Part shown: positions 1 through 49,613 of the stretch, one piece after another
How positions within the stretch are numbered: position 1 is the first letter of the stretch
Layout of the letters: each line of letters begins with the position of its first letter
Source: Planctomycetes bacterium RIFCSPLOWO2_12_FULL_50_35
GTDB taxonomy: Bacteria; Planctomycetota; Brocadiia; Brocadiales; Bathyanammoxibiaceae
Direction: 5' to 3'
Assembly: GCA_001828605.1 (NCBI GenBank)
Contig: MHZB01000009.1
Span: forward strand, 1 to 49,613
DNA: 49,613 bases
The notes under the pieces: model-generated
Told to the model about the DNA's origin: nothing
The model's database searches: none
Seen by the model: the letters and a program-made list of their open reading frames with translations, nothing else
Program-made: the position numbers and the translations under genes

Positions 1-102
1 CAGGTGCGCGCTTGTGTCTGGTGCGGAGACCAGGCGCTGCATTCTTTGGTTGCTTTGCACCCTCAGAATGGCAATCATTATACAGCGTTTTCCAGGGGTC
101 TC
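1..102. repeat. Truncated repeat element at the window edge
   Basis: This is non-coding repeat DNA cut by the window border. A hairpin at 18-33 has stem CTGGT/ACCAG around loop GCGGAG, and the stem can be lengthened by wobble pairs. A segment resembling GCATTCTTYGGTTGCTTYGC follows, then CTCAGAATGGC at about 72-82. The end near 88-102 (TTTTCCAGGGGTCTC) matches the right terminus of the element inside the TPR gene at 45349-45520. The GCGGAG loop also appears in the element at 48883-48944. I see no plausible gene here. Confidence 0.6.
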
Positions 103-304
103 GCATCTTTTAATTACCTGCTCTGGTTTCTAACTGTTTCTTTATCGCAGCCAGAATCATATCCTTCGGCGGGTAGTCATAAAATTTGTCCTTCAAGAAA
201 TAAACATGAACAGTGTCAAGATATTTTTCTATTAACAGTGATTAATAGACAGAGTCTCTACGTTTTTTGGCTATTTTGGCAGTTCGGCAACAGCCTCGTA
301 CATG
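103..304. other. Non-coding spacer left of the sirtuin gene
   Basis: This AT-richer spacer lies between the edge repeat and the sirtuin stop codon. An open frame runs through it and into the sirtuin gene on the opposite strand, but it has no recognisable domain or ribosome binding site. I see no tRNA and no clear terminator. Confidence 0.5.
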
Positions 305-1075
305 CTATAAAGTTATCTCTAATGCCTTTGCCAGTTTCTCGACAGCCACATCCAAGGGCAGGTGTATGAAGACGTCCGCACGGGAGTCATACCGCGTAGG
401 CTGAAGGTTTATTATGATGAGCCTGGCACCGTGTTCCTGCGCTATCCCTGGCATATCCGCCGCCGGATACACCACTAAGGAAGAACCCATTACAAGAAGC
501 AGGTCACAATTTCCCAGGGATTCAAGGGCCTTCCGGTATGCCTCCTCCGGAAGCGCCTCGCCAAACAGGACTATATTGGGTCTTATCAAGGCATGACAGT
601 CGGGGCATAAGGGAGGAAGCCGTTCCTCCGTCTCTTTAACCATCTCTTCCAGGGTAAATTCCCTTTTACATGCACCGCCGGTACACCTAGCCGTACTCAA
701 CCCGCCGTGCAATTCTACAATGTTCTTTGAGCCGGCCCTTTGATGGAGCCCGTCTATATTCTGTGTAATCACGCATTTGAGCTTACCCTCTGCCTCAAGC
801 CGTGAGAGGAAACGGTGCGCCAAGGTAGGTCGTGCATCTTGAAATCTCGGAAGGAGTTCCCTGCCAAATTCATAGAAGCCTTTGGGGTCGCTCATAAAAC
901 CCACATCTGTGAAGAGCATCATCTTAGAGGGGTCCTTCTGCCAGAGGCCTTCGTCCGGGCTGCGGAAGTCTGGGATTCCGGCCGCGGTGCTGATGCCCGC
1001 TCCGGTCAACGACACCATGGACTTCGACTCTCTTATTATGGAGGCAGCCTTTTCTATCTTCCTATCAGTATTCAA
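305..1075 (-). CDS. cobB: Sir2-family NAD-dependent protein deacylase (sirtuin)
   Basis: A sirtuin of 256 residues that would remove acyl groups from lysines using NAD+. The NAD-binding GAGIS motif is at 25-29, the TQNID motif at 104-108 and the catalytic His at 123 (ELHGG). The structural zinc site is Cys131, Cys136, Cys157 and Cys160, and GSS (198-199) continues the Rossmann part. The chosen start is TTG at 1075; the first in-frame ATG would fall just before GAGIS and remove the first helix. The gene overlaps the end of the upstream adenosyltransferase gene by 11 nt, so the two are probably translated from one message. Whether it is a deacetylase or a desuccinylase cannot be decided here. 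Confidence 0.93.
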   Translation of the reverse strand: MNTDRKIEKAASIIRESKSMVSLTGAGISTAAGIPDFRSPDEGLWQKDPSKMMLFTDVGFMSDPKGFYEFGRELLPRFQDARPTLAHRFLSRLEAEGKLKCVITQNIDGLHQRAGSKNIVELHGGLSTARCTGGACKREFTLEEMVKETEERLPPLCPDCHALIRPNIVLFGEALPEEAYRKALESLGNCDLLLVMGSSLVVYPAADMPGIAQEHGARLIIINLQPTRYDSRADVFIHLPLDVAVEKLAKALEITL

Positions 1076-1583
1076 CCCCAGGTCTCGCCCCGATGCCGTC
1101 TTTATAGTAATGCTTTACGGCCCGTACCTCGCTCACCAGGTCTGCCACCTCGACCACCTGCGGATGGGCGTTGCGGCCCGTTAGGATAAGTTCCACCCCC
1201 TTGGGCCTTTCTTTTATAAGCTCCACCACCCGATTAACGTCCAGCATTTTATAATCAACAAGCATATTTATCTCGTCAAGGATTACCAGGTCGTACCGTC
1301 CCGACAGCACCGCCTCTCTTGCCTTCTCAAAACCCTTCTCCGCCAGCACCGTATCTTCAGAAGTGGGGTTGCCGCACACGAATTTAGACGACCCAAAACG
1401 CTCGATGGTAACGTTCTCCATCTTTCCCAATATCTCTATCTCACCACTTCGTCTTCCCTTGAGGAACTGGATAATAAGCACCATCTGCCCGTGCCCCAAG
1501 GCGCGTACGGCCTGACCCATGGCTGCAGTGGTCTTCCCCTTTCCGTCACCTGTGTACACCTGTACCCTTCCTACCCTTTTCAT
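1065..1583 (-). CDS. cobO: Cob(I)yrinic acid a,c-diamide adenosyltransferase
   Basis: CobA/CobO/BtuR-type corrinoid adenosyltransferase of 172 residues. It transfers the 5'-deoxyadenosyl group of ATP to cob(I)alamin or its precursors to make the adenosyl cofactor. A Walker-like GDGKGKTT P-loop lies at 12-19, with DLVILDEIN near 99-107 and the family motif LILTGRNAHPQ near 132-142. The length is typical. It is the first gene of a two-gene unit with the sirtuin downstream. A strong hairpin terminator at 1666-1697 separates it from the cytochrome operon that reads towards it. I found no cobalamin riboswitch in the short upstream region. Confidence 0.95.
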   Translation of the reverse strand: MKRVGRVQVYTGDGKGKTTAAMGQAVRALGHGQMVLIIQFLKGRRSGEIEILGKMENVTIERFGSSKFVCGNPTSEDTVLAEKGFEKAREAVLSGRYDLVILDEINMLVDYKMLDVNRVVELIKERPKGVELILTGRNAHPQVVEVADLVSEVRAVKHYYKDGIGARPGVEY

Positions 1584-1665
1584 ACAGCGAGTATCCTATC
1601 ACAGAGTACCGGTACGGGCAACACTACAAAAACGGAGCACTGCATGGAAAAGAGAGGGAAACAAA

Positions 1666-1697
1666 AAAAGCCCCAGGCACTCGTGCCTGGGGCTTTT
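1666..1697 (-). terminator. Rho-independent terminator of the Rieske/cytochrome operon
   Basis: A perfect 15-bp stem (1666-1680 with 1683-1697) closes a 2-nt loop. On the minus strand the hairpin is followed by a run of T (CTTTTTTTG). It lies 34 nt past the stop of the octahaem cytochrome gene. The A-run on the other side means it could also work in the plus direction. Confidence 0.93.
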
Positions 1698-1730
1698 CTA
1701 TTTGCTCAGCTTCGCCTTTAAATAAGGCTC

Positions 1731-3470
1731 TTACTGCTGTTTCTTCCTCCTCATTAAGACGGCGGTGCCAAAGACCATACCGGCAAGGCCGGCCAATATG
1801 ACCCCGAGTGAAGGCATGCTCTTAAACCTGCCCTTCTCCTTAAGGAATTTGTCCGTGTCCTTGGCCCTCATCAGATGACGCGCCTCACTCTCGATGTACG
1901 AAATCTTCTCGAAGATCTTGGAGGACCCATACCACCAGGAGATATCCTGCTGTACGTGGGCAGTCCCTTTGTACAGGAAGGCCTTGTCACCAAACCACAT
2001 ATCCGTGTACCACCTCTCTATCTTGGAGGGGTTGTACTTTCCGGGGTAGAACACGCCGTATACGCCAAGTATAGGCCCTAACACAGGTAATTTACCCTTT
2101 GTCTGCTTAATGGCGTTGAATACCGGCTCGCCAAGCAGTCCCGGTCCGAGGGCGTCTGCAACCACGTCTCCAAGCGGGAACGGGTCTCTTTCCTCCGGGC
2201 CCGGATCGAGGGCGCCGGCAGCAATCACGTCCTCAATGACCTTCTGCGCCCTATCCTGGAGGCCCCAGACCTGGAACATAACGTCATCGAGATTCTCCAG
2301 ATACAGCCTGCCCCAGCGAGGGCTGTGGCAGTTGGAGCATACCTCTATCCATTTCTCCCTCTTCTTCTTACTCTCCGGACTGTATACGTCCAATTTATAG
2401 TTCAGCGGTGGGAGATTTACGCCGTAAGGATAGTCCTTAAGCGACGACTTGAACTCAACGCCTTTCGGAGGCACAGTGCCCATGCGCCAGATACCCTTTG
2501 ATACGGTGTTATGGGTATATTTCCCGTCAACAGAATACATGTGGCAGAACTGGCAGGTGGGGGTACGATAAGTCTCGCCGGGAACCACCTCTGAGAGGGG
2601 CTTTTCAAAGTCCCACTCATGGCCTTCCATGTGATAGATGTAGCCCATCTTGGACTCACCGTAGGACTCGGCATCCGGGTGGTCATAACCCATGTGACAG
2701 CTCATACATGCCTCAGGCTTCCTGCCCTCGGCTGCACGGAAGGCGTGCCTTGTGTGGCATATATCACACTTCTCCGAGGCAGCGTGACAATAGTCACAAC
2801 CAAACTGCAGCTGGCCGATCCCCATCCTGTACAGTTCAGGGTACCAAGGGACTATAACGTTGGCCTCGGTAGTCTGTGGATGGTTCGGTCTGCCGTAATC
2901 CTTTTCTGACAACCACTCGTTAACCTGCTGAACGTGGCACTGACCGCAGTGCTGGGAGGCGGGCATATGGAGTTCCTTATGGTCCTTCCCATGACACCAG
3001 CTGCAGTCAACCTCCTCAAGCTCTTGATTTAAGCGTTTCTCTATATCCTTGGTTTTAGTGGCAAAGTAGTCATTCTTCTTGGGATGGGCATGGGTTGATT
3101 CCCTCCAGTCTCTGACCAGACCGGGAGTTACCTCCTCGTGGCACTTAACGCACTCGTTTGCCTTGTACTTCTGCAAGAGCTGGTCGTAATAAGTGCCATC
3201 CGGCTTTACATAATGCCTGGTTGGCATCCAATACATGTGCATGGCCGGCGGCTTATAAAAGTCCATCCACGGCCCGCTGCCCTTCTCGAGGCCGACATAC
3301 TCCTCAAACCACTTCTTGAGGGTATCATTATCGTAGAGTTCGTTAAGCTTTTCCTGCGATGCAGGCTGTGGCAGCTTGTACCCCTCCTCTGCAACCGCAA
3401 GAGTTCCTCCGGGTAACCCTACGAGCAGGGAAAGAATTAACATTGCTCCTAAAGGTCTTATAAATCTCAT
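1731..3470 (-). CDS. Octahaem hydroxylamine-oxidoreductase-like cytochrome c, C-terminally anchored
   Basis: HAO-family multihaem protein of 579 residues. A signal peptide occupies about 1-27 (cut near AVA-EE). Eight CxxCH haem sites start at Cys107, 156, 175, 225, 235, 255, 306 and 378. One transmembrane helix at about 553-573 ends in RRKKQQ, so the catalytic part should sit outside the membrane, in anammox cells probably the anammoxosome lumen. The ATG at 3470 is chosen because AGGAGAGG lies just upstream; an in-frame ATG 39 nt earlier would put a polar extension before the signal peptide. It is the last gene of the Rieske/cytochrome b operon, and the hexahaem gene is immediately upstream. 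A similar gene set (kuste4569-4574) is known from Kuenenia. Oxidative or nitrite-reducing activity depends on the P460 cross-link tyrosine, which I could not place with confidence. Confidence 0.93.
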   Translation of the reverse strand: MRFIRPLGAMLILSLLVGLPGGTLAVAEEGYKLPQPASQEKLNELYDNDTLKKWFEEYVGLEKGSGPWMDFYKPPAMHMYWMPTRHYVKPDGTYYDQLLQKYKANECVKCHEEVTPGLVRDWRESTHAHPKKNDYFATKTKDIEKRLNQELEEVDCSWCHGKDHKELHMPASQHCGQCHVQQVNEWLSEKDYGRPNHPQTTEANVIVPWYPELYRMGIGQLQFGCDYCHAASEKCDICHTRHAFRAAEGRKPEACMSCHMGYDHPDAESYGESKMGYIYHMEGHEWDFEKPLSEVVPGETYRTPTCQFCHMYSVDGKYTHNTVSKGIWRMGTVPPKGVEFKSSLKDYPYGVNLPPLNYKLDVYSPESKKKREKWIEVCSNCHSPRWGRLYLENLDDVMFQVWGLQDRAQKVIEDVIAAGALDPGPEERDPFPLGDVVADALGPGLLGEPVFNAIKQTKGKLPVLGPILGVYGVFYPGKYNPSKIERWYTDMWFGDKAFLYKGTAHVQQDISWWYGSSKIFEKISYIESEARHLMRAKDTDKFLKEKGRFKSMPSLGVILAGLAGMVFGTAVLMRRKKQQ

Positions 3471-3510
3471 AAATACCTCTCCTTTTAAACTTCTATTCTT
3501 ATTCCCCATA

Positions 3511-4575
3511 TTATTTCCTCAGCCAAGCCTCAGAAGGTGGAATCTTTTCCGACTCTGTCAAGAGCCTGGAGTACTCGGTAAACCACCAATCTCCGGTCGT
3601 ATCCCGTTCTTTATAGTACTCCAACCTCATCTCGTGGTGCCGACTTATGTGACATTCAAAACATACATTGTAAGGGCTGTTAACGCGGGCAATCTTTTGG
3701 CCCTCTTGAGCCTTACCGACGTCCATAAAGTAGCTGTAAAGTTCCCCGGGGCCATGACACGCCTCACAGGTCACACCAGCTTCTGAATACTGTCCAGTCT
3801 TTGCATCATACCCGGTTGTGTGACACTTATAACACTGCTTCCTGTACTCCTCGTTACCGTCCACAAAATCCGGGGCTCGCTTTACCCTCTCAAAGCTCGT
3901 AAACTTAGTCCGCTTCCATTGCTCAACGTGTGGGGCAGTAAGCCCGGCATGGCAGTGCAAACACTTCTTGCTGCCGGTGAATATTGCGTGCTCGCCCGTC
4001 ACGCCCAGATGTCTGAAGTTCCCCCATACCGGGGTAAGATTGGGGTCGGTTTCTTCCGGTGAGAGCTCGGTAAATTCGAGCCATAATGCAAAAACCGCAT
4101 CTGAATTTTCCATCCTCTTCTGCATCTGACGCCTGTGGGGAAACATGCCATGATGGGCTACTTCCTTCACCAGGGCCCTTCCTTCTCCTTTATGACATAC
4201 CGTACACCCGTAGACGTCGAACGGGAATTCTTTCACTATATTATGCGACGCAACCAGCTTCCTTTCGTCTATATGACAGGTCGTACACCTGTCAACCTTG
4301 TCGCCGTTTCGCTGCTGCGCCCAAGTAGCTGTGCCTTTGAGCAGGACCTGTTTTATCTCATACTTCGGGTTGCTGAACTTGGCAATTTCCTCCTGTAATT
4401 TCTCCTTTTCCTTCTCATCGGCAACGGCTACAAGCTCCTTCTCAGCCTGCTTCAGCTGCTGCGCATAGTACTCCTTCTGGTACTCCATCCATGCAGGGTT
4501 AACTTCCTCTTTTAACCACAGATATGACGACCAGAAAAAGAGGACGCTGAACAATAGGAATAATTTACGTTTCAT
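3511..4575 (-). CDS. Hexahaem cytochrome c with N-terminal membrane anchor
   Basis: A 354-residue cytochrome with six CxxCH sites, at Cys97, 124, 205, 248, 270 and 305. The N terminus is a hydrophobic segment (about 4-20) after MKRK, with no clear cleavage site, so it is probably an uncleaved anchor. A charged, coiled-coil-like stretch (31-66) separates the anchor from the haem part. The gene lies between the subunit-IV-like gene and the octahaem gene, 19 nt after the former. Its likely job is to pass electrons between the Rieske/b complex and the HAO-like protein. I recognise no closer named family from the sequence. Confidence 0.9.
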   Translation of the reverse strand: MKRKLFLLFSVLFFWSSYLWLKEEVNPAWMEYQKEYYAQQLKQAEKELVAVADEKEKEKLQEEIAKFSNPKYEIKQVLLKGTATWAQQRNGDKVDRCTTCHIDERKLVASHNIVKEFPFDVYGCTVCHKGEGRALVKEVAHHGMFPHRRQMQKRMENSDAVFALWLEFTELSPEETDPNLTPVWGNFRHLGVTGEHAIFTGSKKCLHCHAGLTAPHVEQWKRTKFTSFERVKRAPDFVDGNEEYRKQCYKCHTTGYDAKTGQYSEAGVTCEACHGPGELYSYFMDVGKAQEGQKIARVNSPYNVCFECHISRHHEMRLEYYKERDTTGDWWFTEYSRLLTESEKIPPSEAWLRK

Positions 4576-4594
4576 TGCAACTATCCGTTCTCTA

Positions 4595-5329
4595 CTAAAT
4601 ATTAATCCAGGGTGTCTGTAAAACGTATTTCATGTTTAAGCCGAGCCTCAGTACGCTCTTTACCACCGTACCAATCATGACCAGCAGGAGAAACATGGTG
4701 ATGCTGTACCTTACAGGGCCGAGCTCCTGATACCAACTCCTCCACCTCTTGGTGGGATAGTACATGCCGCCGCCAAAAAACGCCAAGAGCATCAGCAGCC
4801 CTAACGCCCAATGAGGGCTCCACAACGGCGGGGGTGTGGGGAAGTCCAATGTCCACTGTTCCCAGGGCCAGAACCAGGCCCAGAAGGGACCCCTGCAATA
4901 AACCCCAATGATAATCAAGACATACCAGTATATAAAACCAAACGTAAACACAGTTATTGCAAACTTCCTCTCAGAGAATATATAGTAACCGCTGCCCTTG
5001 GGGTTGGTATCAATGTAAGGTATAAGCATCAGCCCAAAAATGATGAACATGGGCAGGACAACCCCAGCAAACCAAGGGTCAAAATAGACCAAGACCTCCT
5101 GAAGTCCGAGGAAGTACCAAGGAGCCTTTGCCGGGTTTTCCGGTTCTCCGGGGTTGGCCAGCTCTCTTAATGGGGCATCTACGTAATAACTATAGAAGAA
5201 GATAATAACCAAAAAGAGTAAGCCGCACAGAAATTCCTTGGCCACTAAATTGGGCCAGGTGTGTACCTTCTCTTGTTTAACTTTAGTTTTCGAATCTTCT
5301 TCTTTAGTAATAACTTCTGCAGCGGACAT
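4595..5329 (-). CDS. Cytochrome b6f subunit-IV-like protein (C-terminal half of split cytochrome b)
   Basis: Membrane protein of 244 residues that supplies the second half of cytochrome b and part of the quinol-oxidising Qo site. The Qo loop reads APWYFLGLQE at about 69-78 instead of the usual PEWY. About five hydrophobic helices are visible (near 33-49, 86-104, 123-145, 168-186 and 200-222), against three in plastid subunit IV. The ATG at 5329 follows AAGGAGAGG and gives a non-overlapping gene. An earlier in-frame start at 5392 would overlap the cytochrome b gene and add a polar stretch. It follows the b6-like gene by 23 nt. Confidence 0.93.
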   Translation of the reverse strand: MSAAEVITKEEDSKTKVKQEKVHTWPNLVAKEFLCGLLFLVIIFFYSYYVDAPLRELANPGEPENPAKAPWYFLGLQEVLVYFDPWFAGVVLPMFIIFGLMLIPYIDTNPKGSGYYIFSERKFAITVFTFGFIYWYVLIIIGVYCRGPFWAWFWPWEQWTLDFPTPPPLWSPHWALGLLMLLAFFGGGMYYPTKRWRSWYQELGPVRYSITMFLLLVMIGTVVKSVLRLGLNMKYVLQTPWINI

Positions 5330-5352
5330 ATTTTTCCTCTCCTTCTCCGACC

Positions 5353-6126
5353 CTATAGCTGTCCCGAGAATCCGTCCTTCCTTACACGCCAAAAGTGCAG
5401 CATTATTAATCCCCCTGCCAGACTAGGAAGAGCTATACAGTGCCAGACATAGGCACGGAGGAGCGCGGGCGCCTGAATGGACGTCCCGCCCAAAAGTGCA
5501 AAGCGTATATCGTTATCAATGGTAAAACCGAATAAATCGGCAAACGGACCTTGATAGCCTGCAAACGGTGTAGCCCCGGCCATATTCGTCCCAACCGTTA
5601 TGGCCCAGTATCCCAACTGGTCCCAAGGCAACAGGTATCCGGTAAAACTCAAGAGCAATGTGAGAACCAGGAGCACCACGCCGACAACCCAATTGAACTG
5701 TCTTGGGGACTTATAAGCACCCGTTAAAAACACCCTCAACATATGGAAGCATACCGTAATCACCATGGCGTGACCTGCCCACCGGTGGGTATTCCTCAAA
5801 AGCCTGCCAAACGGTGCGGCATTATTACTCAGGTCGATCATATCGGCGTAGGCGCGGTTTACATCCGGTGTATAGTAGAACATCAACAATATGCCCGTCA
5901 GGGTTTCGAACAAAAATATGAAGAAGGTCAAACCACCCAGGCAGAAGGTATAGCTTATGTTTAAGCTCTCTTTCCTCACGGTAGGCGGATGTATGTGCAT
6001 CCACACGTTGCCTACTATCTGGAGCACACGGTTTCTGGGCGTGTCTTCGTAGCTGTGCCGGAATACGGACTTCCATATCTCGTTTCCTGTAATTAACTCT
6101 ATAACCTTCTTCAGGTCGGGGATCAT
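5353..6126 (-). CDS. Cytochrome b6-like haem protein (N-terminal half of split cytochrome b)
   Basis: A 257-residue membrane protein carrying the two b haems of a quinol:cytochrome c/plastocyanin-type complex. His114/His128 (spacing 14) and His229/His244 (spacing 15) have the b6-type spacing. Cys62, in the segment FCLGG, aligns with Cys35 of cytochrome b6, which binds the extra covalent haem c-i, so this protein probably carries that haem too. [16 protein letters not shown] (160-175) is the conserved region after the first haem pair, and the C terminus KDGFSGQL resembles the plastid end. AGAAGGAG precedes the start. It is the second gene of the operon, 12 nt after the Rieske gene. Confidence 0.95.
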
Positions 6127-6138
6127 GCCCTACTCCTT

Positions 6139-6636
6139 CTAAATAGTCAGCACCGTAACGCGCTCTATTATTGTGCTCGTATCTACCATAAGTTTACCGT
6201 CGTCGGACAGGTGCATGTCGAAGTGGAACAGGGGTCTGGGCGCCGGTCCCGCAAAGTTCACCCCGTCCTTATAATATTTACTCCCGTGACACGGACATTC
6301 GTATATACCCTTCTCCTCCGTCCAGTGCACGGCACACCCTAAGTGCTGGCATACCATAGAGATGGCGCTAAAATTATTACCTTCCCTAACGATGAATACC
6401 CTCCTGGCCTTAAGGGTCACGACACCGTGGTCCGGAAAGTCAGCGGGGTATCCCACCGGAAACTTCTTTGAGGGTTCAAAAAGCACCTTGGGAAAGAAAA
6501 ATCCCGTAAAGCTAAATGTCTTGGCCATAAACGCCAGTGTCGTACCAAGGAATATGGTCCACCCGGCATATGTGAAAAAGCCTCTACGGCTTGTCCATGT
6601 GCTTGCTGTAACCTCTGTTTTCTCTACCTCTGCCAT
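6139..6636 (-). CDS. Rieske iron-sulfur protein
   Basis: A 165-residue Rieske subunit that moves electrons from the Qo site to a cytochrome c. The [2Fe-2S] ligands are Cys96/His98 (CQHLGC) and Cys114/His117 (CPCHGS), and Cys101 and Cys116 would form the usual disulfide. Ser119 and Tyr121 match positions linked with high-potential Rieske centres. A twin-arginine-like SRRGFF (16-21) precedes the hydrophobic anchor (about 22-48), so Tat-dependent assembly is likely. GGAG lies 6 nt before the ATG. It is the first gene of the respiratory operon. The promoter must lie in the 6637-7055 region, but I see no convincing -35/-10 pair. Confidence 0.96.
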   Translation of the reverse strand: MAEVEKTEVTASTWTSRRGFFTYAGWTIFLGTTLAFMAKTFSFTGFFFPKVLFEPSKKFPVGYPADFPDHGVVTLKARRVFIVREGNNFSAISMVCQHLGCAVHWTEEKGIYECPCHGSKYYKDGVNFAGPAPRPLFHFDMHLSDDGKLMVDTSTIIERVTVLTI

Positions 6637-7055
6637 ATTTTACTCTCCAATCTTAACCCCTTAAAATACGCCCCAAGGGATTTAGCACGCTAAGGCTAGT
6701 CAAAACAACGCAATTGCCATACCATTTTCCTGCCTGTTTTGGGAATCCAAACGAGATTGCCGCCGGCTTATCTGTGTTTCTATAGTAACTAAAACAAACG
6801 ACTTAAGAAAATGGTCAAAATCAGAGAAATAGTCTCTAAAACGAGTCTTTACCGATGCGTGTTACCTACAATAGACAAGGGTAGTGGCATAAAACACAAG
6901 TTCACTTTTACCAAATAGTTATATTAGTACACCTGAGTATACACCTCTGTGTACCCAAGTGTGCGCCCGGTAACAGGTAAATATGTTTGCAATCAACTGC
7001 ATATTGGACTATCTTGGGTTTGGAAACCAGACTGCCCACATTTATAGGAGCAAAA
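6637..7055. promoter_or_regulatory. Divergent intergenic control region
   Basis: About 420 bp separate the leftward Rieske operon from the rightward DUF255 gene, so both promoters must lie here. The clearest structure is an inverted repeat GTACAC (6927-6932) / GTGTAC (6949-6954), extended imperfectly to TACACNNNAG on each side. It could be an operator for a dimeric regulator. No strong sigma70 hexamers stand out on either strand. Nothing in it looks like a gene. Confidence 0.4.
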
Positions 7056-8849
7056 TTGGCAAACGATAAACCGTCCGGGGTGGAAGGACATCGCTTTTCT
7101 CCCAGACCAAACCAGGCCCATCTTATCAGCTGGAATCATTGGGGCGACGACGCCTTTGACACCGCGAAAAAGGAGGATAAACCCGTTTTTCTGAGTATAG
7201 GCGCAACGTGGTGTCATTGGTGTCATGTCTTCGACGAGACTACGCTGTCAGACCCGGAGGTAATCGAGCTCCTTAACCGGGATTTTATACCCGTGAGAGT
7301 GGATGCAGACAAGAACCCGCATATACAGAACCGCTACCTGGCAGGTGGCTGGCCGACAAGCAGCTTCCTTACACCCACCGGCAACATCATCGTCAGCGGC
7401 ACCTACATGCAACCCGACGATTTTAAAGAGCTGGCCCAGAAGGTAAGCAAATACTACGCTACCCATAAAGGGGAACTCTACGCCAACATTGCCCAATCAA
7501 AGGTCAAAAAGAGTATAGACAGAGAGAGTCAACAGACGCCAGAAGGTGAACCTACGGAAGAGATACCAATCCGGGTGGTCGGCTCCATAAAAGGCATGTT
7601 TGACTCCATCCACGGAGGCTTTGGCAACGAACCAAAGTTCCCCCAGTCGGAAGTCATTGAACTGCTGCTTACAGAATATCACATGAGGGACGACAAAGAA
7701 CTCCTGGATATAGCGACTAAGAGCTTGGACAGTATGATGAGAAGCGAACTCTGGGACAGGGCAGAAAAAGGGTTCTTCCGCTACTCCACCAGGCCGGACT
7801 GGTCGGAACCCCATTACGAGAAGATGCTGGAGGGCAATGCAGGACTCCTTAAAGACTACCTGCTTGGCTACCAGGTTACAGGCCAAGAGGCCTACCGAGA
7901 GATCGCAGAAGGCATCATCTCGTATATTGACGCCAACCTGTCTTCACCCGATGGTGGTTTCTACGGAAGCCAGGACGCGGACGAAGAGTACTATAAAATG
8001 GATGCCGACGACAGAAAGAAAAAGAGTCCTCCTAAGATTGACACGCACATCTACACAAACTGGAACGGTATGATCATATCTCAATACATACGCGCCTACC
8101 AGGCACTCGGCCGAAAGGCATATCTGGACAGGGCCGTTAACGCTATAAAACATCTCACGGATAAGGCGCACGAAACCGGCGCTGGTATGTACCACTACAT
8201 AACAAACGGTGAGGCGAGGCTGAAGGGTTTGCTGGCGGACCAGGTTTATATGGCAGATGCCCTGATTTCCGCCTACGAGACCACTTCCGACAGAAAACAC
8301 CTCGAAACGGCAATTGACATCATAAACTGCACGATTAATAAATTGTGTGACCAACGTAAGGGAGGTTTTTTCGACATCCCCGAAGAGTCCGCCCGTATAG
8401 GAAATCTAACCTTTAGGGAAAAACCCCTTATAGAAAACGCCCAGACCGTACGGGTCTTGAACAGACTTTTCTATCTCACGGGAAAAGAGGACTTCCACAG
8501 GCTTGCAGGCATGGCCCTAAAGGTTTTCTTTAACATATATTCGGACTACTCCATACAGGCGGCAACCTATGCCCTTGCGGTCAGAGAATACGTTAAGCAC
8601 CCAATTGCGATCAATATTATAGGCCCCAAAAAGGACCCGCGGACGTTGGCCCTGCATAATGAGGGCATAAAGATATTCCTGCCGTGGAAGGTTATTCAGG
8701 TACTGGACGCCGAAAAGGACCCTCTTACAGTAGGTCCTATAACATATCCTGCTGCGGATGAACCCTCTGCCTACGTATGCGGAGAAGGGACGTGCTCCCC
8801 GCCCCTGCACGGCGTCAAGGAACTGAAAAACTTCATAAAGAGGAAATAA
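7056..8849 (+). CDS. DUF255 thioredoxin-domain protein (YyaL/SPATA20 family)
   Basis: A 597-residue protein of the DUF255 family. The N-terminal thioredoxin-like domain carries CHWC (Cys53-Cys56, in WCHWCH) and a GGWP cis-proline-type loop. An alpha/alpha-barrel resembling six-hairpin glycosidases follows. The family's activity is poorly known. TTG at 7056 is chosen because AGGAG lies 5 nt before it; an upstream in-frame TTG at 6987 would add 23 residues unlike the family start. No signal peptide is visible, so it is probably cytoplasmic. It is read divergently from the cytochrome operon, and a redox link is only a guess. Confidence 0.85.
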   Translation: MANDKPSGVEGHRFSPRPNQAHLISWNHWGDDAFDTAKKEDKPVFLSIGATWCHWCHVFDETTLSDPEVIELLNRDFIPVRVDADKNPHIQNRYLAGGWPTSSFLTPTGNIIVSGTYMQPDDFKELAQKVSKYYATHKGELYANIAQSKVKKSIDRESQQTPEGEPTEEIPIRVVGSIKGMFDSIHGGFGNEPKFPQSEVIELLLTEYHMRDDKELLDIATKSLDSMMRSELWDRAEKGFFRYSTRPDWSEPHYEKMLEGNAGLLKDYLLGYQVTGQEAYREIAEGIISYIDANLSSPDGGFYGSQDADEEYYKMDADDRKKKSPPKIDTHIYTNWNGMIISQYIRAYQALGRKAYLDRAVNAIKHLTDKAHETGAGMYHYITNGEARLKGLLADQVYMADALISAYETTSDRKHLETAIDIINCTINKLCDQRKGGFFDIPEESARIGNLTFREKPLIENAQTVRVLNRLFYLTGKEDFHRLAGMALKVFFNIYSDYSIQAATYALAVREYVKHPIAINIIGPKKDPRTLALHNEGIKIFLPWKVIQVLDAEKDPLTVGPITYPAADEPSAYVCGEGTCSPPLHGVKELKNFIKRK

Positions 8850-8914
8850 CGCAGGGACTCGCCGCAACGTGTCTCCACTGCATGACCTCCGGACAAGGCC
8901 GTCCCTGGTTCAGT

Positions 8915-8932
8915 TGCAGGGGCGCCCCTGCA
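8915..8932. repeat. 18-bp perfect palindrome
   Basis: TGCAGGGGCGCCCCTGCA is a perfect palindrome without a loop, 66 nt after the DUF255 stop. As RNA it would need to open a loop in the centre, so it is not a classical terminator and no T-run follows. It resembles the GC-rich arms of the palindromic repeats elsewhere in the window but lacks their GTAG foot. Confidence 0.6.
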
Positions 8933-9012
8933 TTGTTTCCTGCCGGCCATTGAGAGTGGATTTAGTAATTGACAATGGCAACCATGTAGACTTAGAATAA
9001 AGTTTTGCCGCA

Positions 9013-9732
9013 ATGAATCCAAGTCAAACAGTACAACAAGAAGACAAATTATCCGTCCTGCGAAAGTACGAGAAGTACATAACAAAGGACGGTGAGGCAA
9101 TCCTCTTCAGCACCAAATCGTGCCGGGGAGAGGAGGTAAATTGCCCCAACCTCCTGAAGGCGCCCAGACCCCTGGCCAAGAGGATGAAGGAAAAGCTGGA
9201 CGAATTGTCCTTCAGCCAGAGGCTCTATGACAAGATTCCCGCCAAGATACTTCCCCATATGACCTTCAAGATGGCCGTGGCCGGCTGTCCCAACAGTTGC
9301 TCCCTGCCGCAGATAAAGGATTTTGGCGTGATTGCGCAGGAGAGCGTCGTTGTAGACCCGAGCTGTGAGTGTTCACTGTGTATGAAGTGTCTGAAGGAGT
9401 GCAGGGAAGGGGCCATAACCATAATGGAAGACAGGACTGTAATCATCCACCAGGAAAAGTGCGTAAAATGCGGTCTCTGTGCAAGGGTATGCCATACAGG
9501 TTCGATAAAGATTGATAGGGTTGGATATTCCATCGTGCTGGGAGGCAAGGTGGGCAGGCACCCGCGTTTTGCCCTGCAACTTATGGAACTCGCTACGGAA
9601 GAACAGGTAATAAAGGCCCTTGAAATCTGCGCTGAAAAAATCCTTGCAGAAAACGGGCGCAACCTCTACGGATTCCTTGCAAAGGAGTCCTTTCATGATA
9701 AACTTGGAGAGGCATTAAAAGAAGTCATCTGA
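9013..9732 (+). CDS. Short siroheme/[4Fe-4S] sulfite-reductase-like protein with a two-cluster ferredoxin domain
   Basis: A 239-residue protein resembling AsrC and other nitrite/sulfite-reductase-like ferredoxin proteins. Cys37/Cys44 and Cys92/Cys96 (AGCPNSC) form the pattern used for siroheme-coupled [4Fe-4S] binding. Two ferredoxin motifs follow: Cys120-x2-Cys123-x2-Cys126-x3-Cys130 and Cys150-x2-Cys153-x2-Cys156-x3-Cys160. The LGGKVGRHPRFA segment (176-187) is typical of the family. It is much shorter than AsrC or DsrA as I recall them, since only about 36 residues precede the first cysteine. It lies 47 nt before the siroheme decarboxylase pair, so a role with siroheme is plausible but unproven. 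No strong ribosome binding site is visible. Confidence 0.75.
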   Translation: MNPSQTVQQEDKLSVLRKYEKYITKDGEAILFSTKSCRGEEVNCPNLLKAPRPLAKRMKEKLDELSFSQRLYDKIPAKILPHMTFKMAVAGCPNSCSLPQIKDFGVIAQESVVVDPSCECSLCMKCLKECREGAITIMEDRTVIIHQEKCVKCGLCARVCHTGSIKIDRVGYSIVLGGKVGRHPRFALQLMELATEEQVIKALEICAEKILAENGRNLYGFLAKESFHDKLGEALKEVI

Positions 9733-9779
9733 GTATACAATTTCCCCATCCGCTGCCCCGGACTACAATACAAGCTGCA

Positions 9780-10256
9780 ATGGAACTGGACAACATAGAC
9801 AAAAAGATACTGCAGGAGATACAGTCAAACTTCCCCCTCACACCCAGGCCGTTCCGAACCCTTGCAGAGCAACTCTCCCTGGAAGAAACCGATGTACTCA
9901 ATCGGATAAAGGACATGGTGAATAACAAGGTAATACGCAGACTGGGCCCAATCATAGACACCCAGGCCATGGGTAATACCGGGGGACTGATGGCCATGAA
10001 GGTGCCCGAGGACAAAATTGAAGACGTAGCGGAGATAATAAACGCTTACAGCAGCGTCTCACACAATTACCTCCGAAAGGGCAGAAACAAAGATATACCA
10101 TACAATGTTTGGTTCACCATGTCCGCACCCGACAAAGAGGCCCTTGGAAAGAACATGAAAGAGATCGAGGACAAGACGGGACTGGTGGTAAGAAACCTGC
10201 CGACCACAAAAAAATTCAAGATTGGCGTAAGGTTCAGCATATACAAGGGTGACTAA
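9780..10256 (+). CDS. ahbA: Siroheme decarboxylase subunit, AhbA-like (AsnC/Lrp-fold)
   Basis: A 158-residue protein with an N-terminal AsnC-type winged helix (about 1-55) and a ferredoxin-like C-terminal domain, the layout of AhbA/NirD/NirG. AhbA and AhbB together convert siroheme to didecarboxysiroheme in the alternative haem pathway, and the Nir homologues act in haem d1 synthesis. The segment SHNYLRKG (near 94-101) and the PYNVWF motif (near 107-112) fit this group rather than a DNA-binding Lrp. The partner gene follows after a repeat-containing gap. Subunit A is assigned over B on the PYNVWFT pattern from memory. Confidence 0.82.
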   Translation: MELDNIDKKILQEIQSNFPLTPRPFRTLAEQLSLEETDVLNRIKDMVNNKVIRRLGPIIDTQAMGNTGGLMAMKVPEDKIEDVAEIINAYSSVSHNYLRKGRNKDIPYNVWFTMSAPDKEALGKNMKEIEDKTGLVVRNLPTTKKFKIGVRFSIYKGD

Positions 10257-10264
10257 AGATGAAC

Positions 10265-10331
10265 GGACAGACCTAAAGGTCTGTCCCTACGTAAATGACT
10301 CTGATGTAGGGACAGGTTTTTAAACCTGTCC
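10265..10331. repeat. Outward-facing pair of REP-like hairpins
   Basis: Two 10-bp perfect stems lie back to back. The left one is 10265-10274 with 10277-10286 (loop AA), followed by CTAC (10287-10290). The right one is 10310-10319 with 10322-10331 (loop TT), preceded by GTAG. The inner arms also pair with each other (GTCCCTAC with GTAGGGAC). The pair lies between the two siroheme decarboxylase genes and may affect their shared transcript. Confidence 0.85.
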
Positions 10332-10382
10332 TAAAATGTATGGGTGCGGCTTGACGCACCGTGTTTACTAAGGTGATTTACT

Positions 10383-10844
10383 ATGGCCGATGAAACAGAC
10401 ATAAAATTAATAAAGTGCATCCAGGACGGCATACCGCTGACGGAGAGACCCTACCGGGACATTGGAAATGCCCTGGGGCTTTCCGAGGATGAGGTCGTCA
10501 GCCGGCTGGGAAGGCTGATAAAAGAGAAAAAAATACGCCGCTTCGCCGCATCCGTCGCCCATCGGAAGATAGGGATAAACTCAAACGCCATGACCGTCTG
10601 GAGGGTGCCGTCCGAGCGCGTTGACGAGGTCGGCCCCATAATGGCCGGCTTCCCTGAGGTCACGCACTGCTATGAACGCCCCACATTCCCAGACTGGCCG
10701 TATAACGTGTTCACCATGATACACGGCTACACGGACGAGGAATGCGAACGGGTAATAGAGGCGATAAAAGAGAAGACCGGACTCGAAGACTACGTAATCC
10801 TGTACAGCGAGAAGGAATTTAAAAAGACGGGGACTAGGATTTAA
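10383..10844 (+). CDS. ahbB: Siroheme decarboxylase subunit, AhbB-like (AsnC/Lrp-fold)
   Basis: A 153-residue partner of the preceding gene with the same two-domain layout. THCYERP (near 94-100) and WPYNVFTMIHG (near 104-114) are characteristic of the AhbB/NirH type, with the histidine and tyrosine positions expected near the substrate. An AAGGTG sequence precedes the ATG. The 126-nt gap to ahbA holds a REP-like hairpin pair. The later pathway enzymes AhbC and AhbD are not in the window, so whether haem b or haem d1 is the product is open. Confidence 0.83.
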   Translation: MADETDIKLIKCIQDGIPLTERPYRDIGNALGLSEDEVVSRLGRLIKEKKIRRFAASVAHRKIGINSNAMTVWRVPSERVDEVGPIMAGFPEVTHCYERPTFPDWPYNVFTMIHGYTDEECERVIEAIKEKTGLEDYVILYSEKEFKKTGTRI

Positions 10845-11090
10845 CCAACCCCACCGGATAAGCCTCTTCTGAAAACCACAGACACCTTCACAAACCGGCA
10901 ATAAGACCGACTGCGCGTACTCGACACACCATATAAATACAATCCCCTTAGCAGGACGTGAGAGGCCTATCCCAACAAACGCATCTTGTAGTTGTTCGAT
11001 TTATCGAGCCATTTGAATACACCCCATAAATGGGGCAGCTACAGGGTGGGGAATACCAGAATCTTCGCTGGCACCCAGAATGATAATTCT

Positions 11091-11114
11091 GTAGGGGCGT
11101 AATTTATTACGCCC
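11091..11114 (+). repeat. REP-like unit (GTAG foot, 9-bp stem)
   Basis: GTAG at 11091-11094 is followed directly by the perfect 9-bp stem GGGCGTAAT / ATTACGCCC (11095-11103 with 11106-11114) and loop TT. It has the same foot as the other units but a different stem. Confidence 0.8.
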
Positions 11115-11155
11115 GCACGAGGAGGGCTAGATAAATTGAACCACGACAAAATGCA

Positions 11156-11177
11156 GGTGCGCCAAGACGCACCCTAC
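11156..11177 (-). repeat. REP-like unit (GTAG foot on minus strand)
   Basis: The stem GGTGCG (11156-11161) / CGCACC (11168-11173) has a 6-nt loop and is followed by CTAC (11174-11177). On the minus strand it reads GTAG then hairpin. It is a short stem of the same class. Confidence 0.65.
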
Positions 11178-11207
11178 TGGGCTTTTATAGTCGGTATGCA
11201 AAAAGAT

Positions 11208-11232
11208 GTAGCGTGCGAGCTCATCTCGCACG
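11208..11232. terminator. REP-like hairpin that may end the ribosomal cluster
   Basis: GTAG (11208-11211) precedes the stem CGTGCGAG (11212-11219) / CTCGCACG (11225-11232) with a 5-nt loop. On the minus strand the hairpin comes 47 nt after the phosphatase stop and is followed by CTACATCTTTTTG. It could therefore stop transcription of the long leftward cluster as well as belong to the REP family. The T-run starts 7 nt after the stem, which is not ideal. Confidence 0.55.
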
Positions 11233-11279
11233 TTTAAAGTTTACGAAAGGTAGTATGGTGCATAGTTACACACCATGCA

Positions 11280-11729
11280 TCACTCGGCGAGTTTTTCTGC
11301 GTAGCGGGCTATGATTTCTTCCTGTTCGACGGTCTCGATGGAGCCGGGACGTTTCTTCCTCACCTCATTGACGGCGTCTCTGGCGCTGTAGCCCCCGTGC
11401 ACAAGGTAGCAGGCAAGCATGGTACCCGTCCTCCCTATCCCCGCCTCGCAGTGCACTGCCACCTTCTTGCCCATCTTCTTCATCCTTACGGCAAATTCCA
11501 CAAACTCGTCAATCTGTTCCAGGGTAGGCGCAGTAAGGTCCTCGACGGGGACGTGTTTATACTCAAAACCGAACTCCTCAATGAGGGTATTGCTGAGGGG
11601 GCTTTCTGTGAGGGATACTATGGCGTCTATGTCGCGTTCTTTGAGGAACTCAAAATCGCTTACCTTTGAGGCGGGCCTTGCCATGCCCGCTATTTCATCC
11701 GGCACAAGCCAGCTGAAATTCCTGCTCAT
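11280..11729 (-). CDS. Dual-specificity protein phosphatase, DUSP23/VHZ-like
   Basis: A 149-residue phosphatase with the cysteine-based signature HCEAGIGRTG (His93, Cys94, Arg100) and a probable general acid Asp64 in PVEDLTAP. Its N-terminal FSWLVPDEIAGMARP, the stretch RTGTMLACYLV and the C-terminal RPGSIETVEQEE are strikingly like human DUSP23, judged from memory. It would remove phosphate from protein Ser/Thr/Tyr, or possibly from another substrate. GGGGAGGG precedes the ATG. It is the last gene of the leftward ribosomal cluster, 39 nt after the HIT gene, so its expression should follow growth. No kinase is nearby. Confidence 0.9.
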   Translation of the reverse strand: MSRNFSWLVPDEIAGMARPASKVSDFEFLKERDIDAIVSLTESPLSNTLIEEFGFEYKHVPVEDLTAPTLEQIDEFVEFAVRMKKMGKKVAVHCEAGIGRTGTMLACYLVHGGYSARDAVNEVRKKRPGSIETVEQEEIIARYAEKLAE

Positions 11730-11768
11730 ACCTATGCCCTCCCCAAGTCACTTATACGACGGCGACTA

Positions 11769-12182
11769 CTACCCCAGTGCCTTAAGGATGCCCCACTGCA
11801 TTCTGTCTATCTCACCCTCGTTATATCTGCCCTGCCTCCAGCCGAAGTGGAATCCATCGTCTTTGTGCCTAGGGATTATATGAAAGTGTACATGGGGGAC
11901 GGTCTGACCGGCACAAGGCTTATTCGTTTGGAAGATGTTAAGTCCGTCCGCCTTGGTCACCTCCGCAACGGCCTTAGCCAGGGACGGCACCATTTCCATC
12001 ACCTTGCCAAATTCCTTCCCAGGGACATCCATTATCGTCTCGTAGTGTTCCCTGGGCATAACCAATACGTGCCCATGGTTTACCGGGTTTATATCCAGAA
12101 AAGATATTGCATTCTTGTCCTCAAGAAGTTTTGTGGCGGGAAGCTTTCCTTGGGCAATTTTGCAGAACACACAATCTTTCAT
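11769..12182 (-). CDS. HIT-family nucleotide hydrolase/transferase (HINT-like)
   Basis: A 137-residue protein with the histidine triad HVHFHIIP (about 95-102). Its N terminus has CVFC (Cys4 and Cys7), which with two histidines can bind zinc in the HINT branch. HIT proteins hydrolyse nucleoside phosphoramidates and dinucleotides. The ATG overlaps the rplQ stop by 4 nt, so it is translationally coupled to L17. The C terminus is a short charged extension. The physiological substrate is unknown. Confidence 0.94.
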   Translation of the reverse strand: MKDCVFCKIAQGKLPATKLLEDKNAISFLDINPVNHGHVLVMPREHYETIMDVPGKEFGKVMEMVPSLAKAVAEVTKADGLNIFQTNKPCAGQTVPHVHFHIIPRHKDDGFHFGWRQGRYNEGEIDRMQWGILKALG

Positions 12183-12943
12183 TTGTCTTCCCGTTCTTCC
12201 TCTGTTCCTTGTTCTGCCTGTGCCGCCGGCTTAGCCTGCGCTTTCCGTGCCTTGACTCCAGCCCTCTCTCCAGCCTTTTTGCCTGCGGTCGCTGGTTTCT
12301 CGGTCTTTTTCTCTTTGCCCTCCGTTACCTCGACCTTCGTTTCTGTTTTTGAAGCGCGCGGCTTTTTTTGTCCTGGTTTCTTTGCCTCTACTTTGGGTGC
12401 CTCGGCTGTCTCCTCTTTTTTGGCCTCGTCTCCAGGGCCCTCAACCAATTCAAATATCACCCTGTCCGCGTTGTCTCCCAAACGGTACCCGACCAGGCGA
12501 AGTTTTCTGTTCACGCCCCCCATCTTATATTCCAACTCGGGAATCTTGCCCACTTTACCGCCCGTAAGCACACCCAACCTGCTCCCGGAAAGGCGCATTA
12601 TCCTGGTATAGCCCCCGTTCCTGGTCAAATATCTCTGAGCTATGCCGCCGCCTTCCCGCCACTTACCCTCACCTACCAGCTTCTGCACCAGCTCCCTGTT
12701 CTGAAGCTTTGACAGAATCATACGGTAATAATGGACATAGGCGGCCTTGTCTGTCTCCTTCTTTGCGACGGCCTTTTTGGAAAGGGTTATCAGCTTCTCT
12801 ACAAACGATCTTACCTCCTTAGCCCTGGGCATGGTAGTAACGATTCTGCCATGGGTAAATATGTTGGCGGCCAGGTTGCGGCGCAGGGCAAGCCTGTGGC
12901 TTGGGGTTCTACGCAGTCGTCTTCCTCTTACTCTATGCCTCAT
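12179..12943 (-). CDS. rplQ: 50S ribosomal protein L17 with long charged C-terminal tail
   Basis: L17 lines the outside of the peptide exit tunnel. The conserved start MRHRVRGRRLRRTPSHR is intact and the core runs to about residue 170. An 84-residue tail rich in Lys, Ala, Glu and Pro follows, giving 254 residues against roughly 120 in E. coli. The tail is low-complexity and probably disordered, and its function is not known. The start overlaps the end of rpoA by 11 nt, and the stop overlaps the HIT gene by 4 nt. Confidence 0.96.
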   Translation of the reverse strand: MRHRVRGRRLRRTPSHRLALRRNLAANIFTHGRIVTTMPRAKEVRSFVEKLITLSKKAVAKKETDKAAYVHYYRMILSKLQNRELVQKLVGEGKWREGGGIAQRYLTRNGGYTRIMRLSGSRLGVLTGGKVGKIPELEYKMGGVNRKLRLVGYRLGDNADRVIFELVEGPGDEAKKEETAEAPKVEAKKPGQKKPRASKTETKVEVTEGKEKKTEKPATAGKKAGERAGVKARKAQAKPAAQAEQGTEEEREDK

Positions 12944-13958
12944 GCGCGCCTACCTTTTCTTTCTTACGCATGCCAAAATCCAACCCGAGCTGCGCCAGTT
13001 TTTTCTTTACCTCTTTCAGCGTCGTCCTTCCAAAATTTCTTATCTCCAGCACCTCGTCTTCCGTAAGGGCCACCAGTTCTCCTATCGTCTTTACGTTCGC
13101 TGCCTCAAGACAGTTAGATGCGCGCACGGAAAGGTCAAGTTCTGTGACCAATTTATTCAGCTTCGCCTGAAGTTCGTCCGTTATCTCACCCTTCGGTGCA
13201 GTGGCCTCCAGACTGGGCCTTATGTCTAGACGCGGCAGCTCACGCCCTATGTCAAAATACTGTACAAAGGAATTAAGGTGCTTCCTGAAAATCTTGGCTG
13301 CCTCTACCATTGCCATTTCCGGCGGGACAATACCGTTGGTCCATATCTCCATAATCAGCCTGTCGTAATTGGTTTTCCGGCCCACCCTGGTATCTTCCGT
13401 GTAGAACTTCACCTTTCGCACGGGAGAAAACACAGAGTCAACGGCAATCAGGCCGACCTCCGGTTCGTCAGGCTCATTTTCTTCGGCGGTTACGTAGCCG
13501 CGCCCCTTTCTCGTCTCCATCTCTACCACAAAATCCACATTATCCGAAAGTGTTGCTATGTGAAGGTCGGGATTAATTATTTCAGCCCCACCTTCTGTAA
13601 TGATGTCTTTCGCCTTTATTTCACCCTTTTTATGGGCATCTATCTTGAGCTTTCTTGGTTGGTCGTCCTGAAGCTTTACTATGATGGACTTTATATTGAG
13701 TATAATATCCGTCACATCTTCTACGACCCCGGGGATATGAGTAAACTCGTGCTTTACCCCCTTAATCCTCACAGAAGTAACAGCGCTACCTTCCAGAGAC
13801 GACAACAAAACCCTTCGGAGGCTGTTGCCAATAGTGATCCCATATCCCCTCTCGAAAGGTTCTGCAGTGAACTTCCCGTACGTACCGCTCAGTGTCTCCT
13901 GGTCCACTGTAATGCGAGCCGGCAGTTCAAAACCCCTCCACCGAATTCGCATACGCAC
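12933..13958 (-). CDS. rpoA: DNA-directed RNA polymerase alpha subunit
   Basis: A 341-residue alpha subunit, which starts RNA polymerase assembly by dimerising and binding beta and beta'. The N-terminal domain holds GYGITIGNSLRRVLLSSLEG (39-58), the dimer and assembly core. The C-terminal domain (about 255-330) has LDLSVRASNCLEAANVKTIG, the helix-hairpin-helix that contacts upstream DNA and activators. It lies between rpsD and rplQ, as in the alpha operon of many bacteria. Confidence 0.98.
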   Translation of the reverse strand: MRMRIRWRGFELPARITVDQETLSGTYGKFTAEPFERGYGITIGNSLRRVLLSSLEGSAVTSVRIKGVKHEFTHIPGVVEDVTDIILNIKSIIVKLQDDQPRKLKIDAHKKGEIKAKDIITEGGAEIINPDLHIATLSDNVDFVVEMETRKGRGYVTAEENEPDEPEVGLIAVDSVFSPVRKVKFYTEDTRVGRKTNYDRLIMEIWTNGIVPPEMAMVEAAKIFRKHLNSFVQYFDIGRELPRLDIRPSLEATAPKGEITDELQAKLNKLVTELDLSVRASNCLEAANVKTIGELVALTEDEVLEIRNFGRTTLKEVKKKLAQLGLDFGMRKKEKVGAHEA

Positions 13959-14017
13959 CTCCCATCTAAAAGCTTATATTGACCTAAGGGAAGCTTTTTC
14001 TACCCTTTTTGCACATC

Positions 14018-14644
14018 TTATTTCGAACAGAGTTCAACGACCAACTGCTCTTGTACAGAAGCAGAAACCTCTTCCCTTACAGGCAATCTGATCACCTTGG
14101 TCTGTGGGGTGTCCTTATCCAATTCCAGCCACTTGGAATCAAAGCGGGATGAATAACTCTGAAGATTGGTCTTTATCCTGTCCACGCTCTGTTTTCTTGC
14201 AGCCGGTTTAATGACATCGCCCACCCTAACGAGATAGGAAGGGATGTCTAACCTCCTCCCATTTACCAAAATATGACCGTGACCTATTATCTGCTTCGCC
14301 TCCTTCCTGGACGCTGCGAAGCTAAGGAGATACAGCACATTGTCAATCCTTCTCTCCAATAGTACGAGCAGATTTTCACCTGTGTTGCCCTTTTGCCGTT
14401 CGGCCTTTCCGAAAAACCTCCTAAACGGTCTTTCCATTAGACCGTAGAATCTCTTCAGCTTCTGCTTCTCCCTAAACTGTACCCCATATTTGGACGTCTT
14501 GCCTCTTTGCCAGAGGTGTTGGCCGGGGACCGTCTTTCTTTTTGTAACGGGGCATTTCACCGTAAAGCAACGGTTCCCCTTGAGGTACAACTTCGTACCT
14601 TCCCGCCTGCACAATCTACAGGATGGCCCGGTATACTTGCTCAT
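14018..14644 (-). CDS. rpsD: 30S ribosomal protein S4 (zinc-binding type)
   Basis: S4, a primary 16S rRNA binder of 208 residues. The N terminus has a cysteine cluster (CRLC at 9-12, then Cys26 and Cys31), so it is probably the zinc-containing C+ form. The S4 RNA-binding domain is visible as RRIDNVLYLLSFAASRKEAKQ (split about 98-118) and HGHILVNGRRLDIPSYLV. In E. coli S4 represses its own operon; no leader structure can be placed here because the gene lies 6 nt after rpsK. Confidence 0.98.
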   Translation of the reverse strand: MSKYTGPSCRLCRREGTKLYLKGNRCFTVKCPVTKRKTVPGQHLWQRGKTSKYGVQFREKQKLKRFYGLMERPFRRFFGKAERQKGNTGENLLVLLERRIDNVLYLLSFAASRKEAKQIIGHGHILVNGRRLDIPSYLVRVGDVIKPAARKQSVDRIKTNLQSYSSRFDSKWLELDKDTPQTKVIRLPVREEVSASVQEQLVVELCSK

Positions 14645-14650
14645 ACCCTT

Positions 14651-15028
14651 CTACACCCTCCTCTTCTTTCTGGGGCGACAGCCATTATGCGGCAGCGGCG
14701 TAACGTCCTCTATGGACTTTACACTAAGCCCCGCCACCTGAAGCGCCGTAATGGCAGATTCCCTGCCTGAGCCAGGCCCTTTCACCCTTATGTCAAGCTC
14801 CGACACGCCCTGCTTTCGCGCCTTGTCTGCCACGTTCTCGGCGGCCTTTTGCGCAGCAAAGGGAGTGCTCTTCCTGGAGCCCTTAAATCCTACCGTACCG
14901 CCCGATGCCCAACATATGGTCTCTCCATTAAGGTCAGTTATGTTGATGAACGTGTTGTTAAAGGTAGCTTTTATATGTGCTACCGCCCTGCTTATGTTGC
15001 GTCGTATCTTTTTGCCCGCCTTGGCCAT
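14651..15028 (-). CDS. rpsK: 30S ribosomal protein S11
   Basis: S11 of 125 residues, a platform protein next to the mRNA exit. [15 protein letters not shown] and the C-terminal [18 protein letters not shown] are diagnostic. The ATG at 15028 is used because it shares one base with the TGA of the methyltransferase gene (TGATG), and GGGGAG lies 8 nt upstream. An in-frame TTG one codon earlier is less likely. This re-initiation geometry ties its translation to the inserted methyltransferase gene rather than to rpsM. Confidence 0.98.
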
Positions 15029-15876
15029 CAACCATTCTCCCCATTAAAAAGTTCAGGAAGAAAATCTTCTAGAATTGAGCGCACACCGAGCTGATTACAT
15101 AACCTCCTATAACCATCCATGCCCTTTTTCTTCCCCGACCTCATCATTCTTGCAGTGATAACAAGGTTCTTTGGCGTTACCGTGGGAGGGACTATCTCAT
15201 GGAATTCAACGTAATAGCCGGCTCCCCTCAAGACCTGTGCCCTCAGGGCCTCCGTAACGAGGTCCGCAAAGCGGTACAGCAAAGGACCAAAATCCGTAAG
15301 GTCATGTAACGCCTGCGCCGACCTTATCTGTCCCCTGAGCTGGTTTTGGCAACAGGGCACCACCATAATGTATCTGGCGCCTAACTTTATGCCCCTGGCT
15401 ATGGCCTCGTCCGTGGCAGAGTCGCAGGCATGAAGGGCCACAACTACGTCTACCTTCTTACCAATAGGGGCGTTGAATCCCAGTGTCTGACCAGCTGTGA
15501 AACTCATGTTATCGAAACCAAGTGAGGCTGCAATCCCCCGACACTTCCCTATAAGTGACTCGGAGATATCCACCCCGTAGAATGTGCACTCCACACCATA
15601 TAATTCCCTCAGGATACGGTTCAGGGCAAATGTAAGATAGGATTTACCGCACGAACACTCCAGGAACACCGGGTCGTCGTCCAGTATGTCTTTAATTTTG
15701 TGCAGAATGTGCGCTGAAAAACCGACCGTTTCCTGAAATTTCTTCATTCCCCTCCGGTTGACATCCCCGCCGGGGCCTTCCCATCGGAGTGGACGCAGAA
15801 AATCCCTGGAGGAAGTTAACACGCCAGAGAGCGTCTCAACGCTGTATCCCGTATCTTGTAAGACAGTGCCCATCAT
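15028..15876 (-). CDS. SAM-dependent methyltransferase inserted between rpsM and rpsK
   Basis: A 282-residue class I methyltransferase-like protein. The SAM-binding loop is [12 protein letters not shown] (72-83), with the acidic GVDIS at 101-105. [11 protein letters not shown] (149-159) and VPCCQ (173-177) are marks of the Methyltransf_32-type group, which includes eukaryotic GSTCD and METTL25-like proteins. The substrate is unknown. Its ATG shares one base with the rpsM stop and its stop shares one base with the rpsK ATG. Both junctions read GGTTGATG, so the gene is exactly fitted into a usually adjacent rpsM-rpsK pair. AAAGGG just upstream serves the start at 15876 or the next ATG at 15873. 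Its position suggests modification of a ribosomal component or assembly factor, as an inference. No transit or membrane segment is seen. Confidence 0.88.
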
Positions 15877-16256
15877 CAACCCTTTGGAGTCTCTTTCTTC
15901 CCTGCCACAGTCCTTCTTTTACCCTTTCTTGTGCGTGCGTTGGTGCTTGTCCTCTGTCCCCTCACGGGCAACCCCATTTTGTGCCGCAAGCCGCGGTAGC
16001 TGCCTATGTTCTTCAATAAGGCTATATTCTGATTCTCCTGACGCCTGAGATAACCTTCGACAACATAGTTCTTTTCTATATAGGCGCCCAGCGCACTTAA
16101 CTGGTCGTCATGCAGGTTCTTTGCACGAAGGTTCTCGTCTATATTCAGCTCCTTTAGAATCTTCTTGGACAAGGTCCTTCCTATACCGTAAATATAAGTA
16201 AGCGAAATAAAGATTGGTTTATCAGCAGGTATGTCTATTCCCGCAATCCTGGGCAT
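15876..16256 (-). CDS. rpsM: 30S ribosomal protein S13
   Basis: S13 of 126 residues, at the head of the small subunit and in contact with 50S and P-site tRNA. ARIAGIDIP-type start (MPRIAGIDIPADKP), YIYGIGRTLSKKIL and the basic tail GQRTSTNARTRKGKRR are present. It follows rpmJ by 18 nt. Its stop overlaps the start of the methyltransferase gene, where rpsK would be expected. Confidence 0.98.
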   Translation of the reverse strand: MPRIAGIDIPADKPIFISLTYIYGIGRTLSKKILKELNIDENLRAKNLHDDQLSALGAYIEKNYVVEGYLRRQENQNIALLKNIGSYRGLRHKMGLPVRGQRTSTNARTRKGKRRTVAGKKETPKG

Positions 16257-16274
16257 AAAGACCTCTTTCCTTCG

Positions 16275-16388
16275 TTATCCTTGGCGCTGTTTGTGTCTTG
16301 GGTTGGTACAGATGACGCGAACCACATTCTTACGCCTGATTATCTTGCAATTCTCACATATACGTCTTATTGAAGACCTTACTTTCAT
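16275..16388 (-). CDS. rpmJ: 50S ribosomal protein L36
   Basis: L36 of 37 residues, too short for most gene finders. It begins [14 protein letters not shown] and ends NPRHKQRQG. The zinc ligands Cys11, Cys14, Cys27 and His32 are present, so it is the C+ form. It sits in the standard place between infA and rpsM. Confidence 0.96.
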
Positions 16389-16420
16389 GTGATCAATTAA
16401 AATCCTTACTGTTTCGAGTG

Positions 16421-16639
16421 TTACGCCTGACGGTAAATTATTCTCCCCTTATCCAGGTCATATGGTGACATCTCTATAGTCACCTTATCCCCCGGCAGGA
16501 TTCGTATGAAGTGCATCCTCATCTTGCCGGAGACATGTGCCATAACCTGATGGCCGTTCGGTAACTCCACCCTGAACCTGGCGTTTGGGAGTGCCTCCTT
16601 TACGACTGCCTCTACCTTTATCGGCTCCTCTTTACCCAT
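16421..16639 (-). CDS. infA: Translation initiation factor IF-1
   Basis: A 72-residue single S1/OB-fold protein that binds the 30S A site with IF-2 and IF-3. [20 protein letters not shown] and [16 protein letters not shown] are family features. The gene is 10 nt downstream of map and 32 nt before rpmJ, the usual order. Confidence 0.97.
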
Positions 16640-16649
16640 GCACGTCTAT

Positions 16650-17405
16650 TTATTCCCTTGTAAGTACCTCACAGCCTTCGTCAGTAATTACTATAGTGTG
16701 TTCAAAATGTGCAGAAAGTTTACGGTCTTTCGTCACAACCGTCCACTTATTATCCAGCACCTCCGTATCGGCAGAACCCTCGCATATCATTGGTTCGATG
16801 GCCAGGGTGGTGCCCGCAAGGAGCGTTACATCTCTGGCCAACAAGGACTCGCTTACGTAATTGGGCACCTGGGGGTCTTCGTGCATGTCCCTTCCGATTC
16901 CGTGCCCCGTATAATCTCTTATTACGGAATACCCGTTGGACTCAACGTACTGCTGTATCCATCCCGCAACTTCAGAGAGCTTCGTGCCGGACCTTATATT
17001 TCTTATCACCCGGTTCAGGGCCTCCTCACACACAGTTAAGATTCTTTCTGCCTCGGGTGAAATTCGCGCTATAGGGATGGTCACAGCGGCGTCGGCTACA
17101 TATCTCTTGTATTCCACACCCACATCTATACTAAGAATGTCGCCCTCGTTAAGCCTCCTCGGCCCTGGTATCCCGTGTACCACCTCTTCATTGATTGACG
17201 TACATATGCTCTTCGGATAGCCCATGTAGCCCTTAAATATCGCCCTGCCGTTGTGCTGTCGAACATATTTATCTAACTCTCCATCCAGAAATTCCGTAGT
17301 AACACCTATTTTAGCCAGTTTTTTTGCAAGGAGCAAGGCACCCGCAACTATCTTCCCCGCTTCCCGCATCCTCTCTATCTGCCTGGCGCTTTTACACTCT
17401 ATCAT
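16650..17405 (-). CDS. map: Methionine aminopeptidase, type I
   Basis: A 251-residue metallopeptidase that removes the initiator methionine from new proteins. The metal-binding residues lie in SIDVGVEYKRYVADAAVT (two Asp), GHGIGRDMHE (His), LAIEPM (Glu) and the C-terminal FEHTIVIT (Glu). The ATG at 17405 gives the usual IECKSARQIERMREA start, 4 nt after adk. A longer open frame reaches 17546 inside adk but encodes nothing family-like. It has no N-terminal zinc-finger extension. Confidence 0.97.
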   Translation of the reverse strand: MIECKSARQIERMREAGKIVAGALLLAKKLAKIGVTTEFLDGELDKYVRQHNGRAIFKGYMGYPKSICTSINEEVVHGIPGPRRLNEGDILSIDVGVEYKRYVADAAVTIPIARISPEAERILTVCEEALNRVIRNIRSGTKLSEVAGWIQQYVESNGYSVIRDYTGHGIGRDMHEDPQVPNYVSESLLARDVTLLAGTTLAIEPMICEGSADTEVLDNKWTVVTKDRKLSAHFEHTIVITDEGCEVLTRE

Positions 17406-17409
17406 CCTG

Positions 17410-18072
17410 TCATTTATTTCCCTTAAACAGCGAATCCAGGACCCCACATATATCATTGCGTATGTCCCCCACATCCCGGTCCGCGTCAATGGTGTTGAGT
17501 ACACTCCTTTTCTTATAGTAATCAATAAGGTCTGCCGTCTGTTCATGGTAGACCTTGAGCCTTTTCTTCACGGTCTCTACATTATCGTCTGGCCGCTGTC
17601 CCAGCGGCTTGCCGCACCTGTCGCAGATGCCGGCTTTTTTCGGCGGCATGTACAGCTCGTGATAATTTGCTCCACACGATGAACACAGCCACCTGCCGGT
17701 AAGGCGCTTTACCGCCGTCTTCTCCGACACGACGAAATAGAATACCCCATCGAGTTTGTATCCCAACTTCTTCAGGGTCTCGTCCAGCGCCTTTGCCTGC
17801 GCAAGGTTTCTTGGAAACCCGTCCAAAAGAAAACTGGAGTTATTGCCTCCTTTTGTCAAACAATCCGCAACGATATCTACCACCAGTTTGTCAGGGACAA
17901 GAAGACCTTTTTCCATGTACTCCCTTGCCTTCGCACCGGTAGCGGTACCTGCCTGAACCGCCTCCCTGAGCAGGTCGCCGGTGGACACGTGCTTCATGTT
18001 CTTCTTTTTGCTTAGCGTCTCCGCCTGGGTACCCTTCCCCGCTCCCGGAGGACCCAGAAATACTACGTTCAT
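17410..18072 (-). CDS. adk: Adenylate kinase (zinc-LID type)
   Basis: A 220-residue kinase that interconverts ATP+AMP and 2 ADP. The P-loop GPPGAGKGTQ is at 7-16, and the AMP-binding region includes STGDLLREA. The LID domain carries CSSC and CDRC, a four-cysteine zinc site found in many Gram-positive and some other bacteria. Its start overlaps the secY stop by 4 nt, which is the normal secY-adk-map order. Confidence 0.98.
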   Translation of the reverse strand: MNVVFLGPPGAGKGTQAETLSKKKNMKHVSTGDLLREAVQAGTATGAKAREYMEKGLLVPDKLVVDIVADCLTKGGNNSSFLLDGFPRNLAQAKALDETLKKLGYKLDGVFYFVVSEKTAVKRLTGRWLCSSCGANYHELYMPPKKAGICDRCGKPLGQRPDDNVETVKKRLKVYHEQTADLIDYYKKRSVLNTIDADRDVGDIRNDICGVLDSLFKGNK

Positions 18073-19451
18073 CCTCTCCTGCCCCTCACTCTCGCCGAAC
18101 CACCAAGGAGTCCGCTGTAATGCCTCATAAGCAAGTGGGCCTCTATCTTCTGCAGCATATCCAGTGCGACACCCACCACTATCAGTAACCCTGTACCGCC
18201 ATAAAATCCGGCAATTGCGCGGCTTATCTCAAAGCCACTAGACATCATCATCGGAAGCAGTGCAATTATTGCCAGGAATGAGGCGCCTGCCAGGGTTATT
18301 CTGCTCATAACATTTTCGAGATATTCGGCCGTCCGACCACCCGGTCTAATACCTGGGATAAAACTGCCGTAATCCTTCAGGTTATCAGACATCTCTTTCG
18401 GGTTGAACTGTATTGCAGTCCAAAAATAGCAAAAGAACGCTATGAGAAAACAGTAGAGACCTACGTAGACGACCCCTCCCTGAAGGGCATCGGTCAGCCG
18501 TGACGTCAGCCAGTAACCAAAACTCTCCGGTTCAAACCTCACCTGCAGGCCCTGGATAATTGCAGTGGGGAATATGAGCAGAGACTGCGCAAAGATGATG
18601 GGCATAACCCCTCCCTGATTCACTCTAAGCGGTAAGAAGTGCTTCTGCCCGCCATACACCCTCCGCCCACGGGTATGTTTTGCCTGCTGGACAGGGATGC
18701 GTCTCTGACCCTGTGTAATGTACACGACGCCGGCTACTATCGCCACGAAGGAGGCTATCAACAACAACAGTTTAAAGATACCTATCTGGTGCTCAGCCGG
18801 AGCAACTGAGAACGTAAAATTGGACATAATCTGGGAAAATGCCCAGGGTAAGCGGTCCACAATGCCTACCATTATTACTATGGAAATACCGCTCCCTATT
18901 CCATGCTCGTCTATCTGCTCTCCTATCCACATCAGAAACATCGTACCCGTGGTGAGCAACAGCGAGGCCGTAAGCTGAAAGCTCGCGCCCTGTAGATACA
19001 CGGGCACCACCGGCACGTTATTTATCTCTATAGTATAGAGGGTACGGGTAAGAACAAATGCCTGAAACATACAGAGGATAACGGTAGTCATCCTCGTATA
19101 CTGATTTATTTTCTTCCTCCCTACCTCTCCTTCCTTGTGCAAGCGCTCCAGAGCCGGTATAACGCCGACCAGCAACTGAAAGATAATGGATGCACTTATA
19201 TAGGGCATGACCCCTAAGCCGAATATGGCCCCTGATGCAAGGGCACCACCGGCAAAGAGGTCTACCAGGCCAAGGAGTTGGCCTACACCGGTACCCGTAA
19301 ACTGTACAAAATATGACTTAAGAACGTTCGTATCAATACCCGGGATGGGAATAAAAACTCCCACCCTGCACAGGGCAATCAGACCCAAGGTAATCAAAAG
19401 CTTGTGCCGCAGTTCAGGTATCTTGTATATGTTCTGTAATTTGTCTATCAC
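18069..19451 (-). CDS. secY: Preprotein translocase subunit SecY
   Basis: A 460-residue channel protein with ten predicted membrane helices, the core of the SecYEG export pore. The plug and first helices follow IYKIPELRHKLLITLGLIAL (9-28), and GGVMPIIFAQSLLIFP is the conserved stretch after the long cytoplasmic loop. It overlaps rplO by 4 nt and adk by 4 nt. Its partner SecE is encoded at the other end of the cluster (41812-42264). Confidence 0.98.
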   Translation of the reverse strand: MIDKLQNIYKIPELRHKLLITLGLIALCRVGVFIPIPGIDTNVLKSYFVQFTGTGVGQLLGLVDLFAGGALASGAIFGLGVMPYISASIIFQLLVGVIPALERLHKEGEVGRKKINQYTRMTTVILCMFQAFVLTRTLYTIEINNVPVVPVYLQGASFQLTASLLLTTGTMFLMWIGEQIDEHGIGSGISIVIMVGIVDRLPWAFSQIMSNFTFSVAPAEHQIGIFKLLLLIASFVAIVAGVVYITQGQRRIPVQQAKHTRGRRVYGGQKHFLPLRVNQGGVMPIIFAQSLLIFPTAIIQGLQVRFEPESFGYWLTSRLTDALQGGVVYVGLYCFLIAFFCYFWTAIQFNPKEMSDNLKDYGSFIPGIRPGGRTAEYLENVMSRITLAGASFLAIIALLPMMMSSGFEISRAIAGFYGGTGLLIVVGVALDMLQKIEAHLLMRHYSGLLGGSARVRGRRG

Positions 19452-19894
19452 TCTATAATCTTCGCCTCGCCGCCTGCGGCGGTTATTTTCTCCACGGCAT
19501 TTTTACTAAACTTGTGGGCAAATACCTTGACGGGCCTTGTAAGCTCGCCGTCTCCCAAGACCTTCACCCCGGCCCCAAGCCTTCCCCGCACCAGCCCGGA
19601 GTCCCGAAGGGTCTTAAGGTCAACAACGTCCTTCCCTTCCAAAGAATTGATTTGACCCACATTTACGATACTGAAGACCTTCTTAAAAATATTCGTAAAA
19701 CCCCTCTTGGGTATGCGGCGCACCATGGGCATCTGTCCGCCTTCAAAGTAAAGCCCGGTCTCCGTGCCCGAACGCGCCCCGGAGCCCTTCGTGCCTCTTC
19801 CGCACGTCTTGCCGAGGCCGGAACCCGGACCACATCCCAGGCGTTTTTTCCGCTGCCTCCGTTTGCCATATGTCTTAACGTCTTTAAGGTTCAT
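19448..19894 (-). CDS. rplO: 50S ribosomal protein L15
   Basis: L15 of 148 residues, a late-assembly 50S protein. The glycine/arginine-rich N terminus (RRQRKKRLGCGPGSGLGKTC, then GRGTKGSGARSG) is typical. It overlaps rpsE by 4 nt and secY by 4 nt. In many bacteria rpmD (L30) lies between rpsE and rplO, and here the overlap leaves no room for it. Confidence 0.98.
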   Translation of the reverse strand: MNLKDVKTYGKRRQRKKRLGCGPGSGLGKTCGRGTKGSGARSGTETGLYFEGGQMPMVRRIPKRGFTNIFKKVFSIVNVGQINSLEGKDVVDLKTLRDSGLVRGRLGAGVKVLGDGELTRPVKVFAHKFSKNAVEKITAAGGEAKIIE

Positions 19895-20379
19895 TCCAGA
19901 TCAACCCCTCTAAGCTGGGCTATATACTTCGGGTCTTTTAAAGACCTAAGACCTTCCATGGTCGCCTTAACGACATTCAACGGATTTCTTGAGCCGTAAC
20001 ACTTTGAAAGTATATTCCTTACACCCGCAAGCTCCAAGACCGCCCGTGCCGCCGCTCCGGCCTTTATACCGGTACCTGGGGCAGCGGGCTTCAGAAACAC
20101 GCGAGTAGCACCATATCGCCCCCAAACCGCATATGGGATGGTGTCACCCTTAAGGACAACGGGCAACATCCCCCTTTTAGCATCTTTTGTACCCTTGGAT
20201 ATTGCGCTGGGCACCTCTCTTGCCTTGCCAAAGCCGTAACCCACCTTGCCCTGCCTATCTCCCACCACTACCAGGGCGCTAAAGCTCAGGTTTTTGCCGC
20301 CTTTGGTAACCGCAGTGCAGCGGTTGATGGAAACTACCGCCTCTTCGAGTACCCCTGCTTCTTTCTCTGGTTCTGCCAA
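19891..20379 (-). CDS. rpsE: 30S ribosomal protein S5
   Basis: S5 of 162 residues, involved in decoding accuracy and mRNA entry. GGKNLSFSALVVVGDRQGKV (27-46) is the N-terminal double-stranded-RNA-binding-like part, and the loop after it reads GYGFGKAREVPSAISKG. The C-terminal half contains GIKAGAAARAVLELAGVRNI. It follows rplR by 12 nt. Confidence 0.98.
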   Translation of the reverse strand: MAEPEKEAGVLEEAVVSINRCTAVTKGGKNLSFSALVVVGDRQGKVGYGFGKAREVPSAISKGTKDAKRGMLPVVLKGDTIPYAVWGRYGATRVFLKPAAPGTGIKAGAAARAVLELAGVRNILSKCYGSRNPLNVVKATMEGLRSLKDPKYIAQLRGVDLE

Positions 20380-20391
20380 ATCTTCACCTCT

Positions 20392-20763
20392 CTAAAATTG
20401 GAGCTCTGCCTTTCTTGCTGCATCAGCCAAGGCCTTTATCCTGCCGTGAAACTTATAAAAACTCCTGTCAAAGACCACCTTGCTGACGCCGATTCTCTTC
20501 GCCTCACTTGCAATCTTCTGTCCTACCAGTTCTGCCGCCTTTTTATTCCCCCCTCCCCCCGAAATCTTCTCTTTGATGTCCGGCGAGAGGGTGGAGGCCG
20601 ACGCCATGGTCCTGCCCTCACCGTCATCAATCAGCTGGCAGTACAAATTGTTGAGGCTCCTGTAGACGGAGAGCCGCGGTCTGTCCTTGGTGCCGCAGAC
20701 CTTCCGGCGCACCCTTAAATGCCTCTTATGCCTTTGTCTCCACTTTTTCCTCTGCGCGTCCAC
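20392..20763 (-). CDS. rplR: 50S ribosomal protein L18
   Basis: L18 of 123 residues, which binds 5S rRNA. KDRPRLSVYRSLNNLYCQLI and the C-terminal FDRSFYKFHGRIKALADAA identify it. The GTG at 20763 is chosen: AGGAGG lies 10 nt upstream and the product starts DAQRKKWRQRHKR, which matches the family. An ATG at 20799 would lie inside rplF and add 12 unrelated residues. Confidence 0.96.
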   Translation of the reverse strand: MDAQRKKWRQRHKRHLRVRRKVCGTKDRPRLSVYRSLNNLYCQLIDDGEGRTMASASTLSPDIKEKISGGGGNKKAAELVGQKIASEAKRIGVSKVVFDRSFYKFHGRIKALADAARKAELQF

Positions 20764-20779
20764 GACAAAAAGACCTCCT

Positions 20780-21346
20780 CTACTGCTGCTGACTGCCAAA
20801 GGCCTTGCCAGCTTTTCTCCGCACCGTCTCGCCCTTGTACTTCACACCCTTGCCCTTATAAGGTTCTACGGGTCTCAACTTCCGTATCCTAGCGGCAATC
20901 TGCCCCACCAACTGTTTGTCAACGCCGCTTATGGTAAATTTTGCGGGGTTTGTGGGCTGTATGACTTGTACCGTCATGCCTTCGGGTATCTTGACTTGGA
21001 CCGGCTTAGTGTATCCCAATGCCAGCACCAAATCCTTCCCCTGCAGCTTCACGTTATAACCCAGCCCTACTATCTCCATCTCTTTTGCAAAGCCTTTTGT
21101 CACACCCTCCACAGCGTTGGCCACCAACGTCCTTGAAAGACCGTGAAAGGCCCTTTGTTTCGGATTGTCCGAACGCATCTTTATATTGATGAGCCTGGCA
21201 TCCGCATCGTACTCCGCCATCACTGCAGGATGAACGGTCTGAGAAAACTGCCCCTTAGGCCCCTTTACATTTACAGTACGTTGGTCTATTACAGTAACGT
21301 CCACACCCTTGGGGACGGCTATAGGTAACCTTCCTATACGAGACAT
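20780..21346 (-). CDS. rplF: 50S ribosomal protein L6
   Basis: L6 of 188 residues, two repeated alpha/beta domains near the factor-binding site. MSRIGRLPIAVPKGVDVTV opens the protein, and the C-terminal signature is PYKGKGVKYKGETVRRKAGK. It lies between rpsH and rplR. The last residues (FGSQQQ) are a short polar addition. Confidence 0.98.
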   Translation of the reverse strand: MSRIGRLPIAVPKGVDVTVIDQRTVNVKGPKGQFSQTVHPAVMAEYDADARLINIKMRSDNPKQRAFHGLSRTLVANAVEGVTKGFAKEMEIVGLGYNVKLQGKDLVLALGYTKPVQVKIPEGMTVQVIQPTNPAKFTISGVDKQLVGQIAARIRKLRPVEPYKGKGVKYKGETVRRKAGKAFGSQQQ

Positions 21347-21360
21347 AACAACTCACTCTC

Positions 21361-21759
21361 CTACCAAACAGTGCATATGATCTCTCCACCCACTTTGGCC
21401 TTACGGCACTCTCTGTCGCTCATGATGCCTTTGGGGGTGGATACAATGGCAACACCCACGCCTCCCATGACCTTTCCCAAGTCATCTACACCCGTGTACA
21501 ACCTCCGCCCGGGTTTGCTCTCCCGCTTCAGTTGGCGTATGACCCTCTCTTTCTGATTGCCATACTTGAGGTAGACCCTGATGACGCCCTGACGGTTGTC
21601 TTCTATCTCCTTATAGTCCTTTATGAATCCTTCAGCCTTAAGGACTCTTGCCACCTCACACTTTGCGTTTGAGCGGGGTACGTCCACGCTTTCTTTTGCC
21701 CTCATGTTTGCGTTTCTAATGCGCGTCAACATATCTGCAATGGGGTCGGTCATCGTCAT
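21361..21759 (-). CDS. rpsH: 30S ribosomal protein S8
   Basis: S8 of 132 residues, a primary binder of the central 16S domain. [18 protein letters not shown] starts it and the C terminus reads GIMSDREC...GGEIICTVW. In E. coli S8 represses the spc operon by binding near rplE; a matching site was not searched for here. GGAG lies 6 nt before the ATG. Confidence 0.98.
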
Positions 21760-21768
21760 GGTATTCTC

Positions 21769-21954
21769 CTACCAGCTTGCCTTTCTGACTCCCGGTATTT
21801 CTCCCTTGGAGGCCAGGTTCCTGAAACAAATCCTGCATATCTGAAACTTGCGGTAATATGCCCTTCGCCTGCCGCAGAGTTGACAGCGGTTATACTTGCG
21901 CGTCTTGTACTTAGGTTCTCTTTTTGCCTTTACTAATAGAGCCTTTCTAGCCAT
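21769..21954 (-). CDS. rpsN: 30S ribosomal protein S14, zinc-binding (type Z)
   Basis: Short S14 of 61 residues with the zinc motif CQLC...CRIC (Cys24, Cys27, Cys40, Cys43), ending PGVRKASW. This is the ancestral C+ form. It lies in the canonical position between rplE and rpsH. Confidence 0.98.
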
Positions 21955-21958
21955 ATCC

Positions 21959-22498
21959 TTAGTCCCTAAACGGTGTCCCCAATATACGGAGCAGCTCCTT
22001 AGACCTTTCCTTCTGCTTGCCGCTAATTACTATAGTTATATCCATGCCCTGCACGAACTCCACGTCCTCCGGACTTATCTCGGGAAAGACCAACTGTTCA
22101 TGTATGCCAAGGGTATAATTCCCGGCCTCGTCAAACCCCTTGGATGACAACCCCCTAAAGTCCTTTATCCTGGGCAGAGTTACGTTAACGAGTCTATCCA
22201 GAAACTCGTACATCCTAACGCCCCTCAAGGTTGCCTTGCAACCAATGGGGTTGCCTTTCCTGAGCTTAAATTCAGCTAAAGACTTCTTGGCCTTGGTGAC
22301 CACGGGCTTCTGCCCTGTAATAAGCCCCAGTTGCTTTTGGGCGTCTTCAAGGCATTTCTTGTTCTCCAGGGCCTTGCCGACCCCCATATTTACCACTATT
22401 TTGGAGATCCTGGGTACCGCCATAACATTTTTGTAGCCGTACTTCTTGACCATTTCCGGAATGATCTTTTCTTTATAGAGCTTCAATAACCTAGCCAT
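21959..22498 (-). CDS. rplE: 50S ribosomal protein L5
   Basis: L5 of 179 residues, which binds 5S rRNA and contacts the P-site t[19 protein letters not shown] and [20 protein letters not shown] are diagnostic. It starts 3 nt after rplX and is followed after 4 nt by rpsN. Confidence 0.98.
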
Positions 22499-22501
22499 CC
22501 C

Positions 22502-22843
22502 TTATCCCTCGGTTCCTGCCGTTATTGCACGTCCACACTTATAACAGACCCGCATTTTCGATTTTCCTTTTTCTTGCTTAACGCGGGTCCTCACGCCCCT
22601 GTTATGCTTTGCGCAATTCTTGTTCGTACACACCACAAGTACATTGGACACCGCTATGGGGGCCTCTTTCTGCACCCTCCCGCCCTGTGGATTCTTCTGA
22701 CTGGGACGAACGTGCCTATTGATATAGTTAATACCTTCCACCAAGACCCTGTTTTCTTTGGGAAAGACAGTCAGTATCTTTCCGGTCTTACCGGCCTCAT
22801 TGCCTGTTATAACTTCTACTATGTCGTTCTTTACTACGTGCAT
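22502..22843 (-). CDS. rplX: 50S ribosomal protein L24 with a zinc-ribbon-like C terminus
   Basis: L24 of 113 residues, an assembly-initiating 50S protein. The KOW segment (KNDIVEVITGNEAGKTGKIL) is at 5-24 and VEGINYINRHVRPSQKNPQG follows. Cysteines in VCTNKNC and VCYKCG (about 73-104) could form a zinc ribbon, as in some other bacterial L24 proteins. Confidence 0.97.
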   Translation of the reverse strand: MHVVKNDIVEVITGNEAGKTGKILTVFPKENRVLVEGINYINRHVRPSQKNPQGGRVQKEAPIAVSNVLVVCTNKNCAKHNRGVRTRVKQEKGKSKMRVCYKCGRAITAGTEG

Positions 22844-22858
22844 ATCGCGATCTCTTCT

Positions 22859-23227
22859 CTACACCACTTCCGGAGCCAGAGACAATATCTTCATAAATTT
22901 CTTCTGTCTCAATTCCCTTGCCACGGCACCAAAGATTCTGGTACCCTTGGGGTTACCGTCGTCGTCGATGATTACAACGGCATTCTTGTCAAACCGTAAA
23001 AACGAACCGTCTTCCCTGCCAATGTTATTCTTAGTACGTACCACCACACCCCTTACGACATCTCCCTTTTTTACCTCTCCTCCAGGTATGGCCTTCTTCA
23101 CAGAGGCTACTATAATATCGCCAATTCCGGCATATCTCCTGGCAGAGCCGCCCAGCACCTTTATGCACATGACCCTCTTGGCACCCGTGTTATCGGCGAC
23201 ATCCAACTTTGTATATTCCATTATCAT
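22859..23227 (-). CDS. rplN: 50S ribosomal protein L14
   Basis: L14 of 122 residues, which forms an intersubunit bridge with 16S helix 44. [20 protein letters not shown] near the start and [13 protein letters not shown] near 95-107 are typical. The ATG directly follows the rpsQ stop; a second in-frame ATG two codons later is also possible. Confidence 0.98.
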
Positions 23228-23485
23228 CTACGCAGTCTCCTCCAATACCCGCACCAGCCGCCAACGTTTGGTCTTGCTGAGAGGCCTTGTCTCCATAATC
23301 TCCACCGTATCGCCCACCTTTGCCTTATTCCCTTCATCGTGCGTCCTATATGCTGTAACATTCTTGACGTATTTACCGTAGCGTGGGTGTCTCCTCTGCC
23401 TTTCCACCTTTACAATAATGGTCTTATCCATCTTGTCGCTGCTGACTACGCCTATTACCCGTTTTCTGCGGCTCGTGTTTCTCAT
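23228..23485 (-). CDS. rpsQ: 30S ribosomal protein S17
   Basis: S17 of 85 residues, an OB-fold primary 16S binder. [20 protein letters not shown] and [20 protein letters not shown] match the family. Its start overlaps the rpmC stop by 4 nt and rplN begins right after its stop. Confidence 0.98.
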
Positions 23486-23712
23486 TGCTTCTTGGTCTCT
23501 CCGGAGTAGAGCCTCTTGTTGATACCCAGATCCATCTCTCTCAATATCGTTTTCGTCCTTGCTATTTTCTTTCTGGTCTTGGCGTATTGTGCGGAGTTCT
23601 TAAGCTCCCCTGCCTGCCATTGGATCCTGAGGTTCAACAGCTCCCTCTTACTCCCCTCCAATTCTGCCAGGATATCTTCACGCAATTTGGTCCTAATTTC
23701 CCCAGGTTTCAT
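23482..23712 (-). CDS. rpmC: 50S ribosomal protein L29
   Basis: L29 of 76 residues, two long helices near the tunnel exit and the docking site for trigger factor and [17 protein letters not shown] and [12 protein letters not shown] are recognisable. The ATG at 23712 lies 8 nt after AGGAGG; a GTG one codon upstream is the alternative. Confidence 0.97.
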
Positions 23713-23714
23713 CA

Positions 23715-24128
23715 CTAGACCCTCCTAGTTATCATCCTGACACTTACAGGGAGCTTGTGGGCCACACGGTTAAACGCCTGTCTTGCCATAGCCTCGGGTA
23801 CGCCCCCGATCTCATAGATTACGGTGCCGGGCTTTACAACAGCAACCCAGAATTCCGGCTCACCTTTACCCTTTCCCATACGTGTCTCTATCGGCTTTGA
23901 GCTGACGGATTTTTGCGGGAAGACCCTGATAACCAGCTTCCCCTCCCTACCCAGGAAATGGCTTACCGCAACCCTGCCTGCCTCTAGCTGCTGTGCGGTA
24001 ATCCAGCCGGGATCCATGCTCTGAAGACCGTATTCGCAAAAGGCCACAGTATGGCCCCTTGTGGCGTTACCCTTGATGCGTCTGCGCTGGGTCTTCCTAA
24101 ACTTTACTCTCTTTGGCATCAGCCGCAT
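23715..24128 (-). CDS. rplP: 50S ribosomal protein L16
   Basis: L16 of 137 residues, near the A-site tRNA elbow. PKRVKFRKTQRRRIKGNATR and the segment AGRVAVSHFLGREGKLVIRV identify it. The ATG at 24128 overlaps the end of rpsC by 32 nt; the in-frame ATG at 24119 (starting MPKRV) is nearly as likely. Confidence 0.97.
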   Translation of the reverse strand: MRLMPKRVKFRKTQRRRIKGNATRGHTVAFCEYGLQSMDPGWITAQQLEAGRVAVSHFLGREGKLVIRVFPQKSVSSKPIETRMGKGKGEPEFWVAVVKPGTVIYEIGGVPEAMARQAFNRVAHKLPVSVRMITRRV

Positions 24129-24771
24129 AGCGACGTTTCTCCCCGGGGGCTAACTCCCCCTTGTATATCCAGACCTTCACGCCTATAGTCCCATAGGTGG
24201 TAAAGGCCTCGTGGAAACCGTAATCAATATCTGCCCTTAAGGTGTGGAGCGGAATTTTGCCCGTGCTAACAGACTCGGTCCTGGCTATCTCCGCCCCCCC
24301 CAGTCTTCCCGATATCTGAATCTTGAACCCCTCGGCACCTGCGTTCATAGACGTGTCCATCGCCTTTCTCAATGTCCTGCGGAAGGCGGCCCGTTTCATC
24401 AACTGCTCCACCACTGCTTCGGCAACAAGCTGGGCATTCAGCTCCGGCTTAGCCACTTCCTTTATCTTTATTGTTATCTGACGCCCAGTTAACCCCTCCA
24501 GTTCTTCTTTCAGCTTGTCTATACCCGAGCCCTTACGCCCAATAATAAGACCGGGACGGGCCGTATGAAGGGTAACTCTAGCCTCTTCTCTAGTCCTCTC
24601 TATGTGTACGGCCGGTATGCCCGCAAATTGATAGTTCTTCTTGATATATTTGCGGATTTTTTGGTCTTCTACCAGAAGCGTACCGAATTCCTTCTTGTTG
24701 GCATACCAGGTGGAACGCCAGTCCTCGGTTATACCTATCCTGAATCCTCTCGGATTGACCTTTTGGCCCAT
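24097..24771 (-). CDS. rpsC: 30S ribosomal protein S3
   Basis: S3 of 224 residues, at the mRNA entry channel. It starts MGQKVNPRGFRIGITEDW and contains the KH-domain loop GRKGSGIDKLKEEL. The ATG at 24771 is chosen on homology; a longer frame reaching 24897 overlaps rplV and is not family-like. Its 3' end overlaps rplP. Confidence 0.98.
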   Translation of the reverse strand: MGQKVNPRGFRIGITEDWRSTWYANKKEFGTLLVEDQKIRKYIKKNYQFAGIPAVHIERTREEARVTLHTARPGLIIGRKGSGIDKLKEELEGLTGRQITIKIKEVAKPELNAQLVAEAVVEQLMKRAAFRRTLRKAMDTSMNAGAEGFKIQISGRLGGAEIARTESVSTGKIPLHTLRADIDYGFHEAFTTYGTIGVKVWIYKGELAPGEKRRYAADAKESKV

Positions 24772-24785
24772 AACGTTCTCTCTCC

Positions 24786-25127
24786 CTATCGTTTGCCTTC
24801 GTCCGAAACAACCACGGTAATGTGACTGGTCCGACTCACCATCGGCGCCCCCATACCTCTGGGCCTGGCCCAGTGCCACTTGTGCATGGGTCCGCAATTC
24901 ACCCTGGTCTCCTGTACCACAAGGGCATCCAGGTTCCCTCCCGCGGTCTCTTCCGCATTGGCCAGTGCAGACCTGAGTACCTTATCTATCACGTATGCAG
25001 CCCTCTTGCGAGTACCGCGGAGTATCTGCAAGGCATCGTTCACCGGTTTACCCTTTATAAGAGCAGCCACCAGCCTTGCCTTCTGCGGAGATATCTGTGC
25101 GTATCTATAAATTGCCTTTGCCTTCAT
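24786..25127 (-). CDS. rplV: 50S ribosomal protein L22
   Basis: L22 of 113 residues, whose hairpin lines the exit tunnel near the macrolide site. SPQKARLVAALIKGKPVNDA at 13-32 and the C-terminal RGMGAPMVSRTSHITVVVSD are family features, the latter including the tunnel hairpin. It follows rpsS by 2 nt. Confidence 0.98.
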   Translation of the reverse strand: MKAKAIYRYAQISPQKARLVAALIKGKPVNDALQILRGTRKRAAYVIDKVLRSALANAEETAGGNLDALVVQETRVNCGPMHKWHWARPRGMGAPMVSRTSHITVVVSDEGKR

Positions 25128-25129
25128 CG

Positions 25130-25420
25130 CTACCGCCCAAGGGCCTTCATCTCTTTCTTCTTTATTCCACCATGACCTCTGAAGATGCGCGTGGGAGAAA
25201 ACTCGCCTAGCTTGTGCCCAACCATATCTTCTGCAACGAAAAGTTTTTGAAATATCTTGCCGTTGTGGATAAGAAAAGTATGACCTACAAATTCAGGGAC
25301 AACTGTACAGGACCTGGCCCAGGTCTTTATAGGCTCCTTCTGTCCAGAGTCCTTCTGTTTCATTACCTTATTCATAAGCTTTTCGTCTACACAGGGTCCC
25401 TTTTTTACCGAACGGCTCAT
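25130..25420 (-). CDS. rpsS: 30S ribosomal protein S19
   Basis: S19 of 96 residues, in the 30S head with S13. MSRSVKKGPCVDEKLMNKV at the N terminus and the block FVGHTFLIHNGK, then HKLGEFSPTRIFRGHGG, are characteristic. It lies between rplB and rplV with short gaps. Confidence 0.98.
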   Translation of the reverse strand: MSRSVKKGPCVDEKLMNKVMKQKDSGQKEPIKTWARSCTVVPEFVGHTFLIHNGKIFQKLFVAEDMVGHKLGEFSPTRIFRGHGGIKKKEMKALGR

Positions 25421-25433
25421 GTCTTACGATACC

Positions 25434-26255
25434 TCATTTCTGCCTTCTGCGAATTATAAACTTGTTGCTTAACGCCCTTTTGTTTCTGGTCTTACCACCC
25501 TTGGAGAGTACGCCCGTCGGAGAGCAAGGCGGACGACCGCCGTGCGCTCTTCCCTCGCCACCGCCCATCGGGTGTGACACGGGGTTCATAGCTACCCCTC
25601 GCACATGGGACCTTATGCCCATATGCCGGCTCCTGCCAGCCTTGCCGATAACTACGTTAATATGGTCGGCATTTCCGATATGCCCTATTGTGGCCCTGCA
25701 GTCCTCGTGCACCTTGCGTATCTCACCGGACGGTAAGATTATATGGACATACCCGCCTTCCCTGGCCAGGAGACGGACCAGACTGCCTGCGGACCTTGAC
25801 AACTGCCCGCCGTGACCTATCTCAAGTTCAACGTTGTGTATGTCCATTCCTAAAGGGATGTTCTTGAGCGGCATGGCGTTTCCTATCTTTGGCTCCACCT
25901 TTTCCCCGGAGGCAATGGCATCCCCTACCTTGAGCCCCTCCGGAGCAATGATGTACCTCTTTTCACCGTCTCTGTAGTACAGAAGCGCTATCCTGGCAGA
26001 CCTGTTGGGATCGTATTCTATAGAGGCCACCTTTGCCGGCACATCGTCCTTATTCCTCTTAAAGTCGATTATTCTGTATTGCCTCTTTGCCCCGCCACCC
26101 ATACGTCTGGTAGTCATCCTACCCCGATTGTTCCTGCCTCCCGTTCTAGAGAGGGGTTCCAACAGGCTTCTTTCGGGTTTCTTCGAGGTTATCTCAGAAA
26201 AATCCAAGACACTGGCAAAACGTCTACCCGGAGATGTGGGTTTGTATTTTCTCAT
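25434..26255 (-). CDS. rplB: 50S ribosomal protein L2
   Basis: L2 of 273 residues, required for subunit joining and peptidyl-transferase function. [20 protein letters not shown] (41-60) and the C-terminal [20 protein letters not shown] include the conserved region with the functionally important histidine. It lies between rplW and rpsS. Confidence 0.98.
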
Positions 26256-26268
26256 AATTATCCCGCTG

Positions 26269-26550
26269 TTAATACCCCAAGTCTATGGCGCCGCCTTCTT
26301 TGAGCGTTACCACGGCTTTCTTCCAAGTGTGAATCTTAGCCGGCCCAAACCGTGTCCTCTTGGGTTTGGTACGGTTATTCATAGTCCTTACTTCTTGTAC
26401 CTTTACGTTAAAAAGCTTCTCCACTGCCTGCTTTACCTGTATCTTATTGGCCCTCCTATCCACCTCAAAGTGGTAGGCCTTATTCCTGTCTCTGTCTGAG
26501 ACACTTTTTTCGGTATGTAAAGGTCTCTTTATGATTCTGTATATATCCAA
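26269..26550 (-). CDS. rplW: 50S ribosomal protein L23
   Basis: L23 of 93 residues, at the tunnel exit and a contact for trigger factor and [15 protein letters not shown] and the C-terminal [17 protein letters not shown] are recognisable. The loop [19 protein letters not shown] contacts 23S rRNA. It follows rplD by 6 nt. Confidence 0.97.
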
Positions 26551-26556
26551 TGTCTC

Positions 26557-27168
26557 TTACCCAATATTACCAAACTCGGAACGAGTTATAAGAAGCTTGT
26601 TATACTTCAATACATCGTAGGCATTTAGCTGAGATGCCTTCATGACCTTCAACCTGGGGATATTCCTGGCAGACCTCCAGATTGTATGGTCGTTGTCATC
26701 TGCTACGACCAGGCAGCTTCCCTCTATGCCAAGTGTCTTTAGCAAACCTACCATTTTCTTTGTACTAGGTTTGTCAAACTCCAGTTTGTCTATAACCTTC
26801 ACCTCTCTGTCCATCAGCTTGCCCAACAGGGCGGAATGAAGCGCCCGTTTCTTGGCCTTTCTGGGTATCTGGTATGAATAATCCCTAGGCTTGGGACCAA
26901 ACACAACACCGCCTCCACGGAAAAGAGGAGACTGCAGTGTACCCGCCCGCGCCCTACCCGTGTGTTTCTGAGCCCAAGGCTTCTTTCCGGTGCCGACCAC
27001 CTCTCCCTTGGTCTTGGTAGAGGCGGTACCAACCCTCTTGTTCGCCTCGTACATCAACACGGCCTCTTTGAGGAGGGCCTTATGCACCTCACCGCCGAAT
27101 CTGGCCTCTTCCAGTTCCAGCTTCTCCACCTCTTTGCCCTTAGAATCATAGACTGCCAGCTCTATCAC
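26557..27168 (-). CDS. rplD: 50S ribosomal protein L4
   Basis: L4 of 203 residues, with a loop reaching into the exit tunnel. The loop region GTGKKPWAQKHTGRARAGTL is intact. In E. coli L4 also represses the S10 operon, but the 55-nt space upstream of rpsJ is too short for that leader. The start overlaps the rplC stop by 4 nt. Confidence 0.98.
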   Translation of the reverse strand: MIELAVYDSKGKEVEKLELEEARFGGEVHKALLKEAVLMYEANKRVGTASTKTKGEVVGTGKKPWAQKHTGRARAGTLQSPLFRGGGVVFGPKPRDYSYQIPRKAKKRALHSALLGKLMDREVKVIDKLEFDKPSTKKMVGLLKTLGIEGSCLVVADDNDHTIWRSARNIPRLKVMKASQLNAYDVLKYNKLLITRSEFGNIG

Positions 27169-27806
27169 GACACGCGCCCTTCCTTAATGCTCCTTTTTAT
27201 AACCACATACCCACCGTCCGCTCCCGGCACGGCCCCCTTCACCAAGAGCAGGTTCCGCTCCTTATCCACCTTTACCACCTCTAGGTTTTGGGCAGTCACC
27301 CTCCTCTGTCCGCCGTGGCCCGCCATCTTCAGCCCCTTCAATACCCTGCCGGGGAAGGTGTTGCTGCCGATGGACCCTACCGACCTGTGCTTGACGTGAC
27401 CGTGGGTCCTGGGCTGTCCTTTAAACCCCCATCTCTTCATCGCCCCCTCAAATCCCTTACCCTTGCTGATGCCTACCACATCAACCTTTTTTATGTCTTC
27501 AAACATGTCCACCTTCAAGGCCTGACCTGCTTCAAGGGCTGGTTCTCCATTGTAAGCGACCTCGCGGATAAACCTTTTCGGACCTGTACCCGCCTTCTTT
27601 GCATGGCCAATGCGTGGCCTTGTAGCCCTCTTCTCCTTCATGCCGTCAAAACCCAGTTGAACGGCGAAGTAGCCGTCTCTTTCAGGAGTCTTTACCTGGA
27701 GGATGTCACACGGTCCCGCCTCAATGACTGTGACGGGAACCCGGGTACCGTCCTCGCGGAATATCTGAGTCTTTCCCAATTTCTTTCCGAGTAAACCATC
27801 AACCAT
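27165..27806 (-). CDS. rplC: 50S ribosomal protein L3
   Basis: L3 of 213 residues, near the peptidyl-transferase centre. The N terminus is [20 protein letters not shown] and the extended loop reads [20 protein letters not shown], followed by [15 protein letters not shown]. It lies 34 nt after rpsJ. Confidence 0.98.
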
Positions 27807-27840
27807 TACGTTCTCTTCCCTTCTATAATAATATGGTGCC

Positions 27841-28152
27841 CTACACCTTTATCCTTATCTCTATGCCGGCGGGCATATTGAGCCTATTAAGCGCGTCTAC
27901 CGTCTTGGCCGTTGGCTCTACTATATCAATAAGGCGCTTGTGCGTCCTGATCTCGAACTGCTCCCTGGACTTCTTGTCTACGTGGGGAGACCTAAGCACC
28001 GTATATCTTTCAATACGGGTTGGGAGCGGTACGGGTCCGGAGACCTTGGCGCCCGTTGTCTTTGCTGTCTCCACTATATCGGCCGCGGCCTGGTCCAAGA
28101 CCTTATGGTCGTAGGCCTCCATACGTATTCTAATCTTTTGGTCTATTACCAT
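27841..28152 (-). CDS. rpsJ: 30S ribosomal protein S10 (NusE)
   Basis: S10 of 103 residues, a 30S head protein and part of the transcription antitermination complex with NusB and Nus[21 protein letters not shown] and [20 protein letters not shown] are diagnostic. It follows fusA by 55 nt with no tuf between, unlike the E. coli str operon. Confidence 0.98.
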
Positions 28153-28207
28153 ATCTTGCCTGGGGAAAAAGTTCCTATGATACTCTTTTTTCTTTCTATG
28201 TCAACAT

Positions 28208-30280
28208 CTAAGCGGTGCCTGCATAAACTTCCCTGGGTGCGGCCCTGTAATCAAAGGGTTCCATGACGTAACTCCCCCGGCCGCTGGTCGATGACCTGAG
28301 GGCGGTCGTGTAACCAAACATCTCCGCCAGCGGGACCAAGCCCTTGATTATCCTCACGCCGCTACTAACGCCCAACTCCTGTATTTCCGCCCTGCGTCCG
28401 TTAAGGTCTCCGAGGACGTCGCCTAAGTATATCTCGGGCACCGCCACCTCGACCTTCATTATAGGCTCCAATAACACTGAACCGGCCCGCTGCACACACT
28501 GCGTAAGGGCACGGGAAGCTGCGGTATAAAAGGCAAGGTCCGAGGAGTCGACAGGATGGTGAGAGCCGTCTATTAACGTAGCTTTTATGTTAATAAGTGG
28601 ATAACCACTGGAAACGCCTCCCTGTGCAGAATCAACAATGGCGGCCGCGACTGACTTTATGTACTGCCTGGGGATGGCACCCCCGACAATCTTATTTTCA
28701 AATATCACCGGATGGGCATCTTTGCACGGCTCAAAGATTATGACCACATGGCCGTACTGACCATGGCCGCCCGTCTGCTGTATAAATTTTTCCTCTATCT
28801 CCACGGCCCTTGCAATCGTCTCTTTGTAAGCAACCTTGGGCGTACCTATGTTCGCATCCACCTTGAACTCGCTGAGCATGCGGTTCTTCAAGACGTCCAG
28901 ATGCAACTCTCCCATACCGGACATTATAAGTTGCCCGGTCTCACTGTTCATGCGCGCAAGGAACGTCGGGTCTTCCTTCTTCAACCTCTCCAAGGCGTAT
29001 ACAAGTTTTTCCTTCTCCGCCTGAGTCTTCGGTTCGACGGCCATGGAAATGACCGTTTCAGGGAACCGTACCGGCTCGAGAAGTATCTGATTTTGACGGT
29101 CACAGAGGGTATCGCCGGTAACGGTGTCCTTCAGACCCACTACGGCCACTATATCACCCGCAACGGCCTCCTCTATCTGTTCGCGTTCGTTGGCATGCAT
29201 CTTGTAAATACGGCTGACAAGCTCTACCTTATCCTTTCTGGAGTTATACACCCTTTGGCCCGTGCGTATCTTCCCGGAGTAAATGCGCAGGTAGTTGATG
29301 TCCCCGTGCTTGTCCGCGAATATCTTAAAGGCCAGAGCGGCGAGGGGATCGTCCACCGACGGTTTTCTGATTAACTTTCCTTCTTTTTGGGGATGGGTTC
29401 CGGTTATCGGAGGGACATCAAGCGGGGAAGGAAGGTAATTACAGACGGCGTCAAGGAGCATCTGCACTCCCTTATTCTTAAATGCGGAACCGCAGAGCAC
29501 GGGGATAAATCTCAATGCGATGGTACCCTGGCGGATGGCCTTCTTTATATCCTCTTCCGTTATTGGTTCCTCCCTCAAATACTTTTCCATAAACCAATCC
29601 ACTTCCTCTGCAATACGCTCAATCATTTCCTCTCTCAGCCTTGCCGCCTCCGGAAGGTATTCTTTCGGTACGTCAACGATCTCATAATTTTTGGTGGGGT
29701 CTTTCTTTGCCTCAGGGTCTTCGAACAGCCACGCCTTCATTCCTATAAGGTCTATACAGCCAATGAAGTCTCGTTCCTTACCAACGGGCATCTGTACAGG
29801 GATTGCCTTTGCGCGGAACTTTTCCTTTACATCTGCAACCACACGGAGGAAATCGGCGCCAGTCCGGTCGAGCTTGTTCACGAAACAGAGTTTGGGCACT
29901 TTATATTTGTCTGCCTGCCGCCACACGGTCTCTGATTGCGCCTGAACACCGGCTACCCCGCAGAATACACATATGGCGCCGTCCAGCACCCTGAGCGATC
30001 TTTCCACCTCTGCAGTAAAATCAACGTGGCCGGGAGTATCTATAATGTTTATCTGGCAATCGCCCCAGAAGCACGTGGTGGCCGCCGCCGTGATGGTTAT
30101 GCCGCGTTTCTGCTCCTCCTCCATCCAGTCCATGGTGGCCGTACCCTCGTCCACCTCCCCCATCTTGTAGGCCCTGCCAGTATAAAAGAGAATCCTTTCC
30201 GTCAGGGTCGTCTTCCCCGCATCTATGTGGGCGGTTATGCCGATGTTGCGCAGTTTGCTGATGTCTAATATCTTCTCCAT
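28208..30280 (-). CDS. fusA: Elongation factor G
   Basis: EF-G of 690 residues, the GTPase that drives translocation and, with RRF, ribosome recycling. G1 is AHIDAGKTT (about 17-25), the switch region [20 protein letters not shown] is typical, and G3/G4 are DTPGHVDF and NKLD. The translocation domain IV contains GGHGQYGHV. The ATG at 30280 follows AAGGAG; a longer frame to 30385 would run into rpsG. It lies 10 nt after rpsG. Confidence 0.98.
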
Positions 30281-30290
30281 CAAGTACTCC

Positions 30291-30764
30291 TTACCACGTG
30301 AAATGGGCGAAGGCCTTATTGGCCTCAGCCATCTTATGTGTGTTCTCCCTCTTTGTGTATGCCGCACCCTGCTTCCGACACCCATCCAACAGTTCGTCAG
30401 CCAGTCTCCTGTACATGGGACGACCTTTTTTGGCCTGTGCCGCCTGAATGATCCACCTCATGGCCAAAGACACCTGCCTCTTTCTGGGCACTTCTACGGG
30501 TACTTGATACGTAGCGCCGCCGATGCGCCTGGAACGAACCTCTACCAGTGGCTTCACGTTATTTATGGCCGCCTCGAAAACCTCTACAGACCCTTTGTCT
30601 TGGGCCTTCTCGCCTACGTAATCCATGGCGGCATAAAACACCCTCTCCGCCGTGCTCTTTTTCCCTTTCCTCATCAGGCAGTTTATAAACTTAGCCGCCA
30701 GTTTGCTGTTGTATCTTACGTCCGGCTTAAGAAAGACCTCTGTGCTTCTGTATTCAAGCGCCAT
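30291..30764 (-). CDS. rpsG: 30S ribosomal protein S7
   Basis: S7 of 157 residues, which organises the 30S head near the E site. [20 protein letters not shown] and [20 protein letters not shown] are family marks. In E. coli S7 regulates the str operon from the rpsL-rpsG gap, which here is only 11 nt. Confidence 0.98.
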
Positions 30765-30775
30765 TAAGAATCTCC

Positions 30776-31150
30776 CTACTTAGAACTCTTTGTGCCATAT
30801 TTGGAACGCCCGCGATTCCTTCCCGTTACGCCGGCGGAATCTTGCGTACCCCGAACTATGTGGTATTTTACCCCCGGCAGGTCCCTGACCCTTCCACCTC
30901 TTACCAAGACTATGGAGTGTTCCTGTAGGTTGTGGCCCTCTCCAGGGATATAAGCAGTGATCTCTCTCCCGTTGGAGAGTCTCACCTTGGCCACCTTCCT
31001 GAGGGCGGAGTTGGGCTTCTTGGGTGTGCGCGTCATAACCTGCAAGCAAACACCCTTTCTCTGCGGACATGACCCCAGGTCCGGACTTTTGCTCCTTTTA
31101 CCTACTCTCTTTCTTCCCTTTCGTACAAGTTGGTTTATCGTAGGTGTCAT
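30776..31150 (-). CDS. rpsL: 30S ribosomal protein S12
   Basis: S12 of 124 residues, at the decoding centre. [20 protein letters not shown] (42-61) contains the lysines tied to streptomycin response, and [13 protein letters not shown] carries the Asp (90) that RimO thiomethylates in E. coli. The sequence looks wild-type at the lysines. It follows rpoC by 50 nt. Confidence 0.98.
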
Positions 31151-31200
31151 ATGGATATACCCTCTCTAATCTCTCGTTGCACTCCCTAACCCCCCCTCGC

Positions 31201-34200
31201 TTAATTTTGCTCCACCTTTTTCACATCAAGCGCAGTAAGTCCCTTGAAGCCCGTGCCCGCAGGAACCAGGTGCCCCAGGATTACATTCTCTTTCAAGCCT
31301 ACCAGCGGGTCTTTTTGCCCCTTGAGGGCGGCAAGCGTCAACACCTTGGTAGTCTCCTGGAAGCTGGCCGCAGATATGAAACTATCTGACTGCAGTGAGG
31401 CCTTGGTAATGCCCATAAGCATCGGTTTTGCCGTAACCGGTTTGCCCTTCGCCTCCCTGATGCGCTTGTTTTCTTCCCTAAACCTAACTTTTTCTATCAC
31501 CTGCCCGGGCAGTAAATCAGTATCGCCGGAGTCATCTATGGTCACCTTACGAAGCATCTGAGCAATGATTATCTCTATATGCTTGTCGTCTATAGGGACG
31601 TTTTGTGACTTATAAACGTTCTGCACCTCTTTAAGCATGTACTGCTGCAGCTCCTCCTCACCGCAGATCCGCAGGATGTCCTGCAGCACCATCGGTCCTT
31701 CAACCAGCGGGTCGCCGGCCTTAACGCGGTCACTCCTATGGACCTTCAGATGTTTACCCCTGGGTACAAGGTGTTCTCGCTGAAGCTCCGAGACCTCGTC
31801 CTTAATGATGATAGTCCTCTTGCCGCGTCTCTTTTCACCCAGCTCTACCACACCGTCAATTTCACTGATAACGGCCGGGTCCTTCGGTTTTCTGGCCTCG
31901 AATATCTCGGTGACGCGGGGTAGACCTCCAGTAATGTCTTCTGTGCGCGTAATCTCTCGCGGCGTCTTGGCCAAAAGGTTTCCAATAACAATTGAATCAC
32001 CCTCTTCCACCTCAATATACGCCTTTTCCGGAATAGGATAAGCGCTGAGAATCTTTCCCGTGTTATCTTCGATGATGATTTGAGGGTGGAGGTCTCCCTT
32101 GTGCTCTATGATGACCTTTCTCTTAACGCCTGTTGCAGTCTCTATCTCCGTGCGTACGGTTTTGTCTTCGACAATGTCCTCGAAGCGAATCTTTCCCGTG
32201 AACTCGGCCAAGATGGGTGTCATGTGCGGGTCCCATCTCGCAAGGGTCTGTTGGGCAGAGACCTTCTTCCCCTCTTCCACCATGATTGATGCACCCAGGG
32301 GAACTATATATTTATCAATTTGCCTACCCTTATCATCCACAAGCAAGAGCTCCCCATTGACCACCAGAGAAGCCAATTGACCCTGGGGGTTCTTTACCAC
32401 TCTTAGGTTCTGGCCGAATTGAACGAAACCGGCCCGCTTGGCGGCGATCTCAGACTCTCCAACAGAGCGGGCAGCCGTACCACCTATGTGGAAAGTCCTC
32501 ATGGTGAGCTGCGTACCTGGTTCTCCTATGGACTGGGCGGCAATTATGCCCACGGCCGTACCCTCTTCCACCAATTTGCCCCTGGACAAGTCCATTCCAT
32601 AACACTTGGCGCACACGCCAAGAGGCATCTCGCAGGTTAGCGGCGAACGCACACGAATCTTTTCGTAACCAAGCGACTCTATACGCTTCGCCTTATCTTC
32701 GTCAATCAACTCATTTTCCTTTACAATCACATCGTCCTTCACCAAATCGACTATGTTGCTGCGCGCGACCCTCCCTGTTATTATCTTGCCCAGGGTGACC
32801 TCCACCTTCTCCCCACGGTAAATGGCGCTCTTAGTGATGCCTCCCAGAGTCCCGCAGTCTTCACCGGTAACTACGACGTTTTGTGCAACATCGGCCAGCT
32901 TTCTGGTAAGGTATCCGCTATCCGCCGTTTTAAGTGCAGTATCCGCAAGACCCTTTCTTGCACCGTGTGTGGAGCTGAAGTACTCAAGTACACCAAGACC
33001 CTCTCTAAAATTAGCCTTTATAGGTGCCTCAATTATGCGTCCAGAGGGTTTCGCCATAAGACCTCTCATGCCGGCCAACTGCCGTATCTGCTGCGTGCTG
33101 CCCCTTGCACCAGAGGCCGTCATCAGAAATACAGGGTTGAGGTATCGCTTGCCGTCACGAACATCGTTTTCCAGCTCTATGAGCATCTCCTCTGCGACAG
33201 TGTTGCTCGCATCGGTCCAGCAATCTATAACCTGATTGTATCGCTCACCTTCCGTGATGGAGCCTTTGCGATAAAATCCTTGAATCTTTTCCACTTCGGC
33301 CTCTGCCTTGGCCAATATTTCCTTTTTCTTTCTGGGCATCTTCAAATCACTTGCGGATAAAGATAGCCCTGCCTTCGTGCATTCCTTAAACCCAAGATCC
33401 TTAACGGCATCCAAGAGCTCGATTGTCTGCTCCCTGCCAAGCAGTTTATAACAGTCTTGTATAATCCTGTTCAAGCCCTTCTGGTTGAGATTAAAATTGT
33501 AAAAGGGAAGCGCTTCGGGCAATATGCAGTTGAAGATAACCCGCCCCACAGTAGTTTCTACGAACCCCTCCTTGGGTGTCTCGGCGCCGCCCGTGCCGAC
33601 AACCTTCTTTTCTTTAGGCAGCCTTAACCGTATGTGGGTGTGCACCTTGACCTTTTTCTCGTCGTGCGCCAGCAGAACCTCGTCCGTGCACGAGAATGCC
33701 TTGGTCCGCCCATCTCCTCCGTCCTTTTGATCCTCTGCTATGAAGTGGGTAAGATAGGAACAACCCAGGACTATATCCTGTGAAGGGCTTATGATGGGCT
33801 CGCCGGAGGCCGGGGAAAATATATTGTTGGTGGACAGCATCAGCGTTATGGCCTCTATCTGGGCCTCGTAGGACAGGGGCAGATGAACGGCCATCTGGTC
33901 GCCATCGAAGTCGGCATTGAAACCTTTGCAGACCAGGGGATGAAGTTTTATGGCATTGCCTTCTATCAAAACGGGTTCAAAGGCCTGGATGCCGATCCTG
34001 TGAAGCGTTGGTGCTCTGTTCAAGAGCACTGGGTGGTGACGCACCACTTCTTCGAGGATGTCCCAGACGATTTCCTCCCTCTTGCTGAGTATCCTTTTAG
34101 CACTCTTTATCGTGTCGGCCTGCCCAATCTCCTTCAATCGCCGAATTATGAAGGGCTGAAACAACTCGAGGGCTATCTTCTTGGGAAGTCCTACCTGATG

Positions 34201-35274
34201 CAGTTTTAGTTCCGGACCTACTACTATCACGGAACGGGCCGAGTAATCAACCCGCTTGCCCAAGAGGTTCTCCCTGAAGCGGCCTTGCTTGCCCTTAATC
34301 ATGTCTGTCAAGGATTTCAGGGGCCTATTATTGCTGCCCAGGACAGGACGCTTGGACCTCTCGTTGTCGAACAAGGCATCAACCGCCTGCTGCAGCATCC
34401 TCTTCTCGTTGCGGATTATTACTTCCGGTGCATTTAGATCCAACAGTTTTTTCAGACGGTTGTTACGATTTATAACCCTGCGATAGAGGTCGTTCAGGTC
34501 TGACGTGGCAAAATTGCCGCTCTCCAGCAGTACCAAAGGCCTAAGGTCGGGAGGTATCACAGGAATAATAGTCAGTACCATCCATTCAGGCTTATTGCCC
34601 GAATCTCTAACGGCCTCAACCAACTCCAGCCGTCTGACTATCTCCCTCTGGCGCTGCCGGGAGGCCGTCGTTCCAAGTTCCTCGCGAAGGTTTTTGGAAA
34701 GCTTGGACAGGTCTAATCTCTGAAGTAAGGTCCTAACGGTCTCCGCACCCATGCCGGCCTTGAAACTGTGCTCGCCGTACTTCTCCAGGCAATCCCTGTA
34801 TTCCTCTTCACTGAGGAGCTGATGCTCATTAAGCGGGGTGTTACCCGGGTCAATTACCACATAGTCCTGAAAGTAAATAACCCTCTCGAGAGCGGTGGTC
34901 TTCATCCCCAACAAGGTGCCCAACCTCGACGGCATGGCCTTGAAGAACCATATATGGATTACGGGCGCGGCCAGGGTAATATGGCCCATCCTCTTTCGTC
35001 TCTCCCGGGAGTGTGTTATCTTCACCCCACAGCGGTCACATACAATGCCCTTGTGCTTTATACCCTTGTACTTGCCGCAAAAACATTCCCAGTTACGCTC
35101 CGGTCCAAAGATGCGTTCACAAAAGAGTCCGTCCTTTTCGGGCCTGTACGTGCGGTAGTTAACCGTCTCCGGCTTTTTAACCTCACCATAAGACCAGCTT
35201 CTTATGTCTTCAGGAGAGGCAAGACGTATATTTACGGCATCATATTCATTAACTTTTTCAAATAGTGCTTCCAT
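31201..35274 (-). CDS. rpoC: DNA-directed RNA polymerase beta' subunit
   Basis: The beta' subunit of 1357 residues. The N-terminal zinc site is Cys64, Cys66, Cys79 and Cys82. The catalytic magnesium motif [20 protein letters not shown] is intact, and the second zinc site lies in the segment ending [33 protein letters not shown] marks the bridge-helix/trigger-loop part. It follows rpoB by 23 nt. No large lineage insert is obvious from the length. Confidence 0.99.
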
Positions 35275-35297
35275 ACTGAACCTCTTTTTTGTGTATC

Positions 35298-38200
35298 TTA
35301 TAATCCCTTCTTTTCCAGATGCAGATTAAGGCACAATCCCTGTACCTCTTTTGAAAGTACCTCAAACGAGGCTGGGGTGCCGGCCACCAGGATGTTTTCT
35401 CCCTTCACCATGGACTCGTATATCTTGGTTCTGCCCTCTACATCGTCACTCTTAACGGTAAGCAGTTCCTGTAGGTTGTAGGCTGCACCGTAGGCCTCTA
35501 AGGCCCAGACCTCCATCTCTCCAAACCTCTGCCCACCAAAGCGCGCCTTTCCTCCAAGAGGCTGCTGCGTTATCAGGGAATACGGACCGGTGGCGCGCGC
35601 ATGGACCTTGTCATCTACCAGGTGATGAAGTTTCATCATGTACATATATCCAACAGTCACCTTCTGCTCAAAAGGCTCACCCGTGCGGCCGTCATATAGA
35701 GTTACCTTACCATCCGTGGGTAAACCGGCCTCTTTCAATGAATCCCTAATTTCTTCCTCCTCGGCGCCCTCGAAGACGGGCGTAACTGCCTGGAAACCTA
35801 AGTTCTTGGCGGCCCAGCCCAGATGTGTCTCCAATATCTGCCCTACGTTCATCCTGGAAGGAACACCCAGAGGATTCAGGAGTATCTCAACGGGGGTGCC
35901 GTCCTCGAGGAAAGGCATGTCCTCCTCCGGTAATACCTTGGCGATTACACCCTTGTTACCATGCCGTCCTGCCATCTTATCCCCCACAGACAACTTTCTC
36001 TTAGTGGCGAGGGAGACCTGAGCTACCTCCAACACCCCGCTGGGAAGTTCATCGCCCCTCTTCAGTTGGTTTGTCTTTCTGTCCCGCTCGTCCTTAAGGG
36101 CCTCAATCTTATCAAGGAGGGGGCGACAGATTGATACGGCGGCAGTCTTCGCCTTTTTATCGGAAAACCGTATATTTTCAACATTAAAGGCCTCTTCCAG
36201 CTCCAGGACGCGCTTCGAATGCATGCCGGGCCGCACATCAAACTCCTGCAGCGTCTGGCTGTCTACCAGGGGTTCCTTTACATCCTTCTGTACGGCCTGT
36301 ATCATGGCGATAAATTCCCTGGAGATATCCCTGCCGTATTTAGACTCTATGTCGCTAATCTGTTGGTTTATCTTCTTTCGTTCGTCCTCTGACAGATAGG
36401 CCCTGCGAGAAAACCTCTGAATGCCTATCGCCGTACCATCTACGCCGGAGGGCACTTCCAGCGACTCGTTTCTCACGTCTTCACCCGCACGTCCAAAGAT
36501 TGCGTAAAGGAGTTTTTCCTCGGGGGACAGTTCACTCCGGCTCTTGGGAGCAATCTTGCCCACCAATACGTCGCCTGGCCCAACCTTGGTACCCTCCAAA
36601 ACTATTCCATGTTCATCCAGATTCTTTAGGGCCTTCTCAGGGACATTCGGTATATCCCTCGTGAACTCCTCCCGCCCCAATTTTGTCTCTCTGATTTCCG
36701 CCTCGAACCCCTCCCTGTGCACGGAGGTAAACACGTCATCCTTTAATAACTTCTCGCTTACGACTATAGCGTCCTCGAAGTTATATCCGTCCCAGGCAAG
36801 AAAGCCGACCAGCACGTTGCGCCCCAGACTCAGCTCGCCGTAGCAAGTGGCGGCGCCATCCGCTATAACCTGCCCTTTCTTTACCGCCTGACCTTCCTTG
36901 ACTATCGGCCTCTGGTTTAGACAGGTACCCTCGTTGGAACCCACAAACTTCCTGAGATGATATTCATCATGGTCGTCAATAATGATACATGCGGCGTCAG
37001 CTTTTGTAACGGTGCCGGCCTTCCGGGCGCAGACTACCATGCTGGAGTTCTGCGCTACGATTTTCTCTATCCCCGTAGCCACGATGGGCGGTTCTGTCTT
37101 GAGAAGCGGTACGGCTTGGCGCTGCATGTTTGAACCCATAAGCGCACGGTTTGCGTCACTGTGTTCAAGGAATGGAATCAAACTGGCGGACACGCCGACC
37201 AACTGCTTGGGTGAAACGTCTACGTAGTCTACCTTTGGGGATTCCGTCACGCAGAAATCCCCGTTGTATCTAGAGAGCACCTCTTTGGCCAGCTCTACCC
37301 GTTTTCCATTCGAGCTGGTCAGGGCATCCATCGGCGCCAGGTACCTGCCCTCCTCCTCGTCGGCCCTGAGATACTCTATATCTCCAGTCAGTTTGCCGTT
37401 CTTGACCTTCTGGTAAGGAGTAACCAAGAACCCGTAAGAATCCACGGTTGCATATATGCTTAAAGACGCTATAAGACCAATATTTGTACCCTCAGGGGTT
37501 TCAATGGGACATATCCTGCCGTAGTGGGAGATGTGCACGTCCCTCACCTCAAAACCGGCCCTCTTACGGTTAAGTCCACCCGGACCCAAGGCGCTTAGAC
37601 GTCTCTCGTGGGTAAGCTGCGCCAGGGGGTTGGTCTGGTCTAAGACTTGCGACAGCTCCCCGCGGCTGAAGAAATAGTCTATCGTTGACATGATTGTCTT
37701 GGAGTTAATCAACACCCTGGGCGTAAGCTGGTCGAGCTCCTTACCGCTCATCCTCTCTTGAACCGTTCTGCGCAGCTTGAGGAAACCCCTACGGAGCTCC
37801 TCCCCAACCAGTTCATCAATGGTACGCAGGCGTCGGTTGCCCAGGTGGTCAATGTCATCTACGGACGAGTCCTCGCCCTTACGTAGTTTTACGATATATT
37901 TAATAGAATTTACTATATCTTCCTTCTGCAGGGTCATCTCGTTTGCGTCGATATCCTGAGAGAATTTCCTGTTCAGTCGGAACCTGCCTACCGGGCCGAG
38001 TCTGTATCTCTTCGGGTCGAAAAACTTTTCATAAAAAAGCTGTTTCGCCTTGTCAAGTTGCTGAGGATTGCCGGGCCTGAACCTCGTGTAAAGCTTGAGC
38101 AGCGCCTCTTCATGTGAACCCGTCTTATCGTCTTGCAACGAGTTGAGCATCAGGGGGTCATCCACTTTCTTTACTATTTCCAACTCCTTTTGTCCCAGTT

Positions 38201-38978
38201 TAAGCAGCTCATCAATGACGGCCTCGGTAATCAAGGCGCCTGCCTTTAGCACAACCTCACCCGTCTTGGGGTCGAATACAGTCTGGGCAGAATAAGATTG
38301 CTTCAGCTTGGAGGGGCTGGACAGCTTGGCGGTCTCCGTCTCATAAAATAGTCGGATTATGTCCTCATTTCTTGAGAATTCCTCCCCTATCGCCCTCAAG
38401 AAACAGGTCGCCGGAAAACGTCCACTCTGGTCGATACGCACGTTAAGTACGTCTTTCTTACCAACCTCTATCTCCACCCAGCTTCCTCTCTCAGGTATTA
38501 TCCTGCAGGAGTGTCTCCTTTTTTCGGCCTGCACCTCCTCCAGGAAATCTACGCCCGGCGATCGGTGGAGCTGTGTCACTATAACCCTTTCAGTACCGTT
38601 TATGATGAACTCTCCACCTCCTATCATAACCGGCATCTCACCTACATAAACCTCCTCCTCTACGCCCTCTCCCTTTTCCTTAAATGTGAGACGAAGCCGC
38701 AGCCTGAGTGGTCTTCCATACGTAAGACGAAGTTGCCGGCACTCCTCGGGACTATACCTGGGTTTGCTCAATTCATACTTAACGTACTCAAGTGTCGCCA
38801 ACTCATCGTAGCTCTTAATGGGAAATATCTCACCGAGTATTGCCTCCAGCCCTCTATCCTTCCTCCTCGAGGCTGGGACATCGGCCTGCAGGAACCTCTC
38901 GTAGGCCTCGGTCTGTATCTGGGTAAGGTTAGGAACCTCTACCAGCTCTTCGGATTTCCCATAATTACGAACTTCCAT
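35298..38978 (-). CDS. rpoB: DNA-directed RNA polymerase beta subunit
   Basis: The beta subunit of 1226 residues. The rifampicin-binding region includes [20 protein letters not shown], and the catalytic region has [20 protein letters not shown] and [20 protein letters not shown] near the C terminus. [20 protein letters not shown] is also conserved. It lies 42 nt after rplL and shares its message with rpoC. Confidence 0.99.
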
Positions 38979-39020
38979 AATTGCCTTCCTTAAGAAATTT
39001 ACGCACTAACAAGGCTGCTT

Positions 39021-39449
39021 CTATTTTACTTCGACAGTAGCCCCAGCCTCTTCAAGCTCCTTCTTTATCTTCTGGGCGTCTTCTTTGGAAACTCCCTCTT
39101 TTACGGTCTTCGGCGCCTCGTCAACAAGGGTCTTCGCCTCCTTGAGGCCCAAGGTGGTGTGCACCCTAACCACCTTTATAACCTGAATCTTATTCGCTCC
39201 CGCAGCCTTTAGTATCACGTCAAAGGCGGTCTTCTCCTCCGCAGGAGCGGCGGCGGCAGCGCCTCCAGCCGGAGCGCCCGCCATTACAACGGGGGCTGCA
39301 GCCACAGCCTTCACATCAAACCTTTCCTCAAAGGCCTTTACCAGCTCAGAGGCCTCCAGCAGCGTAAGCCCACCCACCAGATCCAATATGTCGTTTACCT
39401 TCTTCGAATGGGCAGCTGCGCCCTCTTTCTTAACGGTCTCGACAGACAT
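39021..39449 (-). CDS. rplL: 50S ribosomal protein L7/L12
   Basis: L7/L12 stalk protein of 142 residues, which recruits GTPase factors. The N-terminal dimer part ends in an Ala/Gly-rich hinge (about 51-70). The C-terminal factor-binding domain holds [20 protein letters not shown]. It carries about 15 more N-terminal residues than E. coli. It follows rplJ by 21 nt. Confidence 0.98.
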
Positions 39450-39470
39450 TTTTATCTAACCTCCCATCTC

Positions 39471-40001
39471 TCAACTAGCACTTTCTTTTTCTTTCTTTTC
39501 CCTTAAGGCATCAAGCACATCGCGCAATTTCTGTAACGGTGCCGATACCACCATTGCAAATCTTGTCATAGGCGACTGCATGAGCGTCACTATCTGTGCA
39601 TAAAGCACCTGCTTGGATGGAAGTTTGGAAAGCTGCTCCATCTCAGATGGAGAAACCAGGCGGCCTTCCACTAATCCGCCTTTTATGCTCAAGACAGGAA
39701 CCTTCTTACGCCACCCCACAAGTGTCTTAACCAGTGCTACCGGGTCGTCACCCCCGGCAACTATCGCCGTAGGACCACTCAAGAGCTCGGTCAGACCACC
39801 GTTACCCGCTCCCTTAAATGCCAACTTGGCCAGCGAATTCTTTACCACCTCAAGGTGCATCTTCTTTGCGTAAAGGTCCCTGCGCAAATCATTGGCATCA
39901 ATAGCGCTTATCCCTTGATAGGCTACAATCACGCAATTATCTACGCCTTGATACCTTGTGGTCAATTCTTTAGCGATCAGCGTGTTTATCTTGTTCGCCA
40001 T
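39471..40001 (-). CDS. rplJ: 50S ribosomal protein L10
   Basis: L10 of 176 residues, the base of the L7/L12 stalk. The N-terminal RNA-binding domain shows VKNSLAKLAFKGAGNGGLTE and the C-terminal helix that binds L12 dimers is lysine/glutamate-rich. The gap after rplA is only 7 nt, so an E. coli-type L10 leader can only lie inside rplA, if it exists. Confidence 0.97.
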   Translation of the reverse strand: MANKINTLIAKELTTRYQGVDNCVIVAYQGISAIDANDLRRDLYAKKMHLEVVKNSLAKLAFKGAGNGGLTELLSGPTAIVAGGDDPVALVKTLVGWRKKVPVLSIKGGLVEGRLVSPSEMEQLSKLPSKQVLYAQIVTLMQSPMTRFAMVVSAPLQKLRDVLDALREKKEKESAS

Positions 40002-40008
40002 GGTTATC

Positions 40009-40689
40009 CTACACCCCTACCTTAATACCCGGGCTCATCGTCGAGGAGATTATCGTCTTTTGCACAAAGGTCCCTTTGGCAGAGGCAGGCCTGGACGCCA
40101 AAACGTGATTTATAAACGACTCTATATTTGCCACAAGGTCTTCCGTACTGAACGAGAGCTTCCCAATCAGGGCATGGACGTTGCCGCCCGCGTCGTTTCT
40201 ATATTCTATTTTCCCCGCCTTGAACTCCTTTACGGCCTCTCCTATATTGTCGGTTACCGTACCGGACTTCGGCGACGGCATCTTTCCTTGCGGCCCCAAC
40301 ACCCTTCCGAGCTTACCTATCTGACGCATCATGTCCGGGGTGGCTATAGCCACATCAAAGTCCATCCAACCGGCCTCTACCTTTTTTACCAATTCCTCTA
40401 CCCCGGTCTCTACGGCGCCAGCCTTTCTGGCCTCTTCAGCCTTTTCACCCTTGGCGAATACCACCACCCTGAGCTCTTTCCCTATCCCTTTCGGCAGCGA
40501 GATGGAGCCCCTCAACATCTGGTCTGAACGCTTCGGGTCTATGCTCAACTTCATCACTACCTCAACGCTCTCGTTGAACTTTGCCTTTGGAAAGTTTTTC
40601 AGCAGTTCAACGCCTTCCCTAAGTGAGTAGCTCTTCTCACCGTCATATAATTTTTTGCACTGTTCGTATCTCTTGCTTTTTTTCGCCAT
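40009..40689 (-). CDS. rplA: 50S ribosomal protein L1
   Basis: L1 of 226 residues, the mobile E-site stalk protein. KFNESVEVVMKLSIDPKRSD and VLGPQGKMPSPKSGTVTDNI are the two hallmark stretches. The ATG at 40689 gives the family start MAKKSKRYEQ; a TTG at 40704 would add five residues. It lies 4 nt after rplK. Confidence 0.98.
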   Translation of the reverse strand: MAKKSKRYEQCKKLYDGEKSYSLREGVELLKNFPKAKFNESVEVVMKLSIDPKRSDQMLRGSISLPKGIGKELRVVVFAKGEKAEEARKAGAVETGVEELVKKVEAGWMDFDVAIATPDMMRQIGKLGRVLGPQGKMPSPKSGTVTDNIGEAVKEFKAGKIEYRNDAGGNVHALIGKLSFSTEDLVANIESFINHVLASRPASAKGTFVQKTIISSTMSPGIKVGV

Positions 40690-40693
40690 CTTC

Positions 40694-41119
40694 CTAGTCC
40701 ACAACCTCCAAGCCCATGCTCCTGGCGGTACCTTCTATTATCCTCGCCGCCTGCTCAAGATCGGCGGTATTAAGGTCTTTAATCTTTGTCTTTGCCACCT
40801 CTCTTACCTGGTCTCTGGTGACGCTGCCGACCTTATCACGATTGGGAACTCCCGAACCCTTGGCTATTCCCGCTGCCTGCTTAAGCAGTACCGCAGCAGG
40901 TGGAGATTTCAGTATAAAGTCAAAGCTTTTGTCCTTATAAACGGTTATTTCTGCAGGGATAACAACCCCTTGACTGGCCTTGGTCTTCTCGTTGAATTGC
41001 GAGACGAAAAGACCGATGTTTACGCCGTGTTGTCCAAGGGCCGGCCCAACAGGGGGCGCAGGGGTGGCCTGTCCACCAGGAATCTGCAGCTTTATCTTTG
41101 TTAGAATTTCTTTTGCCAT
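40694..41119 (-). CDS. rplK: 50S ribosomal protein L11
   Basis: L11 of 141 residues, at the GTPase-associated centre. The N terminus reads [20 protein letters not shown] and the RNA-binding domain has [10 protein letters not shown] at its end. It lies 8 nt after nusG, so an E. coli-type L1-binding leader has no room upstream. Confidence 0.98.
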
Positions 41120-41127
41120 AACAGCAG

Positions 41128-41676
41128 TTAAACGGTTTCCACCTGCCAGTACTCAAGTTCCACCGGAGTTGCCCTACCGAATATGGTAAGTATGATTTTC
41201 ACCCGGCCGCTGGTCTCAAGGATTTCTTCCACCGTCCCGTCAAAGTTCTCGAAGGGACCCTCCTTTATCCTTACCCTGTCCCCTTCCTTAAAGTGTATAC
41301 TGGCCTTGGGCTTTTCCTCCTTGCGTTCCACCTCGGTGAGCATCTTTTCGACCTCGTAGTTGGCCATGGGCACGGGCTTCCTGTTACCTCCCACGAAGTC
41401 TCCCGTCCCCGACGTCTCTCTTATGAGATACCACACGTCGGACGGGATATTGCCCTGGTCATCCACCTCTATCGCGGTCATAATGTAGCCTGGATATATC
41501 TTTCTTTCGGTAATCCTCTTCTTCCCGCCTTTAATCTCAGACACCTTCTCCGTAGGCACCAATACCTTTGCGAGCTTGCCTTCAAGGCCCCCGATCCTTG
41601 CAGATTCTTCCAAAGCCTCTTTCACCTTCTCTTCTCTGTTGCTTTGAACTCTTAACACAAACCACTTCTTGGCCAT
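41128..41676 (-). CDS. nusG: Transcription termination/antitermination protein NusG
   Basis: A 182-residue NusG, which couples RNA polymerase to the ribosome and modulates pausing and Rho. The NGN domain begins [20 protein letters not shown] and includes [14 protein letters not shown] and [15 protein letters not shown]. The C-terminal KOW domain is [20 protein letters not shown]. The ATG at 41676 is preferred to a GTG three codons upstream because it matches the family. Confidence 0.98.
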
Positions 41677-41685
41677 AAAACACAC

Positions 41686-41811
41686 CTTTGCAAAACTCTA
41701 TTTTCCCGTACTGCAAAAACTCTGGACGAAGACCTGCACGCGGAAGGGTAAAAGTTTCGAGGCTTCAGAGCAGCAGCAACCTTTATACAAGCTACTACGC
41801 GAAAAACCTCT
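41686..41811. other. Spacer between secE and nusG
   Basis: The 126-nt gap is one of the longer ones inside the cluster. I see no tRNA, no strong hairpin and no convincing promoter; a TATAAA-like sequence on the minus strand lacks a good -35. It could hold a minor start or a processing site. Confidence 0.4.
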
Positions 41812-42264
41812 TCACAGAAATCCTATGAACCTCATTATCCTTGTTATCGCCCAGTCTACCCCAAAGATGTACGCGCCCAGGGCAATAAGCAAAATTATGA
41901 CTACACCGGTGGAACCGACAAGCTCATCTCTAGTGGGCCAGGAGACCTTTTGGAGCTCTCCCTGGGTGTCTATGAGGAACTCAACCGCCTTCTTGCTGTT
42001 TGCATCCAGTCTGGCCAGCCCTGTCTCAAATCCGGTAGTGTGCACACCGATGAGGACGGCACAAACAAGAAAAAACATAACGGCAGACACCAAACCCCAG
42101 GTCAGCTTCGTTCCCACGAGGGGTATCTCCGCCCCTGGGTACACCTGCGGAAGCTCTATAAACGTCCCGTAAATGGCATACGCGGCAAAAAGTGCGAAGA
42201 CACCAAGTGCGGCAGCCAGAAACACCCTGGCATGAACCCCTTGATTCTTTTTGTATGCCTCCAT
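41812..42264 (-). CDS. secE: Preprotein translocase subunit SecE
   Basis: A 150-residue SecE with two hydrophobic segments near the N terminus (about 14-32 and 55-75) and the conserved C-terminal part LQKVSWPTRDELVGSTGVV followed by a membrane helix. Three helices make it resemble E. coli SecE rather than the one-helix form. It follows tRNA-Trp and precedes nusG, the usual pair. Confidence 0.96.
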   Translation of the reverse strand: MEAYKKNQGVHARVFLAAALGVFALFAAYAIYGTFIELPQVYPGAEIPLVGTKLTWGLVSAVMFFLVCAVLIGVHTTGFETGLARLDANSKKAVEFLIDTQGELQKVSWPTRDELVGSTGVVIILLIALGAYIFGVDWAITRIMRFIGFL

Positions 42265-42293
42265 AGGCCCCTACTTCTTATTCTTCTACAAGA

Positions 42294-42370
42294 TGGCAGG
42301 TCCGGAGGGACTCGAACCCCCAACAGCCGGATTTGGAGTCCGGTGCTCTACCAATTAGAGCTACGGACCT
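42294..42370 (-). tRNA. tRNA-Trp (anticodon CCA)
   Basis: A cloverleaf of 77 nt including an encoded CCA. The acceptor stem is AGGTCCG/CGGACCT with discriminator G, the anticodon arm is CCGGACTCCAAATCCGG, and GGTTCGAGTCC forms the T loop. It lies between rpmG and secE, where E. coli has no tRNA but many other bacteria do. Confidence 0.98.
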
Positions 42371-42387
42371 ATACATTCCATGATATA

Positions 42388-42537
42388 TTATTTCTTCTGT
42401 TCCTTGTGTTCCGTATGCTTGCGGCAGAAGCGGCAATACTTTTTAATCTCTAGACGGTCAGGTGCCCTCGCCTTCTTAGAGGTGCGGTAATTTCTGCCGG
42501 AACATTCTGAACACACCAGGGTGATGCTTTCACGCAT
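42388..42537 (-). CDS. rpmG: 50S ribosomal protein L33
   Basis: L33 of 49 residues, too short for routine prediction. It starts [17 protein letters not shown] and has CSEC (9-12) and CRFC (35-38), the zinc-binding C+ form. Its stop lies 17 nt before tRNA-Trp and its start lies 10 nt after tuf. Confidence 0.95.
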
Positions 42538-42547
42538 GGCAGAAAAC

Positions 42548-43750
42548 CTATTGCAACACTTTCGTAACTACGCCGGCGCCTACCGTTTTACCACCCTCAC
42601 GGATAGCGAACCTAAGATTCTCCTCCATCGCAATGGGGGTAATCAGCTCTATTGTCAGCCGTACGTTATCCCCCGGCATGACCATGTCCGTACCCTTCGG
42701 CAGTGTGGCAACCCCCGTAACGTCGGTTGTCCTGAAGTAAAACTGGGGCCTGTAGCCATTGAAAAATGGGGTGTGTCTGCCGCCTTCTTCCTTGGTGAGG
42801 ATATACACTTCGCCTTCAAATTTGGTGTGGGGAGTTATGCTGCCCGGCTTAGCCAACACCTGTCCCCTCTCAAGGTCCTCTTTTTCTATGCCCCTCAGGA
42901 GAATGCCCACATTATCCCCCGCCTGTCCCTCCTCCAGGGTCTTGTTGAACATCTCGACACCAGTGACTACCGTCTTTTTAGTCTGAGGGGACAATCCTAC
43001 CACCTCTATTTCCTCACCCACCTTAACCTTGCCGCGATCTATCCTGCCGGTACCCACCGTACCACGGCCCTTTATGCTGAAAACGTCTTCTATAGACATA
43101 AGGAAAGGTTTCTCTATACTCCTTACAGGCTCCGGGATGCAGGTGTCCACTGCATCCATAAGTTGGTGGATAGGTCCGCACTTGGGACATTCCCTCTTTG
43201 CACATCCACAGTTAGAGGCCTCCAGCGCAGAACCCTTTATTATCGGAATCTTGTCTCCCGGAAACTTGTACTGATTCAGAAGCTCCCGCACCTCTACCTC
43301 TACAAGGTCCTGCAGTTCCTTGTCATCCAGGGCGTCAATCTTGTTCATAAACACCACAATTGCAGGCACGCCTACCTGTCTTGCCAGCAGTATGTGCTCG
43401 CGCGTCTGGGGCATAGGACCGTCGGGCGCACTCACCACCAAAATAGCGCCGTCCATCTGGGCGGCTCCCGTTATCATATTCTTGACGTAATCTGCGTGGC
43501 CGGGGCAGTCGACGTGGGCATAATGCCTCTTTGCAGTCTCATACTCCACGTGAGATATCGCTATGGTGATACCCCTTTCTTTCTCCTCAGGGGCCTTGTC
43601 AATAGTATCAAACGGCCTTTCCTTAGCCAGACCCAACTTGGCCAGTATATGGGTTATTACGGAGGTCAGGGTAGTTTTACCATGGTCCACGTGACCGATG
43701 GTACCGACGTTAATATGGGGTTTTGTCCTCTTAAATACTTCTTTTGCCAT
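42548..43750 (-). CDS. tuf: Elongation factor Tu with a four-cysteine insertion
   Basis: EF-Tu of 400 residues, which brings aminoacyl-tRNA to the ribosome. G1 GHVDHGKTT is at 19-27, switch I ends EEKERGITI (55-63), G3 is DCPGHADY (81-88) and G4 is NKID (136-139). After GSAL (173-176) the loop holds Cys181, Cys183, Cys188 and Cys191 (CxC-x4-CxxC). It is about five residues longer than the E. coli loop at this place and could bind a metal. It is the only tuf in the window, since the position between fusA and rpsJ is empty. Confidence 0.98.
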
Positions 43751-43802
43751 AGCTTACACTCTCCTTCGATCTAATAACCTCCAACCTGTTGGAGGAAAGT
43801 AG

Positions 43803-43877
43803 TGGAGCTGCTGATGGGATTTGAACCCATGACCTCGTCCTTACCAAGGACGTGCTCTACCCCTGAGCCACAGCAGC
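43803..43877 (-). tRNA. tRNA-Thr (anticodon GGT)
   Basis: A 75-nt gene including an encoded CCA. The acceptor stem is GCTGCTG/CAGCAGC, the anticodon arm is CGTCCTTGGTAAGGACG, and the T arm contains GGTTCAAATCC. It lies just upstream of tuf, matching E. coli thrT. Confidence 0.98.
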
Positions 43878-43893
43878 ATAGTTGGAACAAGTA

Positions 43894-43902
43894 ATTATAT
43901 CA
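43894..43902 (-). promoter_or_regulatory. Extended -10 promoter before tRNA-Thr(GGT) and tuf
   Basis: On the minus strand the sequence TGATATAAT combines a perfect -10 hexamer (43894-43899) with the TG of an extended -10. It lies 16 nt before the tRNA-Thr 5' end, a sensible start distance. No good -35 hexamer is present. It would give tuf extra transcription beyond the upstream promoter. Confidence 0.6.
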
Positions 43903-43949
43903 ACTACTTTCAAAATGTACAGTAGTTATTTAAAAAAATTTAAAGAAAT

Positions 43950-44020
43950 AGCGGGCGATGGGAATCGAACCCACATAACTAGCTTGGAAGGCTAGAGCTC
44001 TACCATTGAGCTACGCCCGC
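43950..44020 (-). tRNA. tRNA-Gly (anticodon TCC)
   Basis: A 71-nt gene without an encoded CCA, unlike its neighbours. The acceptor stem is GCGGGCG/CGCCCGC, the anticodon arm is CTAGCCTTCCAAGCTAG and the T loop has GGTTCGATTCC. The position matches E. coli glyT. Confidence 0.97.
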
Positions 44021-44023
44021 ACA

Positions 44024-44108
44024 TGGTGGGGAGAGGAGGATTCGAACCTCCGAAGGCTACGCCAACAGATTTACAGTCTGTCCCCTTTGGCCACTCGGGA
44101 ATCTCCCC
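44024..44108 (-). tRNA. tRNA-Tyr (anticodon GTA)
   Basis: An 85-nt class II tRNA with a long variable arm and an encoded CCA. The acceptor stem is GGGGAGA-type at the 5' end, and the anticodon arm is ACAGACTGTAAATCTGT. It is separated from tRNA-Gly by 3 nt. The position matches E. coli tyrU. Confidence 0.98.
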
Positions 44109-44154
44109 TATGACGTATGACGTAAGCCGTTTAAAACCAACACACTGGCACAGG

Positions 44155-44176
44155 CAGCCTATACTCTCATAGGCTG
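44155..44176. other. Hairpin in the tRNA-Thr/tRNA-Tyr spacer
   Basis: A perfect 8-bp stem CAGCCTAT/ATAGGCTG (44155-44162 with 44169-44176) with a 6-nt loop lies in the 118-nt spacer, partly enclosed by CACAC/GTGTG. It may mark an RNase processing site in the tRNA-tuf precursor. It is not followed by a T-run on the minus strand. Confidence 0.45.
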
Positions 44177-44226
44177 TAAACCAAGGTGTGGAACAAAAGC
44201 TTTTCAACCCACCGTATACAACAAAA

Positions 44227-44301
44227 TGGAGCTAGCGGCGGGATTTGAACCCACAACCTGCTGATTACAAGTCAGCTGCTCTGCCATTGAGCTACGCTAG
44301 C
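44227..44301 (-). tRNA. tRNA-Thr (anticodon TGT)
   Basis: A 75-nt gene with an encoded CCA and acceptor stem GCTAGCG/CGCTAGC. The anticodon arm is GCTGACTTGTAATCAGC. It is the first gene of the leftward cluster and matches E. coli thrU. Confidence 0.98.
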
Positions 44302-44315
44302 GCTTAAAACCCATA

Positions 44316-44343
44316 ATTATATTAATCATAACAACATTTGCAA
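44316..44343 (-). promoter_or_regulatory. Sigma70-type promoter of the tRNA-tuf-ribosomal cluster
   Basis: On the minus strand the -35 hexamer TTGCAA (44338-44343) and the perfect -10 TATAAT (44316-44321) are 16 bp apart. The expected start lies a few bases before the tRNA-Thr(TGT) 5' end at 44301. No other strong promoter was found for the 33-kb cluster except the extended -10 before tRNA-Thr(GGT). Confidence 0.8.
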
Positions 44344-44421
44344 GGGGGAAAAATTCATTTTATCCGTTGGATAATTTGTGGTATATTACTTCGCCGGAAT
44401 ACGACTTAAACGGAGTGTTTA

Positions 44422-45303
44422 ATGCATTTTACCCTAACCCTGGTCATAATCATTTTCGGTCATACGGCCCTCGCTTCCACAGAGGTCTTTTTCTCTCCGG
44501 CGGACAGCACCAAAAAACGCCTCGTAACCGCCATACATGCGGCCGAGAATTCACTGGATATAGCCACATTCCAGTTCACGTCCGTAGATGTCGCCGAGGC
44601 GCTCGTGGAGGCCAAGAACCGGGGCACTCGCATTCGAATCCTGGCGGACGAAAATGAATCTCAAAACGGGCAATCAGTCATCCCATTCTTACAAGGAGAG
44701 GGGCTAGATGTAAAATACATAAAGGGCCGTTTCGGCGGCGGCATGCATCACAGTTTTGTAATCGCCGACTCGAAGGCCGTATTTACCGGCTCTTACAATC
44801 TGACGGAATATTCCGATAAATTCAACTTTGAGAACGCCATCTTCACCGACGAACCTCGACTCGTAACCAAGTATCAGACTCAGTTCGATAAACTGTACGG
44901 AGAGCTCCTGGCGAAAATCCCTTCCCCGACAACTGAAACCGCCGTCACAGAAAAGGAACCAAAACATTTTATCGGACTGTCTATCTCCCATCTCGGGAAA
45001 ATCTTGGGAGAAGATTCAATGCTGTCCGATTCCGACAAGAAGATGATGTGGGGTGCTTGCAGGAACCAATACGTCCGCGGGAAGGGTGAAATCGTTTCCA
45101 GTTCTGTTGACCCGCAGACGGGTCCAATGGTAGTCATAAGAGATGAGGGAGGAGTGCAGATAGAGATACTTTTAGATGCAGACGAGTCTGATAAAATCTC
45201 CAAGACATCGGGCGGCGAAGTGGTAAATTATACAGGCAGATTACTGGCTCATCCTGAAACTGCACACAGTTCCTTTAAGCTAGACAGAGGCGGCCTTAAC
45301 TAA
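44422..45303 (+). CDS. Secreted phospholipase-D-like (HKD) protein with altered catalytic motif
   Basis: A 293-residue exported protein with a signal peptide (about 1-18, cut near ALA-S). A single PLD-type domain spans about 20-165. The motif reads HHSFVIAD followed by TGSYN, so His109 and Asp116 are present but the lysine of HxK is replaced by Ser111. The FENA segment (137-140) after it is normal. A C-terminal part (about 225-293) looks like a small beta-rich domain, perhaps OB-like, preceded by a linker. Many PLD-like proteins are nucleases or lipases acting as dimers, but the missing lysine makes activity doubtful. It is 13 nt from the TPR gene and probably in one operon with it. Confidence 0.83.
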   Translation: MHFTLTLVIIIFGHTALASTEVFFSPADSTKKRLVTAIHAAENSLDIATFQFTSVDVAEALVEAKNRGTRIRILADENESQNGQSVIPFLQGEGLDVKYIKGRFGGGMHHSFVIADSKAVFTGSYNLTEYSDKFNFENAIFTDEPRLVTKYQTQFDKLYGELLAKIPSPTTETAVTEKEPKHFIGLSISHLGKILGEDSMLSDSDKKMMWGACRNQYVRGKGEIVSSSVDPQTGPMVVIRDEGGVQIEILLDADESDKISKTSGGEVVNYTGRLLAHPETAHSSFKLDRGGLN

Positions 45304-45316
45304 GGGAGGAAAAGGC

Positions 45317-47329
45317 ATGTCCAGAAAGAATCCCACTTCTCCATTATTGATACCTCTGAAAAACACCAAAAAAACGTATAATAATGAAACAACCTGTTAT
45401 TGCGAGTCCGCCTCAGGCGGAGAAGCAATCTCGTGTTGTTTGTTGGAAATTACTTATGGGATTGCTTCGTCGCTTTCACTCCTCGCAATGACGGTCTATT
45501 TTGCATCTTTCAGGGGTCTCTTATTATTTCTAACACTCTTTACTCTTTTCTGGCTGACCCCGCTGTCAGCACAAACAGGCAAGACCTCAGCCCAGGAAGA
45601 TTTTGTGCATCTTCTAGCACATGCCGTTGAATCTATAAAACAAGGTAAGTACGATAACGCACTTGTCGCCTTTGACAAGGCCCTGGAGATCAAACCCGAT
45701 GATTACAAGGCATGGGCACATAAGGCCCAGCTGCTCGACCAAATAGGGCGATACAAAGAGGCCGTAGAGGCATATGACAAGGCCACGAGCTTGAACCCCC
45801 TCTTCTACGAGGCGTGGATAAATAAGGGCCTGGCGCTGGTGCGGGTCCAGGAAAACCATGAAGAACAGGTAGAGGCGGCAATCAGTGCCTACGACAAGGC
45901 GATAGAGATTAGACCCCGCTCTTATCAGGCGTATCTCAACAAGGGCAATGCCCTCACCAGGCTGCGAAAATATGAAGAGGCGCTCAAGACATACGATAAG
46001 GCCATCGAGATAGACCCAAACCACCATGCGGCCTACACGGATAAGGGGCTTCTATTGGGCGACATGGGGAGAAATCAAGAGGCGATAGACACACTTGAAA
46101 GGGCTATCTGGATCAACCCCAAGTCATACTTCACCTGGACAAACATTGGGATGGCGTTGTTCCGAATGGGCCGGTACGAAGAGGCCGTCAAGACCTTTAC
46201 AACCGCCTCGGAAATAAACCCCAAGGACTACGGCCCGCTGACCAACAAGGGTCTGGCACTGGTGCGGCTCGGTCGTTACGAGGAGGCACTAAAGGCATAC
46301 GACAAGGCCCTTGAACTGCTGCCGACGTCGTACGAGACCTGGTACAATAAGGGTTTCCTTGCAATTGAACTGAACAAGTATGAAGAAGCCAACAGTGCCT
46401 TTGACAAGGCAGTGGAGATTCGCCCCGACTACCTGAAGGCATGGGTAAGTAAGGGCGACGTACTGTCTAGAATGAGCAGGGAAAAGGAGGCCAGAAATGC
46501 CTATGAAAAGGCCGCGGAGATTACACCGGATACGCCCGAGGCCTGGGTAAGCCAGGGTGACGCCCTATCACATATAGACAGACACGAAGATGCCCTGAAG
46601 GCCTTCAACAAGGCCGCCGCCATGGCACCCAACATATACGAGGCCTGGCTCGGCAAGGCAAATGAATTAATAAAACTCAACAGGTATCAGGAATCCCTCA
46701 GCGCCCTTAACCAGGCCGCCCAGCTCAGGCCAAATACATACGAGGTCTGGTACAACACCGGCACTGTGTGCATGCGCATTACAAAATATAATGATGCACT
46801 CAAGGCATTTGACAGGGCCTTACAGATAAACCCCGCTTCACAAGAAGCATGGTATAACAAGGCGCTGATACTCGGCGAGACCTTGGGCCAACCGGCAGAC
46901 GCACTACTCGCCATTCAAAAGGCCACTTCCCTCGAGACCCAGTCAGCTCGGGCCTGGGACTACCAGGGTATCATACTCAGCGACCTGAAACGCTATGACC
47001 ATGCCCTGCAGGCATTCCAGAAGGTCATTGAGATTAACCCAAACTTTTTCCCAGCCTGGCACAATATGGGCATGGCACTCGACTCTATGGGGAAAACGGC
47101 AGAGGCAATTGATGCGTACAAGAAATCCCTGCATATAAACCCAAGTTTCGACATCGCCTGGTACAACATGGCATCCGCCCAGGCGGCGCTTAAGGATAAG
47201 GATGGCGCACTCGATTCCTTAAGACATGCAATAGACCTGAACCCGCAGATGCGGGACTGGGCAAAGACCAATCCTGACTTCGCACCGTTCCTCAACGACC
47301 CGGACTTTGCAAGAATCCTGGGGCGGTGA
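45317..47329 (+). CDS. Exported 16-repeat TPR protein with a MITE in its signal-peptide region
   Basis: A 670-residue open frame with a good ribosome binding site (GGGAGG) before the ATG. Residues from about 95 to 650 form 16 consecutive tetratricopeptide repeats, mostly with the motif YDKA-EI-P. They are protein-binding scaffolds, and no enzyme domain is present. A 172-bp element (45349-45520) lies in codons 11-68. Without it the N terminus would be MSRKNPTSP followed by LLFLTLFTLFWL and TPLSA, a classical signal peptide. With it, translation either gives a long leader before the same hydrophobic core or restarts at the element-derived ATG at 45488 (residue 58), which has no clear ribosome binding site. 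Downstream DNA is non-coding and repeat-rich. Confidence 0.9.
   Translation: MSRKNPTSPLLIPLKNTKKTYNNETTCYCESASGGEAISCCLLEITYGIASSLSLLAMTVYFASFRGLLLFLTLFTLFWLTPLSAQTGKTSAQEDFVHLLAHAVESIKQGKYDNALVAFDKALEIKPDDYKAWAHKAQLLDQIGRYKEAVEAYDKATSLNPLFYEAWINKGLALVRVQENHEEQVEAAISAYDKAIEIRPRSYQAYLNKGNALTRLRKYEEALKTYDKAIEIDPNHHAAYTDKGLLLGDMGRNQEAIDTLERAIWINPKSYFTWTNIGMALFRMGRYEEAVKTFTTASEINPKDYGPLTNKGLALVRLGRYEEALKAYDKALELLPTSYETWYNKGFLAIELNKYEEANSAFDKAVEIRPDYLKAWVSKGDVLSRMSREKEARNAYEKAAEITPDTPEAWVSQGDALSHIDRHEDALKAFNKAAAMAPNIYEAWLGKANELIKLNRYQESLSALNQAAQLRPNTYEVWYNTGTVCMRITKYNDALKAFDRALQINPASQEAWYNKALILGETLGQPADALLAIQKATSLETQSARAWDYQGIILSDLKRYDHALQAFQKVIEINPNFFPAWHNMGMALDSMGKTAEAIDAYKKSLHINPSFDIAWYNMASAQAALKDKDGALDSLRHAIDLNPQMRDWAKTNPDFAPFLNDPDFARILGR
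45349..45520. mobile_element. MITE-like element inserted in frame in the TPR gene
   Basis: The element is 172 bp. Its ends are imperfect terminal inverted repeats: GATACCTCTGAAAAA on the left and TCTTTCAGGGGTCTC on the right (12 of the first 14 positions pair). It is flanked by the direct repeat TTATT (45344-45348 and 45521-45525), a 5-bp target duplication. Inside are subterminal inverted repeats GTTATTGCGAG (45396-45406) / CTCGCAATGAC (45482-45492), GAAGCAATC (45422-45430) / GATTGCTTC (45460-45468), and a small hairpin TCCGCC/GGCGGA. There is no transposase, so mobility would need a partner elsewhere. Element plus duplication adds 177 bp, exactly 59 codons. Confidence 0.85.
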
Positions 47330-47386
47330 CACTTAGAAAGTTCTGAAAAAGCCTCTTAAAGTAAGTTGTCATTCTGAGCGAAGTGT

Positions 47387-47439
47387 GTAGCGTGGCAGTT
47401 TACTGCCACGTTGGACGTTGGAGCAAGCTCCAACGCTAC
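47387..47439. repeat. REPIN-like composite palindrome 1
   Basis: GTAG (47387-47390) and CTAC (47436-47439) bound two hairpins: CGTGGCAGT/ACTGCCACG (47391-47399 with 47402-47410, loop TT) and CGTTGGAGC/GCTCCAACG (47416-47424 with 47427-47435, loop AA). Both stems are 9-bp perfect. Confidence 0.88.
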
Positions 47440-47483
47440 ATTCTTTCCGCCCAAGGTGGATGCGCCTCTGGCACAAATCCTGA

Positions 47484-47546
47484 TGGTAGACAACGAAGTT
47501 TTACTTCGTTGAACACATCAACGACCATAAAGGTCGTTGTCTACCA
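47484..47546. repeat. REPIN-like composite palindrome 2
   Basis: A 12-bp outer inverted repeat TGGTAGACAACG / CGTTGTCTACCA encloses stems CAACGAAGT/ACTTCGTTG (47491-47499 with 47503-47511) and CAACGACC/GGTCGTTG (47519-47526 with 47532-47539, loop ATAAA). Confidence 0.88.
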
Positions 47547-47564
47547 GAGACGGCATTTTGTGTC

Positions 47565-47616
47565 GTAGGGACAGCCCTTGTAGCTGTCCGCGGACAGGGA
47601 TAAACCCTGTCCCTAC
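47565..47616. repeat. REPIN-like composite palindrome 3
   Basis: A 10-bp outer inverted repeat GTAGGGACAG / CTGTCCCTAC encloses GGACAGC/GCTGTCC (47569-47575 with 47583-47589) and GGACAGGG/CCCTGTCC (47592-47599 with 47605-47612, loop ATAAA). The stems resemble those of the pair at 10265-10331. Confidence 0.87.
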
Positions 47617-47635
47617 ATCAAAATTACAATAAACA

Positions 47636-47658
47636 GGTGTGATAAATCGCACCCCTAC
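47636..47658 (-). repeat. Single REP-like hairpin
   Basis: GGTGTGAT (47636-47643) / ATCGCACC (47646-47653) with loop AA, one G-U pair, followed by CTAC (47655-47658). On the minus strand it reads GTAG then hairpin. Confidence 0.7.
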
Positions 47659-47724
47659 AATCGAAATGTAATAGACGAAATACAAAGTTTTTCAGCTCTT
47701 AAACTGTATTTCTATAAAAAATCT

Positions 47725-48198
47725 GTGCGTACAACAGACATCAAATATATGCGTATGGCGGTGGAGAAGGCCAGGGAGGGTATGCTTAAGGGACAGACGC
47801 CTTTTGGGGCCATTATTGTCAAAAAGGGTCAGGTGCTTGTATGCGAACACAACACCGTCTGGAAGGACTGCGATATTACCGCCCATGCAGAGCTGAGAGC
47901 CGTCAGGAGGGCCTGCAGGAAATTGAACACTATAGACCTAACAGGTGCTACACTTTATTCCACTTGCGAGCCGTGTCCCATGTGCCTCGGGGCTATACAC
48001 TGGGCCGGGGTCTCAAGGGTGGTATTCGGCTGCCGGATAAGGGATGCAAAAAAGATGGGGTTCTCAGAGCTTACCGTTTCCGCCGCCAGACTGAAGTCCC
48101 TGGGAAACAGCCCTGTAAAGGTAACGGGTGGGGTACTCAGGGAAGAGTGCATTGATGTAATGAAGCTGTGGGAAAAACTCGGGGGCAGGCCTTATTAA
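47725..48198 (+). CDS. CMP/dCMP-type deaminase (guanine deaminase or TadA-like)
   Basis: A 157-residue zinc deaminase. The zinc and catalytic residues are in AHAELRAV (His and Glu near 53-57) and CEPCPMCLGAIHWAG (near 81-95). Such proteins deaminate guanine, adenosine-34 of tRNA or other bases; the IHWAG stretch leans towards guanine-deaminase-like members, but this is weak. The GTG at 47725 is the longest start, and ATG at 47749 is an equal alternative since neither has a clear ribosome binding site. It lies after a repeat region and is followed convergently by the response regulator gene. Confidence 0.85.
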   Translation: MRTTDIKYMRMAVEKAREGMLKGQTPFGAIIVKKGQVLVCEHNTVWKDCDITAHAELRAVRRACRKLNTIDLTGATLYSTCEPCPMCLGAIHWAGVSRVVFGCRIRDAKKMGFSELTVSAARLKSLGNSPVKVTGGVLREECIDVMKLWEKLGGRPY

Positions 48199-48275
48199 AG
48201 ATCGAGAATGTAACTGCTATCTGCCGCAGGCACAGCCTTGTATTTCAGGAAACTCATTGTAACCTCAATGCACCC

Positions 48276-48749
48276 CTAGGTAGGGCGCTCTTCTGCGCCT
48301 AATACTTCATTTATACGCGCCGTCAACTCCACCAACTCAATGGGTTTATTGATAACAAAGTCAACCCTCAAGTCTCCGTGTTTAAGTTTGTTCAGCGTCT
48401 CCCCCCAGGCGGTGATAATGCCCACCTTCGGCTTCTTATCCAACGTCTCTATCTCCCTTATTATATCCCAGCCGGATACCCCTGGCATGGCCAGGTCACA
48501 TAAGACAAGATCGAAGTCCTCACTCTTTAACATATGTATGGCCTCTGCACCGTTGTCAACAGTTCTGGCAACCTGACCTTCTCTGGAGAGAAATCTGTTC
48601 ATGAACCTACAAATAGCCTTCTCATCGTCCACAACCAGGATGCGAAGGCTCTTGGTTTTTATATATCGGGTAGGTCCGAGAGATACTACAGGACGCATTG
48701 TTTCCATTACCGTGTTTGGCCTCGGTGTAGGCATGCCGCTCTTTTCCAT
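48276..48749 (-). CDS. Single-domain response regulator
   Basis: A CheY-like receiver domain of about 115 residues with a short N-terminal extension and no output domain. LVVDDEK (acidic pair), FDLVLCDLAMPG (phospho-acceptor Asp), GIITAWGE (Thr) and FVINKPIE (Lys) are present. It would be phosphorylated by a histidine kinase, which is not in the window. The ATG at 48749 follows GGAG by 6 nt; an ATG at 48767 and a TTG at 48797 are in-frame alternatives. Expression is probably from the repeat-containing region to its right. Confidence 0.88.
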   Translation of the reverse strand: MEKSGMPTPRPNTVMETMRPVVSLGPTRYIKTKSLRILVVDDEKAICRFMNRFLSREGQVARTVDNGAEAIHMLKSEDFDLVLCDLAMPGVSGWDIIREIETLDKKPKVGIITAWGETLNKLKHGDLRVDFVINKPIELVELTARINEVLGAEERPT

Positions 48750-48852
48750 CCCGCTCTCCAAGTGCATCTTGCGCCTTGTGTTGAAATGACGCTGCAACCA
48801 AAACTCATAATCAATTAACCTTCTTCTCCTAAAGGACCGCTTCGATAACCAA

Positions 48853-48978
48853 TGTCATTCTGAGCAAAGCAATCTGATTTTTGTAGCGTCAGGTCTCCGT
48901 ACCTGACGTTTTTGAGTGCGTCCGATGCGGAGATCGGACGCTACATTCTTCGGTTGCTTCGCCCTTTCTATAGTGACA
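48853..48978. repeat. Nested repeat with a REPIN-like core
   Basis: The outer ends are TGTCA (48853-48857) and TGACA (48974-48978). The core from 48883 to 48944 is bounded by GTAGCGT/ACGCTAC and holds CGTCAGGT/ACCTGACG (48887-48894 with 48901-48908, loop CTCCGT) and CGTCCGAT/ATCGGACG (48919-48926 with 48933-48940, loop GCGGAG). The flanks CATTCTGAGCAAAGCAATC and ATTCTTCGGTTGCTTCGC are the spreading repeat also seen at the left edge of the window and near 47368. Confidence 0.8.
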
Positions 48979-49117
48979 GCTATGAGAAGTTTTACAGAAA
49001 CCCCTAATTATGAAAAAATAAGATCCCTCTACAACCGTCTTACTTAAGAACAGATATGTAAGGGGCTCTCCTTTGGAATATGAGAAACGCGAACACCTTT
49101 TTGAATAAAACAGAAGT

Positions 49118-49155
49118 GGTAGGAGGCCAGCAGCCCCCGGCCTGGCCTGCCTACC
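49118..49155. other. Strong hairpin in the right-hand non-coding region
   Basis: GGTAGG-A-GGCCAG (49118-49130) pairs with CTGGCC-TG-CCTACC (49142-49155) over an 11-nt C-rich loop. GTAG/CTAC occur near the base, so it may be a worn REP-like unit. It could equally be part of a small RNA or leader, and no T-run follows on either strand. Confidence 0.5.
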
Positions 49156-49288
49156 CGTTGATGTACCCCCTATACCGACAAGGGTTAGGTGGGATAAATG
49201 AAGAAGACAATTAGCGTGCCAAGCCGCGGGATTTTTGTGAGAAATATAGCGGTGAGTTATTCTAACACTTACTAATGAAGCTATCTAT

Positions 49289-49311
49289 TAATATAACATA
49301 TAGTTATATTA
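49289..49311. repeat. AT-rich 9-bp inverted repeat
   Basis: TAATATAAC (49289-49297) and GTTATATTA (49303-49311) flank a 5-nt centre ATATA. It could be a protein-binding site or the relic of an element end; nothing nearby decides this. Confidence 0.45.
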
Positions 49312-49613
49312 GACTGAGGGGAGGTCCCCATATCAGGCCTTTCGCAGTTGCAATTATTCTCAACCAAGACCAATCCTATTGGAAAATGCGACATTGCCTA
49401 ATTCCTAGACAAAAACGAGGCCTAACTCGTGTCTATTTTCACGACATCTACTGGTAAGTAGAAAACCCATTTAGAGTTACATCTTGAGGCTGTTGTCAGA
49501 CCACAAAAAGGATAAATAGACATAGCGGCAACATCATACTGGAATAAATCAGCCTCTGGCGTAACCCCGCCTTGCTCAAGACGACAACACGGTGTTAGGA
49601 AACTTTGTCAGGA

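Follow-up and report, generated by a model that had tools for sequence, protein, structure and literature searches.

A family-specific MITE has very probably inserted at the junction between the n-region and the hydrophobic core (h-region) of the signal peptide of a TPR protein in Planctomycetes bacterium RIFCSPLOWO2_12_FULL_50_35, in such a way that the reading frame and the start at 45317 are kept and the mature protein is probably unchanged. The gene (45317-47329, + strand, 670 aa) lies in the window, by which we mean the whole analysed stretch of 49,613 bp, and its ORF runs uninterrupted across the element. The insertion, its ends, the target duplication, the frame, the family of related copies and the conserved start site are demonstrated by the comparisons described here.

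An in-frame insertion with empty sites in relatives

The element occupies 172 bp (45349-45520, + strand) between two copies of the target site TTATT (45344-45348 and 45521-45525, both + strand). Its left TIR, GATACCTCTGAAAAA (45349-45363, + strand), differs at one position from the consensus GAGACCTCTGNAAAA, and its right TIR, GAGACCCCTGAAAGA when read on the - strand (45506-45520), differs at two; the two ends form an imperfect 15-bp inverted match, and on the + strand the right end reads ..TTTCAGGGGTCTC. The element, its near-matching inverted ends and its flanking duplication were all borne out as described in a first-pass annotation made from the sequence alone. Together with one target copy the insert measures 177 bp, or 59 codons, and a single frame of the six is open through its full length, namely the one used by the TPR gene. 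The gene thus stays readable because 172 + 5 is divisible by three, as the annotation had also noted, and the crossed frame is stop-free.

The same annotation described nested subterminal palindromes. Inverted repeats are present, but they consist of the outer TIR pair and a distinct inner repeat belonging to a separate core family, with arms GTTATTGCGAG (45396-45406)..GAAGCAATC (45422-45430) and GATTGCTTC (45460-45468)..CTCGCAATGAC (45482-45492), all on the + strand. A small palindrome, CCGCCTCAGGCGG (45408-45420, + strand), is an additional repeat of the same genome. The predicted RNA fold of the element has an energy of -60.2 kcal/mol (z = -6.4), and none of 200 shuffles was equally stable. 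An Rfam search gave no match over the element, only a weak chance match to a CRISPR repeat outside it, and promoter-like matches within the element are weak (9 of 12 positions).

Orthologues of the TPR gene were found in five genomes (G006, G004, G008, G002 and G003; 67-81% identity), which represent three other genera of Ca. Bathyanammoxibiaceae within the Brocadiales, and all five lack the 59 codons. In each, the gene lies 3' of the same PLD-family gene and encodes a short, ordinary signal peptide (MSIRNLTSILLLTAFIFWQGLLSPPAGKAVAQEDF in G006), and the alignment contains a single gap that spans the insert exactly. The ribosome site and start of the G006 gene are nearly identical to those in the window. 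Judged from the aligned genes, this comparison shows that the 59 codons arose by insertion; the empty sites are those of other species rather than alleles of the same species, genus g1 being represented by one genome. When the PLD protein was used as a query against the genome contigs, no relative was found.

A family of MITEs, possibly modular

Allowing at most one mismatch, the TIR consensus occurs at 215 sites in the window genome (G000), compared with 1 for a reversed-pattern control. Among 79 candidate TIR pairs in the loci fetched from this genome, 23 are flanked by perfect 5-bp TSDs, compared with 0-1 at six shifted offsets. A TIR family of this size with 5-bp duplications identifies the element as a real mini-transposon and not a chance palindrome, and the sister copies that the first-pass annotation expected from a search with the two ends are indeed numerous. 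Exact TIR matches number 83 in the window genome and 1-67 in each of the eight further family genomes, and are almost absent from 66 other genomes of the class. The TIRs therefore appear essentially confined to Ca. Bathyanammoxibiaceae, a family in the order Brocadiales (PMC9723696). The inner hairpin core (TCATTGCGAG..GAAGCAATC) is present in 42 of 73 class genomes, most of which lack these TIRs; at the sequence level it is a separate, widespread repeat.

The interiors found under the shared TIRs vary and include a ATTGCGAG hairpin, a ATTCTGAG hairpin, a TAGCCGCAGGC hairpin and a coding module. Such exchange of cores under the same TIRs suggests modular MITEs. Swapped hairpin cores were seen at loci of the window genome such as L020, L119 and L133 (129 bp) and at L198-L206 of G002 (120-132 bp). 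The layout of the window copy (TIR, spacer, core, core, spacer, TIR) recurs in several others, and its best other match in the assembly is 81% identical over about 80 bp, with no near-identical copy. From the family genomes we catalogued 103 copies meeting a TIR-and-TSD criterion, a set that is partly TSD-selected and incomplete because copies were gathered as stretches around TIR matches. Catalogued copies are 96-262 bp long and mostly intergenic.

With TIRs shared by its copies, a TSD, a short transposase-free body and empty sites in relatives, the element has every required MITE feature that we tested. A search for an autonomous parent in sampled loci of the window genome, covering the intervals between TIRs spaced 0.7-3 kb apart, turned up no transposase. 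The only gene of the transposase family searched (DDE_Tnp_1) among the nine genomes is an IS5-type gene of 277 aa (L156, G000:C118), which has a GAGAGCTCTGAAAAC site nearby and no clear partner end. A literature search for the TIR, the core, or MITEs in Brocadia or Bathyanammoxibiaceae found no relevant paper.

In-frame copies and a coding module

Four of about 100 catalogued copies are in frame in recognisable genes: the TPR gene and genes for an FMN_bind protein, a Prok-JAB domain protein and a metallophosphatase. The FMN_bind copy (G001:C96; L210, 825-1020, with L349 and L350) also lies at a signal peptide, where 196 bp plus CTAAT add 67 codons. The orthologue in G007 is free of the insert and has the N-terminus MRPGWGVFSVFLVFLLSANAVSQG, and the right end of the insert is also in frame in G003. 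The Prok-JAB copy (G001:C47; L259, 1350-1512) lies within the Prok-JAB domain, spans 163 bp and contributes 56 codons, and its empty counterpart (L354, G001:C59) is a closely similar gene copy in the same assembly; this filled and empty pair represents either a strain variant or a second species. In the metallophosphatase of G007 (L316, 1511-1709), the insert is C-terminal and adds 68 codons (199 bp plus TAGAG).

Across 100 copies, 68 of 600 frames are open, compared with 61.0 +/- 7.3 in shuffles. Most copies lie between genes, with frames open no more often than in shuffles, and we therefore regard the window copy as a tolerated survivor. We find most of the in-frame cases best explained in the same way, as those persisting out of a large number of insertions, at cleaved signals, loops and tails that tolerate them. 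That two of the four lie at signal peptides is suggestive, the cases being too few for a preference to be claimed. Small ORFs that cross other copies were also considered and rejected as chance-like, in L114 and L251 with no Pfam domain, and in L115, L105, L144 and L213 with translations judged by eye.

In place of a hairpin, the metallophosphatase insert contains a conserved coding module of 66 aa (ETSEKLENLP..FPD.LKDKI.YD...LLIFKGVMSE.E...LL.LS.D..Y..AI.ALFQ.S). It is carried by about nine unrelated proteins of these genomes (L316 at 1511-1709, L323, L275, L029, L105, L375, L378, L379 and L381), including metallophosphatases, an HD-GYP-like protein, a lipoprotein, a transporter-like binding protein and membrane proteins. 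The distance from TIR to TIR is usually 199 bp, the TIRs are themselves translated (ETSEK and LFQRS), and a clear TSD is present in one copy only. Sequence searches of the module against Pfam, NCBIfam and solved structures gave no match. Its predicted structure is a compact beta/alpha mini-domain (mean pLDDT 92.5), for which a fold comparison with the PDB returned no significant match. Distant versions lie in large proteins with no recognisable TIR DNA, in a Blastocatellia MAG (L380) and in plasmid proteins of Sinorhizobium (L373, from a Sinorhizobium mexicanum plasmid). The module could be either a transposon-captured domain or the source from which the TIR ends were derived. We suggest only tentatively that the TIR family could be a modular vehicle, carrying non-coding hairpins in some copies and in others a self-folding mini-domain of 66 residues that can be inserted in frame into unrelated proteins, with signal-peptide n/h junctions as a recurrent tolerated landing site (the window copy and FMN_bind).

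Translation, rival readings and known systems

The good ribosome binding site noted by the first-pass annotation is the Shine-Dalgarno sequence AAGGGAGGA (45302-45310, + strand), 6 nt 5' of the ATG at 45317, with a duplex energy of -11.3 kcal/mol. This site and its ATG are conserved in the orthologues, and the 13 nt immediately 5' of the ATG (GGGAGGAAAAGGC) are the same in G006. Removal of the element and one TTATT gives MSRKNPTSPLLFLTLFTLFWLTPLSAQTGKTSAQEDF, so that the signal peptide is rebuilt as the annotation proposed; what remains of the original downstream of the element is the core LLFLTLFTLFWL followed by TPLSA/Q (45521-45574, + strand). The n-region, hydrophobic core and small-residue cleavage site are compatible with a Sec signal peptide on hydropathy and orthologue comparison only. 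The right TIR is translated in frame as FRGL and places an Arg immediately N-terminal to the core, so the charge pattern remains plausible. Outside the insert, purifying selection acts on the gene (dN/dS 0.09-0.16 for orthologue pairs in which dS could be estimated; about 0.14 against G006).

We propose that a non-autonomous Ca. Bathyanammoxibiaceae MITE landed where the n-region meets the h-region and duplicated TTATT; a transposase acting in trans, not recovered in our searches, presumably mobilised it. Translation would most likely still begin at 45317 and run through the element, giving a pre-protein with an n-region of about 67 residues ahead of an intact core and cleavage motif. Sec export would then proceed via the core, with cleavage expected near TPLSA. 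Because the core and cleavage motif are intact, the 59 residues would leave with the signal peptide, probably leaving the mature TPR protein unaltered. The effect of the insertion may be near-neutral, and so long an n-region could slow export.

The annotation also raised the possibility that the element supplies a new start with its ATG (45488-45490, + strand). On this reading ribosomes would begin there to give MTVYFASFRGLLLFLTLFTLFWLTPLSA, a signal peptide of normal length, and the upstream start would be abandoned. That ATG is indeed in frame, nine codons 5' of the core and with the Arg just before the core, and a caution from work on REPs is that repeats placed at protein N-termini frequently lie outside genes, owing to wrong start calls (PMC3733652). 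A new-start role is nevertheless unlikely, given that no Shine-Dalgarno pairing precedes 45488 (0 kcal/mol, against the strong and conserved site at 45317) and the ATG sits inside a predicted hairpin stem. Two further readings concern the insertion itself. That the 59 codons were ancestral and had been deleted in relatives is a reading for which we found no point in favour: five orthologues in three other genera lack them precisely, the flanking TIRs, the 5-bp TSD and the multi-copy family elsewhere refute it, and we give it practically no credence. An assembly chimera at a repeat has somewhat more to be said for it, the window genome being a draft (about 2 Mb, 90% complete, 122 contigs) with numerous repeat copies, and yet is very improbable: the assembly holds no near-identical copy, and the two flanks, which have the 5-bp duplication in common, together rebuild one orthologous gene, which argues against repeat-driven misassembly.

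The remaining alternative is a coding palindrome of the Rickettsia type, selected for openness and spreading via in-frame genic insertion. Nearly half of the first-described Rickettsia palindromic elements (RPEs) lie in ORFs, each with a conserved encoded peptide (review PMC10969869). The resemblance to RPEs suggested by the annotation holds in part: an element of similar size is found in frame in functionally unrelated genes, three besides the TPR gene, and one sub-family here carries a conserved peptide, the 66-aa module with its translated TIRs. It fails in that about 4% of catalogued copies are in genes and most are intergenic, the frames are no more open than in shuffles, and the conserved peptide is limited to the coding sub-family and shares nothing with the window copy. 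Since the family as a whole shows neither a conserved peptide nor a high proportion of copies within genes, we do not file it as RPE, and selection for openness is an improbable account of the window copy.

The element resembles known bacterial MITEs (ERIC/RU, NEMIS/Correia, RUP, QMITE), which are likewise short, TIR-bounded, transposase-free, flanked by a target duplication, high in copy number and mostly intergenic; the present family differs in having its own TIR and interchangeable interiors. A MITE-like repeat within a signal peptide has already been reported, the RU-2 repeat making up residues 1-30 of pestis YPO1552 (Delihas 2007, PMC2759123). In both cases the signal peptide includes a translated MITE-like repeat, but the window element sits between the n-region and core of a pre-existing signal, with a TSD and empty orthologues. 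The insertion is a known kind of event, yet recurrent in these genomes, and the wider family is of interest. In the window copy, comparison with relatives cleanly establishes that a bacterial mini-transposon has been incorporated into a protein and left it unbroken, at a cleaved export signal that tolerates change. It belongs to a natural series that comprises a non-coding copy, an in-frame copy paired with a near-allelic empty one, an in-frame copy in two species and a coding mini-domain in unrelated proteins, and which allows us to ask how mobile DNA becomes protein sequence outside Rickettsia.

GTAG/CGTC REPs are palindromes of 20-40 bp that bear the tag GTAG or CGTC and are associated with RAYT transposases (PMC3733652). 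They too occur inside genes, often near protein ends, and are set apart from the window element by description, having no TIR and 5-bp TSD structure. Elsewhere in the window, near its left edge, a further TIR-like site, GAGACCCCTGGAAAA, lies at 88-102 on the - strand.

Follow-up and report, generated by a model that had tools for sequence, protein, structure and literature searches.

The window, by which we mean the whole stretch of 49,613 nucleotides analyzed here, carries an array of GTAG-footed hairpins at positions 47387-47658, together with related units elsewhere. The REP hairpins and REPINs were located as follows (dimeric units are given without a strand).

47387..47439: REPIN (head-to-head REP dimer) of the GTAGCGT family, mid-stems GGC and TGG
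47387..47410, + strand: REP hairpin GTAGCGTGGCAGTTTACTGCCACG, the first half of the 47387..47439 REPIN
47416..47439, - strand: REP hairpin GTAGCGTTGGAGCTTGCTCCAACG, with 19 identical copies in the genome
47486..47544: REPIN of the GTAGACAACG family, mid-stems AAG and ACC
47565..47616: REPIN of the GTAGGGACAG family, mid-stems CC and GG
47636..47658, - strand: single REP hairpin GTAGGGGTGCGATTTATCACACC with one mismatch, from direct reading
48883..48944: REPIN of the GTAGCGTC subfamily, mid-stems AGG and CGA, loops CTCCG
10265..10331: tail-to-tail REP pair (GTAG inside) of the GTAGGGACAG family
10988..11042: REPIN of the GTAGTTG/GTAGCTG family, partly decayed; the resident RAYT of this family is on contig C63
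11091..11114, + strand: REP hairpin GTAGGGGCGTAATTTATTACGCCC
11156..11177, - strand: REP hairpin GTAGGGTGCGTCTTGGCGCACC, from direct reading
11208..11232, + strand: REP hairpin GTAGCGTGCGAGCTCATCTCGCACG, of the family found beside the RAYT on contig C66

The array holds three REP families plus one GTAGGGGT unit. An initial annotation of this DNA had described composites laid out as GTAG-hairpin-hairpin-CTAC, and both direct reading and our scan showed this layout in all three composites of the array. It had also described perfectly paired stems of 8 to 12 bp. The stem at 47565, however, has only 7 paired bases, and the single hairpin at 47636-47658 is not perfectly paired. The stems, which were said to differ almost completely, do so across composites: they look unrelated because each composite comes from a different family and only the foot is common. 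Inside a composite this is not the case, as the two hairpins share GTAG and the next 3 to 6 stem bases and diverge from there to the loop. Of the related units proposed elsewhere in the window, 48883-48944 is indeed a composite, 10265-10331 has the opposite layout, and 11091-11232 does contain GTAG hairpins, yet these are three unrelated singles. The composite at 10988-11042 had been overlooked. The outer form seen at 47387..47439 recurs in 31 dimers genome-wide. A comparison with Rfam gave no match for the array, and tRNAs were the sole matches in the window. Intrinsic terminators were considered and rejected, because the hairpins have a conserved foot and direct reading showed no T run after the array hairpins. 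REPINs are often located within or next to a second repeat, GTCATTCTGAG..CGAAGAATCT, in the window at 47372-47386 and 48850-48960. Its motif has 239 matches genome-wide, and the repeat is found within 100 nt of 126 of 553 GTAG hairpins, compared to 9% of random intergenic places.

We scanned 1.94 Mb of the 1.99-Mb genome, a 90% complete MAG, for hairpins with a perfect stem of at least 8 bp and employed ten dinucleotide-shuffled genomes as a control. The GTAG foot was present on 500 of 1,033 perfect hairpins, compared to 5 to 13 of 161 to 191 in the shuffles (on average about 9 of 174). This corresponds to a more than 50-fold enrichment over shuffled DNA, the comparison that the initial annotation had proposed. 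Among intergenic hairpins, 402 of 658 had the GTAG foot, which was seen at 5.6% of random intergenic places; approximately 80% of all GTAG hairpins (402/500) were intergenic. The bare pattern GTAG N18-48 CTAC was not enriched (709 occurrences versus 989 in the reversed control). Since the bare spacing is unenriched and the stem-aware test is positive, the signal lies in the foot and the stem combined. The scan yielded 599 distinct hairpins, which account for 0.79% of the DNA scanned and for 4.6% of its intergenic part. Several were present in multiple identical copies, such as GTAGCCGCAGGC.. (20 copies), GTAGCGTTGGAGC.. (19 copies), and GTAGGGGCAATTC.. (18 copies). Adjacent hairpins were oriented head to head in 83 of 143 pairs, mostly of the same family. 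Moreover, 703 of 775 units were free of mismatches, and the conserved bulge of E. coli-type (group 2) REPs was absent. The hairpins have the attributes by which GTAG REPs and REPINs are recognized, namely, the GTAG foot, high copy number and a mainly intergenic location, inverted doublets, and RAYTs with cognate REPs. Together, these counts confirm that the GTAG hairpins are real and occur far above chance.

At least eight families coexist in the genome, each defined by GTAG together with the first 2 to 6 stem bases. Named by GTAG and the bases that follow, these are GTAGGGGC, GTAGCGT, GTAGACAACG, GTAGCCGC, GTAGGGACAG, GTAGGGGT, GTAGGGTGCG, GTAGTTGC/GTAGCTGC, and GTAGGTCA. Within a family, the foot and the basal stem are constant and about three middle pairs are variable, while the loops are often TTYA (TTTA or TTCA) or CTTG. 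The earlier impression of a conserved structure with an unconserved sequence is therefore accurate for the middle pairs but not for the foot, the basal stem, and often the loop. Fully palindromic single hairpins of the type GTAGGGGC..GCCCCTAC (for example, C3:1475-1502) carry GTAG on both strands, 92 of them with both feet, and belong to the largest family.

We then selected 146 GTAGCGT hairpins by foot and base only, so that pairing in the middle was not required. All three middle pairs were intact in 121 of these, in five triplets only, and 17 of the 146 had one mismatch. In an alignment of 32 distinct 24-nt sequences, 94.5% of the cells were paired, compared to 82.6% after shuffling and at most 57% when slid. 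Compensatory changes, for which a test had been suggested, were evident insofar as the three mid-stem pairs showed double changes, with both sides altered; however, no individual site was seen to have been re-paired. The five triplets, the one-sided mismatches, and the covariation together indicate multiplication of a few perfect types, followed by decay. Locus-by-locus compensatory evolution was rejected as the main cause because the 121 fully paired hairpins share those five triplets. The retention of structure over sequence is the outcome of copying a few old perfect stem types and not of site-by-site compensation.

The genome encodes the Y1/RAYT transposases for which a search had been advised. 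Six RAYT ORFs (Pfam Y1_Tnp) were detected, on contigs C66, C38, C95, C63, C81, and C59, besides fragments; no RAYT gene was found on the contig of the window. NCBIfam NF047646 (REP-associated tyrosine transposase) was the top match of all six ORFs and scored above the cut-off in three. In an alignment of nine RAYTs, the HxH motif and two tyrosines were invariant. GTAG flanks were present at five of the six ORFs. Hairpins of the GTAGCGTG type lie to either side of the C66 RAYT and also of L147, its 64% homolog in another genus. The C63 RAYT is flanked by GTAGTTGC/GTAGCTGC hairpins, and the C38 RAYT is adjoined by a GTAGCGGCAGGGC hairpin. Inside the reading frames of the C81 (about 5779-6342) and C59 (about 200-770) RAYTs, REPs of the GTAGGGGC family or a whole REPIN lie just past the HUH motif and are translated in frame as VGAGPRACP..GQPQGVAPT and VGANGRSPL. 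The C95 RAYT (15100-16200, L003) is flanked by a non-GTAG family made of GGAGTCCA and a variable stem. This family comprises 14 perfect copies of 10 sequences and also has a constant base and a variable mid-stem.

In relatives, RAYTs were flanked by GTAGCCGC (L162, L165, and L167), GTAGGGCAA (L155-L158 and L164), GTAGACAACG (L151, in G022), or GTAGCGTC (L148, in G008). The GTAGACAACG-flanked RAYT in the relative G022 (C25, 29909-34656) is located about 4 kb from a hydrazine synthase alpha gene. In other phyla, GTAG hairpins flank RAYTs at 35 of 80 loci. When foot-family labels were set manually according to the flanking hairpins, a tree of 46 RAYTs required 27 foot-family changes, compared to a mean of 36.0 and a minimum of 32 in 300 label shuffles. 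This result, below all 300 shuffles, shows that foot families track RAYT phylogeny. As for the families of the array, a cognate RAYT of GTAGCGT is resident, that of GTAGACAACG was found only in a relative, and that of GTAGGGACAG was not found anywhere searched. No resident RAYT was identified for GTAGCCGC or GTAGACAACG in the 90% complete MAG, both having theirs in relatives only, and none was assigned to the GTAGGGTGCG family. Loss of a RAYT with its REPs left behind is known in Pseudomonas (PMC3686654). The REP/REPIN interpretation of the initial annotation thus gains support from the enrichment of the GTAG foot, the families, and the RAYTs flanked by GTAG families in this genome and its relatives. 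Of the two explanations offered there for the diversity, several RAYT types or one tolerant type, the former is the better, since different RAYTs have different flanking foot families.

We next compared the two hairpins of each dimer. None of the 73 same-family head-to-head dimers of the genome was homotypic, compared to 12.8 expected when partners were re-dealt within families. Because copies of a dimer are not independent, each distinct combination was also counted once; this gave 0 of 30 homodimers versus 1.84 expected, a difference that is not significant within this genome (P = 0.135). The case is stronger in a wider survey of this genome and its relatives, in which, as counted on the listed sequences, 2 of 182 listed dimers were homotypic. 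All 75 listed GTAGCCGC dimers were mixed, no homodimer occurred among 66 GTAGCGT dimers (both sets include those of the genome under study), and 39 of 41 listed GTAGGGCAA dimers were not homodimers, the two homodimers both being in G035. At RAYTs of other phyla, 14 of 14 dimers were mixed. Linkers varied among dimer copies. An assembly artefact as the reason for the absent homodimers was rejected: six genomes of at most 30 contigs hold 46 of the listed dimers and both of the homodimers found, so such a bias is insufficient. Assembly bias may lower counts in fragmented MAGs. As a near-rule, paired hairpins share the foot and the base and almost never the mid-stem.

Folding was predicted for the dimers as single-stranded DNA. 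A hypothetical homodimer was predicted to fold into one long hairpin at -33.8 kcal/mol, compared to -18.0 kcal/mol as two hairpins, whereas a real heterodimer gave -19.1 versus -17.9 kcal/mol as two hairpins. The halves nevertheless remain paired at the foot and base in the predicted minimum of 28 of 63 real dimers. The contiguous foot and base common to partners measures 7 to 11 nt, below the 16 to 20 bp to which deletion has been linked in the literature (PMC3733652).

We consider it highly probable (roughly 0.86) that the array has arisen by accumulation of REPINs belonging to three RAYT specificities that have GTAG in common. According to our model, a REPIN is a short non-autonomous element in which two inversely oriented REP hairpins carry GTAG at the outer ends. 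RAYT transposases (TnpA-REP, HUH Y1) would act on its folded single strands and copy it, at present or in the past. Each RAYT lineage would recognize GTAG and its own basal stem, and probably the loop too. About three mid-stem pairs would not be read, and any perfectly paired sequence could serve there. Partners would keep the recognized base but would have to differ in the mid-stem, as a homodimer would fold as one hairpin of about 23 bp and be lost or become unreadable. The families of the three composites would then represent three RAYT specificities with the foot alone in common. More tentatively, and with the odds somewhat against it, a general two-part rule may apply to REPINs: each mid-stem has to pair within its own hairpin and to avoid pairing with the partner hairpin. 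The foot, base, and loop would be the recognized parts, leaving the mid-stem as a free identity segment whose sole job would be to prevent collapse of the two hairpins into one.

Alternatively, the hairpins could be kept for a function in RNA, as mRNA 3' ends, terminators, or processing sites, their stems being changed at each locus by compensatory mutation. The largely intergenic location and the covarying mid-stem pairs are compatible with such a function, and RNA roles for REPs have been proposed (PMC3733652). However, most families leave the GTAG foot unpaired, and it would be superfluous, a small number of stem types recurs across many loci with departures in the form of one-sided mismatches, and the genes neighboring dimers are oriented much like ORF pairs in general; we regard this explanation as very improbable. 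Template switching between arms during replication could also have created the stem diversity. A hybrid hairpin in the genome itself (C60:2666-2718, L064) has an arm converted to match its partner, where two changes in three bases extend the outer complementarity from 7 to 18 nt, and further converted-arm hybrids occur at G002:C4:113517, G004:C142:2760, and G035:C1:454736. These four hybrids, with an arm rewritten to match the partner, are likely a trace of template switching, and stems that are identical except for a flipped loop (CTTG/CAAG) also favor the process. As the source of the diversity it is nevertheless improbable: conversion is uncommon (4 hairpins in about 180 dimers) and yields homotypy, the opposite of the rule, and the converted arms copy existing stems and make no new ones.

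Another possibility concerns one step of our model and not the identity of the REPINs, namely, that the transposase itself needs two unlike hairpins as ends, rather than fold competition or instability excluding like ones. E. coli BIMEs, which join y and z REPs (PMC8266576), and the nearly universal heterotypy of the surveyed dimers agree with this proposal. Conversely, a RAYT gene is often bracketed by two copies of one mid-stem, which lie at a distance from each other (AGGC/AGGC at L162; also L155 and L157), and the two homodimers in G035 do exist. A demand for unlike ends seems unlikely, although it is not far-fetched.

A 15-nt palindrome, TCCGCCTNAGGCGGA, was often observed inside REP hairpins. 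The genome contains 72 copies (71 in the 1.94 Mb scanned), one of which is at 45407-45421 of the window. There are 72 to 259 copies in six of nine genomes of the host family and 88 in G009, 103 in one distant planctomycete, and hardly any in other anammox genomes. An intact counterpart of the site is present elsewhere in the same genome for 57 of the 71 copies. The palindrome takes the place of 5 to 7 nt in 49 of the 57, most often CAACG, CAAGCTG, or CGACCG; at least ten different segments are replaced, and in 43 of the 57 the segment starts with C and ends with G. The window copy replaces CGAAGC of TTATTGCGAG[CGAAGC]GAAGCAATCT, which occurs intact nine times elsewhere (one mismatch per flank allowed). 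Spread together with the host REPIN may account for some copies, and the independent events would therefore be fewer. No description of the palindrome was found in the literature searched, and we flag its substitution inside REPs as more novel than the REPINs themselves.

GTAG repeats have been assigned to 24 families, with Planctomycetes among the hosts, and their dimers, heterodimers, family-specific RAYTs, and intragenic copies have been described (Di Nocera et al. 2013, PMC3733652). The units reported here resemble this GTAG-tagged REP superfamily, which includes SMAG of Stenotrophomonas maltophilia, in the terminal GTAG, perfect stems of 6 to 13 bp, several families per genome, head-to-head dimers, family-specific RAYTs, intragenic REPs, and a preference for heterodimers in many families, the likeness being one of general features. 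They differ in the anammox-type planctomycete host and in a heterotypy that is nearly complete across families and genera. As GTAG families, heterodimers, and RAYTs were described in 2013, our REPINs belong to an already known family. Less usual are the number of REP families hosted together and the partners that agree at the base while almost always differing in the mid-stem. The REPIN/RAYT systems of Pseudomonas fluorescens (Bertels and Rainey 2011, PMC3116915; Nunvar et al. 2013, PMC3686654) likewise have inverted doublets and several classes, each tied to a cognate RAYT and able to outlive its loss. In P. putida and P. entomophila, GTAG-1 dimers are mostly homodimers (PMC3733652), whereas homodimers are almost absent here. 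E. coli REPs and BIMEs, with TnpA-REP, share the GTAG, a conserved lower and variable upper stem, and unlike partners (y and z), but have a conserved bulge where the stems here are perfect (PMC8266576). The parts that GTAG, stem, and loop play in recognition vary from one system to another, and the loops TTTA and TTCA found here fit the T-T-N-A requirement of the group 3 REPMb (PMC8266576).

This genome encodes hydrazine synthase alpha (HZS_alpha, PF18582), as do 38 of 58 relatives, which points to an anammox planctomycete as the host. We take its order to be Brocadiales. The results add an anammox lineage rich in REPs, in which 2 Mb accommodate at least eight coexisting families and several RAYTs. 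They also expose a nested palindrome that substitutes bases within REPs. The preference for heterodimers was said in 2013 to have "no obvious explanation," and protection from SbcCD was suggested (PMC3733652). What deserves testing is the partner rule, which is close to absolute across families and genera: with two homodimers in 182 dimers, it makes the heterodimer question directly testable. If true, the two-part rule would answer why heterodimers prevail.
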